A stretch of 64,000 nt of DNA from a virus: the IMG/VR virus record IMGVR_UViG_3300034196_000019, positions 26,623-90,622 of that record; one strand, written 5' to 3'. The notes under the pieces were generated by a model. It worked only from the letters and a program-made list of their open reading frames with translations. It was not told the DNA's origin and made no database searches. The position numbers and the translations under genes were made by a program. The stretch's first letter is position 1. Each line of letters opens with the position of its first letter. Below are positions 1-64,000 of this stretch, piece after piece.

Positions 1-786
1 GCTATTTATAAGGGGTTCTGGGTACACCTTAAATCTTTCTACAGAGAAGACATCTCTGCTTACACCTACGCATATAAGAGGGTTTATTATGATAGGCGTA
101 TGGATCTTGCGGAGATTGAGGATGAAAGAAAACAGGCTACTCAGGGTGTCACGGTGATGTGGGAGGGTATAGAAACCCCACTTAAATCTCTCTGTGATTT
201 GTATAGTAGAGATTATGAGGTTATACGAGATAGACTAAATAGTTGGGCAGGAGGCACAGTCTACAGTCGAGTAATCTATGATGAAAATCCTTATGTTTCA
301 TTCGAGCTTGCTGGAGCCGGAGGGGTGGTGTACCAGTTTAGTAATAAAAATGAGCTGGTAGACTATCTTGGAACTATTAACATAAGGGTAGATGAATACT
401 TACCTCTTTGTGGTGGAAGTCTTGTTGTGCTTAAGGAGCTTATACGGGACCATAAGCGTACTGATACTAGAACCCTTTACACAATAGGAGAGGTTACAGG
501 ATACAAGGAATTCTGGTATCGACACTATGAGACTACCGAGTCTAGAGTTACCGAGAACATGAGCAAACATAACCTACCATTCGTTGAGGCTGTTCAGTTG
601 CCAATCCAGAGGATCAAACGACTGGTTGTCAATGGTGAGACAATGTTAGTGAAGAATATGTGGCAGTCTTATGGTCTAGATGCAAAGCTCTGCAATACAA
701 TCAGAAGCCAAAAGAAGCTGACATTTATTCAAACTCTCAATATTATGGGAGTACCCATTCAAGGGTTATCGATCCAACCCGTGTAA
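1..786 (+). CDS. 3' part of an HTH-repeat protein, possible homing endonuclease relative (partial)
   Basis: The frame is open from the first base, so the true start lies outside the window; 261 codons are visible. The protein shows repeated units of the kind 'W/NGxxxxLKxLxxxYxxxxxxxRxRL' (near visible residues 55-80 and again near the C-terminus, 'VNGETMLVKNMWQSYG'). These resemble the helix-turn-helix (NUMOD-like) DNA-binding repeats that follow nuclease domains in phage homing endonucleases; the HNH protein at 9386-10171 has a similar unit. No nuclease domain is visible in the part present. It is the only rightward gene left of 2.3 kb and ends at a strong terminator. Function is inferred from repeat appearance only. 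Confidence 0.5.
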   Translation, partial: AIYKGFWVHLKSFYREDISAYTYAYKRVYYDRRMDLAEIEDERKQATQGVTVMWEGIETPLKSLCDLYSRDYEVIRDRLNSWAGGTVYSRVIYDENPYVSFELAGAGGVVYQFSNKNELVDYLGTINIRVDEYLPLCGGSLVVLKELIRDHKRTDTRTLYTIGEVTGYKEFWYRHYETTESRVTENMSKHNLPFVEAVQLPIQRIKRLVVNGETMLVKNMWQSYGLDAKLCNTIRSQKKLTFIQTLNIMGVPIQGLSIQPV

Positions 787-795
787 AATACACTC

Positions 796-820
796 GCCCA
801 CCAATTGGTGGGCTTTCTTT
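796..820 (+). terminator. Rho-independent terminator after the partial gene
   Basis: Perfect 7-bp stem GCCCACC/GGTGGGC with an AATT loop, followed by a T-rich tract. It lies ten bases after the stop codon of the rightward gene. The same stem family (GCCCACC) is used at 40081. Confidence 0.85.
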
Positions 821-2256
821 TACCTATAGAAATCCTCGCATACCCCTTGTATTGCCTAGCAATGAATGTATACTACTTAAGGCGAGGTAGCATTACTTGG
901 AGACAATCACCAACCCTGCATGAAATTTAAACTCCCTGGAAATTAGCTTTGTATTCGTTGGGTGTTATTGTTTATCTTGGGGAGCAAATCCTGAGATAGT
1001 TCATATTCTATCGTCTCGATAGGAATGGGGCTTGATAGGATGTGCTGGGACAATAGACCCCCTCTATCATAATCGCAAAATCCGTTGAGCTACTCTATTA
1101 GCTCATATACCGACCCCCCAATGCTACGCATTGGCTATATCTATCACTTATTGCAACGCAATGTATTAAGACTATCAATGAACTATACTACTTGACTATT
1201 ATATTCTTCTCTGAATGGACCTCAAGAATCGTCAATTTAACAAGCGGACGGGCATATTGTAGATTATGCGAAGTCTTGTTACACTTGTAACAGAGGTTTA
1301 TGCACACTTGACAGACCTTTGTCAACCAATGATAAATCATTGAATAATACTATACCATCAGCATTACTGATAGCTTATACCCTTCCCTTCGTTTACGAAG
1401 AACATTCTCCCACTCATAGCATATTATATTCTTCTCAGATAAGAATTGATAATGAATTGTAGCTATTATGTTCTAATCTTCGATTAGGAAATACAATTGG
1501 ACAAGATATATTAATTATTGGCGAGATATTCTCTTGTGATGCAAGAAAGTAGTTGATTTAGTTTAGATAGAAAAGTGTGCTTAACATATCGAGAGAGTAG
1601 GGAACATATAAGCAGTAATAATAAGTTACTAACAGTAAGTAAGCCTTATAGAGAGGATATCCCAGGGGTAGATAACAATACTCACTGCTATGCAGTGGAT
1701 AAAGAGCCTATTACCACAAGAATTAGCACAATACAAGAAGGTATTCGAGGAGTGTAAATACTATTCTTTGCATGAGCAAAGAATAGGAACAATATATCCA
1801 CAGTTTCACTGCGTAGGCCATATGTTATAAGGCTTTCACTATTATAGAGGTATGGTTATATACAGAGAGGAGTAGCTCTATATTCTGTGCTGTAGCACAG
1901 GACAGTGTAAACTATTGGCGCTGCCAATGAGTGGTGCTGATACATGCCTTGCATGTGATATGAGTAATGCTTTCACTGCAATGCAGTGGATACAAGAATG
2001 TTCCATGTGTCTCACATGAGATAAGATCAAGATCACAAGCTAGAGCTTGGATTTGTGTTGAATCTATTTTTATTTAACTGCGACAGCAGGAGCGTATGTG
2101 GTGTTATCAAGATCGCAAGATCAAAGGCGTACACTCTCCATTGCCCTGCAATGTGCTTACTCTGTCCAATGCGTTCGCATTGAATATACATACTCCTCTA
2201 TCATTCTGATAAAGACAGCTAGAAGTAATTATATCAGACAAATACTGTTGACAAAG
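821..2256. other. Gene-free region carrying an array of about 25 mini-hairpins
   Basis: This 1.4-kb stretch lies between a rightward and a leftward terminator. I found no convincing gene in it. It holds many perfect short inverted repeats of different sequence but the same build (stem 5-7 bp, loop mostly 3-4 nt). Stems with at least 6 bp and a 3-4 nt loop start at 1008, 1118, 1277, 1327, 1473, 1683, 1761 (11-bp stem), 1885, 1914, 1942, 1974, 2004, 2139 and 2167. Weaker ones start at 1087, 1150, 1308, 1357, 1387, 1428, 1532, 1626, 2036, 2078, 2111 and 2199. From 1885 to 2211 the centres step by 28-33 bases with one 41-base gap. Candidate roles are a structured non-coding RNA, an origin or other replication element, or binding sites for a structure-specific protein. 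Confidence 0.8.
847..874 (+). promoter_or_regulatory. Candidate rightward promoter facing the hairpin array
   Basis: TTGTAT and TATACT are separated by 16 bases, the spacing used by most other promoters seen in this window. It would drive transcription rightward through 880-2256. The -35 box is imperfect and there is no direct proof of use. Confidence 0.35.
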
Positions 2257-2277
2257 AAAAGCCCCAATGAAGGGGCT
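2251..2277 (-). terminator. Terminator ending the long leftward early unit
   Basis: Read leftward, AGCCCC/GGGGCT closes a six-base loop and is followed by TTTTCTTT. It lies just past the stop codon of the last leftward gene at 2283. Confidence 0.85.
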
Positions 2278-2282
2278 AATAA

Positions 2283-2447
2283 TTAAATCTTAACAAGATG
2301 GGAGAAGTCTCTCCCTAGGTCTTGGAACCACCTACCGGAATTGTGCCAATAATAAACACAGTACTCCATAGGAATTTCATTTATAGATTTATAGAAATTC
2401 CCAAACTCATCAGTGTGAGTGGCACCTGTGGGGGTTTTCTTATTCAT
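2283..2447 (-). CDS. Small unknown protein (54 aa)
   Basis: Starts at an ATG two bases downstream of the TGA of the preceding gene, with a GAGG ribosome site about ten bases upstream. A longer reading from 2567 is possible, but that stretch is better explained by the gene at 2449-2607. The protein is rich in aromatic and acidic residues in its second half. Family not recognised. Last gene of the leftward unit. Confidence 0.7.
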   Translation of the reverse strand: MNKKTPTGATHTDEFGNFYKSINEIPMEYCVYYWHNSGRWFQDLGRDFSHLVKI

Positions 2448-2448
2448 G

Positions 2449-2607
2449 TCAACAGACCTCGTTAAGAATTTGCAACTCGTTATAGGCATTATACAGTAAC
2501 ATGTTGTCTGTGTATAAGATAAATGCAGCGTCTCTTGATTCTTCTTCATCAAAGCTTGATATTTCAATCACCTTACTATTCAGTAAGAAAATAAGATAAT
2601 ATCTCAC
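2449..2607 (-). CDS. Small unknown protein (52 aa)
   Basis: GTG start at 2607 overlaps the TGA of the upstream gene (GTGA junction) and has GGAGG about five bases ahead. The protein has a hydrophobic start (RYYLIFLL) followed by an acidic, leucine-rich helix-like segment. Tight coupling to both neighbours supports it as a real gene. Function unknown. Confidence 0.65.
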   Translation of the reverse strand: MRYYLIFLLNSKVIEISSFDEEESRDAAFILYTDNMLLYNAYNELQILNEVC

Positions 2608-2840
2608 TCTTCCTCCGTTATGAACAAACAGTTCAGAGCTTCAAGATCCACATAGTGACCATTACCAATAGTACCTTTACCTACACGATCAATTTTAACG
2701 TGGGTATTATTGCTATATTTTGGAGTTGTCACCCAGAATTTATCGTCAATCTTTACAGAAACAGGGCGTCCTTTAGCACCAGGAACTTTCATTGTGAAAG
2801 CTTGCTTTGCAATAAGTTCTGTACCCTGCTTCATATTCAT
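2604..2840 (-). CDS. Unknown small basic/beta-rich protein (78 aa)
   Basis: First gene behind the promoter at 2899-2926. The sequence alternates basic and hydrophobic residues (KVPGAKGRPVSVKIDDKFWV), which suggests a small beta-barrel, but no family is recognised. A second ATG two codons in could be the real start. The last codons overlap the next gene. Confidence 0.75.
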   Translation of the reverse strand: MNMKQGTELIAKQAFTMKVPGAKGRPVSVKIDDKFWVTTPKYSNNTHVKIDRVGKGTIGNGHYVDLEALNCLFITEEE

Positions 2841-2898
2841 GGTTTGAATCCTTATGTTGTTTACTTTGGAACAATCTGTTCCGTTTTTGTATGTGTCT

Positions 2899-2926
2899 AT
2901 TCTATCATTCTAGCCCTCTGTGTCAA
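2899..2926 (-). promoter_or_regulatory. Sigma70-type promoter for the 2283-2840 genes
   Basis: Leftward TTGACA (2921-2926), 16-base spacer, TAGAAT (2899-2904). The same box pair recurs at 6212, 9355 and 40121. Confidence 0.75.
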
Positions 2927-2991
2927 CAGAAAATACGAAGAAATGTTGGATATTTTGAAAGTATTTTCACCGCAAGAATTTATGCTTATAT

Positions 2992-3018
2992 CCTCTATAG
3001 GGTTTTATCTTATAGAGG
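2992..3018 (-). other. Hairpin spanning the stop codon of the HTH gene
   Basis: Perfect 8-bp inverted repeat CCTCTATA/TATAGAGG with an 11-base loop that contains the TAA of the gene at 3010. There is no U-run, so it is more likely an mRNA-end stabiliser or weak terminator than a classic terminator. Confidence 0.45.
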
Positions 3019-3807
3019 ATTTGCATTTTCTTGTGACAAAAGTGGGACATTTGTGTCACACATATACTCTGTGCCCTGCACAGTCTCTTGAATTTCTTGA
3101 GGCACCCAACGATATACAGTGCGTCTAGTCACTCCTAGAATGCTTGCGATACTCTTAACAGAACGACCCTGGCTCTTCATAATCAAAGCCTTCTCACTAT
3201 TAGGAACCACCCAACCAGATGTCTCTTCGATCTTCTCGATATCTAGCTTACTAGATAATGCCTCACCACTAAGCATCTCTAGCTTCTCAGATTGTTCCTT
3301 AGCTAATAGCTCTAACCCGTCTACTTTCTGTTTCAATTTGCTAAATGCTGACACACTGGTAAGCCCCGACATAATTGAATCACTATTCCTCACAGCCTTC
3401 TTAAGCTCGACAGAAAGATGCCCAAACCTTTGCTTACCAAACGAATCAGGCAACACTTTAACAACATAAGGGTTATGCCTCCATGTCTTGCTCCTTGCCT
3501 CTAGCACCCTCTCAGGGTCTTGATTATGCTCAATTGCTGCATAGATTAAACTCTCATCGGGGAGACAGTTGTTATCTACTTGATATGTATATGCACTCAC
3601 TCCAAGCTGTTTGCTAATAGTGAGAGTGGTGCTATTGTCTTTCATCTGCTTAAAAGCCATCAATTCTGCCTTCTTAGCGGCACTAAGTACAGCCTTGTGC
3701 CCATCATCAAATGATAGCAATAAACTGTTGGCCTCAATCACTCTTCGATAAGCCTCCTCTTTTGTCACCGTTGGGACAATTTCAAACTGTGCATATTCTT
3801 CAGTCAA
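3010..3807 (-). CDS. DNA-binding protein with C-terminal helix-turn-helix
   Basis: 265 aa with a TTG start placed directly after the TAA of the upstream gene; GGAGG lies seven bases ahead. The middle is helical with a leucine-rich stretch near 160-190. Residues about 205-240 (ALIMKSQGRSVKSIASILGV then TRRTVYRWV) match a resolvase/Hin-type helix-turn-helix. No catalytic domain is seen, so a transcription regulator or homing-type DNA-binding partner are both possible. It shares the junction sequence TAATTGACTGAAGA with the gene upstream. Confidence 0.7.
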   Translation of the reverse strand: MTEEYAQFEIVPTVTKEEAYRRVIEANSLLLSFDDGHKAVLSAAKKAELMAFKQMKDNSTTLTISKQLGVSAYTYQVDNNCLPDESLIYAAIEHNQDPERVLEARSKTWRHNPYVVKVLPDSFGKQRFGHLSVELKKAVRNSDSIMSGLTSVSAFSKLKQKVDGLELLAKEQSEKLEMLSGEALSSKLDIEKIEETSGWVVPNSEKALIMKSQGRSVKSIASILGVTRRTVYRWVPQEIQETVQGTEYMCDTNVPLLSQENANPL

Positions 3808-4515
3808 TTAGTACCTCCAGGAGGTTTTTAAACTCTCAAGTGTTTTGTCTCTCAATTCAACCCTATTCCTCTCGTTCATCTCATCTCTATCGTCCTGCAG
3901 ATGCTTTGTGTAAAGCCAATCAATGTCTTGTTGTACGCAGAGGTAAGCTAAGGCCTGAGTCCATTCTTTATCTTTATGGTCATACCTAATCAACTCGGAA
4001 CAAACTCCAGTATCCAACAAGATATCAATATCTACCTTCTTAGACCAACCAAATAGACTGAAGATTTCTGTAATAGCAACAGCATCTTGATATCTGGACT
4101 CAGGAATTAACGAAGAATTGATTGTCTCATACTTATGTTTTGCCATCTCCACAAGCCCTTCAGCCTGGAACACAGCAAATGATAACACTGCTCCGAGTAA
4201 CTGAGTTTCTAGTCCCGTAGGCGCCTTTAACCACTCCCCACGCACCCTATACCTATCAAAGGCATCTAGTAGGAGTTTCTCTGTTTTCCGAGCGTTATCT
4301 GAAGGCATAGACAACACCTTTACAGTAGTTATACCGCTTGCTGTCTCAATATTGCTAACCCTTCGATTAGGATCAGCAGAGACGCCAACTTTCACCATTC
4401 CAAGGGCATTGACTAGGACATATACCTCTTCTTTACTACCTGAAGCGATAGCCTCTTGCAGGTCTCCGCTAAAGCGGTTTGCTATATCATTAATTTGCTT
4501 ATAGTCTTCAGTCAA
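3808..4515 (-). CDS. T5orf172 / GIY-YIG-superfamily domain protein
   Basis: 235 aa, TTG start immediately after the TAA of the gene at 4516. Residues about 30-95 carry the T5orf172 (MUG113-like) pattern: 'VYVLVNALGMVKVGVSADPNRRV', a helix, then 'EKLLLDAFDRYRVRGEWL'. This fold belongs to the GIY-YIG nuclease superfamily and is common in phage and mobile-element proteins of uncertain role. The C-terminal 120 residues are not recognised. A second, broken copy of the domain lies at 31237-31830. Confidence 0.75.
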   Translation of the reverse strand: MTEDYKQINDIANRFSGDLQEAIASGSKEEVYVLVNALGMVKVGVSADPNRRVSNIETASGITTVKVLSMPSDNARKTEKLLLDAFDRYRVRGEWLKAPTGLETQLLGAVLSFAVFQAEGLVEMAKHKYETINSSLIPESRYQDAVAITEIFSLFGWSKKVDIDILLDTGVCSELIRYDHKDKEWTQALAYLCVQQDIDWLYTKHLQDDRDEMNERNRVELRDKTLESLKTSWRY

Positions 4516-4680
4516 TTAATAATACCCTTTCCGATTGTTTACATATCTACGGTTGTGTTCTCTTTGTAGCCTATCATGTCGTTCTTGCTGCTCTTTCTGA
4601 GACATGTGGCGTAGCCAACCTAGCCCAGTTCCTGTACATTCTCTACACTTGCAAAGGTTATACGGCTTCACCTCTTCCAT
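4516..4680 (-). CDS. Small cysteine-containing protein (54 aa)
   Basis: ATG at 4680. The N-terminal part has a CxCxxC pattern (CKCREC) followed by TGTGLG, like a small zinc or rubredoxin-like knuckle; the rest is very basic and Gln/Arg-rich. Its TAA directly abuts the TTG start of the next gene. Function unknown. Confidence 0.65.
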   Translation of the reverse strand: MEEVKPYNLCKCRECTGTGLGWLRHMSQKEQQERHDRLQREHNRRYVNNRKGYY

Positions 4681-4721
4681 TAATTCCTCCAAATGAGAAT
4701 GCCCTCAAGAGAGGGCTGTTG

Positions 4722-5114
4722 TTAATCATAAGCATAGTACAATGTAGGTTCCACATCCTCTTCATACAGAGAATAACCAATAAAGGTTTTATCTGCTAGC
4801 TTCTCGACGTATGGTGTAATCCAATCAAAGAATGCCTCAATTTCCCCATCATAGTTCTTAAGATCAGATCGACTGCAAAGGAACCATTGCTTTGCGATAT
4901 CATCATACTTAAAGCTCGTTGTAGCGAAAGGTTGGTGGTAGTAGCTTGAGCAAGTCAACAAAGCACCCCACCGCGGCTTATTGAATAGAGGGTGATTGGG
5001 TAGGTATACTGGGTACTCTTCCTCTCCCACCATCCCTTTCAATAAGTCCACCACATCATCAGGAACATCCTCTTTCAGTGTCACCTTTACAAACATCTCT
5101 GTATACATGCCCAT
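4722..5114 (-). CDS. Conserved-looking phage protein of unknown function (130 aa)
   Basis: Compact, aromatic-rich protein with an even mix of helix and strand and no signal peptide. The start MGMYTEMFVKVTL has a clear ribosome site. Followed by a short GCCCTC/GAGGGC hairpin at 4701-4716. I do not recognise a catalytic motif. Confidence 0.8.
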   Translation of the reverse strand: MGMYTEMFVKVTLKEDVPDDVVDLLKGMVGEEEYPVYLPNHPLFNKPRWGALLTCSSYYHQPFATTSFKYDDIAKQWFLCSRSDLKNYDGEIEAFFDWITPYVEKLADKTFIGYSLYEEDVEPTLYYAYD

Positions 5115-5135
5115 ACTATTTATCTCCTATTTTGA

Positions 5136-5324
5136 TTAAGGGTTCCCAGCTTTCCAAATACCTTGTTCCTCCCTCCTACGTTCAATTTCCAACAGCTCAG
5201 CCTCTTGCTGTTCATCGCTCATATTTTGCTTATAAGCAGCCTTGCGCTTCTTTAGCCAAGCCGCTTTCCCAAGAGAGATAAGGGCGTCTGCATTAGATGA
5301 GATACGTTGTTCCAGGGTAATCAT
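5136..5324 (-). CDS. Small charged coiled-coil-like protein (62 aa)
   Basis: ATG overlaps the TGA of the upstream gene (ATGA). It is very rich in Lys, Arg, Glu and Gln, and the second half reads as one long helix. Unknown function. Confidence 0.7.
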   Translation of the reverse strand: MITLEQRISSNADALISLGKAAWLKKRKAAYKQNMSDEQQEAELLEIERRREEQGIWKAGNP

Positions 5325-5527
5325 TCAACCTCACGCACTCGCTCAAATACGAGATTGTAGCACTCTAGAACCTCTTCTGACCTTGCTAGAGACCAAGGGA
5401 GAATAGCTGAAGTACTTACTCCCCATTTACCCTCAATATTATTATTCATACAGATAATTTCTCTTTTGTCCACAGTACCAATTACTTCTTGCCAAGTACC
5501 GTGATCAATATATTCCACTTTAATCAT
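5321..5527 (-). CDS. Small unknown protein (68 aa)
   Basis: Good ribosome site (CAGGAGAT) ahead of the ATG at 5527. The sequence suggests a small beta-strand domain followed by a helix (EEVLECYNLVFERVREVE). Translationally coupled to the next gene. Confidence 0.7.
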   Translation of the reverse strand: MIKVEYIDHGTWQEVIGTVDKREIICMNNNIEGKWGVSTSAILPWSLARSEEVLECYNLVFERVREVE

Positions 5528-5552
5528 TTCGTATCTCCTGTTTATTAATTAT

Positions 5553-5800
5553 TCAAACATAACACAAAGAAAAGCTAAAGAACCAAACGCCCATATTCTC
5601 GCTATATTCTACCTTTGGCTGCTTAGTTTCAGGGAGAGCCATCTTGTAGCACAAGCGGAGGCAAGCAATCTCTGAACCGTACACGTACATTGTGTTGTCA
5701 ATTTGCTCGCATACCACTATGTAATAGTACGTACATCCTCTTTTGTGAAGGCTTTGTAAGAGGAAGCAAGATGGGAAAGTTGAATTTTAGTGGCTTGCAT
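5553..5800 (-). pseudogene. Small unknown gene split by an apparent single-base frameshift
   Basis: An ATG at 5800 with AAGGA upstream opens 27 codons (MQATKIQLSHLASSYKAFTK...) that end at a TAG. The next frame, overlapping at about 5720-5735, continues with convincing protein (YYYIVVCEQIDNTMYVYGSE...) down to the TGA at 5553. Joined by a -1 shift, the pieces give one protein of about 82 aa. There is no classic slippery heptamer at the junction, so a mutation or a sequence error is more likely than programmed frameshifting. An in-frame ATG 19 codons further upstream is an alternative start. Confidence 0.5.
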
Positions 5801-5984
5801 GGTGGTAAGTCCTTTGGTACGTTTCTGTTTGGTATGTGAGTATTCTAACAGAACCATCAGCCTATGCAAGTATTATTCTCTCAGACTACCTATTATTTCA
5901 AAGAGAAACAGCCTATTTCTAATGCTTTTTAGCCCCTAAAAGGCGCGATAATCTTTTGTCTAGACTATCCTACTGCTTAAGGGT

Positions 5985-6173
5985 TTAGTCCTCTAAATAG
6001 CTATCAGGAACGTCATTCTCTGCATCTTCAAAACCAGCGCAATAAGCTGAGTGACCACCTTCTTTATGCTCTGAGCACCAGTCACTGTAATCAATCTTGA
6101 TATTACCATTGATATAATCATTATAACCAAGATCATATGCTTTTTCATTTACATTGAGTTGTTCAGTAGTCAT
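5985..6173 (-). CDS. Small acidic protein (62 aa)
   Basis: The ATG at 6173 follows GGAG at nine bases and sits about 40 bases behind the promoter at 6212-6239. The protein has two repeats of a tyrosine/glycine pattern (AYDLGYNDYINGN and AYCAGFEDAEND) typical of small phage proteins. Function unknown. Confidence 0.75.
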   Translation of the reverse strand: MTTEQLNVNEKAYDLGYNDYINGNIKIDYSDWCSEHKEGGHSAYCAGFEDAENDVPDSYLED

Positions 6174-6211
6174 CTTCTCAATCTCCAGGGTTATTTGCTT
6201 TCTTGTGACTA

Positions 6212-6239
6212 ATTCTACAGCACACATATTCCCTGTCAA
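6212..6239 (-). promoter_or_regulatory. Sigma70-type promoter for the 62-aa acidic protein
   Basis: Leftward TTGACA (6234-6239), 16-base spacer, TAGAAT (6212-6217). It lies just downstream of a strong terminator, so it restarts transcription. Confidence 0.75.
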
Positions 6240-6270
6240 CAGATATTTTCATGAGAATTGAGATTATTTT

Positions 6271-6299
6271 AGACAAAGAAAAGCCCCGCAAAGCGGGGC
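6271..6299 (-). terminator. Rho-independent terminator
   Basis: GCCCCGC/GCGGGGC stem with an AAA loop and, read leftward, a TTTTCTTT tail. It ends the block of genes 6307-8738. Confidence 0.9.
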
Positions 6300-6306
6300 A
6301 GTATTC

Positions 6307-6669
6307 TTAAGCGGCAACAGCTTGAACATTCTGAAATTCTGTAGTACCCCCAGCAGACGGTGTACCACCTGAACCAGGGCCTCCATTATTAGGACCACCC
6401 CCCTTTGGAGGCTTTCCACTAGGAGGACGCGGCTTGTCATCTCCATTAAGTCCTTTCATCTTATGATAAAGCCACGCATAGCGTTTCTGAGACTCTTTGT
6501 CAAGAGGAAAGCTAACGGAGATGCTGCCGTCTTCTTTCACAAGCACACTAACCTGTTTAAAGCCTTCAGATTCCTGGAATTTGTACGCCTCCAGCAAGCT
6601 AGGAGCGACGATAGACAATATGTGACCACTGATACGCATTAGAGATTGATCAATCTTATGATTACTCAT
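6307..6669 (-). CDS. Unknown protein with Gly/Pro-rich C-terminal tail (120 aa)
   Basis: Residues 1-78 look like a small globular domain. Residues about 79-110 are low complexity (PPSGKPPKGGGPNNGGPGSGG), a flexible linker or tail. It overlaps its upstream neighbour by four bases. Last gene before a terminator. Function unknown. Confidence 0.75.
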   Translation of the reverse strand: MSNHKIDQSLMRISGHILSIVAPSLLEAYKFQESEGFKQVSVLVKEDGSISVSFPLDKESQKRYAWLYHKMKGLNGDDKPRPPSGKPPKGGGPNNGGPGSGGTPSAGGTTEFQNVQAVAA

Positions 6670-7109
6670 TTGATGTCCTTTTTGGTAGGAGTTTCTGGTT
6701 CTTGCAACTCTTTCTTAGCCTTAGCAAGAAGCTGCTTAAGTACATCTACTCCATCGCTTGCTAAGTCTTTAGCCACAGGATTCTCGATTAGCTTCTCAGT
6801 GCCATAAGCTGCCACCATATAGTACATTGTCTTTTCACTTGGGACAAGATTAGCAATTAGAATTGACAACAAACTAACCGGAATCAACTTAAAACACAGA
6901 CTGCTGATACGCTTACATGTGGAAATTTTCTTTACCATGTCTTGTTTCTCATCTTCTGATGCCCATACCGTGGCACTATCAAATGTACCAGACAAGAACC
7001 CAAAGCCGGCGGCGGTAGACACAAGAAGGCCAATTGAGCCAAGTATGCCAAAAGTCGCTGAAATACTAGGCAGTACACCAATCAAATATACAATCAATAC
7101 TAAGCTCAT
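6666..7109 (-). CDS. Membrane protein, unknown (147 aa)
   Basis: Three hydrophobic segments (about residues 2-24, 26-45 and 75-92) are separated by a charged loop, and the C-terminal 50 residues are a charged helix. Suggests an inner-membrane protein; super-infection exclusion or host-membrane takeover are guesses. Overlaps both neighbours by four bases. Confidence 0.75.
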   Translation of the reverse strand: MSLVLIVYLIGVLPSISATFGILGSIGLLVSTAAGFGFLSGTFDSATVWASEDEKQDMVKKISTCKRISSLCFKLIPVSLLSILIANLVPSEKTMYYMVAAYGTEKLIENPVAKDLASDGVDVLKQLLAKAKKELQEPETPTKKDIK

Positions 7110-7288
7110 TTGCTCTCCCCTTTTAGTAGTTCTTTCATAAAATTATCGAGCGCAGCAGACTTCTCACAGGATAGGGCACCAATAGCCACTCCGGATGTAA
7201 TTTGAGAATATTTACCGTCTTCAATATCCCGAAGCATGCGGTAAGCTCGGTCCTTTAGGTCATAAATATCAATAACGATAGCAGCCAT
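7106..7288 (-). CDS. Small unknown protein (60 aa)
   Basis: The ATG at 7288 (MAAIVIDIYDLKDRAY) sits after GGAAAT, directly behind the stop of the 50-aa gene upstream. A longer reading from 7384 overlaps that gene and is less likely. Mostly helical. Unknown function. Confidence 0.6.
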   Translation of the reverse strand: MAAIVIDIYDLKDRAYRMLRDIEDGKYSQITSGVAIGALSCEKSAALDNFMKELLKGESK

Positions 7289-7292
7289 TATT

Positions 7293-7445
7293 TTATTTCC
7301 ATTCTGTAAAGTGAGTACGATTCCATCGTTGTTTTCTCTGCTCAAGAGACCAGTAGCCGCTTTTATACATAATAATACCGACAAATGTAGATACTATAAA
7401 CAGTACGATCAGGCCAGCCTGCAAAAATACTTCCCAATGTAACAT
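7293..7445 (-). CDS. Small single-pass membrane protein (50 aa)
   Basis: ATG at 7445 with GAGGAGAG about five bases ahead. One hydrophobic segment (VFLQAGLIVLFIVSTFVGII, residues 6-25) is followed by a basic tail (EQRKQRWNR), giving an N-out or N-in anchor with a cytoplasmic basic end. Function unknown. Confidence 0.65.
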   Translation of the reverse strand: MLHWEVFLQAGLIVLFIVSTFVGIIMYKSGYWSLEQRKQRWNRTHFTEWK

Positions 7446-7456
7446 GTTCTCTCTCC

Positions 7457-7615
7457 TCAAATCTGTTTAATTAGCTTAGCTTTACTTAGATCACTAGGAT
7501 CATCCACGCAAAGAGTAGCAAGCCATACGGAGGAAGTCAAGCGAGACTTGATGTGAATCACGCCTACATTCTCGCCCATGGCTTTATACATTCCGTGCAA
7601 TCGTGTTGTGATCAT
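7457..7615 (-). CDS. Small unknown protein (52 aa)
   Basis: The ATG at 7615 overlaps the TGA of the upstream gene. Small alpha/beta-looking sequence with no recognised motif. Confidence 0.6.
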   Translation of the reverse strand: MITTRLHGMYKAMGENVGVIHIKSRLTSSVWLATLCVDDPSDLSKAKLIKQI

Positions 7616-7863
7616 GGCAATTCCTCTTCGTTAATTTCTTGAGTCTCAGTATCAATCGAGACAATTTCAAATACTGTTTCACCAATCTTATGCTTAGTGA
7701 GCCAGCCTGTCAATCCTTTTTCATCTTCCCATGCTGATAAGTATTGTGCATTGTGAGAAGATGTATTGAGGATAGCATCTGCTTTATTTGAGGCCGTGTC
7801 AATATAATAATCAGAACACAGGGACATTATGCATACCACTGCGACAGATGCAAAGACAGGCAT
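7612..7863 (-). CDS. Small protein with N-terminal membrane or signal segment (83 aa)
   Basis: The first 16 residues (PVFASVAVVCIMSLCS) are hydrophobic, then a soluble acidic domain follows. Likely anchored or exported. Unknown function. Confidence 0.65.
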   Translation of the reverse strand: MPVFASVAVVCIMSLCSDYYIDTASNKADAILNTSSHNAQYLSAWEDEKGLTGWLTKHKIGETVFEIVSIDTETQEINEEELP

Positions 7864-7880
7864 TTACTTTCTCCTAATAA

Positions 7881-8141
7881 TCAGCGTTCGTACACTACAC
7901 CATCATCACACAAATAGCTAGTCTTTCCTGGGATGTATGTATTTACTGTAACAATTTGAGTAGTTGAGCCAGCTATTAATCCAGATGTTGTAGATACTGT
8001 GCCAGATGTTTTACTAACGATCTTGCAATTATGTTCTTTTGAGAACTTATCCCACCGCTCAATTTCGTTAACACTTACCCATACAAACAAGGCAAATACC
8101 AGCAGACAACCCAGGACAATGCCAATCTTTTTAATACTCAT
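7881..8141 (-). CDS. Small membrane-anchored protein (86 aa)
   Basis: Basic start (MSIKKIG), one transmembrane segment at about residues 7-24, then a Ser/Thr-rich outer domain with two cysteines (C39 and C78). Probably a periplasm-facing anchored protein. Function unknown. Confidence 0.75.
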   Translation of the reverse strand: MSIKKIGIVLGCLLVFALFVWVSVNEIERWDKFSKEHNCKIVSKTSGTVSTTSGLIAGSTTQIVTVNTYIPGKTSYLCDDGVVYER

Positions 8142-8223
8142 TTAGTCTCTCCGTATATGGTTAGCTACATCTATAAGCGCATTTTTGCTAGAGCGTGTTA
8201 GCTACACTGGCTCTGACAGTCTT

Positions 8224-8310
8224 TCACTTTGTACATATGATATATGCGACAACTGTTACTGCTAAACACAAAGGAACCATGAAAATAATTGCTAAGCTTA
8301 ATATTAACAT
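8224..8310 (-). CDS. Very small membrane peptide (28 aa)
   Basis: ATG inside the end of the preceding small gene (ATGTTAA overlap). Nearly the whole peptide is hydrophobic (LILSLAIIFMVPLCLAVTVV) with a TK end. Too short to be sure, but the translational overlap and composition fit a small membrane gene. Confidence 0.4.
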   Translation of the reverse strand: MLILSLAIIFMVPLCLAVTVVAYIICTK

Positions 8311-8444
8311 ATAGCTACCAGAACCATATTGTAAATCATCCAGCTTGTGATAGCCACTGTCAACAGTACAGGAATTCCCACGACAATGCCAAATACTGTA
8401 GATAGGGTACATAGTAGTATACGTTCTTGCTTATGTGTGAGCAT
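8304..8444 (-). CDS. Small membrane protein (46 aa)
   Basis: ATG at 8444 preceded by GGAGAG. Basic start (LTHKQER) then one or two hydrophobic segments (LSTVFGIVVGIPVLLTVAI). A different, RBS-less reading over the same region (8224-8412) was set aside. Function unknown. Confidence 0.6.
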   Translation of the reverse strand: MLTHKQERILLCTLSTVFGIVVGIPVLLTVAITSWMIYNMVLVAIC

Positions 8445-8519
8445 GATACTCTCCAATTATTTATTTGTTGTAGCAATCTTATTGGAATGTTCTCAATGGG
8501 TCAAGAATATTCTGTAAGG

Positions 8520-8738
8520 TTACTTGCTCTGCTGTTCGTCAATATCAGCAGCAAAACTGAAGAACATCAAGCCAATTTCTCGCAAGTCTTGTCGAGTGAG
8601 ACCTGTCAAGCTGGAGGAAACAGCAGGATATCCGTTGTAGTCTGCGCAAATTGACAGGGAAGTACGGGCGTCTTCATCTGAACTAACTTCAACTGAGATG
8701 CCACCATTATCAATGTGACGATGATATGTCTTTTTCAT
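8520..8738 (-). CDS. Small unknown protein (72 aa)
   Basis: Clear ribosome site (AAAGGAGAT) before the ATG at 8738. Predicted beta strands in the first half (ISVEVSSDEDARTSLSI) and a helix at the end. No family recognised. Confidence 0.7.
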   Translation of the reverse strand: MKKTYHRHIDNGGISVEVSSDEDARTSLSICADYNGYPAVSSSLTGLTRQDLREIGLMFFSFAADIDEQQSK

Positions 8739-8870
8739 TTATTTATCTCCTTTAATAAGAGACGTTGTGTCTCTGTGTGTACTGGGTATGTGTGATGAAT
8801 TCTAGAGGGTCACCCCTGTCAAGCAAAGAATTGGGGGAATTTGTATTTATTTTAGAGCTTTATTCTGGGC

Positions 8871-8895
8871 GAAAGAAAGCCCCGCAATGCGGGGC
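8871..8895 (-). terminator. Rho-independent terminator
   Basis: GCCCCGC/GCGGGGC stem with an AAT loop, followed leftward by TTTCTTTC. It lies just after the stop of the gene at 8902. Confidence 0.9.
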
Positions 8896-8901
8896 TATTG
8901 T

Positions 8902-9090
8902 TCAAACATGGGTTACTCTATACAGACTACTCACTTCTGGGAAGGTCTCGTATCCATTGTGCTCAGGGGTACGCCAACAGGTGTCCATTTTGTATGCAAC
9001 AATTACACCATCTTCATTTACAACATACTCAGCAGCAAAGAACTGCTCATCCTCAAGACCATAATGTGTTGCAATGTATTCCTCAAACAT
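8902..9090 (-). CDS. Small unknown protein (62 aa)
   Basis: Good ribosome site (GGAGGGAGT) before MFEEYIATHYG. Acidic and aromatic-rich. Shares a transcript with the 69-aa gene upstream. Function unknown. Confidence 0.7.
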   Translation of the reverse strand: MFEEYIATHYGLEDEQFFAAEYVVNEDGVIVAYKMDTCWRTPEHNGYETFPEVSSLYRVTHV

Positions 9091-9099
9091 ACTCCCTCC

Positions 9100-9309
9100 T
9101 TATTTAATTTTCTTAGCTGCTTTGGCTAGATGTTCAATACCCTTGAACCAATCTTGGAGGATACTGTCGTCATTACCCAGATACAGGTCAGCCTCAAGAA
9201 ATACTTCCCCATGAACGCAAGCGTTATTCAGAGCTACAGCTAACCCTTGAGCACCATGTTCCATGATAATTGCTTTGATCAGAGATTCAGCGAGAGCATA
9301 CTTAGACAT
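9100..9309 (-). CDS. Small helical protein (69 aa)
   Basis: ATG preceded by GGAG and by its own promoter at 9355-9382. Ala/Leu-rich helices (YALAESLIKAIIMEHGAQGL). Unknown function. Confidence 0.7.
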   Translation of the reverse strand: MSKYALAESLIKAIIMEHGAQGLAVALNNACVHGEVFLEADLYLGNDDSILQDWFKGIEHLAKAAKKIK

Positions 9310-9354
9310 TTTGTTTCTCCTATTAGGAAGGCTTATCCTCCCCTCTTGTTACCC

Positions 9355-9382
9355 ATTCTAGAGGATTTTAGAGGGGAGTCAA
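9355..9382 (-). promoter_or_regulatory. Sigma70-type promoter
   Basis: Leftward TTGACT (9377-9382), 16-base spacer, TAGAAT (9355-9360), directly ahead of the 69-aa gene. It overlaps the 3' end of the HNH gene region. Confidence 0.7.
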
Positions 9383-9385
9383 GGA

Positions 9386-10171
9386 TTATTTTACAAGATG
9401 TGCATATTGACTCCATGGACCGACAAGCTTGAGTAGCACTGACTTAGCCTTGTTTGTCTTCCAGTCAGATTTAAGCTGCCTCACGTAGATACCTGTTAGC
9501 TCTAGATTGAAACTCTCTTGCACACTCTCTAGGATTTCTTCAGTAGACACATAGAAATTGTCAGCAATAAACTTCTTGACTTCTTCGCTCACCTTTAGTA
9601 CAGATTTGTGTGGTCTAAAGAGTGCTGCATAGTTGTCACCAACCAAGTGATACCTTTTTCTAATAGTGCTAGGAGCAAAACCTAGTTCTCTGCTGTGCTC
9701 AGTCAGGCTGACGAGTTCTCCGTTAACAGTTATCCGAATAGTGTCCTCTTTATTCAACCCCTGCTTTTCTTTCTCAATCCAGATGCAGTTCTCTTTAGAG
9801 TATCCAAGATTTACATCCTTTCTCTCTATAGACAACCCTGGAGAATAAGTATCTAGCATGTCTTCCTTAAACTTATCCCAGGATAGCCAACTATCACACA
9901 CTTTAATACCCCTACCACCATACCTATGATAATACTCACTGCCTTGGTTATTACAACGATCAAGCATTTTCAAATAGATATGGTTCAACAAGCTACCAGT
10001 GTTACTTTGGTCCCCGTTCCTGCGCTTAGGTAGGTAATCTACGTTGAACCCCTTAAGATACTTCCTATTACACAGCTTGCAGTAGTTTTGGTAACCATCA
10101 TTACCTCTTGACCACCTGCTAAACTCTGCAACAGGCTTAGTATCCTTACAACCTGTACACTTTTTATTCAT
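9386..10171 (-). CDS. HNH homing endonuclease with zinc finger and NUMOD-type HTH
   Basis: 261 aa. Residues 5-36 form a Cx2C...Cx2C zinc finger (CTGC...YCKLC). The central HNH-like core has 'YYHRYGGRGIKVCDSWLSWDKF' followed by 'SIERKDVNLGYSKENC'. Then comes a DNA-binding unit 'VNGELVSLTEHSRELGFAPSTIRKR'. This is the usual plan of free-standing HNH homing endonucleases in phages. It sits directly downstream of nrdA, a favourite insertion neighbourhood. Such enzymes cut genomes lacking the insertion and spread by repair. Start chosen at the ATG with AGGGGAATT ahead. Confidence 0.88.
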   Translation of the reverse strand: MNKKCTGCKDTKPVAEFSRWSRGNDGYQNYCKLCNRKYLKGFNVDYLPKRRNGDQSNTGSLLNHIYLKMLDRCNNQGSEYYHRYGGRGIKVCDSWLSWDKFKEDMLDTYSPGLSIERKDVNLGYSKENCIWIEKEKQGLNKEDTIRITVNGELVSLTEHSRELGFAPSTIRKRYHLVGDNYAALFRPHKSVLKVSEEVKKFIADNFYVSTEEILESVQESFNLELTGIYVRQLKSDWKTNKAKSVLLKLVGPWSQYAHLVK

Positions 10172-10181
10172 AATTCCCCTA

Positions 10182-11885
10182 TCACTGACAAACTACACAT
10201 TCCCCATTTGAACCCTGTACACCAGCCATCCCGTAAATATAGTACAACCCGTGGATATCCTCATCCTCAATTGCTGTCTGATGCAGGCGCGCAATCTCAT
10301 CCTCAGAGCTTTCCGAAGAGATGTATAGGTTTAGGCTCTGCCATTGGCACAAATGCCGCCCCCGCTGTGCTGCTTGTCGTAAGATAGCATACTGATCAAT
10401 CTCAAAGGAGGTTTTGAACACTTGCTTCACTTCATCAGACAACCAAGAAACCTTTTGTACGCTCCCCATTGCTTCCCGTACTTCTTTGATACGTTCTTTA
10501 GTGTACAGACCATTAGCTTTAAGATAGTCCAAGAACACTGGGTTTACTCGATCAATCTCCCCCGCTGCTGTACGCTGCGTCTTAACCATTGCATCGTCTG
10601 GGTTAATACCCTCAGAGCAACCGCCCATAATCAGGGCTGTGGATTTTGTTGGAGCGATTGCAAGACGGTGTGTATTAGCTACACCATACCCTTTACACCA
10701 CAATGGCTCACCGTACACGCTAGCAATCCACTTGGAGGCTTCCAGGCTATCATCTTTCAGCTTCTTAAAGATCTTATTGTTAAGGTACAAAGCGTCAAAG
10801 GATTCAAATGGAAGCATTTTCATCTGATACAGCGTGGATAGACCGCAAGCCCCCAATCCCAATGCACGGCTATTCTTAGTAAAAGCTACAGCCTTTTCTA
10901 GCCCTGAGATATTCTTAGCTTTCTCAATAAACTCTTGTGCCACACAATCTAAGAATACAGTGGAGATAAATACTGCATCTGTATCTTTCCATTCGTCCCA
11001 CTTAGCAAGGTTCATACTCGCAAGAACACAAGTATAAGTGAAGTCCTTACTACTGTGTAGACAAATCTCATTACAGAGCTGTGCAGCTTTAACATCCAAT
11101 CCAAGGTCTACATACATTTGAGGACGACGACGACCCACCTTACTAGGAAAAAACATGTACCCTTTGCCTGTTACCATCTTGGTCTTTTGCAGTTTCTTGA
11201 ATCGGAGGTTTATTTCCTCATTCCCCTGGTTAGCAAGCTCTGTATCAGAGTCATACCAGTTCCAACCAATGTTAACACCGTCATCGTGTGCTGCAAGGTA
11301 GTCACACACCTCATGGAAGTCACCATGAGAGATTGGCAGATAAGTGGCACAACTACCGCGTCGTGCCGTCCCCTGGGCTACATATTCCATATCTTTCACC
11401 AAGCCTTCAATAACAGGAAGAACACCCGAAGACTTACCACCTGCTTCGATTGTAGCGCCTCGTGGTCGGATATCCCCAAGATAACCTGAAGTACCAAAAC
11501 CATGCTTGGTCAGGATTGCAATCTCATGTTTTGCTTTGTAGATGCCATCAATACTATCAGGGAAATAACTACCAGCACAGCTAACAGGAAGACCACGAGT
11601 AGTACCAGTATTAGATAGGATTGGAGTGGACGGGGACAACCAACCTTTCCACATAATATCAAAGAACTTATCTTTCCACACCTCTGGTTCTGGTGTATGT
11701 ACAGCAAGAGTGGAGGCAATCCGCATATATTGTTCCTTAGGGTGATCTGCTTTATACAGATACTTCTCCTTAAAGAGCTGCCAACTAGCTGTAGACCAGT
11801 GTGCGGGAATAGTACCATCTTGCTGCATCTTCTTACGTTCTTTACTTAGAGTCTCATAACTAGTTGTCACTTTTTCACCACCCAT
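10182..11885 (-). CDS. nrdA: Ribonucleoside-diphosphate reductase large subunit
   Basis: 567 aa, class I type. It reduces ribonucleoside diphosphates to the deoxy form in the cytoplasm together with NrdB. Visible landmarks are 'STPILSNTGT', the active-site strand 'LCNEICLHSS' with the radical cysteine, 'PTKSTALIMGGCSEG', and a C-terminal CVVC pair at 563-566 that receives electrons from a redoxin. The N-terminal ATP-cone is missing, so overall activity control by ATP/dATP is probably absent. The ATG at 11885 overlaps nrdB by 19 bases; a GTG at 11870 overlapping the nrdB stop is an equally good start. Transcribed with nrdB and glutaredoxin. Confidence 0.97.
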   Translation of the reverse strand: MGGEKVTTSYETLSKERKKMQQDGTIPAHWSTASWQLFKEKYLYKADHPKEQYMRIASTLAVHTPEPEVWKDKFFDIMWKGWLSPSTPILSNTGTTRGLPVSCAGSYFPDSIDGIYKAKHEIAILTKHGFGTSGYLGDIRPRGATIEAGGKSSGVLPVIEGLVKDMEYVAQGTARRGSCATYLPISHGDFHEVCDYLAAHDDGVNIGWNWYDSDTELANQGNEEINLRFKKLQKTKMVTGKGYMFFPSKVGRRRPQMYVDLGLDVKAAQLCNEICLHSSKDFTYTCVLASMNLAKWDEWKDTDAVFISTVFLDCVAQEFIEKAKNISGLEKAVAFTKNSRALGLGACGLSTLYQMKMLPFESFDALYLNNKIFKKLKDDSLEASKWIASVYGEPLWCKGYGVANTHRLAIAPTKSTALIMGGCSEGINPDDAMVKTQRTAAGEIDRVNPVFLDYLKANGLYTKERIKEVREAMGSVQKVSWLSDEVKQVFKTSFEIDQYAILRQAAQRGRHLCQWQSLNLYISSESSEDEIARLHQTAIEDEDIHGLYYIYGMAGVQGSNGECVVCQ

Positions 11886-12862
11886 CCAAAACCGTTAAGA
11901 TCCCAATCACGGGAATATTGATTACCCTTGCTGCTAAAGAAGTCCTGAGAAGAGTAACCGCTAATACCTTTGTAGAACCAATCTCCAATGGGGTTATACT
12001 CTACATTATAAATAGGTTCATAACCAAGGTTAGCTAGGCACAAGTCAATCCGACTCTTAGCGAACACCTCAAGTTGATGAGGGGTAATACCGTCAATCTT
12101 ACCTTTCTCAAAGATCTTAGCAATAATAACTTGTTCATGCTCAAGAACAACTTTAGCTGCCTCTACAATATCCTCTTTCAAGGACTGTTCTTGTTCTGGT
12201 GTAATCTCTCCAGCTTCTCGTTTCTCGTGCAACAGTGTACGGAACAACCAAGCTGCTGCAACAGAGTGAAGATGTTCATCACGGGCCGAGAAGTTAATAC
12301 CACTTACAGTGTTTACAAGTTTGTTCTTACCCTGCATTTGAAAGTGCTTCAAGAATGCAAAGCTAGAATATAGGATAGCACCTTCACCAAACGTAAAGCC
12401 GCCCAATGCCCGGAGGTCATCCTTGTTCTCTAGTGTGTCAGTCAAATAATCAATACGAGCTTTAAGCTCAGGATCTTTTGTATATTCTTCATAAAACTCA
12501 TCTGTAGCAATACCAAGCTCTTCGTTCAAGGCTTTGTAGAAGAATTGGTGGATGCCCAGTTCCACTGCACCAAAGGTAGCCGCCATTGGTTGGATATCAG
12601 CAGGACGTGGAAACTTCTTCATTACAAAGTTAATCCAGAACTCTGAACCAATAATCTGCTCATACTTAGTAAAGATGCGGAGTGTTGTAATTACACCGTG
12701 CTTTTCTTGCGGTGTGAGGTTAACAAGAATATCTTGCTTGTCCTTATACACCTTAACTTCAAAGTGAGGCCAGTATACAGCTTGCTGGGAATTCATAAAC
12801 TCAATTGCTTCTGGATAATCTACTGTAAATGTAGTCTTCAGAGTCTGCATACGTACTGTCAT
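11867..12862 (-). CDS. nrdB: Ribonucleoside-diphosphate reductase small subunit
   Basis: 331 aa, di-iron radical subunit. Likely metal ligands are E74 (IGSEFW), E101/H105 (VELGIHQ), E160 (FTFGEGA) and E196/H199 (ARDEHLH), all in the expected order. It supplies the tyrosyl radical to NrdA. ATG overlaps the stop of the glutaredoxin gene (ATGA), indicating coupled translation of the grx-nrdB-nrdA set. Confidence 0.97.
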   Translation of the reverse strand: MTVRMQTLKTTFTVDYPEAIEFMNSQQAVYWPHFEVKVYKDKQDILVNLTPQEKHGVITTLRIFTKYEQIIGSEFWINFVMKKFPRPADIQPMAATFGAVELGIHQFFYKALNEELGIATDEFYEEYTKDPELKARIDYLTDTLENKDDLRALGGFTFGEGAILYSSFAFLKHFQMQGKNKLVNTVSGINFSARDEHLHSVAAAWLFRTLLHEKREAGEITPEQEQSLKEDIVEAAKVVLEHEQVIIAKIFEKGKIDGITPHQLEVFAKSRIDLCLANLGYEPIYNVEYNPIGDWFYKGISGYSSQDFFSSKGNQYSRDWDLNGFGWVVKK

Positions 12863-13119
12863 TTGTATTCCTTAGCAAGCTCAAGAATTTGAGCCACTGC
12901 ATCGTTACTAGAACCACGAACAATATCAATTGGCAACTCACCGCCCTTACCATAAAATGCTGTAACTGGAATGGCCCGGATACCAAGAGCATACGCCTCT
13001 TCCATAACATCTGAATCCATAATATCCTTCACATCAAAAGGAATATTATTACTCTCCAAGACAGATTTAACTACTTTGCAACCTGCACAATTATCCGCGC
13101 TGAAAATTGAAATACTCAT
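12859..13119 (-). CDS. Glutaredoxin / NrdH-like redoxin
   Basis: 86 aa thioredoxin-fold protein with the redox motif CAGC at residues 11-14 and the cis-proline region 'IRAIPVTAF'. It most likely reduces the CVVC tail of the phage NrdA, as expected from its position immediately upstream of nrdB. Confidence 0.9.
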   Translation of the reverse strand: MSISIFSADNCAGCKVVKSVLESNNIPFDVKDIMDSDVMEEAYALGIRAIPVTAFYGKGGELPIDIVRGSSNDAVAQILELAKEYK

Positions 13120-13125
13120 TACGCC

Positions 13126-13554
13126 TTACTCCTTACAAGCAATATTTACATTAGATACATTGTTCATCATTTTAGCTTGTGTTGCTTCTGCTACATTGTG
13201 GATGTTGTTCAAAGCTAGCATACACCCTACACGACTAATCTCACTCTTTGTTGATCGTACCATGTCTTCTACAGCCATGCCATTACGAATCCAATAATCA
13301 TCTACGCGTTCCTTGAACACTACTCGTGGGCCTCTATCCACTTGCCCACTAAATCGACTACGATGCAAACAATCTGTAATCTCCCAACCTGTGCTCAAGT
13401 CAGCACCCATCTCATGTAGCACTTGTTCAAACAATTTCTCATCTTGCCCCACCCATGCTGCTTCCCAATCTTTGTGGTATTCCAAGTCTAGGAAAGACAA
13501 GTATTGATCAAAGAGGTAGGCTTCTGGTTTGCTGCTGCTTTCGTTACTACTCAT
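13126..13554 (-). CDS. Unknown protein in the nucleotide-metabolism block (142 aa)
   Basis: Located between thyX and glutaredoxin, with its ATG overlapping the thyX stop codon (ATGA). Mixed helix/strand, with a Trp-rich stretch (DWEAAWVGQDEKLF) and a basic segment near 75-90. I do not recognise the family. Context suggests a role near dNTP synthesis, which is inference only. Confidence 0.75.
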   Translation of the reverse strand: MSSNESSSKPEAYLFDQYLSFLDLEYHKDWEAAWVGQDEKLFEQVLHEMGADLSTGWEITDCLHRSRFSGQVDRGPRVVFKERVDDYWIRNGMAVEDMVRSTKSEISRVGCMLALNNIHNVAEATQAKMMNNVSNVNIACKE

Positions 13555-13997
13555 TTAATACAAGCCTCCATCTTTAAATTATTAGGAATTAATTGGCGAT
13601 GTTGAATGAATCCTTTGAAGTTACTAGACCAGAAGTTACCAGTCCTATCTACGTGCGTAATACCAGCTTTCCAACTCTTAGGGTACACAGTGCTGTTAAC
13701 CATTTTCTCCCCATACCCTTCATTGTAATTCTGCATTGGGGTTGCTTGGTGTTCAAATGGCGAGGCGTGAACTGGCTCACTCACAACAAGGCGCTCATAA
13801 ATACGCTTAGCTTTCTCAAGAGTATCATCTAAAGAACGAAAGCTCACTTGAGCACAGCAGCTAGCAGAAATAGCTAGAGCATCTTCCAAAGGGATACCAC
13901 AGCCTTTCAGCCAATATCCCTCACCAAAATATGGTGTATGCCAATCAACAGAAGACAATTGTACAGGATCTTCTTTCTCAAAGCAATCCAGCATCAC
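13551..13997 (-). CDS. thyX: Flavin-dependent thymidylate synthase, C-terminal part (after in-frame stop)
   Basis: The codons here continue the ThyX reading frame of 14046-14474 without any shift. Between them lie one TAG (14046-14048) and 16 codons reading LRNHEDAQPEIKRLAE, which is standard ThyX sequence. The C-terminal part holds 'ASCCAQVSFRS', 'HASPFEHQATP' and 'FKGFIQHRQLIPNN', regions that bind FAD and dUMP in the family. A GTG at 13997 could allow separate translation, but no good ribosome site is visible there. ThyX makes dTMP from dUMP with methylene-folate and FADH2. Confidence 0.85.
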   Translation of the reverse strand: MMLDCFEKEDPVQLSSVDWHTPYFGEGYWLKGCGIPLEDALAISASCCAQVSFRSLDDTLEKAKRIYERLVVSEPVHASPFEHQATPMQNYNEGYGEKMVNSTVYPKSWKAGITHVDRTGNFWSSNFKGFIQHRQLIPNNLKMEACIK

Positions 13998-14045
13998 TTC
14001 AGCAAGACGTTTAATCTCAGGCTGAGCATCTTCATGATTACGAAG

Positions 14046-14474
14046 CTAGAAGAAGTTCCCAAACTCTGTAGCTGTAAGCACAGTTTTCATTGTTTGGAAC
14101 GGCTCAAGAATACGGTTTACAATCTGTTTGTGAGCACCACAGTCGGACATAAAACTTGCGCTGTCAGCAGCATTCATAGCTGCAAGAAACCACTCACCCT
14201 TTACATCAACTCGATCAACACCATAAAGCTCTTCTTTGGCCTGCATACCAGATTTATTCTTGCCCCAATGAATTGGCGTTGCTGGGTCATTCCGTACTTG
14301 TTCAATCATCTTCTCAATTGGAACAGCTCGACTACTCATAGCATTACGACTGAATACACGATGGGTCATAAGTTCAGAATGCAGGAATCGAGGATATTCA
14401 AGTTCAAAGGTTGCAATCTTCTGTTTATTTGGTGCTTGTGAATATGCAATCAATTTGGCGCTAATATTACTCAC
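14046..14474 (-). CDS. thyX: Flavin-dependent thymidylate synthase, N-terminal part (ends at in-frame TAG)
   Basis: 142 aa starting at an ATG with AGGAG ahead. It carries the ThyX signature region 'LMTHRVFSRNAMSSRAVP' (compare RHRxxSxNExS) and ends at '...TEFGNFF' followed by TAG. In intact relatives the same strand runs on directly into 'LRxHxDAQPEI', which is present just after the TAG in the same frame. The full gene would be 307 codons. It is either a nonsense mutant, a readthrough gene or a two-piece enzyme. Confidence 0.88.
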   Translation of the reverse strand: MSNISAKLIAYSQAPNKQKIATFELEYPRFLHSELMTHRVFSRNAMSSRAVPIEKMIEQVRNDPATPIHWGKNKSGMQAKEELYGVDRVDVKGEWFLAAMNAADSASFMSDCGAHKQIVNRILEPFQTMKTVLTATEFGNFF

Positions 14475-14496
14475 ATTTTCTCCTATTATTTATTAA

Positions 14497-14549
14497 AGGA
14501 AACTCTTATCTTGGACGAGCATTATATCAGAGTTTCCTATTTCTTTCAC
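14497..14549 (-). promoter_or_regulatory. thyX promoter embedded in a hairpin
   Basis: An extended -10 box TGATATAAT (TATAAT at 14521-14526) sits in the loop of a perfect 10-bp inverted repeat, AGGAAACTCT (14497-14506) with AGAGTTTCCT (14529-14538). The -35 region (GTGAAA) is weak. One arm would also appear at the 5' end of the thyX transcript. Confidence 0.5.
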
Positions 14550-14569
14550 TGGTTATTTATTAGGCTCTT

Positions 14570-14671
14570 TCATTCGTTGTTCATATTCTTCAGGGGCTCT
14601 TCCTGAACCAAGAAACCATATTGATTATAGATTGCTTTCCTAACCTTGGCCTCGTTTTTAATTTCCTTCAT
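14570..14671 (-). CDS. Very small unknown protein (33 aa)
   Basis: ATG overlaps the TGA of the MazG-like gene (ATGA). Sequence MKEIKNEAKVRKAIYNQYGF... is strongly charged and helical. A neighbouring frame also reads well after codon 18 (GSGRAPEEYEQRMKEPNK), so a single-base frameshift could hide a slightly longer protein. Low certainty. Confidence 0.45.
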   Translation of the reverse strand: MKEIKNEAKVRKAIYNQYGFLVQEEPLKNMNNE

Positions 14672-15048
14672 GCTTTCTTACCCTCCGCAAGCATACGATT
14701 CTCAAGTTTATGATCCAAGCGAATCTTATTGTAAGCTAGCTTTTCCTCTGTAGCTCCAGCCAGATCATAGCCCTCATGACCACAAAGATCAAGTATACGA
14801 ATGAAAGCATCGGCTAATTCTACTTCCACCATTTTACGATGTGGGAGCTTATCATCCATAAGGTTTTTACGTACACCCTCAAGGGCTTCTGACACTTCAC
14901 TGTGAATCAATGCTAGCTTAGCAAGAATCTCTGTGACATCACCTTTAGGCTTAGGCTCACCTGTGTAGATGTTAGTCCACCAGCCAGAGGCTACGTTATC
15001 AGCATATACTTGTCCTTGAAGGTCTGTGATTGCTTGTTTGTAGCTCAT
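14668..15048 (-). CDS. MazG-like nucleotide pyrophosphohydrolase
   Basis: 126 aa, the size of single-domain all-alpha NTP-PPases. Metal-binding motifs EVSE (51-54) and ELAD (77-80) are present, with helices between. Such enzymes split (d)NTPs or alarmones to NMP and pyrophosphate. They may clean the dNTP pool or feed dUMP to thymidylate synthase, in keeping with thyX next door. ATG overlaps the previous stop. Confidence 0.85.
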   Translation of the reverse strand: MSYKQAITDLQGQVYADNVASGWWTNIYTGEPKPKGDVTEILAKLALIHSEVSEALEGVRKNLMDDKLPHRKMVEVELADAFIRILDLCGHEGYDLAGATEEKLAYNKIRLDHKLENRMLAEGKKA

Positions 15049-15617
15049 TTAGCTTTCTCCTGTACCAATACACGGTTAGCAAAGAATACAAGTTTCTCTG
15101 CATCATAAACACTATTGTTGCCTTTCTTCTTTAATCCTTTACGATCAGCAGCAATACGCCAAACTGCTTTAAGGAGATTACCCTCCGCAAAGGTAAGACC
15201 TAGGGCTTCAATGATATCGTTAGCCTCAGCGGAGTATGGGGTTTCTTGTGTAGTGGGATTATCCACCTTTACTTTGTAATAATCAACTGAGCTGCCTGTA
15301 TATTCCTCTTTAGGTTCTTCTGACAAATCACCAAACACAAGATTACCAGTTTCAGGATTACGTGTGCAAGGGGAGATTACTTCTTTTGTGTCTCGGTATG
15401 CAGGAGAAATTGGTCGTAGATTTTTACTCGCCCAAGGCCAATTAGTATTCAATGTACGACAAACCGCACCTCTTGTACTGATCCAGTATCCATTGTCTTC
15501 ATCAGCCAGGAGCTTCTCAACCACAGGAAGGATGGTTCCTTTCTTAATTGGTTGATATGTATCATCATAAGCATCATTTATTACTTGTACATAATCCCCA
15601 ACTTTAAAATATGTCAA
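15045..15617 (-). CDS. DUF3310-like protein with N-terminal SH3/KOW-like domain
   Basis: 190 aa. Residues 1-70 form a small barrel-like domain (FKVGDYVQVINDAYDD...KKGTILPVV). Residues about 110-190 match the DUF3310 plan: 'YYKVKV...ANDIIEALGLTFAEGNLLKAVWRIAADRKG'. T7 gp1.7, a nucleotide kinase, shares this DUF3310 core, so a nucleotide-linked role is plausible. TTG start in a TTGA overlap with the upstream stop. Confidence 0.75.
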   Translation of the reverse strand: MTYFKVGDYVQVINDAYDDTYQPIKKGTILPVVEKLLADEDNGYWISTRGAVCRTLNTNWPWASKNLRPISPAYRDTKEVISPCTRNPETGNLVFGDLSEEPKEEYTGSSVDYYKVKVDNPTTQETPYSAEANDIIEALGLTFAEGNLLKAVWRIAADRKGLKKKGNNSVYDAEKLVFFANRVLVQEKAK

Positions 15618-16183
15618 TTTACTTTCTCCTTTTGTTTGTTCAAATATTTATCACAAAACTCTTCAGTATTAATGCTATCCCAATCTTGAATCACAGAGCT
15701 TACAGGGATATCAATCGTTTGTCTATAAGATGTATTGAAAAGAATCCTCTTCTCTGGATCAAACCCTTCAAGATTTTCTAAGCGATCATCAATAATAGCA
15801 ACTAATGAATCATTCATCAACCATTTCTCTTTAGTCGCCATGTATCCAGCCATAAATGGGAAATGCTGCTTTAACCAATAATACTTAGACTTCCCATGTG
15901 TACCTTTGCCAACAGAGATAAATACAATATCAAAGAATTGGCTTAGCTCTTTGAGCTTGTCCACAGAGCCGGCTAGGGGCTCAAATTGTCTGTAGTCCAG
16001 AGTACGCCAATATTCAAAAGGCTCGGGGTGGTCGAAGTATGTAGATAGGTTATATTCAATTCCATCCTCTAGGTATTTACCTTTAATCCTTTTAGAATTA
16101 GCAAATAGCCATTCCAACCAACCCTCATCACTTGGACACACTGTTAAATCAACATCTATGCCCAAGAGTGGTTTATGTTTCAT
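15614..16183 (-). CDS. 5'(3')-deoxyribonucleotidase, HAD superfamily
   Basis: 189 aa with HAD motifs in order: DVDLT (D10 nucleophile, D12 acid), FISVGK (S90), K120, and IDDR (D132/D133). This matches the NT5C family that dephosphorylates deoxynucleoside monophosphates. It probably balances the dNMP pool alongside the MazG-like, ThyX and NrdAB enzymes. Confidence 0.85.
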   Translation of the reverse strand: MKHKPLLGIDVDLTVCPSDEGWLEWLFANSKRIKGKYLEDGIEYNLSTYFDHPEPFEYWRTLDYRQFEPLAGSVDKLKELSQFFDIVFISVGKGTHGKSKYYWLKQHFPFMAGYMATKEKWLMNDSLVAIIDDRLENLEGFDPEKRILFNTSYRQTIDIPVSSVIQDWDSINTEEFCDKYLNKQKEKVN

Positions 16184-16194
16184 ACTAGGGCTTC

Positions 16195-17157
16195 CTATTT
16201 CTTACGGCCTACCCAACGACCATCTTTAATCACCATTGGCTCCAACACCGGCTGGCTGTCAATAATAAGACCAGTACCAATAATTGGCCGGCGAAGGTTG
16301 CAGTTATTGTAACTAAAAGCATAAGCCTCATCATCAATCAAGCAACCACATTGCAGACCAAAGTAGAGCCCACTGGAATTGCCCCAGTAGTCAATCTTGA
16401 ACTTTTCATGAAAATGCCCAGCCACTGCTGAGGACCCAGAAATCTGACTAGTCTTAATTACATCATTACTCCGACCATGATGCACATTACAGAGCGTACC
16501 ATTTGGAAGCTTAATATTTAGCTCGTAGCTCCACTTCCAACCCTGGGAAACATTCAACATTTCATTGTAGCTTTTGATGTAATGTCGAGGAATACCATTT
16601 GTTTTAGCTTTACGCCAGATCAGGCTACCATGGTTTGATTCGATAATATCCATAACTGGGAACATGTTATGAAGTTGTTTAATCACTGGCAATGCTTGAC
16701 GAATCTCATCCCCCGCAGATGGCAAATCGGCATCATGATCATGGAAACTCAAGGCGTGGCCGTCAACCTCATCACCCAAACAGATAACTCGTGTTGGGTT
16801 GTACTTTTCTTTAAGGTGTTGCAGGAATTCTAGAGCATCTTGGTGGTGATACGGAATATGCAGATCACTGATAAACAGAATACGAGAGTTATCTTCTCCT
16901 GCGTCCTTACGACGAATTGAATGCTGGGCAACCTCTGATTTAGTAAGTGCAGCTTTAGGCTTATTTACTTCAAAGCTGCAACTAATAGGATTAAAGTCAA
17001 GATTACCAGCATTGATCTTTGCAATAACATCATTCACCGAGCTTTTACCTTTATCAAGACGAGCTGCAATTTGACGGCTGCTGTAGCCTAGACGATGCAA
17101 ATCAAACGCTTCACGATGCCACTCTTTCAGAACAAACACACACTTATTATCAGTCAT
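16195..17157 (-). CDS. Metallophosphoesterase with N-terminal HTH
   Basis: 320 aa. Residues 10-48 form a helix-turn-helix (HREAFDLHRLGYSSRQIAAR). The calcineurin-like core follows with all five metal motifs: SDLH (97-100), GDEVDG (128-133), NHG (175-177), HHG (226-228) and GHFH (247-250). It is complete. Substrate is not predictable from sequence: DNA ends, RNA or cyclic nucleotides are possible. The HTH suggests it acts at DNA. Confidence 0.9.
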   Translation of the reverse strand: MTDNKCVFVLKEWHREAFDLHRLGYSSRQIAARLDKGKSSVNDVIAKINAGNLDFNPISCSFEVNKPKAALTKSEVAQHSIRRKDAGEDNSRILFISDLHIPYHHQDALEFLQHLKEKYNPTRVICLGDEVDGHALSFHDHDADLPSAGDEIRQALPVIKQLHNMFPVMDIIESNHGSLIWRKAKTNGIPRHYIKSYNEMLNVSQGWKWSYELNIKLPNGTLCNVHHGRSNDVIKTSQISGSSAVAGHFHEKFKIDYWGNSSGLYFGLQCGCLIDDEAYAFSYNNCNLRRPIIGTGLIIDSQPVLEPMVIKDGRWVGRKK

Positions 17158-17420
17158 ACGCTCTCATTCTCCCCTTTAAATTTATTGATAATACCTACAA
17201 CTTTCTCTTGAAGCCTCTCGTCTTCACTATAGGAATATTCAGAAGTACTTACCATTACACCAGAAGAGCCATCACTAAGAGGTAAGATATTCCAGATATA
17301 CGAAGAGTCTGCATAGTAGCGACTTAGCTCATTGCAAACTGCTTCCTCAATCTCTTCCTCCTTATCTACTGAGATAAGATGGTAAACACTTTCAGTCTCA
17401 AACCAGATAGCTACACTCAC
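17154..17420 (-). CDS. Unknown acidic protein (88 aa)
   Basis: Overlaps the next gene by four bases. Acidic mixed alpha/beta sequence with a helix 'EEEIEEAVCNELSRYY'. No family recognised. Confidence 0.75.
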   Translation of the reverse strand: MSVAIWFETESVYHLISVDKEEEIEEAVCNELSRYYADSSYIWNILPLSDGSSGVMVSTSEYSYSEDERLQEKVVGIINKFKGENESV

Positions 17421-17674
17421 AATTTCTCTCCTTTCAATTCTGACTTTAGTCGGAGTACAAGCTCCACAAGCTCTTCATTCATAGCAAGAACAGCGTCCAA
17501 TGTACGTTGCTTCTGGAATACACTTTCTTTATGGAAGCCATCAGAGATAATAGCATTCTTTTCTTTCCAAGAGGATAGCTCATCTGTGTAATGATTATCT
17601 GACATTGCGCTTGGAATGTTTTGTTTGCTGAACATTTGGATTACGTTAGATGAAGTCATTATTAATAATCTCAC
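17417..17674 (-). CDS. Unknown helical protein (85 aa)
   Basis: Mostly charged helix with a C-terminal leucine pattern (AMNEELVELVLRLKSELK) that could form a coiled coil. Overlaps both neighbours. Function unknown. Confidence 0.75.
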   Translation of the reverse strand: MRLLIMTSSNVIQMFSKQNIPSAMSDNHYTDELSSWKEKNAIISDGFHKESVFQKQRTLDAVLAMNEELVELVLRLKSELKGEKL

Positions 17675-17999
17675 ACTCTTCCTCGGTTAGTACAGTAATC
17701 TTACCTATATCATTAATTACACCGAATAGGTGTTGATATCGAGGCAAAGGATTATGGACAATATAAGTTACGCCTGGCGTCAGATGATTACGTCCTTCTG
17801 GTCCAATATATTTAACTTTCATCTCTATCCTCTCTGCATCAATATATTCATAATGAGCCAATAGTCTCTCACACATATTATCATCTAAGATGGCGATGTG
17901 GTTAGCTCCGTATTTACCAAGTACAAAATATTCCTTCCCTTGCTGGATGTCAACAAGGGAGATTAAAGAAATAATTGTACTAGCTATTTCAGCTTTCAT
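17646..17999 (-). CDS. Unknown protein, possibly two small beta domains (117 aa)
   Basis: Residues 1-59 and 60-117 each look like a small barrel-like domain (the second: KVKYIGPEGRNHLTPGVTYIVHN). The ATG at 17999 has no obvious ribosome site, whereas an internal ATG at 17822 follows GAGAGGATAGAG. The true product may therefore be only the 58-residue second half, or both may be made. Confidence 0.6.
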   Translation of the reverse strand: MKAEIASTIISLISLVDIQQGKEYFVLGKYGANHIAILDDNMCERLLAHYEYIDAERIEMKVKYIGPEGRNHLTPGVTYIVHNPLPRYQHLFGVINDIGKITVLTEEECEIINNDFI

Positions 18000-18004
18000 T
18001 TAAA

Positions 18005-18118
18005 CTAAATGATCCACTGGAATACGAGGCATGTTTGGACGAATAAGGCTGCTGTTCCGCTCCAATAAGGATCAAAGAGAGTGATGTAATGTTGTGTTGG
18101 ACTATATAGACGGTTCAT
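18005..18118 (-). CDS. Very small unknown protein (37 aa)
   Basis: ATG overlaps the TAA of the HNH gene (TAATG) with AGGAG just ahead. Short and rich in aromatic residues (YITLFDPYWSG). Ends in TAG. Probably real because of the coupling, but function is unknown. Confidence 0.5.
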   Translation of the reverse strand: MNRLYSPTQHYITLFDPYWSGTAALFVQTCLVFQWII

Positions 18119-18660
18119 TATTTCTCCTGTTTGATTAGAATATCCACCACTTGTTTCCTACGAGCTTTTGTATTCTTCTCAGGGATTATAGCTCGTTCTT
18201 GCAGGAATGCAAGGATTGTTTTGTCCTTTTCCATTTGGATTGCTTTCTTTGTGGCTACGGCTAGCTCAAAGGATACACCTTGCTTGTCATGATATGCAAG
18301 CGCAGAGTTACACCCTTTACACACGAGCCTCAAATCGTCCTCAGTGACGTACAGAAGACGTTCCACAAACCCCTGGATATCAGAGGTCTTCTGTAGAGAG
18401 CCAGCAGGAACAATGTGGTCTACTTGAGCCTCTTTGATTGTGTATTCCTTGTGGCACAGGCAACACTCAAACCCCCATACCGTCTTCTTATAGCCCTTCC
18501 CAGGGTTGTCAATTTGCTTACGATTCTTGTTGACTACAGCAATCCTTGTGGGATGTCTAGACCATGCTTTGCGTAAACAGCCACGTAAATAGGTGAAGAA
18601 TGCGGTGGAGTTTTTCCACGGACTGTTAGGACTTTCCCACGGCTCCATTCTCTTAGTCAA
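18118..18660 (-). CDS. HNH endonuclease
   Basis: 180 aa. Zinc-ribbon cysteines 'CCLCHKEY' and 'CKGCNSAL' frame the HNH core 'EAQVDHIVPAGSL', with N and H further on. It overlaps the exonuclease gene by four bases, so it looks like a resident phage nuclease (junction resolution, host DNA breakdown or packaging) rather than a homing insert. Confidence 0.85.
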   Translation of the reverse strand: MTKRMEPWESPNSPWKNSTAFFTYLRGCLRKAWSRHPTRIAVVNKNRKQIDNPGKGYKKTVWGFECCLCHKEYTIKEAQVDHIVPAGSLQKTSDIQGFVERLLYVTEDDLRLVCKGCNSALAYHDKQGVSFELAVATKKAIQMEKDKTILAFLQERAIIPEKNTKARRKQVVDILIKQEK

Positions 18661-19736
18661 TATTGTACTCCTAGCGATCTCAAATAATCAGAAACATGCC
18701 CAACATCCTTTGTAACGTCTGTACGCATCCTCAACAATCGATACATCTCATTCATGTGGTCAATCCACGAGCGTGTTGACACATCTCCACGGAAAGATGT
18801 GAACTCCTTTTGTTCATCTCCATACCAACCCTTATACGCCTCAACAACGCGACTAAATATCTCAACCTCTGTATCGGCACTATCCAAGAAAGATGCTGAT
18901 GTCTTGTCTCCAATCCCTGGCTTAGTAGGCTTACGGATACCATACTTTGCAAATAGATCTATGGGAAGCTGTGGGAGGCCAGGAATAGAATCAATTGTGT
19001 CCCCTTTAAGAAACTGTACAGCCAGATTCTTTGTTGCTTCTAGTGGTGTGATAGGGACAACACCTAGCTCTGGTTTATCAAAGTTGTAATGGAAGCATGG
19101 ATACTGGGATAGATCTTTATCAATATAACAAGCTACAGTGTCTAGCTTATCAAAATCTCCACCAGATCGTTCCCAAGATTCGTGCATAAGAGAGGTGACA
19201 ATCTCATCAGTCTCAACACCATCATGAATCACCATCTGGTCTTTGTACTTCCACAGCATGTATTCTTTCACTTCAGCATGAAGAATTGGCTTAGTAGGAC
19301 GATCTTCTTTGTAAGGAGCGATCTGTGCAATATCGTAGCGAAAGTTAGTGCCTGTACCAAAGCAAATCTTGAAGTCTTTACACCAAGGCTGCTTTGTGAT
19401 TGCTTCAATCTTATTCTTGAATCTACCTTTAACAACTGTCTCTGGAGATACACCGCCGTCTCCCACAAGTTCTACAATGTCCTCTACTTCAAATACGTCT
19501 GGTGTAATCAGAGATAATCCCTTAGCTTCGCGTTTGGCATTGAAATCAGCAAGCCAACCTCCGCTCTTGGCTTTCCAATGACCCCAGAGTTGAGTGCGGT
19601 TATCGAAGGTCATTACTCGTCCTGTGTTCTTCCCTGTCGCCTTGATATGTGTCTTCTGACCAGCTAGTGCGGCGTGGAAGATTAGGGTATCCACGTCGAT
19701 GATGGCTGTACGTTTTACATCACTCACTTCGTCCAC
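18657..19736 (-). CDS. 5'-3' exonuclease, PIN/FEN-like
   Basis: 359 aa. N-terminal acidic strand 'AIIDVDTLIFHAA' (D14, D16), then 'VETDEIVTSLMHE' and 'ACYIDKDLSQYP', which supply the metal-binding acids of FEN/PIN nucleases. A helix-hairpin-helix-like segment 'KPGIGDKTSASFLD' follows. Resembles the T7 gp6 class that removes primers and degrades host DNA. Coupled to the HNH gene. Confidence 0.85.
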   Translation of the reverse strand: MDEVSDVKRTAIIDVDTLIFHAALAGQKTHIKATGKNTGRVMTFDNRTQLWGHWKAKSGGWLADFNAKREAKGLSLITPDVFEVEDIVELVGDGGVSPETVVKGRFKNKIEAITKQPWCKDFKICFGTGTNFRYDIAQIAPYKEDRPTKPILHAEVKEYMLWKYKDQMVIHDGVETDEIVTSLMHESWERSGGDFDKLDTVACYIDKDLSQYPCFHYNFDKPELGVVPITPLEATKNLAVQFLKGDTIDSIPGLPQLPIDLFAKYGIRKPTKPGIGDKTSASFLDSADTEVEIFSRVVEAYKGWYGDEQKEFTSFRGDVSTRSWIDHMNEMYRLLRMRTDVTKDVGHVSDYLRSLGVQY

Positions 19737-19906
19737 TCCTCTCCTGTAAGAACAAGCTCAAACTCTACAACTTTAGCGCTTCTATAATGACCCAAGCGAG
19801 CCATAGCATTGGCTTTTCTTGTATAGATACGTGTACCGGTTGAATAGTTAGCTCGTTTATTACCGTCTGCATCTACAACAATATAGACAAGATTCTTCTT
19901 TTCCAT
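19724..19906 (-). CDS. Small unknown basic protein (60 aa)
   Basis: ATG at 19906 with GAGGAGAT upstream. Beta-rich, basic start (EKKNLVYIVVDADGNKR). Could bind nucleic acid, but there is no motif. It follows a terminator, yet no clear promoter was found ahead of it. Confidence 0.65.
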   Translation of the reverse strand: MEKKNLVYIVVDADGNKRANYSTGTRIYTRKANAMARLGHYRSAKVVEFELVLTGEEWTK

Positions 19907-19920
19907 AATATATCTCCTCA

Positions 19921-19952
19921 AACAAAAATGCCCTCCCTTAAACAGAGAGGGC
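19921..19952 (-). terminator. Rho-independent terminator
   Basis: GCCCTC/GAGGGC stem with an 11-base loop, followed leftward by ATTTTTGTT. Confidence 0.8.
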
Positions 19953-19980
19953 TACCACAATAATTTACTCTTTAAACGTC

Positions 19981-20292
19981 TTAGTCATCATAACCGCTAA
20001 TCTCTTTGAAGTATTCCTCAAACTCTTCTTGCTCCATTCGCTTATCTACCAACTTCTCAAATGAATTGCCAGCATCCACTTCTGCTGCTTTCAATGTAGA
20101 CTTAACAATCTTCTTAGTCAAGCCAAGTTTATTCAACTCTTTATCGTATGTGAATTCATCAGCAAGGGTACGCAAGTCTTCTTTAAGGACAAGAATCTCA
20201 TTGTGAAGAATACGACCTCGACGGAAGAGATCTTTAGCTTCCTGTGGTTTTGGTTTATCGAACAGCTCGCCTTGCAATACATTATTAGTCAT
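19981..20292 (-). CDS. Unknown charged helical protein (103 aa)
   Basis: Nearly all helix, with acidic and basic patches and an acidic C-terminus (EEFEEYFKEISGYDD). Composition would suit a DNA- or protein-binding coiled coil. Last gene before a terminator. Not recognised. Confidence 0.75.
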   Translation of the reverse strand: MTNNVLQGELFDKPKPQEAKDLFRRGRILHNEILVLKEDLRTLADEFTYDKELNKLGLTKKIVKSTLKAAEVDAGNSFEKLVDKRMEQEEFEEYFKEISGYDD

Positions 20293-20304
20293 TATTGAAT
20301 CTCC

Positions 20305-20478
20305 TTAGATATTATTATCTTGTTTAAATTTCTCAACAGCTACCGCAAAGTCTGATTTATCCATTGCAGTTACTTGGAGAACGACAGAAAGCTCTGGAAT
20401 AAAAACCGCATCCCAATACATACCACCATCTTCACCGGCTTCCAAAGAATTCTTAGTTTCAATTTGAATCTCTTTCAT
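20305..20478 (-). CDS. Small unknown protein (57 aa)
   Basis: ATG with GGAGAG upstream; TAA is followed at once by the ribosome site of the next gene. Contains 'EAGEDGGMYWDAVFIPEL'. No family recognised. Confidence 0.7.
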   Translation of the reverse strand: MKEIQIETKNSLEAGEDGGMYWDAVFIPELSVVLQVTAMDKSDFAVAVEKFKQDNNI

Positions 20479-20480
20479 AA

Positions 20481-20687
20481 CTACTCTCCTTTAAAATTAA
20501 ATACAGGTTTCATTTTCTTAATCTCTTTCATAATACGGATAAACTCATCTGTAGCATTTTCAGCATATAACATACTTTCTTCGCTAGATACTTGTTTCTC
20601 AAGATTATCAGAGTCTTTCACTTGCCAACGATCAAAGATAAGAGAAATATCTTCTCTTGTTAGGCTGTAGGATACAGGCTTAGTCAT
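20481..20687 (-). CDS. Small unknown helical protein (68 aa)
   Basis: Start chosen at the ATG at 20687 (MTKPVSYSLTREDISLIFDR), which overlaps the end of the upstream gene by eight bases; the longer reading to 20816 lies inside that gene. Acidic helix in the middle, basic end. Function unknown. Confidence 0.65.
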   Translation of the reverse strand: MTKPVSYSLTREDISLIFDRWQVKDSDNLEKQVSSEESMLYAENATDEFIRIMKEIKKMKPVFNFKGE

Positions 20688-21123
20688 ATAGCTCAATACC
20701 AAAGTTAATCTCCCCACGTACATAGTCTTTAGACTGAAAAGCATATACCTGTACTTCGGACGGGATATAGTTTTTGTACGAGAACGATGCTGGTCCTGCA
20801 ATAAATACTTTACCAAGTTTAAGTTTATTAACTGTTTTAGTATCTCCCTCTTTTAACAGAATACCAATCTTTGCAGTGCTGTGTTTTGCATCAGTTAGCT
20901 TACGACTTAGAGTAAACCAACATGCATCACTAATTAACTTAAGACAATGGACTATCTGATCAGGATCTTTGGAATTACATTCATAATGTAAAGGGTAATG
21001 CTTTACCTTAGACTTATCATCTGTGTATTCAATATCGAAACGCTCAAGTCGGTACAGGGCTTCAGTTTTATACTCATTTCCAATCTGACCAATTGTTTCT
21101 GTTAGATCAATTATATTAGTCAT
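20680..21123 (-). CDS. Unknown protein in the replication region (147 aa)
   Basis: Mixed alpha/beta, with 'LDLTETIGQIGNEY'-type start and several beta strands at the end. Sits between the single-strand binding protein and exonuclease genes. Not recognised. Confidence 0.7.
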   Translation of the reverse strand: MTNIIDLTETIGQIGNEYKTEALYRLERFDIEYTDDKSKVKHYPLHYECNSKDPDQIVHCLKLISDACWFTLSRKLTDAKHSTAKIGILLKEGDTKTVNKLKLGKVFIAGPASFSYKNYIPSEVQVYAFQSKDYVRGEINFGIELYD

Positions 21124-21298
21124 TCTTCAGAGCCTGGTATGTTGAGAGAAAATACTTTGCACAAGCCTCTCCATAATTATCATTCTCATTGTATTCACAA
21201 AAGTTATTAGGATTAGCTTCATAACTCTTCAGCCAAGACTCAAAGATAGCTTCAATATCAGATTGTCGCATTTGATAGTATTGTTCGCTACTACTCAT
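21116..21298 (-). CDS. Small acidic protein (60 aa)
   Basis: ATG at 21298 after GGGGAGATT. Contains 'RQSDIEAIFESWLKSYEANP', a pattern often seen in small phage proteins. Overlaps the next gene by eight bases. Confidence 0.7.
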   Translation of the reverse strand: MSSSEQYYQMRQSDIEAIFESWLKSYEANPNNFCEYNENDNYGEACAKYFLSTYQALKND

Positions 21299-21510
21299 TA
21301 TTGAATCTCCCCAAAGATTGACCACTCACCATCTCGGAAATCTCCGCGAGGATCACACTGTCGTTCTGTACCAAAGAAGTCATCTGAAGCTAGACTATCA
21401 AGAAGATCCTCAATATCCGCCGCTAGAATCTCTGCAAAATCTTCGTCTTCTTGAATAATGCTTTCAAGACGTGGAAACAATTTAAGCAAGTTTGTTTGTA
21501 CTTCGTTCAT
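21298..21510 (-). CDS. Small acidic protein (70 aa)
   Basis: Highly acidic helices (EDEDFAEILAADIEDLLDSL) and a net negative charge that would suit a DNA mimic or protein-interaction role; that is a guess. ATG overlaps the upstream TGA. Confidence 0.7.
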   Translation of the reverse strand: MNEVQTNLLKLFPRLESIIQEDEDFAEILAADIEDLLDSLASDDFFGTERQCDPRGDFRDGEWSIFGEIQ

Positions 21511-21659
21511 ACACTTTTATCTCCACTATATTCAGAAATAACATCCCCAATATTTGGAATCATATCATCCAGATAATCAAGCAATCCTTCGTAATATTCC
21601 ACTGTCTTCTGAAGGATTGCGATTCGTTGTTCTGGGGTTTCGTATTTAGGGTTATTCAT
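21507..21659 (-). CDS. Small unknown protein (50 aa)
   Basis: ATG at 21659 inside the end of the membrane peptide gene upstream. One helix (TPEQRIAILQKTVEYYEGLL) then an acidic end. Coupled to both neighbours. Confidence 0.65.
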   Translation of the reverse strand: MNNPKYETPEQRIAILQKTVEYYEGLLDYLDDMIPNIGDVISEYSGDKSV

Positions 21660-21774
21660 CTAATTCCATCCATTGATATATTTTATCAGTAAGCCACATA
21701 GTTGAAAGCATAAACGTGACTATACCTAAAGTATATAACAACAGTATAGATAAAATACAGGCCGCTAAAAGCAT
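21652..21774 (-). CDS. Small membrane protein (40 aa)
   Basis: ATG after AGGAGAGAAG. Residues 2-27 are hydrophobic (LLAACILSILLLYTLGIVTF), with an acidic end. Single-pass membrane peptide of unknown role. Confidence 0.6.
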   Translation of the reverse strand: MLLAACILSILLLYTLGIVTFMLSTMWLTDKIYQWMELDE

Positions 21775-21796
21775 CTCTTCTCTCCTTTAATTATAG

Positions 21797-21823
21797 GAAG
21801 AGCCCTCGACAAGAAGGCTCTTT
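21797..21823 (-). terminator. Hairpin after the single-strand binding protein gene
   Basis: 7-bp stem AAGAGCC/GGCTCTT with an 11-base loop, 12 bases past the stop codon. The U-run is weak, so termination may be partial. Confidence 0.5.
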
Positions 21824-21835
21824 ATTCTTAGGTTA

Positions 21836-22912
21836 TTAGATCATGTGCAAGAACATACGACCTTCTTGCAAACCAATTGGAGCGAAGGGAATATCTCCAA
21901 AGTCATCAAAGTCTGTACCCTGTGGGGTAGGGCTAGGTTCAACTTTACGCGTCTCCTGTGGTGCTGTAGGATGAGGAATAGCCTGTTCCGGTTGATGTTC
22001 CTGGCTAGAGTTGGAGGCTTTTACACGACCAAGTTCAATCAGCGCTTTCTGTACGTCGCTGCCTTCAAAGTTTGTTGCCAAGCTCATTGTAGTGATAATA
22101 CTCTGACGCAGATTCTTCAACACTTCTTTGTCTTGTGGACCTTTGAAGTTAACACCGTAGATGTATTTATCATCCAGAGTAGGGATCAGCTTTTGCATAG
22201 CCTTTGGTACTTGACCGTTCAGCTTAATTTTCTCATTCAGATAATGTTTACCTTGAGACTCTTGGATGAATAATTGAACATCAAACAATGCAGCCTTACC
22301 CAAAAGGTTCCCGATGTACGCTGGTTTTAGCAAACCTTTATCGTCCAGAACACCACCAGTGGCCTGAGCCAGTTTATACAGAACAGTGTTGTTCTTGATA
22401 GACCAGTTACCGTCATCTGAGCGAGTTTCTTTCAGATTATAGGGCTTGCCAACTGTCTTACCAATTCCTTTGATGAAAAATTCACCGTTGAGTAACTGAC
22501 GCAAAGGATGCTCGACACCAGTATCAGACTCAGCAAAGAACTGATCGTTGTTTACCATAATATCAGGAAAGTCAACAGTCAGTGCCACTTGTTGGCAAGG
22601 CTTCACTACCCATCGCTTGTATCGAGTCGGAATACCCTTGTCATTGTCTAGGGTTGCAAAGTACTGTGCAGAATTCTTCTTAAGCTCTTCAGCTTCATCC
22701 TCTTCCGTACCCTTGAACTCCATTTTGGCATCTTCTTGTTTTTGAAGACCAAGGTCAATTACACCAGAGACAATACCAATCAGAGCTTCTGGACCATCCT
22801 GAGTGCCAGCCTTCTCTACAAGATACTTACTACGTGCGTCCCAATCAATCTCCTTACGATTCTCGTTGCTTGCAGCTTGTGGTGCGTTCTCAACATTAAA
22901 TACGAATGCCAT
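21836..22912 (-). CDS. Putative single-stranded DNA-binding protein
   Basis: 358 aa, larger than bacterial SSB (about 170). The C-terminal region is Pro/Gln-rich and then acidic, 'TDFDDFGDIPF', like the DDDIPF tip through which SSB recruits partners, but it runs on for about 14 residues (APIGLQEGRMF...). Placed between helicase/polymerase genes and the exonuclease. It has its own strong promoter and a long structured leader. The assignment rests on tail and context, since the N-terminal fold cannot be proven by eye. Confidence 0.7.
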   Translation of the reverse strand: MAFVFNVENAPQAASNENRKEIDWDARSKYLVEKAGTQDGPEALIGIVSGVIDLGLQKQEDAKMEFKGTEEDEAEELKKNSAQYFATLDNDKGIPTRYKRWVVKPCQQVALTVDFPDIMVNNDQFFAESDTGVEHPLRQLLNGEFFIKGIGKTVGKPYNLKETRSDDGNWSIKNNTVLYKLAQATGGVLDDKGLLKPAYIGNLLGKAALFDVQLFIQESQGKHYLNEKIKLNGQVPKAMQKLIPTLDDKYIYGVNFKGPQDKEVLKNLRQSIITTMSLATNFEGSDVQKALIELGRVKASNSSQEHQPEQAIPHPTAPQETRKVEPSPTPQGTDFDDFGDIPFAPIGLQEGRMFLHMI

Positions 22913-22993
22913 CTGTTATTTCCTCTTTTTGCGATTTATATAGTTTGTCATGATTGACGTTTATTGCTTTCAGGGTTGCAGCTCCTACATTCG

Positions 22994-23034
22994 CCTAGGC
23001 TTATCTATATTTCCTAACAGGAAAGTAGTCTAGG
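22994..23034 (-). promoter_or_regulatory. Structured leader of the single-strand binding protein mRNA
   Basis: Between the promoter at 23041-23069 and the start codon lie about 120 untranslated bases. They contain a nested hairpin: outer stem CCTAG/CTAGG (22994-22998 with 23030-23034) and inner 6-bp stem TTTCCT/AGGAAA (23010-23024). It may be an autoregulatory site for the protein. Confidence 0.4.
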
Positions 23035-23040
23035 ACATAC

Positions 23041-23069
23041 ATTATAGCTCTTTTACATCTTGTGTGCAA
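23041..23069 (-). promoter_or_regulatory. Strong sigma70-type promoter for the single-strand binding protein gene
   Basis: Leftward TTGCAC (23064-23069), 17-base spacer, perfect TATAAT (23041-23046). Confidence 0.8.
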
Positions 23070-23077
23070 GGATTATT

Positions 23078-23272
23078 TTATTTCTTTACCAAGAGAACTG
23101 TCCCAACTACAGCAAAAATAGTCAGTACAATTACAATAGGAATCCAAATTGGCGCCGCCACCCATACCCAGCTCCATGCAATAACACCACAAAGTTTCAA
23201 CGTCATAAAGATTAGGAACATGATAGCCAAGATTGGGAATTGTACGGTAGTACTTTTAGTTACGTTTGACAT
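23078..23272 (-). CDS. Two-segment membrane protein (64 aa)
   Basis: Two hydrophobic helices (about residues 12-34 and 38-61) and a KK end, with a short polar start. Likely a small inner-membrane protein; function unknown. Confidence 0.7.
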   Translation of the reverse strand: MSNVTKSTTVQFPILAIMFLIFMTLKLCGVIAWSWVWVAAPIWIPIVIVLTIFAVVGTVLLVKK

Positions 23273-23308
23273 TTTATTTCTCCTTTAAATACTAATTTAG
23301 TCGTCAGA

Positions 23309-23560
23309 TTAAATACTAATCAAATATGCTTGCCGAATCTGTTTGATTGGGTAGCAATAGTTATATTCAGAATTACGTGTGCTAGCTTTAAATAATCCTT
23401 GAGCAATACCAAAGCTCGCCAATGGGTTTAGAAATTCCCGAGGTGAAGCCTTATGCTTGAACTCTATCACTAGTTCAAAGTTTTGATTATCTGGCACTTC
23501 ATGGTGGAAGTCTTTAAGGGATAAGTTAATCTTTGGAAATGGTGTTTGTTTAGATTTCAT
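23309..23560 (-). CDS. Unknown small protein (83 aa)
   Basis: Basic first third (MKSKQTPFPKINLSLKDFHH), then mixed. ATG overlaps the stop of the next gene upstream. Not recognised. Confidence 0.7.
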   Translation of the reverse strand: MKSKQTPFPKINLSLKDFHHEVPDNQNFELVIEFKHKASPREFLNPLASFGIAQGLFKASTRNSEYNYCYPIKQIRQAYLISI

Positions 23561-23742
23561 TGTTCAAACATCTCCTTGGTGAAGCATTCATGGAAAACTT
23601 TCTTGTGAATGATCAGATCAGCATAGTCTCTGGTATAAAGATGATACCAGCTAATGTATTCTTTAGCATCTTCCTCGGATGCAAAACATTCTTGAATACA
23701 ATCCCAACCAAGGTCAGGGTTAGTTACAACGTACACATTCAT
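23557..23742 (-). CDS. Unknown small protein (61 aa)
   Basis: Starts 'MNVYVVTNPDLGWDCIQECF', a beta strand and helix pattern, and carries 'SEEDAKEYISWY', which is common in small phage proteins. Own promoter at 23781-23809 and a GGAG ribosome site. Confidence 0.7.
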   Translation of the reverse strand: MNVYVVTNPDLGWDCIQECFASEEDAKEYISWYHLYTRDYADLIIHKKVFHECFTKEMFEQ

Positions 23743-23780
23743 TTCATTCTCCTATTAATATTTCTATGTTCTCGGGATGG

Positions 23781-23809
23781 ATTTTAGTCTGTGTTTGAGA
23801 GGGTGTCAA
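23781..23809 (-). promoter_or_regulatory. Sigma70-type promoter
   Basis: Leftward TTGACA (23804-23809), 17-base spacer, TAAAAT (23781-23786), just downstream of the polymerase gene. Confidence 0.75.
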
Positions 23810-23816
23810 TGAGTTA

Positions 23817-26138
23817 TTAGTGACACTCAGACCACGTTGAACCGCAAGCCCACTCAAATCCAAGATTCACATTAAGCTTTAGCAGCCGCTCAGTTTTAGT
23901 AATTGAGTCCTTAATGATTTTAGACATCGGACTAAATGCTACAAAGTAATTCTCACCAATATGCCCGACCGTACTGGAATCTTTTGTCACTACGGCTTTT
24001 GCTTCCTCCTCCGTTTTAAACACTTTAAACGATACAAGACTTTTATGCAAGCTAAATTGTGCCTCATCGTGGTACGCAATCATCTGTTGAATTGAGGGTT
24101 TGTTGTGAAGATCCCGATCAAAGACATTCCCCCACAAATCTAAACGCTCAAGTTCTTGGTGAATATAGACCAAAGTGTATTTAGCAGCAAGACTCCCACA
24201 ATTCTGGAAGATAGCGTTAATACAACTATGCGCTGATCGTGTGTAAACCTTACGCCCATCAATACCTTGTACAAATTTCTTCTTATTGTTCTCCCAGTGT
24301 AATTGCAAAGCATCCTTTAGCTGCTTAAGAGCAGGTACTGCTGCCCAGTAGTCTTCAAAAAGTTTCTTTGCGCGAGCCATTGGGATGCTCATACTTTTTG
24401 AAATCTTAGCTGCTTGGGCGCCGTACATTAAGGAATAGCCCAGGGTTTTTGCTGTAGACCGATCGATGCCCATCTTTCTTGCGTTAACACTGTGAATATC
24501 ATTAGGTTTCTCCGAGACTAGGGTTTTTGCAAGCTCATCCCCATAGTTATACACAAGGTCTCCAGAAGGTTTCTTTTTGAGTACAAAGTGAGCATTGCAA
24601 AGAGCCTCTAGACTTGAAAAGTCAAACCCCATCTGCACTTGATTTGCTGCACGATCAACCCCAAAAAGACTACGCATTTCATGCCCGTATAGACTCGTTA
24701 CCCTAGCAATGTTGCAAACACCCCTGTGAGTGTATCTCCCAGTATTGGTTCCGTTTGTATTTGCAGGAGTTGGGATTCTACCGTCTGCCCGCATTTGAAC
24801 TAAAAAGCCACTCGTAGGTTCCCCATCTTCATCCAAGCCCCCAGCAATAGAGTTCTTTCTGTGCTTATAAGTATAGTATTCAACAACATCTTTTGCAAAA
24901 GGAAATTTATCAGCCATTGCTAGTAGGTTAGGGCAAATTTCTTTCTCTACACCAACGGTCAAGGTTGGGGCGGTTGGCACTCGTACTGGTTTTGCGAAGT
25001 CTTTAGACAGCAGCCAAGTCTTAAGTTCTGTTTCTTTTACATCAAGCAACTTCAATCGCCAATCTTTAAACGGGCCCGTAAGCGTTTGTTCTACATATCG
25101 ATCAACAGTTTTTAGGAAATCATCCTTACTCCTTTTCTTTTTCTTAGCATCTACGGTAAGATCGCGCTCTTTATACTGACTCGGATTCCAAAACATAGAT
25201 AGCAGATACCACTTAATATGTTCGCCGTCATCCACAGTAGCCTTACCTGTGGATACGATTGGTTCTTCACTCAATGGTAGAGAATAAGTCTTACCATAAA
25301 GTTCTACCTGACGGTCGTCTACGGATAGCTTTCCGCCGTGTTTCTCTACCCACTTTTCCATAATTGCGGAGATACCACCACACTTCTTAAATTGGATTTT
25401 TGGTGGGATATACTGCTTTACCTCTCCCTTATTAAGTGGTTTTTCTGGCAGTACAGGATCTACGTTAGCTGCGATTAAACGCATACGTTCTGTTAAGTCT
25501 GCTACGCAGTTCTCGGCTAACTCTTTATTGAATTTAAAACCATAAAGCTCCTGGGAGAGCGTAATATCAGCAAGTTTATTTTCAAGCGCGTAGGCTTTAC
25601 TCCAAGTATAACTATTATACTCTTCCATCTCCTTAAAGAATAGAGTTGCATTACTAGAAGTATCCTGAATGCAATATGTCAACATCTCTTCTGAGTATTT
25701 TGAGAAATCATGAAAATCAATTTTCGGATTGCCAAAACGATCACCCCAAGCTCCTAGACTGTGATCGATCACTGTATCACTATATAGCAAATAACTTAAG
25801 ACGAGAGTATCCCAAACAAGCACCGGATTGCCATATAGTGTAGAAGACTCCCCCACATACCCTATAGAGTACTCCAAGCCCATCCAAAGTTTAAGAACAG
25901 GTAGGTCATACATCGAAATATTATGCCCGATGATTTCAGTTACAGTTTCAAGATAAGGTTTAAGTTTAGTTTTAATCTCGACCTCACCTACAAAAGTAGC
26001 AACTTCATCTGTATCAATATCTCGACATACAACACACCAGACCTTGAAGTCGTCTTTTAAGCGATATGGGAGTTTTGAATAATCCAAGCCATTTTGTAAA
26101 AGATCATTTGCCTCAATATCTAGTACTACCCGTTTCAT
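23817..26138 (-). CDS. Family A DNA polymerase with 3'-5' exonuclease
   Basis: 773 aa, T7-like replicative polymerase. Exonuclease motifs: DIE (D7/E9), HNISMYD (D78) and YCIQD (D159). Polymerase motif A is GFDFSSLE (D506, E511), motif B RSTAKTLGYSLMYG (560-573) and motif C YHDEAQF (H690-E692). All catalytic acids are present. No 5'-nuclease domain, which is supplied by the separate exonuclease at 18657. It copies the phage genome behind the helicase encoded just upstream. Confidence 0.96.
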   Translation of the reverse strand: MKRVVLDIEANDLLQNGLDYSKLPYRLKDDFKVWCVVCRDIDTDEVATFVGEVEIKTKLKPYLETVTEIIGHNISMYDLPVLKLWMGLEYSIGYVGESSTLYGNPVLVWDTLVLSYLLYSDTVIDHSLGAWGDRFGNPKIDFHDFSKYSEEMLTYCIQDTSSNATLFFKEMEEYNSYTWSKAYALENKLADITLSQELYGFKFNKELAENCVADLTERMRLIAANVDPVLPEKPLNKGEVKQYIPPKIQFKKCGGISAIMEKWVEKHGGKLSVDDRQVELYGKTYSLPLSEEPIVSTGKATVDDGEHIKWYLLSMFWNPSQYKERDLTVDAKKKKRSKDDFLKTVDRYVEQTLTGPFKDWRLKLLDVKETELKTWLLSKDFAKPVRVPTAPTLTVGVEKEICPNLLAMADKFPFAKDVVEYYTYKHRKNSIAGGLDEDGEPTSGFLVQMRADGRIPTPANTNGTNTGRYTHRGVCNIARVTSLYGHEMRSLFGVDRAANQVQMGFDFSSLEALCNAHFVLKKKPSGDLVYNYGDELAKTLVSEKPNDIHSVNARKMGIDRSTAKTLGYSLMYGAQAAKISKSMSIPMARAKKLFEDYWAAVPALKQLKDALQLHWENNKKKFVQGIDGRKVYTRSAHSCINAIFQNCGSLAAKYTLVYIHQELERLDLWGNVFDRDLHNKPSIQQMIAYHDEAQFSLHKSLVSFKVFKTEEEAKAVVTKDSSTVGHIGENYFVAFSPMSKIIKDSITKTERLLKLNVNLGFEWACGSTWSECH

Positions 26139-26147
26139 TACCTTCTC

Positions 26148-26735
26148 CTACAGATTTTCATGGTCTAAATTTGCTCTGACGTATCTTAAGAAATAGCGCT
26201 TAACGCTTGTTTCATTAATGCCAAGCTCTCTGGAAACCTCCATAAAGCCTCCGCCTTGCAGTATACGCTTAGTTACTTGAACTTCAAGCTCTTCTTTTGT
26301 TTGTCCTCGCCTCTGAGCTACGAGAAAGCTTTTCCTATACACCTGATCGTAGTCTCCAATATACAGACAGATAGTTGGTAATTCAAGCCCTTTCATCTCA
26401 GCAATTTTTCTAGCTGAAACGCCTTCTGCAATTAACAGTCGAATTTCTCTTGTTAATTCTAGGTTATCTTTATCGTATTCAGCTTTACATTTTGCAAGAT
26501 TATGCCCTGAGATATACCAATATGGAGCGTGTCTCTCCCAGCCAATTTCTCTTGCAATCTGAGCACTGCTCTTACCTAAAAGTATTTCTGAATGGATAAA
26601 AAGACAGAATTCCCCGAAGTTTTTATATCCAAATCTTTTTGCTGTATTGTGTCTTTTATTTAAAGAGGATACAGCTTTACCATATCCAACAATAGTTTCA
26701 CCATACATATTATAGGCGGCTGTTTGATCCACCAT
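26148..26735 (-). CDS. HTH-repeat part of a GIY-YIG homing endonuclease (after in-frame TAG)
   Basis: 195 aa with at least three helix-turn-helix units, e.g. 'SSAQIAREIGWERHAPYW', 'SARKIAEMKGLELPTICLYI' and 'GFMEVSRELGINETSVKRYF'. It begins in the same frame as the GIY-YIG piece at 26754; only TAG and six codons (ALIGGH) lie between. The segment 'YGETIVGYGKAVSSLNKRH' is the usual linker of such endonucleases. No ribosome site is evident at the ATG at 26735, arguing that this was one gene. Confidence 0.8.
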   Translation of the reverse strand: MVDQTAAYNMYGETIVGYGKAVSSLNKRHNTAKRFGYKNFGEFCLFIHSEILLGKSSAQIAREIGWERHAPYWYISGHNLAKCKAEYDKDNLELTREIRLLIAEGVSARKIAEMKGLELPTICLYIGDYDQVYRKSFLVAQRRGQTKEELEVQVTKRILQGGGFMEVSRELGINETSVKRYFLRYVRANLDHENL

Positions 26736-26753
26736 ATGCCCGCCTATAAGAGC

Positions 26754-27062
26754 CTAAGAAATATTGTAGTATTCAGGTGATTCAACAGCGTTTAAACTAA
26801 CGATCCATTTGTTTTCAGTTTCCAATAAAAGCTTCTTGTCAGGAACTTCTTCGAGGATTTTTGCAGAAAGTCTGGCGCCTTTAGCCATATCGTCTTTCAT
26901 TAAGGGGCAAGAACTACTTCCATAATAAGGTAATCCAGTTTTAGCTGAAACAATTCGATCAATACCACGTATGTTCTCAATAAAACATTCAGCCTTAGAT
27001 CCAACGTAAAACCGTCTACCCTCTGTTTTATCTAAATTGGTTAGCAAATAAATTATATTCAA
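26754..27062 (-). CDS. GIY-YIG nuclease domain (ends at in-frame TAG)
   Basis: 102 aa from a TTG start with GGGAGAAAT ahead. 'IIYLLTN...RFYVGSK' is the GIY-YIG core, followed by 'YYGSSSCPL' and a glutamate in 'ETENKWIVSL', the expected catalytic order. The frame ends at 'YYNIS' plus TAG and then continues into the HTH piece. Inserted between the helicase and polymerase genes, a classic homing site. Full length would be 304 codons. Confidence 0.8.
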   Translation of the reverse strand: MNIIYLLTNLDKTEGRRFYVGSKAECFIENIRGIDRIVSAKTGLPYYGSSSCPLMKDDMAKGARLSAKILEEVPDKKLLLETENKWIVSLNAVESPEYYNIS

Positions 27063-27085
27063 TATTTCTCCCTATTAATTAAATT

Positions 27086-28753
27086 CTAAAATTGTGATAC
27101 ATCGTCTTCTTGAAGTAGCACCTCCCACGACACATCATCTACTGTGAATGAGTCAGCTACACCAAGATAACTCCATGGGCGGTTCTTCAATACTGTCAAT
27201 CTTACACGACCACGGCTTCGGTCTGGTAGTATTTCCGGCTCTAGACCAATAATAATAAAGCTCAATTGTTCCAAGGCAGCACTGCCCCGCATCATCTCCT
27301 TTGTCACCATTACCCAATAGGGCTTAGGCTCTTCTCCATCCTTGAGTTTAGGCGGCTTGAATTGCTCTGCTGCACTGCGGTTGATATGGCTCACTGCAAT
27401 AATACACACATCATTGGCTGCACAGAATGCTGCAAGCTCTGTCATCACCATATCAAGCTCTTTACGCTCATCAGCAACATTACTGCCTGAGATAACCAAG
27501 CTTAAGTGATCTAGGAGAATAAAGCTACAACCTTCTACCAAGTGCATGTGTTTAATTTTAGCCATAAGCTCTGTGATTGGCAGGCTACCGAAGTGACCTA
27601 GCATAACAAGACCATCATTGTCAATAATATCTTGACGTGCTTGTTCAATCTTCTCTCGTGTGCTCACTTTAAGCGGATTATTCTTAAATTCAAGATAGTT
27701 CACTTTAAGCTTTGCTGCAATCAGGCGCTGCATTGTCTCCTTATTTGTTTCCTCAAGATAGATCATGCCTAGCTTCTCGCCTGCTTCCATAAACGCAGAT
27801 GCGAAGATACTTGTTACTGTACTTTTCCCTACGCCACTGGGGCTTGTAAGCAAGACTAGTTCTCGCAAACGAAAACCGTGAAGCTTATCCATGAGTTTAG
27901 GGAAGCTTGGAACATATACACCCTCTGGGCGAGGTTCAAGCAACTCATCTAGAGAGATATCTACAGCCTTAACGATCTTCTCTGAAGAATATGGGCGGCG
28001 ACCAAACTGAATAAGTTTAGCTAGCTCATTAGACTTACCAGCTTGCAAGAAGTCGCTTGCATCCTTAAAGCCATCCTCTGGAGTTACAGTAAACAAAGAC
28101 TGACCATTGCCTACCAAAGCACTTGCAATAGCTTCACGGGCCTCGTGGCCCTTCATAATCCCTTTCTTAAGCTCTGCTGGTGTACAGTGGTCATCGTCCA
28201 TAAAGATGGTCAGAGCATCATAAGACAGAATGTAATCATTGTTATGCAGAATGCTCTCTACTGCGTTAGCTGTACCAAGAGGAATACTAGCTACTAGGGG
28301 TTCAATACCTTCAAACTTCGTCCCTTTAACAGAACCTACTGCGGCCTGGAAAACTGCTAGGCAGTCGTGCTGACCCTCGGTGAGAATAAGATTGCTACGC
28401 TTACGATTCTGTTTTTCTGCAATAGACTGACCAAATAGCTTGTTACTGATGCTAACAGAGCCAACTACACTCCAATGATATTTCTCTTCCTTAGATTTAG
28501 TAAGGTCTTGCTTCGTATATCCTGTAACTTTATCTTTCTGATTGTATGACGGAAAGTATACGGCAATCGGCGTGCTACCGTCCTTTGGGTCTACTGCCAC
28601 CTTTACACCAAAGCGCTCAAGAGTTTCCTTGCGGATGCCGCGCTCTGGTAGATCTCTTGCCCCGTATGTTTCAATCTCTTTAATCGTTTCTTTAGGCTGA
28701 AAATCTTGCATTACTTCCCCCTGCTTACCAAATTTCTTACGTTCATAGCCCAC
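27086..28753 (-). CDS. DnaB-like replicative helicase with TOPRIM domain (T7 gp4/Twinkle-like)
   Basis: 555 aa. TOPRIM motifs TEG (E126) and DDD (186-188), then a RecA-fold helicase with Walker A SPSGVGKST (304-312) and Walker B FILLDH (411-416). There is no N-terminal zinc-binding domain, unlike T7 gp4A, so primer synthesis may need a separate or host primase. Two starts look usable: GTG at 28753 (GAGGAG ahead) and ATG 14 codons later (GGGGGA ahead). Unwinds DNA for the polymerase downstream. Confidence 0.93.
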   Translation of the reverse strand: MGYERKKFGKQGEVMQDFQPKETIKEIETYGARDLPERGIRKETLERFGVKVAVDPKDGSTPIAVYFPSYNQKDKVTGYTKQDLTKSKEEKYHWSVVGSVSISNKLFGQSIAEKQNRKRSNLILTEGQHDCLAVFQAAVGSVKGTKFEGIEPLVASIPLGTANAVESILHNNDYILSYDALTIFMDDDHCTPAELKKGIMKGHEAREAIASALVGNGQSLFTVTPEDGFKDASDFLQAGKSNELAKLIQFGRRPYSSEKIVKAVDISLDELLEPRPEGVYVPSFPKLMDKLHGFRLRELVLLTSPSGVGKSTVTSIFASAFMEAGEKLGMIYLEETNKETMQRLIAAKLKVNYLEFKNNPLKVSTREKIEQARQDIIDNDGLVMLGHFGSLPITELMAKIKHMHLVEGCSFILLDHLSLVISGSNVADERKELDMVMTELAAFCAANDVCIIAVSHINRSAAEQFKPPKLKDGEEPKPYWVMVTKEMMRGSAALEQLSFIIIGLEPEILPDRSRGRVRLTVLKNRPWSYLGVADSFTVDDVSWEVLLQEDDVSQF

Positions 28754-28770
28754 AAGATTCTCCTCTTGAA

Positions 28771-28941
28771 TTATTTACTAGTGGAAAACATCTTTTCTAG
28801 GATTTCGCACCAGTCCGGTTTGTTTTCTTCTTCGTACTTAAATTTGAATTTAATTGCATCGTCTTCAGAAAGAAATATACCCTTTGTATTATCAGGGCTG
28901 GGATAATAGTTATACCAAGCATTTACTAGATAGACTTTCAT
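28771..28941 (-). CDS. Small unknown protein (56 aa)
   Basis: ATG overlaps the upstream TGA (ATGA). Starts 'MKVYLVNAWYNYYPSP' with an acidic and aromatic helix later, a style shared with the 61-aa gene at 23557. Function unknown. Confidence 0.65.
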   Translation of the reverse strand: MKVYLVNAWYNYYPSPDNTKGIFLSEDDAIKFKFKYEEENKPDWCEILEKMFSTSK

Positions 28942-29189
28942 GATTTACTCCCCTTAAATTCCATAGCGGCCACCCAAATACGATAAGCATTCTTTGGAGT
29001 ATCCCACTTATACTCTCCATCTTCCATAATTACAAGGTCATAATGCTGACGTTTGCGACGTAGGAAGAAAGCATATTCTTCGTTGTACCATTCTTGGAAG
29101 CTGGCCCTATGCGGGTGATTCTTGTCAAGAATATTCTCAGAATTTCCAGAATGGTTTGCTTGGCTCTGTGTCTGATTTAGCTGGCTCAT
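28938..29189 (-). CDS. Unknown protein (83 aa)
   Basis: Polar, Asn/Gln-rich start then a structured half with 'WYNEEYAFFLRRKRQ'. Its first 17 codons overlap the upstream gene in another frame; a later start cannot be excluded. Confidence 0.65.
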   Translation of the reverse strand: MSQLNQTQSQANHSGNSENILDKNHPHRASFQEWYNEEYAFFLRRKRQHYDLVIMEDGEYKWDTPKNAYRIWVAAMEFKGSKS

Positions 29190-29544
29190 GCTTTACACTC
29201 ATTTTAGGTTGCTGTGCGATACAACGATTGTACATCTCTACAGCAAACTTTTCAATCATTGTATCCTGATTATTTTCAAGACTCATTTTAGGCCATGTGT
29301 AAGCCTCACGAATCTGAGAAATATTCTGATCTGTATCACCAAATTTCTCTAGCATCATGGGAAGAGGAATCCCACGCTGATAGCCAAGCATATTACTCTT
29401 ACCAAGCTCATAATCAATGAGACAATCGTATTGTTTACTAGGGTTTTCATGCTCTGGAGACGCGCTAGCCTCTTTCTTAGGCAGACATACTGCTAGCACC
29501 ACAAGCACGCTAAACAGTAGGATAAATCGTGGGGAATAGGTCAT
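29137..29544 (-). CDS. Exported or membrane-anchored unknown protein (135 aa)
   Basis: Start chosen at 29544, where 'MTYSPRFILLFSVLVVLAVC' forms a signal peptide or anchor followed by a possible lipobox-like cysteine. Mature part has several cysteines and a Pro/Lys-rich end. Periplasmic role inferred. Confidence 0.7.
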   Translation of the reverse strand: MTYSPRFILLFSVLVVLAVCLPKKEASASPEHENPSKQYDCLIDYELGKSNMLGYQRGIPLPMMLEKFGDTDQNISQIREAYTWPKMSLENNQDTMIEKFAVEMYNRCIAQQPKMSVKHEPAKSDTEPSKPFWKF

Positions 29545-29717
29545 TTTGATTGCTCCTGTTCTGCTAGCCATTCAACCATCCAGCCGATCAGTTGTTTTGC
29601 ATCTTCCGCATCTAGCTCTGCTGTAGCACAATCAATACGGAAGAAACCTGGATCATCTGGTGTATCGTAGATACGAATTTGTTCTTCAAATCCAAATGGA
29701 ATTACTAAGTCTTTCAT
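29541..29717 (-). CDS. Small unknown protein (58 aa)
   Basis: ATG overlaps the upstream stop and follows AGGAGAAAC. Acidic; ends with an amphipathic helix (KQLIGWMVEWLAEQEQ). Function unknown. Confidence 0.65.
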   Translation of the reverse strand: MKDLVIPFGFEEQIRIYDTPDDPGFFRIDCATAELDAEDAKQLIGWMVEWLAEQEQSK

Positions 29718-29941
29718 TTCGTTTCTCCTTTAATTTCATTAAGAGCTTTCTGCTCTGTGTTTGGTACGCTCTCTTGAGCGGGTATAGCCACAATAATACA
29801 CTTCTGATCCCGTGGCAAGCTCTTTTCGCAAATATTTAACGCATTTAGTGTCTGTGTGTCCCTCTCTGGTACACCAGCTAGAAAGAGAATAGCAAGAATA
29901 ATAAGCATCGTAGCCAGTCCACCAGTAATAAAATCATTCAT
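29714..29941 (-). CDS. Membrane-anchored unknown protein (75 aa)
   Basis: ATG at 29941 with GGAGAATG ahead. Transmembrane helix at residues 6-23 (GGLATMLIILAILFLAGV), then a polar domain with two cysteines. Function unknown. Confidence 0.65.
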   Translation of the reverse strand: MNDFITGGLATMLIILAILFLAGVPERDTQTLNALNICEKSLPRDQKCIIVAIPAQESVPNTEQKALNEIKGETK

Positions 29942-29942
29942 C

Positions 29943-30173
29943 TCATTCTCCTCGTACACGGGACTCCATCCAGGCATCCTCAATTTGTTCTTCAAGACTG
30001 AGAATCTGTAATTTCAAATCACGTACATAGTCTTCAGAATAGAGCTTTGTTCCATGCTGTACTTTCTCGTTGATAATTGCTGTAGTTAGGAATGCTCTTT
30101 GAAGGAGTAATCCTACTATATTTTCTGGCTTGCGTTGTACAACACCAACAACGTCTTCATCGTATTCGTTCAT
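29943..30173 (-). CDS. Unknown helical protein (76 aa)
   Basis: Two helices with an acidic/leucine pattern (LKLQILSLEEQIEDAW) that could form a coiled coil. Good ribosome site. Confidence 0.7.
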   Translation of the reverse strand: MNEYDEDVVGVVQRKPENIVGLLLQRAFLTTAIINEKVQHGTKLYSEDYVRDLKLQILSLEEQIEDAWMESRVRGE

Positions 30174-30185
30174 TATCTATTCTCC

Positions 30186-30440
30186 TTAGTCTGGTTTGAT
30201 AGGAAGTGGCATCCAATGTGAAACTATAGGACGATTACAAAACCCCGGACCATCTGCAACAGTTTCAACAAATTGACAATGATCCTCAATGTTTAACCAA
30301 AAACCACCATTCTCATAAAAACAATCACCCTGCCATTGATCAATCTCAATTGTAAATTCTTCATCGCCAGCATACAAGACATAAATTAAGCAGTCTTTAT
30401 TATTCTGTGGCTTGATCTCTTCCGTCTTGAACCAAATCAT
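30186..30440 (-). CDS. DUF551-like small protein (84 aa)
   Basis: 'MIWFKTEEIKPQNNKDCLIY', a Trp/Phe/Asp-rich middle, and the ending 'VSHWMPLPIKPD' fit the DUF551-type domain (W...P...G..V...HWMPLP) found in many phages. Its function is unknown in the literature. Confidence 0.75.
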   Translation of the reverse strand: MIWFKTEEIKPQNNKDCLIYVLYAGDEEFTIEIDQWQGDCFYENGGFWLNIEDHCQFVETVADGPGFCNRPIVSHWMPLPIKPD

Positions 30441-30658
30441 TTGCAGTAAGCCTCTTTCAGATACTTCGCAATTTCATATGTGAAGACACGGATATTGTCC
30501 TCTTTTAGCCAGCGCTCTGTACCAATAACTTTATCATTACGCTGATAACAAACAAGCCCATGTGTACGTCCAACATCATGACCAATTGTGTATGAATCTT
30601 CTTCAAGACTATTGATCACTTGTTCAAACTCTTGCTGTGTGCATGCGAGGTAGTTCAT
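30437..30658 (-). CDS. Small unknown protein (73 aa)
   Basis: Overlaps both neighbours by four bases. Alpha/beta-looking; no motif. Confidence 0.7.
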   Translation of the reverse strand: MNYLACTQQEFEQVINSLEEDSYTIGHDVGRTHGLVCYQRNDKVIGTERWLKEDNIRVFTYEIAKYLKEAYCK

Positions 30659-30951
30659 TTTGAAGCCTCTATGTAGTCAAATAATGAAGAGTACGTAGGA
30701 CGTTCCCATATGCAATTACACATAGCCTTGATATCCAGCATTTCAGAGATATTTACTGGGGAAAACACCCGGATAATATCGGACTCTGGTCTGCTGCCAA
30801 AGAGGTCTTCATTTAGCTTTGTGCTATTGTAGCACCCATTAGAGAATAGCATAACATCAAAGCGGGTGTCTTTTAGCACAATGTAGACAACACCTGAGCG
30901 TAGTTCTACACGATCACCACTTTTAAGGTCTGACTTAGTAAATCTTTTCAT
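30655..30951 (-). CDS. Small unknown protein (98 aa)
   Basis: N-terminal 'LKSGDRVELRSGVVYIVLKD' resembles a small SH3-like barrel; the rest is helical. ATG overlaps the upstream TGA. Confidence 0.7.
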   Translation of the reverse strand: MKRFTKSDLKSGDRVELRSGVVYIVLKDTRFDVMLFSNGCYNSTKLNEDLFGSRPESDIIRVFSPVNISEMLDIKAMCNCIWERPTYSSLFDYIEASK

Positions 30952-31085
30952 TTGTAATTGTCCTGTTCAGAAAGAGCATCTAGTACAAAGTTCTCAACTT
31001 GTTTCCAAGCCTCAAAGAAATACACATCTTCTTGGTTGATCACTTCTTGTATATAAGCTAGCATATCTTTTTGTGCTTGATTCAT
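30948..31085 (-). CDS. Very small unknown protein (45 aa)
   Basis: ATG at 31085 with GGAG about ten bases ahead. One acidic helix (AYIQEVINQEDVYFFEAW). Coupled to the next gene. Confidence 0.6.
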   Translation of the reverse strand: MNQAQKDMLAYIQEVINQEDVYFFEAWKQVENFVLDALSEQDNYK

Positions 31086-31204
31086 TTCACCAACTCCGGT
31101 TTTTCACGCTTAGAGCCCCAAGATACATCAATTGGCTTTTCTCTGCAAGTCTATTCTCAGAATTTATTCATATGCTCTGGTTTGTTTGATGAGCTTATTC
31201 TAGG

Positions 31205-31231
31205 GCAAAAGAAAAGCCCCGTCAAGGGGCT
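31205..31231 (-). terminator. Rho-independent terminator of the first early transcript
   Basis: AGCCCC/GGGGCT stem with a five-base loop and leftward TTTTCTTTTG. It lies just after the gene at 31237, so genes further left need readthrough, antitermination or other promoters. Confidence 0.85.
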
Positions 31232-31236
31232 ATGAT

Positions 31237-31428
31237 TTATTTTGTCCAAGGGTACGAAGGAATAAACCTAAAAATCTTAGCTTCATCAGCTAAGTATGTT
31301 CTAGTGAAACAACACTGAATATCTTGCATTTTATCTTCAATTTCAAGATAGTCAAATTGATCAGGCTTGAACCATTCCCCTTCTAGTCTTCCATCGGAAA
31401 ATCTTTTGTGCAAGAAATTCTCAACCAT
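31237..31428 (-). CDS. C-terminal piece of a T5orf172-domain gene (after in-frame TGA)
   Basis: 63 aa beginning 'MVENFLHKRFSDGRLEGEWF', the second half of a T5orf172 domain (compare 'EKLLLDAFDRYRVRGEWL' in the protein at 3808). It is in the same frame as the piece upstream, separated only by TGA. The ATG directly after the TGA has no good ribosome site. Confidence 0.7.
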   Translation of the reverse strand: MVENFLHKRFSDGRLEGEWFKPDQFDYLEIEDKMQDIQCCFTRTYLADEAKIFRFIPSYPWTK

Positions 31429-31830
31429 TCATGAGTTTTTGTTAAGTTCCCAGAATGCAAGAACAATTACAAGTACACCGGCAGCATTCGAAAGAGTCTT
31501 AGCCCTATTGATTGGGTCTTTACTGATACCAATTTTAAGCATGCCAGATGGATTCTTCATCAAATATAGGTACTGATCATTTGTTACTCCGTATTTTACA
31601 GCCCTTTGTTCTTTATCAATCATTTTCTTTCTTACACGTCTTTGCTGTTTGCTAGGCTTCCCAGAGTGACTGCTAAGTATTTCAAGCATATTATCTGTAA
31701 TCTCAAAGTCAGAGTATCTTTTCTTCCAACCCTTACTTAGATCATCAAATCCAAAGATGTATGCCTCAAGTTTTGTTACTGCACTCCTTCTATATTCTGT
31801 AAGATATTCACTATATTTCATTTTATCCAC
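31429..31830 (-). CDS. N-terminal piece of a T5orf172-domain gene (ends at in-frame TGA)
   Basis: 133 aa. A helical, basic front part is followed by the first half of a T5orf172 domain, 'YLYLMKNPSGMLKIGISKDP'. Aligned with the intact copy at 3808-4515, the TGA falls exactly on a codon that is arginine there, suggesting a CGA-to-TGA change. Overlaps the regulator-like gene upstream by 13 bases. Confidence 0.7.
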   Translation of the reverse strand: MDKMKYSEYLTEYRRSAVTKLEAYIFGFDDLSKGWKKRYSDFEITDNMLEILSSHSGKPSKQQRRVRKKMIDKEQRAVKYGVTNDQYLYLMKNPSGMLKIGISKDPINRAKTLSNAAGVLVIVLAFWELNKNS

Positions 31831-32561
31831 CCTTGACTCTCAACAAAATCAAGGAATACTTCATTGTCTGTAGGTTCTGGATAGAATGACTGAGACTCAT
31901 ATCTTTTGTCGAATTTAGGGATAGGCAGATCACATAGCCCATACTCAATTGTATCTGTTACATTTCGCGTATTCTCCAGAAGAGATTCCACAGGCTCTGA
32001 GCTATAACCTCGGATTGCCACCTTCAAGATATGTTCACGAGCCGCGTAGGCTTGCTTTACACGCTCAGTAGTACCAAACGGAGCACCGAAGTTATTCATA
32101 AACTCTTCCACAGAATTGTCAATGTATTCTTGCAAGTTAAGAGCTAAAGACTCAATACCCACACGGCTGGCTGTAGGGTTAGAGATATCAACCCAATCAG
32201 GAATAAATACAGCCACTTGGCCGTCCTCTGTTAGCTCTTTGCAGCGATCACGGATACGTTGTCTAGTATTTGCATTAAAGACAGACTCATAGACACCTTT
32301 TGACGTATTCCAGATAACACCATAATGCTTGTGTAGAATCTCACGCATTTCCCACTCCTTGCATCCTTGTGGTCTGATACACAAAGGAAACACATCAGCC
32401 ACACTCTTGTCAAATGCTGAAATAAGAGGTTTGCCTGTCTTCTCTACGTCTTTCATGTGAGTCCTCACAAAACGATCAGGATATCCTGTCATGCTGATAA
32501 TCTTAGCACGACTGTAGCCTTGTGTGCGTAAATCTTTTACCTTCTGAATTCTGTCTTGCAT
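31818..32561 (-). CDS. First leftward early gene, HTH-containing unknown protein
   Basis: 247 aa. Residues 3-38 form a helix-turn-helix (RIQKVKDLRTQGYSRAKIIS...PDRFVRTHM). The rest is a mixed domain without recognised motif. As the first gene behind the main leftward promoter, which is flanked by inverted repeats, it could be a transcription regulator. That is inference from position and HTH. Confidence 0.7.
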   Translation of the reverse strand: MQDRIQKVKDLRTQGYSRAKIISMTGYPDRFVRTHMKDVEKTGKPLISAFDKSVADVFPLCIRPQGCKEWEMREILHKHYGVIWNTSKGVYESVFNANTRQRIRDRCKELTEDGQVAVFIPDWVDISNPTASRVGIESLALNLQEYIDNSVEEFMNNFGAPFGTTERVKQAYAAREHILKVAIRGYSSEPVESLLENTRNVTDTIEYGLCDLPIPKFDKRYESQSFYPEPTDNEVFLDFVESQGWIK

Positions 32562-32604
32562 GAGAATTATTCTCCATAAGTGTACTATTCTGAACGATGT
32601 TCAG

Positions 32605-32632
32605 TGTACAAGCCTCTGTACCAGAATGTCAA
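32605..32632 (-). promoter_or_regulatory. Main leftward early promoter with overlapping palindrome
   Basis: Leftward TTGACA (32627-32632) and TGTACA (32605-32610) are 16 bases apart. A palindrome TGTACA-6-TGTACC (32605-32622) covers the -10 box and part of the spacer. A related palindrome lies upstream at 32661-32681. This layout suggests a repressor or activator acting on early transcription. Confidence 0.5.
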
Positions 32633-32660
32633 GCTGTCTTATTGAAATTAACACAAATCT

Positions 32661-32681
32661 TGGTACAAAAGCTCTGTACCA
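32661..32681. promoter_or_regulatory. Perfect palindrome, likely operator
   Basis: TGGTACA-7-TGTACCA, two perfect 7-base arms. It shares the half-site with the palindrome over the leftward promoter, with centres 57-58 bases apart (about five or six DNA turns). Confidence 0.5.
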
Positions 32682-33063
32682 GTCCGCGACATCCATATTA
32701 TATATCCTTGGTACGGGACGCACCTGCGGATACTAAAACCAACACAGATATTCCTGACGGAATGCCATAAAATAAAATACAGTCAACACAAATCCAAGCT
32801 CTCGCTTATGACCTTGATCTATATTCTGTGTAAACACACAGGAAGTAATTACTCTTATAATACAGATCAAGAGCAACATCAAGATCTTTTTGTATTTGTG
32901 TTTGATTTTTATCTGTACAGCGTACAGCCTTATATTTTGTGTTGTCCGTAAGGACGCTTGAGTGTTCATGTGCAATGCACATAATATACACTATTCATTG
33001 CTACGCAATAGGCATACAGCAAGATTCTCCTCATACAAACCATTTCCTTTTGTAACACTCCTA

Positions 33064-33093
33064 TTTACAAAGCAAGCTATGTAATGCTATACT
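33064..33093 (+). promoter_or_regulatory. Rightward promoter for the 33160-36314 genes
   Basis: TTTACA (33064-33069), 18-base spacer, TATACT (33088-33093), about 65 bases ahead of the first rightward start codon. Confidence 0.6.
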
Positions 33094-33159
33094 GACTATT
33101 GAACACAATCAACATTTACAATAATAATTCCCTACAAATCAAAAGGATAAAACAATAAG

Positions 33160-33762
33160 ATGAGTGTATCTAGAGACCAATTAGCAACATATTTCTCCAG
33201 GGTGGGGAGTGGCTGGGGGATTACAAGTACGGGAGTACTGGATAGTCTACTGGAACCAGGGATAGCACAAGGGAATCCAGATACATTTGGTTGGTTCTCT
33301 TACGCTAACACAATGCCCACACAAACAATTCCAGGAAACGTGTGGACTACAATCATGAATGATGGGGCTGGTCCTATCTCTGATGCAAGGTTTCATCCAG
33401 ACGGTGTAACACGGATGCTCGATCCCGCTACAGGACTAATTCTTCTTGATGAACTGGCTGATGGTGATGAGGTGTATATTCGCCACATTGTTAACCTTAT
33501 TCCTCTTTCTAATCTTGTGCAATACAACTTCAGCCATTATTTCCCTGGAGATCTTACACGTATTCCAGCGAGTACACGTACTACACTTTCCGAGGGAGGG
33601 GGTGTACCAACACAAAGATTCTTACTAGACACTCATGTTTTCATGGATAACATTGTCACCAGAACAAACGGGATGCAGCCACAAGTGTATGTATCAGCAC
33701 CATCAGTTATTGAATACTCAGGATGCTATATTTCTGTTAGTCGTAGAGGAGTGAGAACTTAA
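33160..33762 (+). CDS. Unknown structural-type protein, probable fibre or decoration partner
   Basis: 200 aa, beta-rich with no signal peptide ('TPTQTIPGNVWTTIMNDGAGPISDARF' style). The look is that of a small jelly-roll or fibre-head domain. It overlaps the fibre gene at 33762 by one base, so the two are probably made together and interact. Assignment from composition and context. Confidence 0.6.
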   Translation: MSVSRDQLATYFSRVGSGWGITSTGVLDSLLEPGIAQGNPDTFGWFSYANTMPTQTIPGNVWTTIMNDGAGPISDARFHPDGVTRMLDPATGLILLDELADGDEVYIRHIVNLIPLSNLVQYNFSHYFPGDLTRIPASTRTTLSEGGGVPTQRFLLDTHVFMDNIVTRTNGMQPQVYVSAPSVIEYSGCYISVSRRGVRT

Positions 33763-36314
33763 TGTATACATGTATTCCTGTAGAAGTGGGTGTTGATATT
33801 GCATTAAGCAGAGCATTCTTCTTTACCTTTAATTCTCTCACACACTACGCTATGGATCTTGGAAACAATCGTGTACGGATTGGACGTAAGATTTCTGACC
33901 TTATTGAGATTGTAGAGACTCCAGTAAGTAGCTTTGTTGATGTAAATGGTGTGCCTGTTGCTAGCACATATACAGAGCTGAATAACTATTTCAATACTAA
34001 GAGTGGAAGTGTAAAGGCTGGTGAAGGGATTTCTGTAACTAACAACACAGTATCTGTCCTAGCCGGCGGCCCTAGTACTCTTGGTGGGTACAAAGTTGGT
34101 ACAGGCTTGATTGTAGATGGCAGTGGTAAGCTCTCTGCTAGTGCTGTCAGTGAAGTGACTAAAGTACTTGCTACAGAGGCTGAGATGCTAGCCTTGAGCA
34201 CAGAGACTCTGCGACCCTATCGTATTATTCGACTAGACACTAAACGTGTTTATTATCTGAATGCTGGAGATAGTCCTGCTGTACTGAGTAATTGGTTCAC
34301 TGGTCCATCTATTGAAACAACAGTACTTAGCTTTAAAGGTCGTACTGGTGTTCTTACATCAGAGTTTGGTGATTATAACTTTGATCTTATTCCTCTCGTA
34401 GATAAGACTTCTCAAGACTCTTATAAACTTGTAATTGATCAGAATAAACTGTACGTTGAGAACATAGCCACTTCCACCCGTACTGAAGTGAGCTATGCTA
34501 GCTCTATGAGTGATCTTGGTGTACGTCTTACTTCTTTGGAAGATATCGTCTCTAGCCCATCTACTGGCCTTGTTCGTAAAGTAGGTGATAACCAAGATGC
34601 AATTGCTAGCCTGAACAATGCTATCAACAATACTACTACAGGATTGGCTAATCGTGTAGCATCTCTTGAGCAAGCTACCCCATCCCCAGGCGCTGACTAT
34701 GCTCCACAAATTGCAGCATTGCAAGCTAAGGATACTGAACAAGACGCTGTGATTTCTTCTGTGAATAGTAAAGCAGATTCTGTTGCCTCAAATAATACAG
34801 TTCTTGATCAGCGCGTAACTGCACTTGAGAATATACCATCTGGTACAGATTACTCTACTCAGATTAGTGCTATTGAAAGCAAGAATACAACCCAAGATAC
34901 TAGGCTTACATCAGCAGAAGCATCACTATTAAATAAGGCATCTCTAGTCTCTGGTAAAGTGCCATATGAACAGCTACCAGAATTTCCTGTAGGCAGGAAA
35001 GTGAATGTTGCAAACCAAGCTGCTAGGTTGGCACTATCTATGTATGCAGACCTTACTATTGCCTATCAGAGTGATACAGGAGATGCTTGGGGATTAGATG
35101 CTAATGCTAATCCGGCTATCTCTGCAAATTGGTCTAAACTTGGGAATGCTCAAGCTATTGGTGTAGCATCTTTCAATGGACGTACAGGCCAGATCGGTCC
35201 AATGTCTGGTGATTATGATGCAGGTAAAATCTCTGAGCTAGTGGATAAGCGTTTTGTAAGTTCTGATCAAATTACAGACTGGAATTCTAGAGAGACAGTC
35301 TCTGGTTCTCAGACTAAGGCAAGTGCTGCACAAACAGCGGCTGTAGCTTCTGCTAAGACCTACGCTGATAGCACATTTATCCCCATGAGTCAGAAGTCAA
35401 CAGCAAATGGTGTAGCATCTCTAGGCTCAGATGGTAAAGTTCCAAGTGAGCAATTACCACCCTCTTCTCTTGTTACTATCCCACTACTCTCCTATACGGA
35501 CCGCACGTCTTTACGGGTGGCTACTACTTGGTATGTAAATAACAGCGCATATTTACGTAAGGTGCGTATTGAGGTGGCATATGTTATTGGGCTTGGCGCC
35601 TCTTTCTTAACGATTAGAGACTCACAAGGCGCTAATATATCCATATTTAATAGCGTTAAAGTTGGCAGTAATATTATTAACTCACAGATTATTGAAGTGG
35701 ATGTACCAGCCGGTTATTCATATCAATATACTAAAGGCGCAACAAACCCAGATCGTACAATTGTTCAGTGGTTGGAGGGGGATTTTACCGAAGGAAGCAC
35801 ATTTGTCCCTGCGTCTCAGAAAGGTATTGCTAATGGTGTAGCCCCTCTTGGAGCAGATAGCAAAGTTCCAGCAGCCAACCTACCCACTCCTGTAGATATT
35901 AGCGGACTGATCCCTCTTGCACAAAAAGGTGCTGTGAGTGGTGTTGCTCCTTTGGGTACAAATAGCCGTGTACCTTCTGCTAACCTTCCAACATACCTAC
36001 CACAAACCAAACGTATCTGGAGGGAGGTTAAAGGACAACGTGTTGTTGGCACCTATTACAAAAACTTATCCGGTAACGAACAGATTGTCCACGTTCGGCA
36101 CAAAGCAACCACAACAACGGGTCGTTTCACTCAGATCGTCGTTCGTGCATCTTCGGTATCACAATGGTTTAGCTTTTCAACCCTGAGTCCTTCGTCTCTT
36201 GGCTCTCAAGAGGAGGTTATGGCATCTGTACCCGCAGATTGGGAATATGCTGTGACAAATCAAGGAGGAACCACGGACATCAGCTTGATTGACATTTGGT
36301 ACGAAATGTACTGA
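33762..36314 (+). CDS. Tail fibre or spike-like protein (850 aa)
   Basis: Contains repeated fibre motifs. The 'FKGRTG...GDY' unit occurs near residues 195 and 475. At least three copies of 'xxPxxQKGxxxGVAxLGxxxxVPxxNLP' occur in the last third. Long heptad-like stretches (LDQRVTALENI, LTSLEDIV, TRLTSAEASLL) point to a trimeric coiled-coil shaft. The C-terminal 120 residues look like a beta-rich receptor-binding tip. It is far from the J/fibre block and in the opposite direction, so it may be a second host-recognition module. Confidence 0.8.
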   Translation: MYTCIPVEVGVDIALSRAFFFTFNSLTHYAMDLGNNRVRIGRKISDLIEIVETPVSSFVDVNGVPVASTYTELNNYFNTKSGSVKAGEGISVTNNTVSVLAGGPSTLGGYKVGTGLIVDGSGKLSASAVSEVTKVLATEAEMLALSTETLRPYRIIRLDTKRVYYLNAGDSPAVLSNWFTGPSIETTVLSFKGRTGVLTSEFGDYNFDLIPLVDKTSQDSYKLVIDQNKLYVENIATSTRTEVSYASSMSDLGVRLTSLEDIVSSPSTGLVRKVGDNQDAIASLNNAINNTTTGLANRVASLEQATPSPGADYAPQIAALQAKDTEQDAVISSVNSKADSVASNNTVLDQRVTALENIPSGTDYSTQISAIESKNTTQDTRLTSAEASLLNKASLVSGKVPYEQLPEFPVGRKVNVANQAARLALSMYADLTIAYQSDTGDAWGLDANANPAISANWSKLGNAQAIGVASFNGRTGQIGPMSGDYDAGKISELVDKRFVSSDQITDWNSRETVSGSQTKASAAQTAAVASAKTYADSTFIPMSQKSTANGVASLGSDGKVPSEQLPPSSLVTIPLLSYTDRTSLRVATTWYVNNSAYLRKVRIEVAYVIGLGASFLTIRDSQGANISIFNSVKVGSNIINSQIIEVDVPAGYSYQYTKGATNPDRTIVQWLEGDFTEGSTFVPASQKGIANGVAPLGADSKVPAANLPTPVDISGLIPLAQKGAVSGVAPLGTNSRVPSANLPTYLPQTKRIWREVKGQRVVGTYYKNLSGNEQIVHVRHKATTTTGRFTQIVVRASSVSQWFSFSTLSPSSLGSQEEVMASVPADWEYAVTNQGGTTDISLIDIWYEMY

Positions 36315-36326
36315 TCCTCCCACATT

Positions 36327-36356
36327 AGCCCAGCATTCGCTGGGCTTTCTTTTGCT
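36327..36356 (+). terminator. Rho-independent terminator after the fibre gene
   Basis: 8-bp stem AGCCCAGC/GCTGGGCT with an ATTC loop, then TTCTTTTG. Confidence 0.9.
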
Positions 36357-36368
36357 TAAAATAAATTC

Positions 36369-36396
36369 TTGACAGGATAAATGAAGGTGGTAAGAT
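36369..36396 (+). promoter_or_regulatory. Sigma70-type promoter for the small-gene cluster
   Basis: TTGACA, 16-base spacer, TAAGAT, just after the fibre terminator and about 110 bases ahead of the first small gene. Confidence 0.75.
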
Positions 36397-36508
36397 TAGC
36401 TCCAGAAGCAAAGAAAGTCCTTTGTTTTAAGGCCCTAAAAGATGCGTAATCGTCGCCCCTGTGGGGTACAGTGGTTTTGAAATTTAAACAGTTTTTGAGG
36501 AGTAAAAC

Positions 36509-36721
36509 GTGAACAAACAATACGGTATTGATGCACGACACGAAGCTACTTCTGACTGTCTCTATGCAAAGAGCTTGGGAAGTACAGCTTTGAATGAATT
36601 CCTCTCAAGCTGGCTGGATGAAGGCTATGAAGATATCCATAATAAAGATATGGATTATTATCTTGCATTGAAAGAAATCTCAGATAAGCTCAGCACACCA
36701 GAATGTCTTTTGGAGAATTGA
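36509..36721 (+). CDS. Small unknown protein (70 aa)
   Basis: GTG start after GAGGAG. Acidic helix near the middle (LNEFLSSWLDEGYEDIHN). First of a run of tightly packed small genes. Confidence 0.7.
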   Translation: MNKQYGIDARHEATSDCLYAKSLGSTALNEFLSSWLDEGYEDIHNKDMDYYLALKEISDKLSTPECLLEN

Positions 36722-36722
36722 A

Positions 36723-36938
36723 ATGACTTATTATCTTATTGGTGTAGTACTATCTTTCATCCTTACAGCTCTCACACAAGTGCTTGACTATTGCTGTGGG
36801 GTTGATGTAGATAAGAAAGAAGCTTTTAACTGGTCTCTGATCCTTTCTATTTGTAGCTGGCTTACAGCAGGGCTTGCTTTATCCTACATTATCAGCTATT
36901 ATCTCAGCCAGTTTAACTACCCTTGGAGAAATAAATGA
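36723..36938 (+). CDS. Two-segment membrane protein (71 aa)
   Basis: Hydrophobic helices at about residues 2-20 and 36-58 separated by a charged loop containing two cysteines. Function unknown. Confidence 0.7.
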   Translation: MTYYLIGVVLSFILTALTQVLDYCCGVDVDKKEAFNWSLILSICSWLTAGLALSYIISYYLSQFNYPWRNK

Positions 36939-37150
36939 ACACTGAAAAACGATCTTGCAAACTAACTTCTGCTGGTATTGAGAAATGGAGTGTCCATAAC
37001 ATCAAACCTGATCCAAGACAAGTATTCACTATAGAGTATCAAGCTAAAGACCAGTACTGGATCAAAGCATGGTGGGGAGAGTCTTGCATCCTCGGTTTAG
37101 ATATGGTAAATGAAGTATTTTGGGATGAAGCTCTTGGAGAGTATGTATGA
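36935..37150 (+). CDS. Small unknown protein (71 aa)
   Basis: ATG overlaps the upstream stop. Trp-rich beta-like segment (QYWIKAWWGES). Not recognised. Confidence 0.7.
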   Translation: MNTEKRSCKLTSAGIEKWSVHNIKPDPRQVFTIEYQAKDQYWIKAWWGESCILGLDMVNEVFWDEALGEYV

Positions 37151-37320
37151 CTCTTACATGGGCTTCCTCTATCAAATCTCAGCTAGAATTGCTAGGCTTC
37201 CTGTTCCACAAGCGTCCTTGTGATAATTATTGGGAGCTTTGTCTTGACAATGAATGCGTTAGTGTAAATAAATCTCTTGGTGATCTTATTCGTAATTCAG
37301 CTAAGGAGCTTGGTGTATGA
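37147..37320 (+). CDS. Small unknown protein (57 aa)
   Basis: ATGA overlap with the gene before and after. Helical start (ASSIKSQLELLGFLFHKRP), two cysteines later. Function unknown. Confidence 0.65.
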   Translation: MTLTWASSIKSQLELLGFLFHKRPCDNYWELCLDNECVSVNKSLGDLIRNSAKELGV

Positions 37321-37466
37321 GCAATATTAGGAAATATACACGAGAAGAGTTTAACGAGCTGCACCTTTCAACCGGAGAAAGTGTACAAGGGTGTAAAGCT
37401 CAGCTTGAACGTAAATACCTGAAAGAAGCTATAGATAATATCCAATCAATTTGGGATTACCGATGA
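37317..37466 (+). CDS. N-terminal piece of a frameshifted gene (50 aa)
   Basis: ATGA overlap with the gene upstream. Codes MSNIRKYTREEFNELHL... with a basic helix 'AQLERKYLKEAIDNI'. Around 37440 good coding sequence moves to the +1 frame, and this frame ends soon after at TGA. Confidence 0.55.
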   Translation: MSNIRKYTREEFNELHLSTGESVQGCKAQLERKYLKEAIDNIQSIWDYR

Positions 37467-38208
37467 TATCCTTGATCCAGACTATTACAAACATCTTGAG
37501 TCCGGTCTTAAATCTAAATGCACAGAATATGAAGATGGTGAACAAGAGTGGGAATCTCTTGAGGCTGAGTTTGAATATCGTAAGTTTGTCTCTCAATGGA
37601 AAGCTGTTTACAAAGAAGAGTCTTCCTATTCAGAACCTCTGCTGATTGATCGTAGCCACATTCGTCAAGATAGTGGTAATCCTTATATTGTTGCAGGATT
37701 CTTGACAGGAAAGGCCGATGTTCCTCTCTATGAATATAATCGAGCACAAACTGTAGAATCCTTGTTGCATGCTAAATTTAAGGCGCTTGGCTTTGAATTC
37801 AAAGAAGGCATAAGCTATTCTCAGACTGAAGGTAAGAAGTTGTACGGCAACAGCACACATTCTGGTTTGGAATATGTAACAGCCTTTGGTAAATATATCA
37901 TGCCAAAAGCTGATCTTCCTAAGACACGAGGTACGTTCAAAGGTAGCTTTGAGTATCTAGAAAGCATTTATCTGAAAGACAAAGAATGGATTGAATCTCT
38001 TATCCAGACAGGTTATAATCTTCACTTCAGGAATGAACAAGCATCTGGTGTACTGCTGGCTGATGTGTATAATGGTGTTAAGACAGCTATGAATTATGTG
38101 AATACCCTAGAGGTAAAAGTAAAAAGTGAGACAAGCAAGCGTAGTGCTGTAAATAAATTGCAAGACCTTCTTAAACTTGTTGAAAAAGAAATTATGGAGA
38201 TTAAATAA
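37435..38208 (+). pseudogene. Main piece of the frameshifted gene, no start codon of its own
   Basis: The frame is open from 37435 (just after a TAG) to 38208 and codes SNQFGITDDILDPDYYKHLES... through a 170-residue C-terminal domain with a helical end. The first ATG is at 37702, well inside the conserved-looking part. Joining to the piece at 37317 needs one extra base skipped near 37438-37446 and gives a protein of about 296 aa. Family not recognised; a natural mutation or a sequence error is possible. Confidence 0.55.
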
Positions 38209-38423
38209 TGTTGAGCAATAAATACACTGGTGAACGAGCATTCCATTTCTTTGATGAGAGGAAAATGAACACTCCAGAATACGGATTGACAATTCGTGAT
38301 TATTTTGCAGCTAAGGCTATGCAAGCCTGTCGTTCACGGAACTCATCCTATGCTGGTTGGCATGATCTTGCTGTAGATGCTTATGAAATTGCAGATGCCA
38401 TGATTGAGGCACGCTCCAAATGA
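38208..38423 (+). CDS. Small unknown protein (71 aa)
   Basis: ATG in a TAATG junction. Contains 'RDYFAAKAMQACRSR...YEIADAMIEARSK', a short helical pattern recurrent in phage proteins. Function unknown. Confidence 0.7.
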   Translation: MLSNKYTGERAFHFFDERKMNTPEYGLTIRDYFAAKAMQACRSRNSSYAGWHDLAVDAYEIADAMIEARSK

Positions 38424-38803
38424 TCAACGACGAATACGAACTATGCTTTGCTGGTCAGCTTGATAGCATATCTCCAAATGATGTTGACTTTTATGTAACA
38501 GCCCGTGTTACAGATTTTGTCAATACAAAGGGGACGTACTCTCCCCAAGCTGCTTGTCCAGAGGATTACTATGGAGAGCAATATCTTGAATGGGAATTGA
38601 CTTCTGCTGTCTATTGCGATGGTACACACGAAGAATATGAGGTATATGGGGACGAGGTTCGTTATCCGACCACAGCAGAACAGTGTTTTGTCCTAGAAAG
38701 TAAATATTCCTCCTTGATTTCATCCGAGCTTTGGGATATTATTGCTTCTGAACAAGCCGAAGAGGCGTATGATAAATATGATAGTGGACGATATAATGAC
38801 TAG
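38420..38803 (+). CDS. Unknown acidic protein (127 aa)
   Basis: Acidic, Tyr-rich; beta strands in the first half, helix at the end. ATGA overlap with the upstream gene. Not recognised. Confidence 0.7.
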   Translation: MINDEYELCFAGQLDSISPNDVDFYVTARVTDFVNTKGTYSPQAACPEDYYGEQYLEWELTSAVYCDGTHEEYEVYGDEVRYPTTAEQCFVLESKYSSLISSELWDIIASEQAEEAYDKYDSGRYND

Positions 38804-38999
38804 ACATGATAAATTCGAACTGAAGTATGCGGCTTATACAGGGGTAGATCCTGATGAGGTGAAGGCCTGCCGATTGTCTAATGGAAGCTACAATCTTCCT
38901 AAGATTGCATCAGCTTTCTATTGGTATGAGACAGCTTATATTCAAGGTAAGCTGGATAGAGAGTATGAAGATATTATGAGGAGTGTTAAAGGTGAGTAG
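38796..38999 (+). CDS. Small unknown protein (67 aa)
   Basis: Start taken at the ATG at 38796, which overlaps the upstream TAG, rather than the longer reading inside that gene. Ends 'LDREYEDIMRSVKGE'. Unknown. Confidence 0.65.
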   Translation: MTRHDKFELKYAAYTGVDPDEVKACRLSNGSYNLPKIASAFYWYETAYIQGKLDREYEDIMRSVKGE

Positions 39000-39162
39000 T
39001 ATTACACGCTATGATATTGGTCCTTACTCAAGTGGTATGGATGTGATTGAAGATGGGGAATGGACTCTTTACGACGACCACATTTCAGAAGTAAAGGCTT
39101 TACAAGAGGAAATTGCTCTGCTAAAGTCTAAGCTCAATTTTGATTGGAATAGTATTAAATAA
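38992..39162 (+). CDS. Small coiled-coil-like protein (56 aa)
   Basis: GTG start overlapping the upstream TAG. Ends in a leucine heptad (VKALQEEIALLKSKLNF). Coiled-coil partner protein of unknown role. Confidence 0.6.
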   Translation: MSSITRYDIGPYSSGMDVIEDGEWTLYDDHISEVKALQEEIALLKSKLNFDWNSIK

Positions 39163-39174
39163 TGGTATTTCTAA

Positions 39175-39474
39175 ATGACATCTAACAACGAACTTATTCG
39201 CACAGTGTGTAATTCCTTGTTCACAGATTTTAGTGAGCATATGACTAGCGAAGAGACAGTACAATATCTTGATGAATATGATGCTGAGCTATCTGATATT
39301 TACACAGAGACATATGACCTTCGATGTGGTACAAAGTATATTGCTTCACGTCTAAACAAGACAATGAGCCTTTACACAAGCAATCGTGGTTGCTATAATG
39401 CTGCTGTGGATGTAGCTACTACTCTGTTGAATCTGGCTCCACAAGAATATGCAAATAAATTTATCTTTAAATGA
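39175..39474 (+). CDS. Unknown helical protein (99 aa)
   Basis: Acidic helices in the first half and Ala/Leu-rich helix at the end. Not recognised. Confidence 0.7.
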   Translation: MTSNNELIRTVCNSLFTDFSEHMTSEETVQYLDEYDAELSDIYTETYDLRCGTKYIASRLNKTMSLYTSNRGCYNAAVDVATTLLNLAPQEYANKFIFK

Positions 39475-39483
39475 GCTATTAAA

Positions 39484-39660
39484 ATGAAACTTAAGCAAAG
39501 TGTATGTATCAAAGCAACACAGTTTGAAGCTGAATGTCCTCATTGTGGTAAGTGGGACGATTGGGGTAGTTGTGACCCAGCAGGCGAGGATGGCGAATGC
39601 CAAAGCTGTGGCAAAGAATATGAAGTACACCCAGACGCAGATATCGAATCTTACCAGTAA
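39484..39660 (+). CDS. Small zinc-ribbon protein (58 aa)
   Basis: Four cysteines in two pairs, CPHC (18-21) and CQSC (39-42), on an acidic background. Typical of a small zinc ribbon that binds a protein or RNA polymerase. ATG ten bases after the previous stop. Confidence 0.75.
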   Translation: MKLKQSVCIKATQFEAECPHCGKWDDWGSCDPAGEDGECQSCGKEYEVHPDADIESYQ

Positions 39661-39670
39661 GGAAATACCC

Positions 39671-39838
39671 TTGAAACAAGTAGTTAAAATTTCTAAACAA
39701 AAAGATCATGAATACGCTGAAGAAATTCAAGAGTATCGTAAGAATGAACGAGCTAAGCGTGATTCTCGTAAGGCTCAACGTAGTGCAAAACGTGGTAGTT
39801 TGGATACACCAAATAAAAGTAAAGGAGAAGATGAATGA
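39671..39838 (+). CDS. Small basic protein (55 aa)
   Basis: TTG start with AAGGAA ahead. Very rich in Arg, Lys and Gln (RKNERAKRDSRKAQRSAKR); could bind nucleic acid. A longer reading from 39500 runs through the zinc-ribbon gene and is not credible. Confidence 0.6.
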   Translation: MKQVVKISKQKDHEYAEEIQEYRKNERAKRDSRKAQRSAKRGSLDTPNKSKGEDE

Positions 39839-40074
39839 GTAAGACAACTTTTGATGTTCGCACAGATGAGAATTTTGAAGTGGACAAGATTGTATTTGCC
39901 AATCACCTAGACAAGACAGAATCCTGGGAAATTGCAGAGTACCTCGACAAGGTTGAGGACGGGCTAGTTGCAATTAATGGAAACGGTGATGCTATTTTTA
40001 TCCAAGATAAGCATCACGCCTTAAACCTCATCAAAGCCCTAGAGAAAGCCATCGAGCTTAAGTGGCTTGTATAG
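39835..40074 (+). CDS. Unknown protein (79 aa)
   Basis: ATG overlaps the upstream stop. Acidic alpha/beta protein ending in helix 'ALNLIKALEKAIEL'. Last gene before a terminator. Confidence 0.7.
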   Translation: MSKTTFDVRTDENFEVDKIVFANHLDKTESWEIAEYLDKVEDGLVAINGNGDAIFIQDKHHALNLIKALEKAIELKWLV

Positions 40075-40077
40075 ATC

Positions 40078-40107
40078 AAAGCCCACCGAATGGTGGGCTT
40101 TTCTTTG
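40078..40107 (+). terminator. Rho-independent terminator
   Basis: GCCCACC/GGTGGGC stem with a GAAT loop, followed by TTTTCTTTG. Confidence 0.9.
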
Positions 40108-40120
40108 TCTAAAATAAATG

Positions 40121-40149
40121 TTGACAAGAATATTTATTCTCTCTAGAAT
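40121..40149 (+). promoter_or_regulatory. Sigma70-type promoter for the metalloprotease-like gene
   Basis: TTGACA, 17-base spacer, TAGAAT, directly after a terminator and 25 bases ahead of the start codon. Confidence 0.8.
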
Positions 40150-40174
40150 CAAACACAGATAACGGGGAGCTATT

Positions 40175-40669
40175 ATGAATAGATTGAAACGGTGGTGGAT
40201 AGCTTACAAACTACTGAAGAAGTACAATCTAGGATACAGACCAACAGGAGGAGGCACATACCGCTGGTTTGATTGTGGTAAACGCCCACAGATAGAGATT
40301 AACCCCTTTCAGAATAATTTCTTTGAGACATTCTCCCACGAACTGGGCCATCACCTGTTCCATAAGATCTTCTACCTTACAAGAATTCCGGGTGACACAG
40401 GCTGGTATAAAAGTAATCTTGTATGGTACATGAATGGTGCTGATATTCCTGTAAACAAAGTGATTCACGAGGAAGCCTGTGCTTGTGCTACAATCATTGG
40501 AATTCGTATTGCTAAAGCTCTAGGTATTACTCTGGATAGGGGTTGGTTATTTCAGCAATTTCACACATATACAGGAGCAGCTTACTCTTATATGTCTAAA
40601 AATTGTGTTGACAGAGAATATCTAACTGAAGTAGTATCTGTCCTGAGCTTGAAGATTCATAAAACTTAA
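40175..40669 (+). CDS. Zinc metallopeptidase-like protein (HExxH, ImmA/IrrE-like)
   Basis: 164 aa. 'ETFSHELGHHLFH' supplies H55-E56-x-x-H59, and 'VIHEEACACA' supplies a third ligand glutamate (E99 or E100), as in gluzincin-type and ImmA/IrrE-like peptidases. No signal peptide, so it acts in the cytoplasm. ImmA-type enzymes cleave repressors or toxins; the target here is unknown. It has its own promoter and a GGGGAG ribosome site, which suggests a separately controlled, possibly host-directed function. Confidence 0.75.
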   Translation: MNRLKRWWIAYKLLKKYNLGYRPTGGGTYRWFDCGKRPQIEINPFQNNFFETFSHELGHHLFHKIFYLTRIPGDTGWYKSNLVWYMNGADIPVNKVIHEEACACATIIGIRIAKALGITLDRGWLFQQFHTYTGAAYSYMSKNCVDREYLTEVVSVLSLKIHKT

Positions 40670-40685
40670 TTACCGGAGAGACAAA

Positions 40686-40907
40686 ATGAAACAAGTAGAT
40701 AGTATGCCAACAGAAGGTCAGTTTGTTATAGTGTTTGAATATGCCGGTAGCGTTTGGTCTAGTATTCTTGTGTGGAGTGAAGGCGTTCTTTATGAGCGTA
40801 TAGATGAATCTGAGGAAGAGGTAGAACAAGACTTTTATTATACTGTCCCTTACTACTTCCTGTCCGCTGAGCACTCTAACCAGAAATACTTCATCTTTGG
40901 TGAATAA
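40686..40907 (+). CDS. Unknown acidic beta-rich protein (73 aa)
   Basis: Aromatic, acidic, with strands 'GQFVIVFEYAGSVWSSILV'. Cotranscribed with the metallopeptidase-like gene. Function unknown. Confidence 0.7.
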   Translation: MKQVDSMPTEGQFVIVFEYAGSVWSSILVWSEGVLYERIDESEEEVEQDFYYTVPYYFLSAEHSNQKYFIFGE

Positions 40908-40908
40908 C

Positions 40909-41148
40909 ATGAAAAAGATTCTAATTGCATCCCTTGTGGCCTTGTTTACTCTATTCAGTCTAGCTTGGCTGTACAGCAATATTCTTAAGCCAACACCTTT
41001 GGAATATCGACCTGTAATGCAGCAATATGATATACCTAGGGGTATTCCAAGCACTGTGCCTAACAGTGCGTATCCTCAGATTAGCGTTAAGAAAGAGAAT
41101 GTTAGCTTGAAAGAATCTTTTGAATCAGCACATAAACGGACGGAGTGA
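40909..41148 (+). CDS. Exported or anchored small protein (79 aa)
   Basis: ATG at 40909 gives 'MKKILIASLVALFTLFSLAW', a signal peptide or anchor; the rest is polar and Pro-rich. Located in the membrane or periplasm by inference. Confidence 0.65.
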   Translation: MKKILIASLVALFTLFSLAWLYSNILKPTPLEYRPVMQQYDIPRGIPSTVPNSAYPQISVKKENVSLKESFESAHKRTE

Positions 41149-41151
41149 TTT

Positions 41152-41382
41152 ATGTTCCTATACCACTGTAAAGAAGACGACAACTCTTGGTTAGAAGTTA
41201 TGGACCAAGTAGATAGGGAAGGAATGCTACACATTGCGATAAATGAAATGATCCTCGATGTAAAAGGTGAAATGCGTATTCCATATGCAAGATTTAAAGA
41301 GCAATGTGTATACATGCCAAGGGATAGAGTAGAAGAGTTAATTTCTCACCTTCAGGATGCTCTGAGTAACCCTAATTTCTAG
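41152..41382 (+). CDS. Unknown protein (76 aa)
   Basis: Acidic alpha/beta protein ending in a helix with 'RVEELISHLQDAL'. Last rightward gene before the bidirectional terminator. Confidence 0.7.
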   Translation: MFLYHCKEDDNSWLEVMDQVDREGMLHIAINEMILDVKGEMRIPYARFKEQCVYMPRDRVEELISHLQDALSNPNF

Positions 41383-41385
41383 ACA

Positions 41386-41419
41386 AAAGAAAGCCCCGCA
41401 AAGAGCGGGGCATTTTTGT
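41386..41419. terminator. Bidirectional terminator between early-right and late-left units
   Basis: GCCCCGC/GCGGGGC stem with an AAAGA loop, T-run on the right and A-run on the left, so it stops both converging transcripts. Confidence 0.9.
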
Positions 41420-41456
41420 TCTTGTTCTATTTTCAATCCGTATCTCTTATTCTTAA

Positions 41457-41795
41457 TTACCGCTTGTTCATCATATCCAATCTCTGGATGATATCCAGCT
41501 TCACTTGCTGCATACCTTCTTTGAAGTCCATCCGCGTACCAGACATCTCACGCAAGAACTGAGTCTGTAGTTCCTTCACTTCCTCACGGCTAGCCTTCTG
41601 ATCCTGAAGCCGTCCAATACTTCTTTCAGCAGCCCCTGTACGAGCTGAGAGCCCTGCCATATCGTTCTGGATAGCTTGCCTATCCCCTTGATAGGAATAC
41701 ACCCCCAAAGCAATCACAAAGCCTACAGCCATCTTGCCCCAATGATCTAATATACTTTGCAGCTTGTCTTGTTTAGGCTTTTCATTTTCCGACAT
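41457..41795 (-). CDS. Membrane-anchored coiled-coil protein in lysis block (112 aa)
   Basis: One hydrophobic segment (about residues 22-36) then a long polar helix with heptads (LQDQKASREEVKELQTQFL). Could be a holin-related or spanin-related accessory protein; no family recognised. Last late gene. Confidence 0.65.
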   Translation of the reverse strand: MSENEKPKQDKLQSILDHWGKMAVGFVIALGVYSYQGDRQAIQNDMAGLSARTGAAERSIGRLQDQKASREEVKELQTQFLREMSGTRMDFKEGMQQVKLDIIQRLDMMNKR

Positions 41796-42087
41796 CTTGA
41801 GTTCCCTCTCGTGTATATTTATTCTTTAAGCCTTCAATAAGCTTCATATGAGCCCTAAGACAACCCCTATCCTTCACATAGGCATAGGAGAGTGATCTAG
41901 CTGTGATAATCTCCATCCCTTGGGGTAGGTAGGGAGAAGTCTCAGAACAGTTTACAGATAGCAATTCAGCAGGAATATAGAGCTTTTCAACCGCATAAAC
42001 TACTTGTGGCTGCTCTTGTTTATTTGAGCAAGCGTACAAGCTCATCAGGGAGAGGAGCATCAATATCGACAGCAGAATTTTTCTCAT
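41782..42087 (-). CDS. Outer-membrane spanin lipoprotein (Rz1-like)
   Basis: 101 aa with a signal peptide and lipobox ending at C20 (LSLMSLYAC-S). It starts inside the Rz-like gene in another frame (68-base overlap), the classic Rz/Rz1 arrangement. Would link to the inner spanin and fuse the membranes at lysis. Confidence 0.75.
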   Translation of the reverse strand: MRKILLSILMLLSLMSLYACSNKQEQPQVVYAVEKLYIPAELLSVNCSETSPYLPQGMEIITARSLSYAYVKDRGCLRAHMKLIEGLKNKYTREGTQDVGK

Positions 42088-42451
42088 TAGTAATTACCTC
42101 CTTTTGTTGTGTAGTAGTGCTAATAGGAGGAAGACTAAGAATACTATCTGCTGAATATTTAGCTGTACAAATTTCATTCTGAACATCTTTAGTAATCTGG
42201 ATATATTCTTTAGGGCTATCAATCAGCTCTTGTCTAAGATCAGCAATTGTCTTATTCAATTGAACATTAACCAAATACACTTCAGAGCTTTTCTTTGTAA
42301 TGTTTTTAATCTCAGATTGTTGATGCTTATTCAGAGATACAGAAGCTAAAAGAAGAGCAATCAATCCAGCAATGATATATCCAGAGCTAGCCGCTAATAT
42401 CCCAGTGATCCCTGTCGTCATTCCTTTTAGAATAGTGCTTAGGAAGCTCAC
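42020..42451 (-). CDS. Inner-membrane spanin (Rz-like)
   Basis: 143 aa. One transmembrane segment (about residues 20-38) followed by a periplasmic helical domain with heptads (LVNVQLNKTIADLRQELI). Overlap with the lipoprotein gene and position after the endolysin and holin candidate support the call. Confidence 0.75.
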   Translation of the reverse strand: MSFLSTILKGMTTGITGILAASSGYIIAGLIALLLASVSLNKHQQSEIKNITKKSSEVYLVNVQLNKTIADLRQELIDSPKEYIQITKDVQNEICTAKYSADSILSLPPISTTTQQKEVITNEKNSAVDIDAPLPDELVRLLK

Positions 42452-42704
42452 ATACTTTTCCCTCTTTAGATTTATTAAAGTCCTCTACTTCCTGATCCAT
42501 AAACTTGCCAAGAGCATACATCCCAGCAAAGAACATTCCCCACAAGATTAGAGCACTCACTGTAAGAACAGTATTGAGTACTCCCAATAATGCAAGTCCT
42601 GCCATAGAAATGGCAATAAAGATATTAGATGCTCTTGTGTAATATTTATGGTACTTGCAAATATGAGAATATACTTTTACTTTACGGCTTTGTTTCTTTC
42701 CCAA
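42387..42704 (-). CDS. Holin candidate (two transmembrane segments, 105 aa)
   Basis: Hydrophobic segments at about residues 27-45 and 49-66, with a strongly basic start and charged tail, as in class II-type holins. Lies between the endolysin and the spanins. Identification is by topology and position only. Confidence 0.6.
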   Translation of the reverse strand: MGKKQSRKVKVYSHICKYHKYYTRASNIFIAISMAGLALLGVLNTVLTVSALILWGMFFAGMYALGKFMDQEVEDFNKSKEGKVCELPKHYSKRNDDRDHWDISG

Positions 42705-43281
42705 GAATATTCCTTCCCTGCCACTGGCTCATTTTTGTTTTGTAATCTCCAGGCTCATTTCCCATACAATAAGCATATTGTTTAGTAGCGCGAGTAACAA
42801 GCCCAGGAAGCACTTTCATAACACCGCCTACTTTACCATACACCCATCGAGTTAGTTGTAAGCAAGAAGCATCATAGTCTTTATTATTTAAGTTTCTAAG
42901 ATAAGTGCTAGATGCAACATTATTCACACCCTTATTGAATGTGAAATCTGTTCCTGCTGCTTTCATCCATTCAGACTTATATGGTACTTTAACAAGACTA
43001 TAATATCGCTTTTCATGCTTAAGCCAATCTTTAACAAAGATAGCAACACACTCATCTTCTGTATATTTAGGTTTAACTACTTCACCTTTTTGCACAAGGT
43101 GTCCAACACAAACAGTAGTAAGTCCTACAGGATCAATATAGGGGGTGAGATAGAAGCCTTCTGATGGGGCTGTAAGCTCTGCAGCAATGTAAGCTGATGG
43201 ACCACCAACTCCGGTTGCTAGAAGAGCTACAGCTATCTTTTTCTTGAGGGAATCAGTGATTTTAATCTGCATATTCTTCAC
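42682..43281 (-). CDS. SAR endolysin, glycoside hydrolase family 24 (lysozyme)
   Basis: 199 aa. A weakly hydrophobic, Ala/Gly-rich N-terminal segment (KKKIAVALLATGVGGPSAY) is a signal-anchor-release domain. The catalytic triad E41, D50, T56 has the same spacing as the P21 endolysin (E-9-D-6-T). It cuts peptidoglycan after leaving the membrane. GTG start overlapping the upstream TGA; an ATG three codons later is possible. Confidence 0.92.
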   Translation of the reverse strand: MKNMQIKITDSLKKKIAVALLATGVGGPSAYIAAELTAPSEGFYLTPYIDPVGLTTVCVGHLVQKGEVVKPKYTEDECVAIFVKDWLKHEKRYYSLVKVPYKSEWMKAAGTDFTFNKGVNNVASSTYLRNLNNKDYDASCLQLTRWVYGKVGGVMKVLPGLVTRATKQYAYCMGNEPGDYKTKMSQWQGRNILGKETKP

Positions 43282-43481
43282 CCAATAGCGCTAGTGGTTG
43301 AAATATCATTTCTGCAACTGTTTCTTTTTTCTGAAACTTCTTCTGGTATTTCTTTACCAGTTTCAATTTTACGAATTATATACCAGTCTGTATCCTTAAG
43401 ATAAGCAATCGCAGAAGCTCGCTTTGCTTCTTTTTCAATATCCAAAGGAGTTTCAATTTTCTGTAGCTGAGACCAATCCAT
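43278..43481 (-). CDS. Small tail-fibre-assembly-type protein (67 aa)
   Basis: Contains 'YLKDTDWYIIRKIETGKEIPEEVSEKR', a pattern seen at the end of tail fibre assembly proteins and related small phage proteins. Located at the end of the fibre block. Confidence 0.7.
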   Translation of the reverse strand: MDWSQLQKIETPLDIEKEAKRASAIAYLKDTDWYIIRKIETGKEIPEEVSEKRNSCRNDISTTSAIG

Positions 43482-43484
43482 TTA

Positions 43485-43847
43485 CTAAACCTCCTCGTTA
43501 CTTGGAACAATTAATAGTTCTGATTCCCCTTGTGGGGATGCGTCGGGGAACGGGACTGCCCCATCAACTACATCCAAGTAAATTGGGGTTAAAGGGTTAC
43601 GAATCTCTTCTGGACTCCTCCAATCAACTGGAAATAGAAGCGTTATATTTATAATACCGTCAATTCGTTCTATAAATTCACCGGTTACAAAGTAATTACT
43701 GCCAATTGCGCTTGCTGGTAATCGGAAACCTGATTTTAAAGGAGAGAAGTCAAACTTTTCGCCATTGATGGTGATTACATCGCCGCTTACTGATGCCTCA
43801 ACAGACCAACTCACAAGATCAGGCCAAAGTTTAATTTTCATTTCCAT
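43485..43847 (-). CDS. Unknown tail-region protein (120 aa)
   Basis: Beta-rich, with 'DVITINGEKFDFSPLKSGFRLPASAIGS' and a Pro-rich second half. Between a fibre and the assembly-like protein, so probably a fibre chaperone or minor tail protein. Confidence 0.65.
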   Translation of the reverse strand: MEMKIKLWPDLVSWSVEASVSGDVITINGEKFDFSPLKSGFRLPASAIGSNYFVTGEFIERIDGIINITLLFPVDWRSPEEIRNPLTPIYLDVVDGAVPFPDASPQGESELLIVPSNEEV

Positions 43848-45037
43848 CTACCCCATACACTAAGAACCGCACTTGAAAAGGATTGAGCTGTAGCCCCGTT
43901 ACGTATAGAACAAAATACATTGGTGGGAGATGTTGGTGTGCATACAGGGGTATAATAGTCATTAGTCGCTGCTGGGAAAGCTGTAAGGGTGGCCCCCACA
44001 GAGCTTGCACCAATAAATATGCTTGGAATAACTACAGTAAACTCAGCCCGTGCGGCTGCGGCAGTGGAGGGGATTGTATTCGAAATTACCCCAATAACAT
44101 GGGCGATACCATTTGCGAACTTCGAAATGGTATAACCGTTTACCACGGTAGATGACATTAGCCCGACGGTGGTAGAAGGGTCTTGGATTGCATTACCAGT
44201 ATGAAAAAGCTCTATCTCTGGCGTAAGTGAACCAGAATAAGACCCTCTCATTTTAATAGTACCAGTGTTTCCAGGCGTTGAGTAAGGCCAAGCAATCATT
44301 AGCCGGTTATTATCTGTTCCAGCATATAGTATAGTCTGTTTGTACCATATACCTGTACCTCCTGTTGGACCATTTGTGGGGTTTAAGTATGTGGTATTAT
44401 CAAACCCCTGTCCTTGTAAGCTCCCCCAGAAATCTGTTGTGACCGAGCCACTGGAGTATCCAATACGTTGTGCATCTGGGACATTCCCAGGGGAGTTGCC
44501 AACTGCCGCCATTGCAGCAGTGCCAAGCCCAAGATTCGTTCTTGCTGTTGCGGCAGTTGTTGCTCCAGTACCCCCTTTTGCTACCGGCACTGTATTTTCT
44601 ACGGCTACAGTGCCGAGTCCAAGTGCTGTACGGCCAGCCGCAGGAGTGTTTCCGCCTGTACCCCCTTGTGTAACAGACAATGGTGTTGTAAGACCTGTAA
44701 TTGAGGTAATATCACTATTAGCACCAGAGTTTGCTTTTGTAGATGAGAATTGTCCTATTACAAGGGACGCTGCTCTCAGGGCATCAGCACTATCTTTAAC
44801 ATAGCCTTCCATAGGAGCAATAACATATACTCCACCAGAAGCTACAGATGCTCCTCTATAGTTTGGATAAATCCCCAACGATGTGTTGCTAACAACATTA
44901 ATTACTTCATACCAATTACCATCAGGACCAGAGAAGGCATCACCAACACGGGCATTTGCAATGAAGGCTGTACCAGTACCAACAACAGCATTAGAGTTTA
45001 GAGTAACCTGTACTGTACCTGTTTTATACCATGTCAT
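43838..45037 (-). CDS. Tail fibre protein (399 aa)
   Basis: N-terminal domain 'YKTGTVQVTLNSNAVVGTGTAF' is a common virion-attachment start. The middle has paired repeats 'TQGGTGGNTPAAGRTALGLG' and 'AKGGTGATTAATARTNLGLG', typical of tail fibre shafts. The C-terminus is a beta-rich tip. Confidence 0.88.
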   Translation of the reverse strand: MTWYKTGTVQVTLNSNAVVGTGTAFIANARVGDAFSGPDGNWYEVINVVSNTSLGIYPNYRGASVASGGVYVIAPMEGYVKDSADALRAASLVIGQFSSTKANSGANSDITSITGLTTPLSVTQGGTGGNTPAAGRTALGLGTVAVENTVPVAKGGTGATTAATARTNLGLGTAAMAAVGNSPGNVPDAQRIGYSSGSVTTDFWGSLQGQGFDNTTYLNPTNGPTGGTGIWYKQTILYAGTDNNRLMIAWPYSTPGNTGTIKMRGSYSGSLTPEIELFHTGNAIQDPSTTVGLMSSTVVNGYTISKFANGIAHVIGVISNTIPSTAAAARAEFTVVIPSIFIGASSVGATLTAFPAATNDYYTPVCTPTSPTNVFCSIRNGATAQSFSSAVLSVWGRWK

Positions 45038-45049
45038 TTATTTATTCTC

Positions 45050-45700
45050 CTAAGCTATTTGTTTTGCAAAAACTACCGGGATATACTGTGCTGTAGGAAG
45101 ATCCACTCCTATTGCCTGAAGAAGAAGTCGGTTATTCCCATATTCCCACAGAGCATAAAGGTTACCTTGTCTTGAGGTGGTACCCGGCATGTCCATTGCA
45201 ATATTATTTAATAGCATATAATCACCAGTATCTAACGGGGATGGTGCAGTCCATGATAATCTATAAACACCTGGACTTACTTGTGAGTACCCCAAGTAAG
45301 TCCAAGAAGTAAGAGTTCTTGTAAATTGAGCACAGGGAGTATCATTGTCGAAAAGTAGAACATTGTTTTCATCCCACAACCTCAAGCCATACGAGGCTTT
45401 TGGTGAAGACTTAAATCCAGAAGCAAACCAGTTCCCAGAGGAAAATGCACCATTTGTTCTAAAGGAAAATCCACTCCAGCTCCCAGAAGAGCCATTGACA
45501 TTGCAGAATGCAAATGTATTTGACTGGTTCGGCCTTACAAATATTAAAGGTGGCTCTGTTGTAGTTATTACTTGAGGGAATGTTATTGTTAATGCGGATG
45601 TTCCACTCCAAGTTCCGCTGCTTAATACAACAAGCCTAGCAAACTCGGAGTCTAATGTAACAACATCGCTGTTATTTGTAAATGTTAGTCCATAAGACAC
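45050..45700 (-). CDS. Minor tail / fibre-associated protein (216 aa)
   Basis: GTG start at 45700 with GAGGAAC ahead; the longer reading to 45868 runs through the upstream gene in another frame. Starts 'SYGLTFTNNSDVVTLDSEFARLVVL', and a second similar unit 'SYGLRLWDENNVLLFDND' lies inside, so the protein looks duplicated. The neighbour at 45700-46026 shares the N-terminal pattern. Confidence 0.75.
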   Translation of the reverse strand: MSYGLTFTNNSDVVTLDSEFARLVVLSSGTWSGTSALTITFPQVITTTEPPLIFVRPNQSNTFAFCNVNGSSGSWSGFSFRTNGAFSSGNWFASGFKSSPKASYGLRLWDENNVLLFDNDTPCAQFTRTLTSWTYLGYSQVSPGVYRLSWTAPSPLDTGDYMLLNNIAMDMPGTTSRQGNLYALWEYGNNRLLLQAIGVDLPTAQYIPVVFAKQIA

Positions 45701-46026
45701 TATTTGTTCCTCATTACAAGAAGTCTCTGTGGTGTTGTACCAGTAGGGCCAGTTCCTGCGGCGGGACTCCCAAAGTACACTGTAACCCCTCCAGTACCAA
45801 CAATAGGAGTAAACATTATAGCAGAGGTGAATTGGGCAGTAGTGTCGTATGCAACAACTGGAATACATACTGCTGAGTGGGTAGATGCAGATACTTCCGG
45901 GATGCTTATGAATCTACTTCTCCCAGATGGGGATACAATAGCAGAATAAACAATCCTTACAGTAAAAGAATTCTCATCTAGCTGGAGAGTCCCATTGGCT
46001 CCCCATATCCTCATTCCAAAACTCAT
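45700..46026 (-). CDS. Minor tail / fibre-associated protein (108 aa)
   Basis: Begins 'SFGMRIWGANGTLQLDENSFTVRIV', the same design as the next protein, so the two are probably paralogues. ATG overlaps the stop of the J-like gene. Probably bound at the tail tip. Confidence 0.75.
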   Translation of the reverse strand: MSFGMRIWGANGTLQLDENSFTVRIVYSAIVSPSGRSRFISIPEVSASTHSAVCIPVVAYDTTAQFTSAIMFTPIVGTGGVTVYFGSPAAGTGPTGTTPQRLLVMRNK

Positions 46027-49000
46027 TCTGTAAGGTCTCCTAATTGCACACGTTTAACACCAGCAGCATCATACACCCTCAATGATCTATTAGTCATAGT
46101 CATCTTACCTTGCCCAGCTACACTACCATTAATCTCAAATGTACCCGCTTTAGTCAGCCTCCAACCAAGAGAGTTTGCAACATAGTTATCAGATTGCAAA
46201 GCATCACCAATCTTAAGCATTGTAATGCTACCATCTTGGATAAATGCGCTCTGGATAAATACTCGGTTATTCTCCACAATAAATGGAATACTCGTACCAC
46301 CGGCACCATTAATTACAGCAAACCTATTAGCATTCACCAAGAATTGACTTTGCAATGCACCAACACCGTTAGCTTCAATGCTCAGACCAACACCTGCTGC
46401 AACATACTGACCGTTAGCATTAAGCTCCATCTTAACAGACCAGATTGTACTTAGTTTACCATTAGTGTCAGCAATAGCTTCACTTGTTGTATTGATAAGA
46501 GCAGTATTACCATCAACGTTAACTTGAAGTTGCTGAATAGCTGTTGCTGTAGCAGCATTGTTAGTAACAACTACTTGCTCAAGATCAGTTACTTGACCTT
46601 TGTTAGTATCCACCTGCGCCGTAAGTGTTGTTACACTGCTAACGATAGCTAAGTCCTGTTCTGCTCTTACTTTAACTTCTTGGTTAAAACCAGTAAGGCT
46701 GTCCCATCCACGAAGAGCGTCTGTAAGATCACCCTCGCCATTATCATTACGATATTGAGCACGTAGCGCTGTAAGCTGAGAAGCTGTAGCAGTGAGACGA
46801 CCATCCACTTCTTCAATCTTAGATGTGTTCTGCGTCACTTGCAAAGCAAGAGCATTCACGGTTTGTGTGATAGTACCAATATCTTGCCAATAGGTTTCAT
46901 TTGGTGGAGATGTATTAACTGGGACATTTATCTTAGCCTGGTAGAGTCTCTGCCCTACTCTTACTGTATCTCCAGCAGAATAAGTTGCTGTGTCTTTCCA
47001 TTCAAGAGCGTCTGTCAGATTGCTAATACGTTCATTTACAGACCCAGGACCATCACCATCAATCAAATCAATGCGATCTGCTAGGTTTTGCCCAAGAGAG
47101 CTATTCTTAATTTGACCTGCAAAGTATTCCTCATATTCCGAAGGATCATTGCTAGACATGCCTTGTACACCATTAAGTGTCTCTAGTGGAAGGAATGGTC
47201 CAATATTACCAGTGCGGTCGATAAGACGTGCCCAGTAGTAGAATGTAACACCAGCGGCCAGACCATTAATATCATGAGTGATCTGAGGATATGCAAAGTC
47301 ACCTAGTTTAGCTGCTAATGCAAAGCTTGGTGAACTACTCTGATAAATCTCTGTACGAGCAGCATCCTCTGAGCCCGGAAGGAATGTCCAATTAAGTCTT
47401 TGCCCATATACAAGTGGTGTTACAGTGAGAGATGCAAGAGATGGAGGAGCACCTGCTTTACCTTCAAGGGGTGTAGTAGCACTCAATCCCCACAAACTCT
47501 TAATCCCAAGAGCATTGATAGATCTTACACGGACAACATATTCACCAGTGTAGATACCACGAATACTAAACTCTTGTGCGCCTGTAGTGCCTAGCGTGAT
47601 CCAATCACCAAGACCGATCTTATACTGACCTTCATACATTACAGCATTCTCTACAGCATCCCAAGAAACTGTCATTGTAGTTACAGCAAGGGTCTGCTCA
47701 ATAAACGAAGCTGCTGTCACAGTAATAGGAGAAGGAGGATTCAAGAAAGCGGGAGGTACTTTACTAACTGGCCTGGATTCAAGTCTAGCTCCATTATCAA
47801 TAGCAGCAAACTTACTCTGATTGTACTCTACACCAGTCACCTCATAAACACCATTACCAGAATGAACGAGCTTAGTTACCTTAAACAGTTGATTCTTAAG
47901 ATCAGATGCCTCAAGATACCAAACAGCATTTACCATTGGTACTTCTGAATATGCTGTACTAACTGTTACTACATTACCTTGCACTTGATCAATTGTTCTT
48001 GCTTGCTGTGTACCATCTCGTAATGCTACAAACAACCGATCACCAGCTTTAGCTTCTGTAGCTCTGTCGAGAGTTACAACCGTAAGGGTGCCAGACTTAA
48101 GTCTACCAGTGAAAGGCTTACCAGCAATAAGAGGATCAGCTACACCAATAATCTTCCCTGGCTGTACTTTAGAGCTAAGACCTTGCAAACCAGTCTTAAA
48201 TGTCACAGTACGATTGTACAGGTTTGTCAGAAGGTTATACTTCCCCTTACGCTGAGCTTCCCCACGAGACGTACAGCCAATAGCAGAAAGCTTAGTCTGC
48301 CTATCTCCACCCCAACGAAGAATCTCTGCTTTCTCCCACACAGCCTCTACTTGTGTACCGTAGTGGTTTGTAGGTTCATCATAACTAACAAGAGCTGATG
48401 TATAAATACTTCTCTCATCTGTTGCTTGACAATCAAAGTTACCTTCTACGACATCAGCACGGGAAAATGTAGGAATATTATCAGTAGACTCTTCTTTGTC
48501 AGCAATGGCAATAAACTCATTACCATTCCAATACGTCATACCATTAAAGATGCTACAGATATCTCTCAGTACTTGCCAAGCATCTGTTTCACTTTGCAGA
48601 TAGACATTGCATGTATGGCGAGGTTCAAAAGTGCCAGAGCCTTTTCCATCATCTACCATTACATCGCAGTACTGAGCTACTTCATAAAGATCCCACTTAC
48701 TGACTTGGTTTAGATTAACTCGATTGCCAAGACCAAATCTTTCATTAGTGACGATATCAAGAAACACCCAAGCTGGGTTATCTGTCCAAGCCCATTTAAA
48801 ATCTCCAGTCCATACCCCTGTATAAGTACGCGTCTCAGGATCATAGTTGCTTGGTACACGAATAATGCGACCTTTCACTTTAACAGAGATAGCTGGAATA
48901 CTACCGCCACCAAACAGACGTGAGTCAAACTGAACAAACAGGAGAGCTGTGTTTGGATAACGTTGCTTTGCGTCTACAACTTCTGTGAAGCTCTTAATAG

Positions 49001-49661
49001 ACATACTATCTTGAATAGAAGAGCTTGTGCTATCTACAGTTGTACGTCTTACTCGAATAGTCCAACCAGAAGATGGATTCTTTGGGAGGTTAACTCTGTG
49101 GGTTCTTTCATATGCACTATTTGTTTTACCACTGACAGTGTAATTCTGATATGTGACAAAAGGACCACCATCTGTTGCAATATCAATAGAGTAATTAATT
49201 GCATACCCTACTGTGTCCCCGTTAGTGAGCTGTTGCTGAAGAGCTGGGAAGTTAAGTGTTACACGAACAGCAGAGAGGGAGACTTTAGTAATCTGCCTAA
49301 CCCACGGCGTTACATATTTAAGGGAAAAGTTAACAGTAGTCTCGTTGCTTACTTCTGGATTGCCTTGGATGTAAGGTTGGTCAACAGTGCCACTTCTCCA
49401 TTCCCAAGTAACACCACCAAAGTTCTCTTCACCACCAGGACCAATCAGTGGCGTTCCATTTAAATAGATATCTCTCCCTGTAGGAGTACCAGCAAGCTCT
49501 CCCTCTCCAACAGCTACAAGTACTTTAGCATAAGCCACAGACTGAAGGTTATTAGGTGTTTCTACCGGAGTATGTGCTTCCTCTTGACCACCTTTCGAAC
49601 CTTCTACTACAGGAACATAAGCATTAAACTTAGCACCATACTCTTTCTCTAAATCCCGCAT
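46023..49661 (-). CDS. Tail tip host-specificity protein, lambda J-like
   Basis: 1212 aa. Shows the gpJ order: N-terminal 'SVAYAKVLVAVGEGELAG' and ring domains, 'SVKVKGRIIRVPSNYDPETRTYTG', the 'DIVTNERFGLG...YEVAQYCDVMVDDG' region, fibronectin-type repeats around 640-830, coiled-coil segments around 960-1090 and a C-terminal receptor-binding part. It forms the tail tip and probably contacts the host receptor. Confidence 0.94.
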   Translation of the reverse strand: MRDLEKEYGAKFNAYVPVVEGSKGGQEEAHTPVETPNNLQSVAYAKVLVAVGEGELAGTPTGRDIYLNGTPLIGPGGEENFGGVTWEWRSGTVDQPYIQGNPEVSNETTVNFSLKYVTPWVRQITKVSLSAVRVTLNFPALQQQLTNGDTVGYAINYSIDIATDGGPFVTYQNYTVSGKTNSAYERTHRVNLPKNPSSGWTIRVRRTTVDSTSSSIQDSMSIKSFTEVVDAKQRYPNTALLFVQFDSRLFGGGSIPAISVKVKGRIIRVPSNYDPETRTYTGVWTGDFKWAWTDNPAWVFLDIVTNERFGLGNRVNLNQVSKWDLYEVAQYCDVMVDDGKGSGTFEPRHTCNVYLQSETDAWQVLRDICSIFNGMTYWNGNEFIAIADKEESTDNIPTFSRADVVEGNFDCQATDERSIYTSALVSYDEPTNHYGTQVEAVWEKAEILRWGGDRQTKLSAIGCTSRGEAQRKGKYNLLTNLYNRTVTFKTGLQGLSSKVQPGKIIGVADPLIAGKPFTGRLKSGTLTVVTLDRATEAKAGDRLFVALRDGTQQARTIDQVQGNVVTVSTAYSEVPMVNAVWYLEASDLKNQLFKVTKLVHSGNGVYEVTGVEYNQSKFAAIDNGARLESRPVSKVPPAFLNPPSPITVTAASFIEQTLAVTTMTVSWDAVENAVMYEGQYKIGLGDWITLGTTGAQEFSIRGIYTGEYVVRVRSINALGIKSLWGLSATTPLEGKAGAPPSLASLTVTPLVYGQRLNWTFLPGSEDAARTEIYQSSSPSFALAAKLGDFAYPQITHDINGLAAGVTFYYWARLIDRTGNIGPFLPLETLNGVQGMSSNDPSEYEEYFAGQIKNSSLGQNLADRIDLIDGDGPGSVNERISNLTDALEWKDTATYSAGDTVRVGQRLYQAKINVPVNTSPPNETYWQDIGTITQTVNALALQVTQNTSKIEEVDGRLTATASQLTALRAQYRNDNGEGDLTDALRGWDSLTGFNQEVKVRAEQDLAIVSSVTTLTAQVDTNKGQVTDLEQVVVTNNAATATAIQQLQVNVDGNTALINTTSEAIADTNGKLSTIWSVKMELNANGQYVAAGVGLSIEANGVGALQSQFLVNANRFAVINGAGGTSIPFIVENNRVFIQSAFIQDGSITMLKIGDALQSDNYVANSLGWRLTKAGTFEINGSVAGQGKMTMTNRSLRVYDAAGVKRVQLGDLTE

Positions 49662-49670
49662 AGCTTCTCC

Positions 49671-50246
49671 TTACAATTGATCCTCTGCAAGGATGCCCGC
49701 AGAGATAATAGCACCACCAACTTCACGCTCCCCATAAGGAACACCAATAGGATTTCCTTGTGCTGTAGTATTTACAGGTCCACCAAAAGCATAGGATGCC
49801 TTATTCTCAACATCCTCTTTTGTCTTTAATCCTTGTGCTTGTGGGGTAAGCATTTGAGCTACACCACCTAGGATAAGGGAGATGCCTAGACTATATGTAC
49901 TACCACCTGTAAAATAACCAATTACAAGAAATGCTACACCGAGAATAGTCTGGAATAATCCGGCTCTTTTACTACCCTCATAAACTGGGAGGATTCTTAT
50001 AATAGATTTTTTACCAATATCAAATTCATCTGTATCCTTGATATTATGTTTACCGTTAAATACAGCAAACCGTACACCTTTACTCTCCGATTCTTCCATA
50101 GCTTTGGCAAAGCCTTCCACTTGAAGTCTCATAGCTTTAATAGCTTCGCTACCTTTACCTACTAGAAACTTGTGGCTTCTACCGAGCTTCCTAAGATAAC
50201 CACCAAGCCTCACTTCCACCCAATATTCCGTACTAACGCTAGACAT
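49671..50246 (-). CDS. Tail assembly protein, lambda I-like
   Basis: 191 aa. N-terminal ubiquitin-like part with 'DTDEFDIGKKSIIRILPVYEGSKRAG', then a hydrophobic Gly-rich middle (FQTILGVAFLVIGYFTGG...) and 'PQAQGLKTKEDVENKASYAFGGPVNT', which are hallmarks of gpI. Needed to assemble the tail tip with K, L and J. Confidence 0.9.
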   Translation of the reverse strand: MSSVSTEYWVEVRLGGYLRKLGRSHKFLVGKGSEAIKAMRLQVEGFAKAMEESESKGVRFAVFNGKHNIKDTDEFDIGKKSIIRILPVYEGSKRAGLFQTILGVAFLVIGYFTGGSTYSLGISLILGGVAQMLTPQAQGLKTKEDVENKASYAFGGPVNTTAQGNPIGVPYGEREVGGAIISAGILAEDQL

Positions 50247-50247
50247 A

Positions 50248-51090
50248 CTAAACTCCTTGAGGGATATTCTTTATATCCTTATGTCTCAGGATCATTCTTG
50301 TTCTTTGTGACCACTGTCCACCATAGACAATAATCTCACTATTCTTTCCGTACATATGATGTAGCATGAAAGGACCACCATGCAATCCACGACCTTCAAA
50401 TTCTTGTGTATGACCAAGATAGATTCCAGCATGGTTTGGATGATATGATTTACCAATCTGCATCACAATCATATCCCCGGGTCGAGGGGTAGTTACAAGT
50501 TCAAATCCGGCTTTCTCATAAAAGTCTTCATACAAGGACGGACCTTCTTTATTCTCCCACCACAAATCTTCTCTTTGGAATCGTTCAAATTTAAGGCCAT
50601 GATACTTGCTATAATAATCAGAACATACTTGCCAGCAATCCCAGAAGCCGTGGACGAAAGGACGACCAAGCAATTCCTCACGTTTTTCAGGCAGTATTTG
50701 ACGATAATCACCTTCGGGCCAGCTTACTATGTGCCAAGGGATTGCGTTGCTTTCAGGGTCTATTTGTAGTTCAATCTCTCGGTTTGCGCTCATTACAGCA
50801 AGGTCATACGAGCTAGGAGTTGTTGCACTATCTGGATGGCTATGAACAATCCCCACAACCTCTCCAAGATCATCAGCATCTGCAAAAGATAGAGGATTCA
50901 TCTTAAAGTCTTTGGTCTTATCTGCTGCAATATTCTCGCAGCGAACATACAGCTCTTCACCTTTATCTTCTGTTATTACTACAACACCACAAATCTCTTC
51001 TGGATAGCCTTCTTTGGCATGTTTAAGAATGGCATTAACTGTAGCCCTCTTTAGTTTCTTTGGAATACTGTTACTATTATTTATTGCCAT
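50248..51090 (-). CDS. Tail tip peptidase, lambda K-like (JAMM + NlpC/P60)
   Basis: 280 aa. N-terminal JAMM metalloprotease with HSHP (83-86) and the downstream SxxD (93-96). C-terminal NlpC/P60 domain with Cys152 (FWDCWQ) and His220 (PNHAGIYLG). Probably processes tail tip proteins and helps cross the peptidoglycan. Confidence 0.92.
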   Translation of the reverse strand: MAINNSNSIPKKLKRATVNAILKHAKEGYPEEICGVVVITEDKGEELYVRCENIAADKTKDFKMNPLSFADADDLGEVVGIVHSHPDSATTPSSYDLAVMSANREIELQIDPESNAIPWHIVSWPEGDYRQILPEKREELLGRPFVHGFWDCWQVCSDYYSKYHGLKFERFQREDLWWENKEGPSLYEDFYEKAGFELVTTPRPGDMIVMQIGKSYHPNHAGIYLGHTQEFEGRGLHGGPFMLHHMYGKNSEIIVYGGQWSQRTRMILRHKDIKNIPQGV

Positions 51091-51113
51091 TCTTAAATTC
51101 TCCTTTGTTGCTA

Positions 51114-51851
51114 TTATGTAATAAGGCTACTTGCAATAAATCCACCAAAAGGAAGTTCTGCCTCTTCTCCAAACCTTAGCTTACAATCAAGACATAACCC
51201 ACCACAAGAGTCCTCTGCTGGATTGTCTGTAGGAACACCTTTGTCTGTAAAGAATACATTACCAGTCCATCCGCAATCTGGACCTCTATATCCATTGTTT
51301 AATGCCCAATGACATACTGAGTAGATTTGTCTACGGGGTAGTTTCTGTCCTGTAAGGTCTGCTGGAGAGGATAGTTCGAATGCTACAGTCTTCTTATTCT
51401 CAGAAGTCTTTCTTGTGATATACCAAGTTTGTGTGTATTCCATTTCTGGATCAGCATCCCTACCACCATCCAGATACTGCTCAAATGTAAGATGTTCCGT
51501 TACACGAGCTTTGAACAAGTTCTGTAGCTGAAGGCATAGAGAACTAATAGAACCATCAAGGTTGGCTACAGTGAGTGTAGGAGACGGGCTACTACCTGTA
51601 CCATCCATCTCCACCCCTTCAAGCTGATAAGGCCAGCAAGCATATTCATTCCCTTGCCAAAGGATTGTCTTAGCTGGAATATCCATTCCTGATGCTTGAG
51701 CAGTTAGCAATTCAGCTTCTGTGTGTGGTACGTTATAGTTATGAAAGCGTAGAATACCCCCTTGGAACTCTGTACAATCTACTTCAATTAATCGTACCTT
51801 AGCTCCAGGCTCTAGCTTCTGAATCACCTCAATAATATCTTCTTGAGCCAT
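51114..51851 (-). CDS. Minor tail protein, lambda L-like
   Basis: 245 aa. Four or more cysteines in the C-terminal half ('VCHWALNNGYRGPDCGWTG', 'CGGLCLDCKL') match the iron-sulphur-binding region of gpL. Lies between M and K as in lambda. Confidence 0.92.
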   Translation of the reverse strand: MAQEDIIEVIQKLEPGAKVRLIEVDCTEFQGGILRFHNYNVPHTEAELLTAQASGMDIPAKTILWQGNEYACWPYQLEGVEMDGTGSSPSPTLTVANLDGSISSLCLQLQNLFKARVTEHLTFEQYLDGGRDADPEMEYTQTWYITRKTSENKKTVAFELSSPADLTGQKLPRRQIYSVCHWALNNGYRGPDCGWTGNVFFTDKGVPTDNPAEDSCGGLCLDCKLRFGEEAELPFGGFIASSLIT

Positions 51852-52207
51852 TATTGAGTACCTCCGCTAAGACTTGCATATGACTTCACAAATGTTCCTG
51901 TGATTACATATAGTCCACCACCTTGTTCTGTAGGATTAGGATCTAAGCAAGTGTAGAGTCCGAGAGTACCAAGAGGTGGAGTCCAGAAGAAACTACGTCT
52001 ACCTGCCTGTTCGTCAAAGAAAGCCATGATCACTTTAGCTTCCTCTGTGCGAGCATGTACACGAATTGCATATTGTTCAGTCTTATTATTCACACCATCA
52101 GAGCTAACTTGCTTATATCCATTACCAAACTGTACTTCATCAACTTCATATTTAATGGTTGGCGTTAATGAGTTCTCCACCCTCCACGTAAAAGTTTGAG
52201 TAGCCAT
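51851..52207 (-). CDS. Minor tail protein, lambda M-like
   Basis: 118 aa. 'VQFGNGYKQVSSDGVNNK' and 'FWTPPLGTLGLYTC' are typical of the gpM family. Joins the tape measure end to the tail tip. Confidence 0.92.
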   Translation of the reverse strand: MATQTFTWRVENSLTPTIKYEVDEVQFGNGYKQVSSDGVNNKTEQYAIRVHARTEEAKVIMAFFDEQAGRRSFFWTPPLGTLGLYTCLDPNPTEQGGGLYVITGTFVKSYASLSGGTQ

Positions 52208-52228
52208 TTCATCTCCTGAAATAAGTAA

Positions 52229-52267
52229 GGGAGGAACAAATTATACAGGACGTATACCGTTCCTCCC
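52229..52267 (-). terminator. Long hairpin between tape measure and M-like genes
   Basis: Outer 9-bp stem GGGAGGAAC/GTTCCTCCC with an inner TATAC/GTATA stem, followed leftward by TTACTTATTT. Could reduce or separate transcription of the distal tail genes. Confidence 0.55.
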
Positions 52268-52336
52268 TATGTATTGCTATGTTACTATGTATCTATAGTG
52301 TTTGTCAATAGAATCAAATACATCAATAGAAGATTC

Positions 52337-55300
52337 CTATCCTTTGATTGCTCTGTTGATTTGTCCACCATCTTTAAGCCCTTTGTTCAAAAGACTATTA
52401 ACTCTTGTGTCTACAAAGTCAGCAAGCTCTTTACCAAAGCCCTCATAAGCCGGACTGTCAGAAGATGAGCTAGTACCGTCAGAGGATACGTTTACATACA
52501 CGTTAACAGCAGAGCCAGATGCTCCAGTGCTGCTACCAACAAGACGTACACCAAGAGAACCGTCAGAGGATCTGGCAAGAGGTACAATAGCTTCAGGGCC
52601 AGCCTCACCCATCACACCAGTACCACCACCTGACATACCAAAGGCTGTAGGATTAGATACGATACTGTTGGTGAAAGCTCCACCTTGTGCAAAGAACTTA
52701 GTTCCGCTATCCCATGCACCACCTTTAGCTTGAGGGAAGTATGTACTACTATATCCCGCAGCAGTAGAACCAGCAGAAGCTGTTGCTCCTCCAGCACCAC
52801 CAAAGTATGCACTGGCGGCAGTAGAAGCTAATCCAAACAGGCTACTTAAGGCACTGCTAGCAGCTTGCTTAGCTGCAATCTTAGCCAAGTCAGTAATAAT
52901 ACTTCTAGCTAGATCACTAAAGTTGAGCTTGCCTGTAGTAACAAATGTACCAAGAGCATCCCCCATACTATCAAAGGCACCACTCACTGCTCTGTTTATA
53001 GAATCAGCAAAGTTATTACCTTCGTCAGCGGCATTCTGAATAGCCTTTGTAAAGCCATTGGTCCAGTCCGCATTAGCCTCTTGAATGCGAGCATCGTTAG
53101 CTACAATCTGGTCTGCCATTGCTGTATGAGCAGCAGTTAGGTTCTTGAGGTTAGTAGCATACTCTTCAGGGTCCATCCCATTACTAAGAGACTTTGCAAG
53201 TTTAGCTTGATCTTTAGCATAAGATCTATCATTGTCCGCTAGAGCTTCATCTACTTTACCTTGTCTATCCCCTTTGCCAACAGCAGCGGCTTGTCTTTCA
53301 CCACTTACGGCAGTATTCTCAATCTGTTGTTTTAATGCATCATTATAGGCTTCAATAGAAGCTGTACGAGCATCAATCCGACCTTTCTCTTTAGTGTCTA
53401 GGACTTCCTGTTTAGATGCATTAGCTTCAGCAGCTTTAGCTCTATCGGACTCGGCTTTATTGAGTTGGTTGTTTAGAGAGATATTAGCTTGAGCAGAGTT
53501 AGTCTTATTCCCTTGTAGACGCTTAATAGCAGCAATCTGTTGTTCATAACTATCATCAACAGCCTTAGCCTCAGCTTCAAGAATAGACTTCTGAGAAGCA
53601 TATGTAGCAGCACGAGAGACAATGTTAGCCTCACCAAGCGCTGTCACTTCCTTGTAGTAATTAGAATATTCAGATTTTATAGAATCAAGATTATTCTTTA
53701 CTTCCTGTATTTGTGTATTATCTACAGGAGAGGATTTAGTCTTACCTTTCTCAGCATCAGCTTTAATTGCCTCAGCTAATTTACGCTCAGAGTCTGTCTT
53801 ATTTTTAACATAGAGAGCTGTTTGCTCTTCTGTAATCTCAACACCTTTTAGGGAAGCATAAGCAAGAATTGCTTTCTGCTCTCTTTCTACTTTATCAAGC
53901 TCACTTCTTGCTCTCTCAACTTGAGTGCCTGAAGAGGAGCTTCTTGCTATCTGACTGTTTGTAGCAACGTTAGCTGCTTGTCTTGCTACTTCTTCAGCTC
54001 TCTTGTTTGCAGCCTTAGCTTCAGTCTCTTTATTGGTGAAATCAATAGACTGCTTAAGAAAACCTATGCGTTCCCTAAGATCCTTTACACCTTGATCACC
54101 AACATATGTTTTTGTTGATACCCCTTGCCCTGTAGGTGTTACACTTCCACCACGAGTTTCAAGTTGGGATAGAGCTTCTTGTAGTTGTTTGAGTTGATCA
54201 CCAGAGGATTGTTGTCTTCCAACATTAAGTACTGCATCCCATGCCTCAAGGGCTATATCCCTAACTCCGCGCCACGACCTTTCAACAATACCTAAGTTAT
54301 CTTGTATGTTTTTAGCCATATTTTCTGCGCCAGCAGCCAGCTCATTCTGAGCAAGTGACACTGCACCAATCAAATCACCTTGTCTTTGCAGAGCATCCAC
54401 TTGAGCCAGTACAGAAGCTGTAAGGAATTTATACTTATCATCAAGAGTGACTACGGCTGAAACAGGATCTTTGGCTAGAGATGCAAAGTCATCTACAGTG
54501 GCTTGGATTGCTTGTCCTGTAGCTCTCTGCATGTTGATCGCAGCTAAAGCAATCTTTTCAAACTGATCACCTGCAATCTTACCAGAGCTTTCCAATGCAG
54601 TTAATGCAGTGGCAGCATCTCTAGAAGTACCAGAAATCCCATCAAGATTTCTTTGCATTGTTAAGAATGCGTCTGCTGTCACTCCAGAGAATCCAGCAGA
54701 TGATGCAGCAGCCTTGCCAAACTCTGTAAGCTCATTACTGCCTTGATAAGCAGCAACACCGAGAGCAGCAATCAATCCAGCTACAACAGTAAGAGGACTC
54801 ACCATTGCAAGAAGAGCACCCCCCACAGCTTTAAATGCTGGGACAATACCCCCAAACGTATCCTTAATCTGTCCACCTTGTTGCAGCAGTACAGTGAAAG
54901 GGGCTTGCCCACCTTGAAGGGATACTACAATGTCTGTAAACTGAGCTGGTAATCCACGTAAGGCAAATGCTGTTTCTTTAGCTGTCTTACCTGTGGTCTG
55001 GAGAGCATCATTATAACGAATCTGAGTTGTACGGCTTCGTTCTAGAATGCCATTGTATTTCTCAAAGTCTTCTCCACCAATTGCACCAGAACTCTTTTGT
55101 TTAGCTAATTCTTTCTGGAGACGATCAAGCTCATTGAGTTTAGAGATGGAAGGATCAATCTTAGCAAGAAGGTCTCCCAGTGCAGATACTTGTCCTCTTT
55201 CAGCATCAGCGGCACCTTTTGTCCCTTGTGCAAGCTGTCTCTTAGCTTCATACTCTTTTAGAGCAGCATCAGCACGACTATTAGCGGCAGATACAGCACC

Positions 55301-55831
55301 AGAACTAACGATCCCTTGTTCAGCCTCACTAGCACCCTTTGTAGCAGTTGTGAGCCTTTCTTGTGCTGTAGCAGCGTCAAATGCAGCTTGTGCAACTGCC
55401 TTAAGTCTTTCTGGTACGCCTTCTGTTCCAGCGGAGGCTTGTCTCTGAGCAGCACCTACTCCAGATAGCTTGTCTACAGACTCTTGTAGTTTAGCATTGT
55501 AGGCATCAAAAGCTGCTGTACTAATATTACCTTTGTTAGCAAAGAGAGCAGCTTCTTGTTTAGCAAGATCATTCAGCTTTTTAGTGATTGGGTCAATCTT
55601 ACCAAGAAGAGTTTCAAGCTCTTTACTTTGTTTCTCTGTAGACTTAGCAGCACTCTCAGCCGTATCTGCCACTTGCTTAGAGGATGAAGCTAGCTTATCA
55701 TCAGATGACTTCTTCTTTTCGTTAGCAGAGGCTGCTTTATCAGAGGCTTGTGCAAAATCATTTAAGGCTTTAGTTCCTCTCTCAAGAGGAGTACTGTCTA
55801 CCCGTATCTCAAGTTCAGCTATTGTTGGCAT
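52337..55831 (-). CDS. Tape measure protein
   Basis: 1164 aa. Long Ala/Lys/Glu-rich helices from residue 20 to 300, a hydrophobic segment around 335-365, more helices to 1000, and a Gly/Ser-rich C-terminal part with 'GEAGPEAIVPLAR', the usual tape measure ending. Sets tail length and enters the host membrane. Overlaps the chaperone gene by 17 bases and ends in TAG. Confidence 0.95.
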   Translation of the reverse strand: MPTIAELEIRVDSTPLERGTKALNDFAQASDKAASANEKKKSSDDKLASSSKQVADTAESAAKSTEKQSKELETLLGKIDPITKKLNDLAKQEAALFANKGNISTAAFDAYNAKLQESVDKLSGVGAAQRQASAGTEGVPERLKAVAQAAFDAATAQERLTTATKGASEAEQGIVSSGAVSAANSRADAALKEYEAKRQLAQGTKGAADAERGQVSALGDLLAKIDPSISKLNELDRLQKELAKQKSSGAIGGEDFEKYNGILERSRTTQIRYNDALQTTGKTAKETAFALRGLPAQFTDIVVSLQGGQAPFTVLLQQGGQIKDTFGGIVPAFKAVGGALLAMVSPLTVVAGLIAALGVAAYQGSNELTEFGKAAASSAGFSGVTADAFLTMQRNLDGISGTSRDAATALTALESSGKIAGDQFEKIALAAINMQRATGQAIQATVDDFASLAKDPVSAVVTLDDKYKFLTASVLAQVDALQRQGDLIGAVSLAQNELAAGAENMAKNIQDNLGIVERSWRGVRDIALEAWDAVLNVGRQQSSGDQLKQLQEALSQLETRGGSVTPTGQGVSTKTYVGDQGVKDLRERIGFLKQSIDFTNKETEAKAANKRAEEVARQAANVATNSQIARSSSSGTQVERARSELDKVEREQKAILAYASLKGVEITEEQTALYVKNKTDSERKLAEAIKADAEKGKTKSSPVDNTQIQEVKNNLDSIKSEYSNYYKEVTALGEANIVSRAATYASQKSILEAEAKAVDDSYEQQIAAIKRLQGNKTNSAQANISLNNQLNKAESDRAKAAEANASKQEVLDTKEKGRIDARTASIEAYNDALKQQIENTAVSGERQAAAVGKGDRQGKVDEALADNDRSYAKDQAKLAKSLSNGMDPEEYATNLKNLTAAHTAMADQIVANDARIQEANADWTNGFTKAIQNAADEGNNFADSINRAVSGAFDSMGDALGTFVTTGKLNFSDLARSIITDLAKIAAKQAASSALSSLFGLASTAASAYFGGAGGATASAGSTAAGYSSTYFPQAKGGAWDSGTKFFAQGGAFTNSIVSNPTAFGMSGGGTGVMGEAGPEAIVPLARSSDGSLGVRLVGSSTGASGSAVNVYVNVSSDGTSSSSDSPAYEGFGKELADFVDTRVNSLLNKGLKDGGQINRAIKG

Positions 55832-56129
55832 CTGGCTTATTCTCCCCCATTGTGATAAGAGCTTCGTTCTCCATCACTTGAATGTCAGGGAACATGTCTT
55901 GTATTTGTTTTTTCTTATATCCAAGCATTTTAGCTACAGGAGGGATAGCTGTGTAATCTAAACCAATAGCACCACCCATACCACTTGTACGCCATTGTGT
56001 ATTCATTGAGTGGAAGACAGAGAAAGAAGGCCAGTTAATATCCCACACTTCAATAATCTCAGGAGGGATTTCATCTAGCTTCATACCAAACAAAGCTGCT
56101 TGGTGTTCATCAACATCTTTCTCATACAT
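55815..56129 (-). CDS. Tail assembly chaperone, T-like extension (made by -1 frameshift)
   Basis: 104 aa as a free reading, but normally fused to the gene upstream. 'VWDINWPSFSVFHSMNTQWR...GLDYTAI' matches the C-terminal extension of lambda-type GT chaperones. No ribosome site of note ahead of its ATG, consistent with production through the frameshift at 56150-56156. Confidence 0.88.
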   Translation of the reverse strand: MYEKDVDEHQAALFGMKLDEIPPEIIEVWDINWPSFSVFHSMNTQWRTSGMGGAIGLDYTAIPPVAKMLGYKKKQIQDMFPDIQVMENEALITMGENKPDANNS

Positions 56130-56146
56130 GGCATGGGCGGTGCTAA

Positions 56147-56527
56147 TCAGTTTCCCTGACGGGCGCTCACGTAGGCAGCATTGTAAGCATTAGTGATAGC
56201 TTCAGTGACAGAGATAGAGCTGTTTACAAGAGCTTCAATATTATCATCATTGAACTCATCATCAAAGTTCCAGCCAATTACAATATCTTTCACCTGCCCC
56301 ACTTGCAAAGCAATCTCAGCTTCAGCCCAGTCTTCCAGAGTATAATCCGTACCAGACTCTCGCAGTTCCTCAAACTCTTTACCCCATTTGGAGAACAAGG
56401 TAGCCAATTCTTTACGAGACTTAGCTTTGAATACAAATTCTACTTCCAAAGGTTCACCACCAACACGAGGGATGCTTACTTTAGACTTAAATGTGGGGGC
56501 TACAGCAATTACGAATTTCTTAGCCAT
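56147..56527 (-). CDS. Tail assembly chaperone, G-like
   Basis: 126 aa. Size, acidic helical make-up and position between the tail tube and tape measure genes fit gpG. Ends CAG GGA AAC TGA, with the slippery heptamer GGGAAAC just before the stop. Slippage of one base back gives the G-T fusion with the next gene. Confidence 0.9.
   Translation of the reverse strand: MAKKFVIAVAPTFKSKVSIPRVGGEPLEVEFVFKAKSRKELATLFSKWGKEFEELRESGTDYTLEDWAEAEIALQVGQVKDIVIGWNFDDEFNDDNIEALVNSSISVTEAITNAYNAAYVSARQGN
56150..56156 (-). promoter_or_regulatory. Programmed -1 frameshift site GGGAAAC
   Basis: Heptamer of the form X XXY YYZ in the correct phase (G GGA AAC), directly before TGA. The -1 frame continues CTG ATT AGC ACC GCC into the T-like protein. 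Lambda uses the similar GGGAAAG. Confidence 0.92.
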
Positions 56528-56538
56528 GTGGCTTCTCC

Positions 56539-57204
56539 TTAGTTATACGAAACTGTGATTCGATTATTATTCAAATCGTCTTTTAAGATCTGAGCCCGTT
56601 CTTCAAGGCCAAGCTCTACACTTTTGTGATGCTTAATTCCTGTATCAATGCAAAACTGTTTATACCCTGGAATCAGGTCTAGGATAATTTCTGCCTTTGC
56701 TGCTTGCCACAAAGCATGAAACTCTTCAGGTGTTTCTCGTACACCGAGATACTTCATCTTACCTTTATCCATCAGAGCACCGTGCATAAACCAACGTCCA
56801 TTCCAGTGAGATTTCCTCTTGATAACACCTGCTGGAAAATCACCACTCTGCTTACCAAGATCAACAATCACAGAATTAATATTTCTAGGGACGAATGCAC
56901 AAAGTTCGGGAGAATAAACTTTATTCCCTTTAAGTTTAATATCTTTGTCTAGGTGAGCAATTTTATAGTTGTCCTCACCGAAACCTTCAGACTTGCTCCA
57001 TTCAATAAAGAATGAAAGATACTTAAACCTCTCGTCAGCCTCACAGAAATCATAGGCACGAGAAGCACGGGGCTTACCCTTACACCGATTAACAAGAGAC
57101 CTCCAACGACTGTAGAACGGGCACTCCCATCGTACTGGTACGGTTGTAGACACTTGATAGTCAGCGTCGTTTACGCCCCAATTATGAAGCAAACCTTTCG
57201 TCAA
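56539..57204 (-). CDS. HNH-AP2 type homing endonuclease
   Basis: 221 aa. HNH-like core 'IAHLDKDIKLKGNKVYSPELCAFVP' and an AP2-like DNA-binding region 'GVIKRKSHWNGRWFMHG...YLGVRETPEEFHALW'. Inserted between the tail tube and tail chaperone genes, where no late structural gene is expected. TTG start with GAGGAGGT ahead; that ribosome site is inside a hairpin. Confidence 0.88.
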   Translation of the reverse strand: MTKGLLHNWGVNDADYQVSTTVPVRWECPFYSRWRSLVNRCKGKPRASRAYDFCEADERFKYLSFFIEWSKSEGFGEDNYKIAHLDKDIKLKGNKVYSPELCAFVPRNINSVIVDLGKQSGDFPAGVIKRKSHWNGRWFMHGALMDKGKMKYLGVRETPEEFHALWQAAKAEIILDLIPGYKQFCIDTGIKHHKSVELGLEERAQILKDDLNNNRITVSYN

Positions 57205-57208
57205 AACA

Positions 57209-57237
57209 GATACCTCCTCTTAAATTGAAGAGGTATC
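57209..57237 (-). promoter_or_regulatory. Hairpin that buries the ribosome site of the homing endonuclease
   Basis: Perfect 8-bp stem GATACCTC/GAGGTATC with a 13-base loop. The Shine-Dalgarno GAGGAGGT falls in loop and stem on the leftward RNA, so translation should be low on long late transcripts. No U-run, so a terminator is less likely. Confidence 0.6.
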
Positions 57238-57258
57238 ATAGCACATCAGATTACAAAA

Positions 57259-57915
57259 TCAAACAGATTTTTGGTATCTAGTTACGCGGCCTTGCTGAGC
57301 CAGAGTAATTACACGCTGCATCAGTTGGTCACGAGTAAGGGTTGGGGTGTTAGTAATGGATGCTACCGAGTTGTAGTAGATTTCATCGCCATTAACCAGA
57401 TTCAACCGTTGAACGCGGGTAGCCTTCAACTCATCAGCCTTTTCTACGATAGGTACGTAAGCCTGGGTTGGATCATCTGCAATTGTAAGGGTCAAAGTAG
57501 AAGGGTTCTTAGAGGTTGGGAGTTGGCGTTGCTCGTCCTCTTCCAGGAAGGCAAAGGTGTAAAACTGCTGGTCTCCCCCACTCGAAGCTACTTCCATGAT
57601 CTGAGGAATGTTAACCCAGGTCTCAACCTTGTAGAAAGAACCAGCGGAGGCGCCTGCTGGAAAACGAGTTACGTCTGTTGTATCAAGTTTCTCAAGTACA
57701 AAGCTAACATCAGCAACAACACTCTTAACTTTGAATGCTCGTCCAGTGATACGAGTCCAACCAGAGGTGATTACTACAACATCACCAGCTACAACATCAT
57801 GAAGAGCTGCACTAACTACAGCTTCTGCTGCGTTGCTAATAGCAGTGATTGTTACCGGCTCACTAGAAGTGGCCTCGAAGTAAAAGCTGCTACCGTTGGG
57901 AAGGCGAAAAGCCAT
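57259..57915 (-). CDS. Major tail tube protein
   Basis: 218 aa, beta-rich. 'MAFRLPNGSSFYFEATSS' and 'DVVVITSGWTRITGRAFKV' fit the phage tail tube (TTP) family, and the gene lies directly ahead of the chaperones as in lambda V. Forms the tail tube around the tape measure. Confidence 0.9.
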   Translation of the reverse strand: MAFRLPNGSSFYFEATSSEPVTITAISNAAEAVVSAALHDVVAGDVVVITSGWTRITGRAFKVKSVVADVSFVLEKLDTTDVTRFPAGASAGSFYKVETWVNIPQIMEVASSGGDQQFYTFAFLEEDEQRQLPTSKNPSTLTLTIADDPTQAYVPIVEKADELKATRVQRLNLVNGDEIYYNSVASITNTPTLTRDQLMQRVITLAQQGRVTRYQKSV

Positions 57916-57980
57916 ATTTATATCCTCTTTCTAATTAATTTAAATTCTTGTCAAAAGTATATCTTGCTTAATTGATGTCT

Positions 57981-58400
57981 TTAGACAGTATCAGCCCTAT
58001 ACTCAAATGAACAAGGAACCACCCAACTCCCAGATTGATCTTTACCTTCTGGAGAATGAATAGGAGATAGCACTTGTACACTAAACATAGATGGATCATC
58101 TTCTTTAAACAAAGCATATACTGGAAACTTAGTTTGTAGCTTTTCTACAATATCATCAGCATTCCCAGAACCATCACCTGAAGCTGTAATAACTTTCATT
58201 TGATACAAACCAATATACTCTTTGTGATCACCACCAAGTGTACGTGTTTGTGTGTCTGCTGGAATGAGGTGACATTGTATGTATGTTTCATCAACATTTG
58301 GAGTGAAATTAACATTATCAAATGAGACTCTAAGACTATTAGCCTCAGCAAACAAACTCATTTCATAATTGAAGATGTTCCTTATTCGTGCATGGCTCAT
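57981..58400 (-). CDS. Tail terminator protein, lambda U-like
   Basis: 139 aa. 'ETYIQCHLIPADTQTRTLGGDHKEYIGLYQ' is the DUF4128-type tail terminator signature. Caps the tail so that it can join the head. Confidence 0.88.
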   Translation of the reverse strand: MSHARIRNIFNYEMSLFAEANSLRVSFDNVNFTPNVDETYIQCHLIPADTQTRTLGGDHKEYIGLYQMKVITASGDGSGNADDIVEKLQTKFPVYALFKEDDPSMFSVQVLSPIHSPEGKDQSGSWVVPCSFEYRADTV

Positions 58401-58411
58401 CTCCTTCTCCT

Positions 58412-58816
58412 TTAATTATTCTTGTGAAGACGTACAGCATCTTCTACTATTTGTGCAAACTTAAGTGCTGTCACTCTAACAATACCCTCTGGTGCTTGAT
58501 TACTGTATCCATATTCAAGGTCATATCCGTATGTCACCATGTTCTGAATGTAAGCCACTTGTCCTGCTGTAAATGTATTAGCTGTAGCTGCAATATCTGC
58601 TAGCGTAGTATTACCTTCCGGATCACGTCTAATCAAACTAGAGCTTGCTGATCCATCAATAGTAAGCTGCCAATTCCCTTTGAACAAACCTGTCTTAACT
58701 GGAGATAAAGTGACAACACTCTTTCCCACCATAAGCACTGCATTCTGCAATACGTCATCAATGCTTTGCTCAGTCTCTTCAGTCCACCTGTTGATAGTGT
58801 CTAGGAAACTACTCAT
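58412..58816 (-). CDS. Neck / tail completion protein (HK97 gp10-like)
   Basis: 134 aa. 'VVTLSPVKTGLFKGNWQLTI' and 'IQNMVTYGYDLEYGYSNQAPEGIVRVT' are typical of the gp10-like head-tail joining family. Confidence 0.88.
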   Translation of the reverse strand: MSSFLDTINRWTEETEQSIDDVLQNAVLMVGKSVVTLSPVKTGLFKGNWQLTIDGSASSSLIRRDPEGNTTLADIAATANTFTAGQVAYIQNMVTYGYDLEYGYSNQAPEGIVRVTALKFAQIVEDAVRLHKNN

Positions 58817-58819
58817 CTC

Positions 58820-59215
58820 TTAGCCCTTTCTCATCTGAAGTTTCCAACCACAATCAATACCAGCATTATTCCAAGGGTAAATGTCTACTACCTTGTAGTT
58901 TACATCTAAGAAAACGATGATATCGTCTTTGATAGGTGTTACCATTGCTGTAGTATTATCTTGCAAAACAGGGGATAAATACAGTTGAAAATCATCCTTT
59001 AGGATCGATGTATCTTTGTATGCCCAGTTCTTATACTGTATCCTTACAGCACTTCCATTATATGTCTCTGTACTTCCACCTTCCACTTTGCCAGTCTTAG
59101 GATTAAATACTCCAGCCACTTTCCTTGTGAGGATTGCAGCAGCTCCAAGCCCTCCACGCCCAATCCCTAGACGCCTGATTGTCATAGCTCTTAGTCTATC
59201 GTATGTGTTAGCCAT
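58820..59215 (-). CDS. Head-tail connector protein
   Basis: 131 aa from the ATG at 59215, which overlaps the TAA of the gene before (TAATG). Beta-rich sequence with 'ILTRKVAGVFNPKTG' at the start and 'DDIIVFLDVNYKVVDIYP' at the end, as in small connector or stopper proteins. Function by position. Confidence 0.75.
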   Translation of the reverse strand: MANTYDRLRAMTIRRLGIGRGGLGAAAILTRKVAGVFNPKTGKVEGGSTETYNGSAVRIQYKNWAYKDTSILKDDFQLYLSPVLQDNTTAMVTPIKDDIIVFLDVNYKVVDIYPWNNAGIDCGWKLQMRKG

Positions 59216-59643
59216 TAGCATCCACCACTACAAGACCCAGCTCCTGCTAAAGTACTTCCAAACCTTGGGAATCTTGATGGCTTGTCACAGCGAGAGAATT
59301 CAAGAAGTTTATTCTTCTCACAGCTATCCGCTCCAGCAAACCAAGGCATAAGTCCTGCTGGTGGAACACTCCCTGCTGTCTTAATAAGATAATCAAGAAG
59401 CTTGATGTAGTCAGAAGATGTACTACCAGAGATAGATAGTTCACCAATCACTTCACGAGAACTATTACCACTCACAAAGAATCCAGCAGACATAGCAGCA
59501 ATCACCACAGCTCGGTTTACATTGCCACCGCCTGCCTTAAGGAATTGCGCATATTGTTCTTCTGTGAACATTGGATAGTAGGGACCACCAACAATATCAC
59601 CAATCATAAGGGCTAGGAGGGAAATCTTTTCTTCGTCTGTCAT
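59215..59643 (-). CDS. Head-tail connector / DnaT-like packaging protein (142 aa)
   Basis: Start chosen at 59643 (MTDEEKISLLALMIG) with GGAGG ahead. Helical front half, Gly/Ser/Cys-rich end (GAGSCSGGC). Position right after the capsid gene fits a connector; exact family uncertain. Confidence 0.7.
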   Translation of the reverse strand: MTDEEKISLLALMIGDIVGGPYYPMFTEEQYAQFLKAGGGNVNRAVVIAAMSAGFFVSGNSSREVIGELSISGSTSSDYIKLLDYLIKTAGSVPPAGLMPWFAGADSCEKNKLLEFSRCDKPSRFPRFGSTLAGAGSCSGGC

Positions 59644-59680
59644 ACTAATTCCTCCAAGGGAGGGATCGTCCTCCTGAAAC

Positions 59681-59707
59681 AACAAAGGGCTAGCTTCCGC
59701 CAGCCCT
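59681..59707 (-). terminator. Attenuator-type terminator after the capsid gene
   Basis: AGGGCT/AGCCCT stem with a ten-base loop, followed leftward by TTTGTTGTT. Probably lowers transcription of tail genes relative to the capsid. Confidence 0.7.
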
Positions 59708-59721
59708 AGGGGTATGCCTAA

Positions 59722-60819
59722 TTAGGACTTGGTGATAGTGAATACAGCGCCTGGGTAGGTGAGAACGTTGATGAAGTTCTGTTCAGCTTTCATGTTGATC
59801 AGATCATCTTCTTCACTCAGCTTCTCGAAGTAGTAACGACCTGCATAACGGGAGTTGATAGTGCTGAAAGTCTTAGGTGGAGCGTAGTGAGTACGGAACA
59901 TACCACGAACACCAGTAGGCAGAGCAATTGCTTCGCCAGCAGCAATCCAAGGAACGAATACACCATCTGGACCATCATAACCACCAGTACCAGCGTCGAT
60001 GAATGTGACGCCCCACACAGTGACGGAACGGAAGTTAGCGTCGAAGCCCGGTGCAGTTTCTGGAACACCTACCAACAGACGGTTCAGGTCTTGTTGGAAG
60101 TATTTGATAGCATCAGTTACGAACGGGTTGGTGAGTACAGCATCGAAGAAGTCAGAGCCACATAGTACAACCAGTTGACGGTAGTTGCCATTCGATGCGC
60201 TATTACGCAAAGCAACACGCATTTGACGGATCAGACCAGAGACGCTAGGGCGTGGATCGTTTGCACCAGACAGGGCCAAGTTTACAGTCTGACGAGTAAC
60301 ACCCATCTCTTGGTAGAAGTCAATGGTATCGCCATACGAGGTAGCCAGAGTGCCAGCAGGAGCATAGACAGTACCACGAGTCAGCAATTGCATTTTAGCA
60401 ACGTCAGCAGTCAGGTCGAAAGCATTGTTAATTACAAACAGCTTCTCAGTACGAACATCAGCTACTTCTTGCAGCATGACAGCATCTGATAGGCTTTCTA
60501 CTTTCTGAATACCATCAATGTCCGAAGGCTTGATAGCATCCAGCAGTTGGAAGTTAGGCACCTTAGCTTGGATGAAGCCACGAACAGGACGACCAACCAA
60601 GGTATCAGGCTTAGCGTCCCAGTTCTTATCTTTGATCAGGTGGTTAGCATATTGGCTACGTTGGATTTCCAGCTTACTAGTTTGCAGATAGTTTTCTTCG
60701 AAGATACCCAATGCATCAATGATGCTAATATTACGTGGAATCTCTACCAGAATGTCTGTCAAGTCAACAAATCGGCCCTGCGACAGACGATCAATATTAC
60801 GGTCAATTACCAAAGTCAT
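59722..60819 (-). CDS. Major capsid protein, lambda E-like
   Basis: 365 aa. 'DILVEIPRNISIIDALGIFEEN' and 'VGRPVRGFIQAKVPNFQLLDAIKPSDI' with the C-terminal 'INSRYAGRYYFEKLSEEDDLINMKAEQ' agree with the gpE branch of HK97-fold capsid proteins. Flanked by a decoration protein and a terminator, as expected for a highly expressed gene. Confidence 0.94.
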   Translation of the reverse strand: MTLVIDRNIDRLSQGRFVDLTDILVEIPRNISIIDALGIFEENYLQTSKLEIQRSQYANHLIKDKNWDAKPDTLVGRPVRGFIQAKVPNFQLLDAIKPSDIDGIQKVESLSDAVMLQEVADVRTEKLFVINNAFDLTADVAKMQLLTRGTVYAPAGTLATSYGDTIDFYQEMGVTRQTVNLALSGANDPRPSVSGLIRQMRVALRNSASNGNYRQLVVLCGSDFFDAVLTNPFVTDAIKYFQQDLNRLLVGVPETAPGFDANFRSVTVWGVTFIDAGTGGYDGPDGVFVPWIAAGEAIALPTGVRGMFRTHYAPPKTFSTINSRYAGRYYFEKLSEEDDLINMKAEQNFINVLTYPGAVFTITKS

Positions 60820-60839
60820 TTAATATTCCTTTTGTTGTT

Positions 60840-60865
60840 GGGGATACTTTTCTCTTAATATCCCC
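60840..60865 (-). other. Intergenic hairpin between decoration and capsid genes
   Basis: 7-bp stem GGGGATA/TATCCCC with a 12-base loop and no U-run. May stabilise or mark the 5' end of the capsid mRNA. Confidence 0.45.
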
Positions 60866-60897
60866 AGAAGATTTAGATACGTGGGTACGTGGTTTAA

Positions 60898-61347
60898 TTA
60901 AACAACTACGCCAGTAAAGTTAGTTACGTCATCCAGAACGATCACTTGTTGATCAGCCAACAGTTGCTTCATGATGTTGTAAGGAGTGGCACCCAATGTG
61001 GTAGCATGTACGGCTTTGATATAGTACTCTTTCAACGAAGCTTGGCGTTTGATAACAACCGAGTTATATTTCAGGGCAGCAATAGCTTTAGGAGTGAAGT
61101 CAGCTTTAAAGCCGTACTGATCACCATAAACTACGGCATATTCGTTGGTTGCAGCGATATCAGCAGCTACAGCTACCTTTACCCAAGGAGCAGACTTAGC
61201 CAAGCCTTTAGCACGGAAAACTATAGTACCAAAAGGGATAACACCTGCTGGAGTAATGTTAGCTTCATCGAAACTTACGTTAAACTCTTCTTGGTCTACA
61301 ACCAAATCAGAAGACAGCTTCTGAAGTGCGATATTAGTGAAAGCCAT
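60898..61347 (-). CDS. Head decoration protein
   Basis: 149 aa, beta-rich, with 'GVIPFGTIVFRAKG' and no charged tail. Lies between the protease/scaffold and capsid genes, the place of lambda D. Likely stabilises the expanded shell. Confidence 0.82.
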   Translation of the reverse strand: MAFTNIALQKLSSDLVVDQEEFNVSFDEANITPAGVIPFGTIVFRAKGLAKSAPWVKVAVAADIAATNEYAVVYGDQYGFKADFTPKAIAALKYNSVVIKRQASLKEYYIKAVHATTLGATPYNIMKQLLADQQVIVLDDVTNFTGVVV

Positions 61348-61388
61348 GTTTTTATATCCTCTTATTTATTTAGATTATTGTTTGTTGC

Positions 61389-62756
61389 TTATTTCATGGC
61401 TTTAGCGCTAGCTACGCCTACTGCACGAATTTTATCAATGAGAGAAGCCTCAGACTGTTCTTTCTCAGGAGCTTCACTCTCAACACCTTCACCACCAATC
61501 TCTTCAAAGGAAGCTGCACGAGCATCTTTGGTAGCTTTGAATTGACCTACGATCACAGAGAACGAGGCGTCATCAAGCGAAGCCAGAGCATTGAGGTTCA
61601 TATCTACTTGGTCTGCTGGGAGTTGTTCAGCCAGCATTGCACGGCGGCTATCTACAGCAGCTTGTGCTTTAGCACCTTCAAGTTCTGCGAGCTTAGCTTT
61701 CATTCCAGTGAATGCAGCTTCTTTCTCAGCAAGGCTAGCTGTCAGAGTAGATACAGCACCTTTCAAATCGGCCATTGTTGCCAGTTGTTCATTTGCAGCA
61801 CTAAGCTGTGCTTGCAATTCTTGTAGTTGTGCCATTTCGGTTTGTACCCCTTCAGACTTTGAAAATTTAAAGAAACGATCCTTTACGGACATTGGTTTTG
61901 TCTCCATGTTTGTTTGAGCCCTGTCAGCAAGATACGAGTAAAACTCTTCGGGGTCCATGATAAGGTCAGCAAGACCTAATTCAATTGCTTGCTCAATTGG
62001 GAACATAGCAGCTTCTGTATTCTTTACAGCCTCTACAGACATTTTGCGCATAGTGGCTACATGAGTTGCAAACTTCTCATAAGAATCGTCAACACTTTCC
62101 TTGAGGCCTTGCAAGAAGCCTGGACGCCAACTACCATCATCGGCCCAAGGTTGCTTTTCAGCACCAGCATAGATAAAGGACCGTTCATAACCCTCCATCT
62201 CTAAGGCCTTGCTGTCATTGACAATTTCTATGATGACACCCACAGATCCCAGAGAAGCGTCAGGATGTCCAATGATTTGATCAGCAATAGAGGTAAGACC
62301 GTATGCCGCAGAGGCTGATCTACCATCGACATACGCCAGGATCTCAATACCGTTATCATCAGCAAGCTTTCTAATGTATTGCCCAGCTTGGATCATTCCG
62401 AAAGCATAACCACCACCGCTGTCTACGTTGAATACAACAGTCTTAGCTCCACGGGCTACAGCATCTTCCATATCAGCTTTCAAAGCCGTATACGACTGCC
62501 CGCCACAAGACATCCCCATGAACGAGACCGGTTTGTAGGTCAAGGGTCCAATGATATCCATGACAGCGGTTTGAGTGTCTTCATTGTAGATATAACTAGA
62601 GGATTCTTCATCGTCCTCTAGCATGTCTGCTTTAATGTCCACCTCTTTACGGTTACGGGCATTGAGATAACCGACAACAGAATTTAAGGTTTCTTGATCA
62701 GAATACAAAGGAGTGTTATAAAGGCTCTCCCTAAGACGCCATACTTCGTGGGACAT
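61389..62756 (-). CDS. Prohead protease, S49 family, fused to scaffold
   Basis: 455 aa. Protease domain with 'FNVDSGGGY' and 'DGRSASAAYGL' (catalytic Ser149) and 'YAGAEKQPW' (Lys201). The 52-residue Ser-Lys spacing equals that of lambda C. Residues 290-455 are a helical, Gln/Ala-rich scaffold (Nu3-like). A nested scaffold start, as in lambda Nu3, is possible but was not confirmed. Confidence 0.93.
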   Translation of the reverse strand: MSHEVWRLRESLYNTPLYSDQETLNSVVGYLNARNRKEVDIKADMLEDDEESSSYIYNEDTQTAVMDIIGPLTYKPVSFMGMSCGGQSYTALKADMEDAVARGAKTVVFNVDSGGGYAFGMIQAGQYIRKLADDNGIEILAYVDGRSASAAYGLTSIADQIIGHPDASLGSVGVIIEIVNDSKALEMEGYERSFIYAGAEKQPWADDGSWRPGFLQGLKESVDDSYEKFATHVATMRKMSVEAVKNTEAAMFPIEQAIELGLADLIMDPEEFYSYLADRAQTNMETKPMSVKDRFFKFSKSEGVQTEMAQLQELQAQLSAANEQLATMADLKGAVSTLTASLAEKEAAFTGMKAKLAELEGAKAQAAVDSRRAMLAEQLPADQVDMNLNALASLDDASFSVIVGQFKATKDARAASFEEIGGEGVESEAPEKEQSEASLIDKIRAVGVASAKAMK

Positions 62757-62767
62757 CTTGGTCCTCC

Positions 62768-64000
62768 TTATGCATTAGAATTATTAGAAACACTTGCATC
62801 CCCTGAGCCAGCAGTTGAAGTTCCGTTAGTGTTGGACATCCCTTGCTGCATACCTTTTCCGCTTTCCGAACTAGCCCCAACTCCAGTAGGATCAAGTAGC
62901 TTCATAAGCTCTTCTGTGGTTGCGTTATCTGGTACTTGATAATCAACGCCGATATCTCTCAATACTTGATTAATTACTTGAGGTACTATTGGAATAAGAC
63001 CAACGGCTTTTGCCCTTTGCCAGAATTTCCCTTTATTGTCAAGAGTTTCCTGATTTGGAAGCTCATAATCGAAGAAAGGTAAGACTGATGTATCCCAGGA
63101 ATTTTGTTCAAACAAAGTCTGTACAAGCTGGTGATTAAGCTGATCTTTAATCTCATTGAGCTTAGACTTAACAGCCATATCAATGATATCTACTTTACTC
63201 TCTGAAAGAGAATAACTACCACCTGATCCACCACCAAGAGAAAGCACATCAGCAAAGAGTCCTACTTGAATCTCACGGCTGTATCTAGAGATAATCTTAT
63301 CTACATCATAAGACTTAGAACCTGAGATATTCTTAATCTCAAAATCAAACATCCGCTTACCTTCAGCATCTGTAAGCATTGGCAAAATAAAGCCACTACT
63401 TTTAGCTTGGTGAGCTTCAGCCATCATTCGCTTATACATTTCAAAAGACTTCTTCCGGTCTTCGTCAGCATCTTCTGTGAGATATTCAGGAGGAAGGAAC
63501 AAGATCTTGAATGCGTTCGAGTCTTGAGCCACTGAGATAGCCTCCGACTCTTGGAAAGCCTTCTTGTACTTGTATGATTCCCAGACCCCAGAAAGTGGAC
63601 TCTGGCCGCATGGTGAATCATTCTGTGGATTATGCCTAAAGTGCAAGAACTTCTTACGAGGGATGAACTTCAGTGTATAGCCTCTGTTTTGCTCGTAAGC
63701 TCGTACTGTATCCCACCCATTCTCTGTGATAACTTCTGTTCCAGCATAAGGCAAGATAACTTGTTGCCATAAGCCTAGAAGCTGTCGTCCATCCTGCGAC
63801 CACTCCCACTTATAAATACTACCTTGACTACGCCCTGGGAGCCCTTTAAGGCCAACCAAACCATCGTCATAATTACTACCAAAACGCTTGTTCCTAAACC
63901 GTAGGGCAATCTCATTGATTGCAAATCCATAACGGTTAAAGCTAGCCATTTGCTTGATATAAGACAGCCAGCTTTGGTCCATATCATTCATCTGTTGCTC
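62768..64000 (-). CDS. Portal protein, lambda B-like (partial, 5' end outside window)
   Basis: About 410 codons are visible; the frame is open beyond base 64000. 'FRNKRFGSNYDDG', 'KWEWSQDGRQLLGL' and 'LPFFDYELPNQETLDNKGKFWQRAK' are typical of gpB-type portals. Forms the dodecameric channel for packaging; the missing N-terminus is upstream. C-terminus is Ser/Asn/Gly-rich. Confidence 0.9.
   Translation of the reverse strand, partial: EQQMNDMDQSWLSYIKQMASFNRYGFAINEIALRFRNKRFGSNYDDGLVGLKGLPGRSQGSIYKWEWSQDGRQLLGLWQQVILPYAGTEVITENGWDTVRAYEQNRGYTLKFIPRKKFLHFRHNPQNDSPCGQSPLSGVWESYKYKKAFQESEAISVAQDSNAFKILFLPPEYLTEDADEDRKKSFEMYKRMMAEAHQAKSSGFILPMLTDAEGKRMFDFEIKNISGSKSYDVDKIISRYSREIQVGLFADVLSLGGGSGGSYSLSESKVDIIDMAVKSKLNEIKDQLNHQLVQTLFEQNSWDTSVLPFFDYELPNQETLDNKGKFWQRAKAVGLIPIVPQVINQVLRDIGVDYQVPDNATTEELMKLLDPTGVGASSESGKGMQQGMSNTNGTSTAGSGDASVSNNSNA

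Follow-up and report, generated by a model that had tools for sequence, protein, structure and literature searches.

A hairpin array with diverse stems between convergent transcription units of a phage genome: a possible shape-defined DNA element of genome ends or DNA entry

Introduction

The early promoters of bacteriophage N4 are mini-hairpins with 3-base loops closed by a C-G pair. In bacteria, short palindromes are clustered in intergenic regions as REP/BIME elements, and some phages produce large ornate RNAs, such as GOLLD and ROOL, from long structured non-coding regions. In phage T5, an injection stop signal (iss) is annotated at a spot that corresponds to the arrays described here, in a region with 8 perfect hairpins where 1.2 are expected, loops with an innermost unpaired stretch of 3 bases being the largest class. 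Apart from T7 and T5, there is to our knowledge little information on how ends are made or recognized in phages with long terminal repeats, or on how such phages pause their entry. The Pakpunaviruses, several of which are considered below, are under study for phage therapy.

Here we analyze a 64,000-base stretch (the window), comprising bases 26623-90622 of a 90,622-base IMG/VR phage record. Like the T5 iss, positions 821-2256 of the window are non-coding, rich in palindromes and situated at a convergent junction. Our search of the open-access literature found no description of such arrays. Because a shape conserved without a conserved sequence escapes homology searches, it is invisible to standard annotation, and many phage genomes may contain a functional part that has so far gone unnoticed.

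Results

A dense hairpin array in a gene-free region

Scans for hairpins, ORFs and GC skew showed that positions 821-2256 form a gene-free mini-hairpin array between two convergent transcription units. A preliminary description of this DNA had counted at least 14 perfect hairpins between 1008 and 2182; with a stem of at least 6 bp and a loop of 3-4 bases, exactly 14 were found there, those it had listed among them, and the excess held against 500 dinucleotide shuffles of 821-2256, which gave 1.1 ± 1.0 hairpins with a maximum of 5. Among them are CTATCG-TCT-CGATAG (1008-1022), CCAATGC-TAC-GCATTGG (1118-1134), TGTTAC-ACTT-GTAACA (1277-1292), CAATGA-TAAA-TCATTG (1327-1342) and ATTGGC-GCT-GCCAAT (1914-1928). 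The diversity of stem sequences at a constant size, also noted earlier, was confirmed in part: the sequences do differ, but within limits, since the loop is closed by a C-G pair in 11 of the 14 hairpins, often as TGC-N3/4-GCA. When all inverted repeats of at least 6 bp were classed by their innermost unpaired stretch, stretches of 2, 3 and 4 bases (the 2-base class being 4-base loops whose ends could pair) accounted for 6, 8 and 1, respectively, compared with approximately 0.4 expected for each. From 1885 onward, and with 5-bp stems included, successive hairpins are 28, 28, 32, 30, 31, (103), 28 and 30 bases apart.

No 1-kb stretch elsewhere in the 90.6-kb record came near this hairpin density. 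The remainder of the record was approximately at background, with one thinner patch at 32570-33050 as the exception; elsewhere in this genome, gene-poor gaps 0.4-1.4 kb long carried 0-2 hairpins each. The region also proved to be gene-free, as had been proposed, in that its longest stop-free frame is 73 codons and it lies between inward-facing terminators.

A tandem-repeat search of the array found no repeat unit. This result bears on the idea that the hairpins mimic CRISPR repeats, in the manner of the RNA anti-CRISPRs (Racrs) that phages encode (PMC10651486). By eye, some elements do resemble CRISPR repeats, with their stem and GGATA(A)A tails, but a Racr is a single copy of one host repeat, whereas many different stems of the same geometry are found here, and we regard such mimicry as extremely improbable.

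Genomic context and a second hairpin region

To the left, the array is bordered by a rightward gene (100-786, + strand), the intrinsic terminator of which (796-813, + strand) points into the array; to the right, a leftward operon likewise ends in an intrinsic terminator that points inward (2260-2277, - strand). The cumulative GC-skew maximum of the record falls at 2127, inside the array. Promoter-like sites in the array were at chance level, and no end repeats were seen in the record. The array gave no match in a DNA similarity search against named phages, and the proteins encoded by 100-786 and 3010-3807, used as baits, found no relatives among viral contigs. Separately, a strongly structured segment at 2851-3070, which contains the inverted repeat ATCCTCTATAGGGTTTTATCTTATAGAGGAT, adjoins the - strand gene 3010-3807; the 200-base piece 2851-3050 had a fold z-score of about -6 on the + strand and about -4 on the - strand.

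The genome appears siphophage-like from its genes for tail protein J and a family-A DNA polymerase, and the nearest named phages by major tail protein are the Pseudomonas phages phiPMW and SYP. This gene content largely refutes the reading of the hairpins as N4-type promoters, that is, DNA hairpins recognized by a virion RNA polymerase. Loops in PAK_P1 and SYP (see below) are often GNA, as that reading would have it, but the longest frames in the record (1215 and 1178 codons) belong to tail protein J and a tail-block gene and not to a giant polymerase, so that promoters of this type have almost no likelihood here.

The second, sparser hairpin region (32570-33050) has divergent genes on either side and hairpins at 32590, 32826, 32913 and 32968. 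It has two sequence elements in common with the array, and may serve replication or early transcription. Because it lies at a divergent junction, a terminus is not the only place where the element occurs, and a purely terminal role offers no explanation for this region. A 53-base element consisting of a hairpin and the tail GGATTTGTGTTGA occurs at 2024-2076 and, in the opposite orientation, at 32768-32820 (- strand) with 87% identity, and likewise in the relative G021 described below. Within the first copy lies the 5-bp hairpin CAAGC-TAGA-GCTTG (2036-2049).

Similar arrays in other phages

A pattern scan identified one true relative, the metagenomic record IMGVR_UViG_3300020045_001394 (G021), the last kilobase of which is 78% identical to window positions 1431-2212. 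Pattern matches L126-L129 were chance matches in unrelated phages, and L122 looks like a chance match in a coding region. Approximately 20 phages were scanned for arrays, among them distant kin related through the DNA polymerase; most were reached via relatives of the window phage, and the apparent link to Pseudomonas may be a sampling effect. The Pakpunavirus PAK_P1 has approximately 20 hairpins at 67188-69177; GATAGC/GCTATC and GAAAGC/GCTTTC are examples of their stems, and their loops are often GNA or GNNA on one or the other strand. Arrays were also found in phiPMW (20162-20735 of NC_041880), a phage grown on P. putida in the laboratory, in SYP (111-724), the Nankokuvirus PH826 and the records G011 and G017. 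None showed DNA similarity to the window array in the searches made.

The pitch of about 30 bases, first described from 1885 onward in the window, was recovered across all arrays: steps of 27-33 bases numbered 36, with homologous pairs counted twice, compared with 8.7 ± 2.8 under random placement (about 4-fold). The PH826 array has a different pitch, with steps of 24-25 bases. Ten array stretches pooled contained 96 perfect hairpins against 5.4 expected (18-fold), a figure that includes homologous pairs (the window record, G000, with G021, and PAK_P1 with EM) and is somewhat inflated because the arrays other than that of the window were picked as dense stretches. Their loops were closed by C-G in 57 cases, where 0.8 were expected (about 70-fold), and by G-C in 16, where 1.0 was expected; in the background set closure was mostly A-T or T-A. 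In the window record, G021, PAK_P1 and G011 alike, a strong excess of inverted repeats was seen only at innermost loops of 2-4 bases, and spacers of 0-1 or at least 5 bases showed no clear excess. C-G closure combined with these loop sizes is the signature of single strands that can fold.

The confinement of the excess to these loops points to single-strand hairpin geometry and away from ordinary palindromic protein sites, since selection for duplex palindromes would also have enriched spacers of 0, 1, 5 and 6 bases. Operators for a dimeric phage protein would explain why TGC-N3/4-GCA recurs in the window lineage, and variable centers are normal in operators. However, the stem sequences are too varied for one consensus with a fixed spacer, C-G closure tracks hairpin stability, and at one Pakpunavirus site the loop switches length between GAAAGC-GGA and GAAAGC-GACA. 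Duplex operators are therefore, in our estimation, a highly doubtful explanation.

Where ends are known, arrays lie at or near them. The Pakpunavirus array overlaps the 1.2-kb direct terminal repeat that is annotated in EM, K8 and C11; the terminal repeat of the Pakpunavirus Adele is 1165 bp (PMC12846349). Contig G019 carries an array-overlapping terminal repeat at both of its ends, and the SYP array overlaps a 351-base repeat that we read from the sequence at the ends of the record. Among the array-bearing phages, overlap with a terminal repeat was thus observed in Pakpunavirus and SYP. An annotated HNH endonuclease gene (68097-68699) lies mid-array in PAK_P1, within the terminal repeat.

Sites resembling parS, the bacterial centromere, with at most 2 mismatches to TGTTTCACGTGAAACA or TGTTCCACGTGGAACA, were seen in or beside the arrays of several phages and were almost absent elsewhere in the scanned sequence. 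They lie at 294, 963, 4266, 6222 and 7655 in SYP; at 15422, 20515 and 20735 in phiPMW; at 5641 and 6396 in G011; at 81295 and 82073 in G017; and at 67775 in G021. The window record has none at this threshold. Host ParB could possibly be recruited near the array or the genome end in phages with such sites.

Stems are conserved while loops and spacers drift

Comparison of the window array with that of G021 showed changes at 14 of 130 stem positions, 17 of 33 loop positions and 214 of 757 spacer positions, or 11% for stems and 28% for spacers. In the second region (32570-33050), the corresponding counts were 0 of 48, 3 of 13 and 103 of 640. Uncompensated stem change, which the preliminary description had singled out as evidence against selection on structure, is accordingly not the rule. 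At several hairpins the loop differs: in CACTGC-TAT-GCAGTG (1683-1697), where the stem is unchanged, it is ATG in G021, in CACTGC-AAT-GCAGTG (1974-1988) TAT, in CATGTG-TCT-CACATG (2004-2018) GGA, in CATTGC-CCT-GCAATG (2139-2153) CTT and in CAATGC-GTTC-GCATTG (2167-2182) GGTTC. Three loops are exact reverse complements of their counterparts: CTT/AAG, in ACATGC-CTT-GCATGT (1942-1956); TGTA/TACA, in CTGTGC-TGTA-GCACAG (1885-1900), which has a copy in the second region, CTGTGT-AAAC-ACACAG; and TTC/GAA, the hairpin of which has an imperfect form in the window. Such inversions imply that the DNA itself folds or switches template. Two-sided stem changes are few, because close pairs differ little and most stems are unchanged. 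One is seen in CTATTCTTTGC-ATGA-GCAAAGAATAG (1761-1786), the inner C-G pair of which is T-A in G021; at the place of CTAATC-TTC-GATTAG (1473-1487), G021 has a different hairpin, CTATCGA-TGTA-TCGATAG.

The Pakpunaviruses gave the same picture. Across 18 related phages, non-coding divergence was 1.7% in stems, 8.5% in loops and 9.7% in spacers. A loop inversion (TTGA/TCAA) was found here as well, and in phage EM CTTAGC-TGTC-GCTAAG is swapped for ATTGGC-TACC-GCCAAT at the homologous position.

Perfect stems combined with inverted loops are typical of template switching or hairpin-mediated inversion, and non-coding DNA tolerates the products, so that the arrays might be a functionless by-product of mutation in which near-palindromes are perfected in unconstrained DNA. 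Against this, stems change less than spacers in both comparisons, which indicates that they are held by selection; the gene-poor gaps of the same genome are almost devoid of hairpins; and the C-G closure bias is 70-fold. The convergent 1.6-kb gap of phage Felix O1 also has no hairpin excess. We consider a purely mutational origin improbable. To the eye, the Felix O1 gap (12305-13928) appears packed with degenerate short repeats of the type TTGTTAAG/CTTGTTAG, which might represent another solution at this location.

The arrays show little sign of selection as RNA

If the hairpins were selected as RNA, G-U pairs would be tolerated on one strand. Among the pooled arrays, a single G-T pair was present in 14 hairpins (9.4 in shuffles) and a single A-C pair in 15 (10.1 in shuffles), both near background and with no strand bias, which favors DNA. 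The mismatches just outside the stems are likewise strand-symmetric, with T-G at 26 and C-A at 21 stems. Over all lineages, the reverse arrangements at this flanking pair are much rarer (G..T at 4 and A..C at 1), so that pyrimidine-purine is by far the commoner order. Whole-region RNA folding of 200-base pieces on both strands gave no outstanding energy in the array, and Rfam covariance models found no match in the region. Apparent cTTCGg RNA tetraloops in G011 and G017 proved to be mainly 3-base TTC loops closed by C-G, and hence are no evidence for RNA.

These data bear on whether the array is transcribed into one or more non-coding RNAs, the hairpins of which would protect it from nucleases or serve as a target for a protein that binds RNA or acts in defence. 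Stable small loops suit RNA as well as DNA, the G011 loops show some bias in orientation (TTC on one strand), and in PAK_P3, a KPP10-like phage of a related genus, intergenic regions are the source of abundant late small RNAs and of early antisense RNAs (PMC4933390). Nevertheless, besides the pairing symmetry, the unremarkable fold energy and the lack of an Rfam match, terminators stand on both sides of the array with no excess of promoters, GNA/TNC loops occur in both orientations in PAK_P1, and loops have been inverted. Strand symmetry, fold energy, terminators and promoter counts, all of them properties read from sequence, would favor DNA over RNA, and we judge an RNA function to be unlikely.

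Discussion

Selection on structure, which had been proposed from the window alone, is well supported by sequence comparison: the excess is limited to hairpin-compatible loop sizes, stems are kept while loops turn over, some changes are two-sided, and independent arrays occur elsewhere. Among the three functions offered earlier, a long beaded RNA has the weakest support (no use of G-U pairs, no global RNA stability, terminators, no promoter excess, no Rfam match), and an element of DNA replication, packaging or the terminus, or a set of sites for a shape-reading protein, fits better. We put at about even the chance that the region acts in cis as an array of DNA hairpins that belongs to the genome end or the convergence region and is read by shape. 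The array would be a string of hairpins with 6-bp stems and 3-4-base loops, often about 30 bases apart, placed where rightward and leftward transcription meet, a junction that in relatives with known ends would lie at or beside the physical genome terminus. Whenever end processing, copying of the terminal repeat, packaging or entry leaves array DNA unwound or single-stranded, each module would fold, and a putative phage or host protein could read its shape as a stop or a landing site. Under shape reading, stem pairing would matter and the spelling of the loop would not. The terminal position in the window phage is inferred from relatives, and the array would probably serve end processing, packaging or DNA entry. 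Against the hairpin-array explanation, the positive supercoiling favored by convergent transcription does not promote the extrusion of cruciforms.

More generally, it is possible, and we propose it tentatively, that several groups of phages of approximately 85-107 kb, mostly infecting Pseudomonas, share a previously undescribed DNA mini-hairpin array that is defined by shape, linked to the terminus or junction, often of about 30-base pitch, selected on both strands, and used for genome ends or DNA entry via a structure-reading protein. With Pakpunavirus, phiPMW and SYP sharing this design, the question extends to laboratory phages, and a conserved, uncharacterized region in the Pakpunaviruses would be of practical interest for phage therapy.

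Among known systems, N4 promoters depend on a giant virion RNA polymerase, for which there is no candidate here, and the window differs in having many hairpins with diverse stems. REP/BIME elements share a sequence, whereas the members of the window array share a geometry and no common palindrome. GOLLD and ROOL differ in that the window array has neither an Rfam match nor an outstanding fold energy. The T5 iss region is more alike, being non-coding, rich in palindromes and located at a convergent junction where the long terminal repeat ends, but its hairpins are fewer and mostly A-T closed, with direct repeats alongside; by analogy, it may be taken as a weaker parallel to the arrays. The T5 proteins A1, A2 and Dmp had no match in the window record (tblastn at an E-value of 0.01 for A1 and A2), in PAK_P1 or in the examined parts of phiPMW and SYP. 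The PaP1 genome was described as being without complicated secondary structures (PMC3652863), and the open-access literature that we searched held no account of the Pakpunavirus or SYP terminal regions as hairpin arrays. In these phages the loops are mostly GNA/GNNA or the complement, which is less so in the window, and there is no sequence similarity to the window array. Yet the terminal-repeat regions of the Pakpunaviruses (PAK_P1, PaP1, K8) and of SYP are like the window array in their diverse short stems, loops of 3-4 bases and C-G closure, and the Pakpunaviruses also in that stems are conserved while loops are free to vary.
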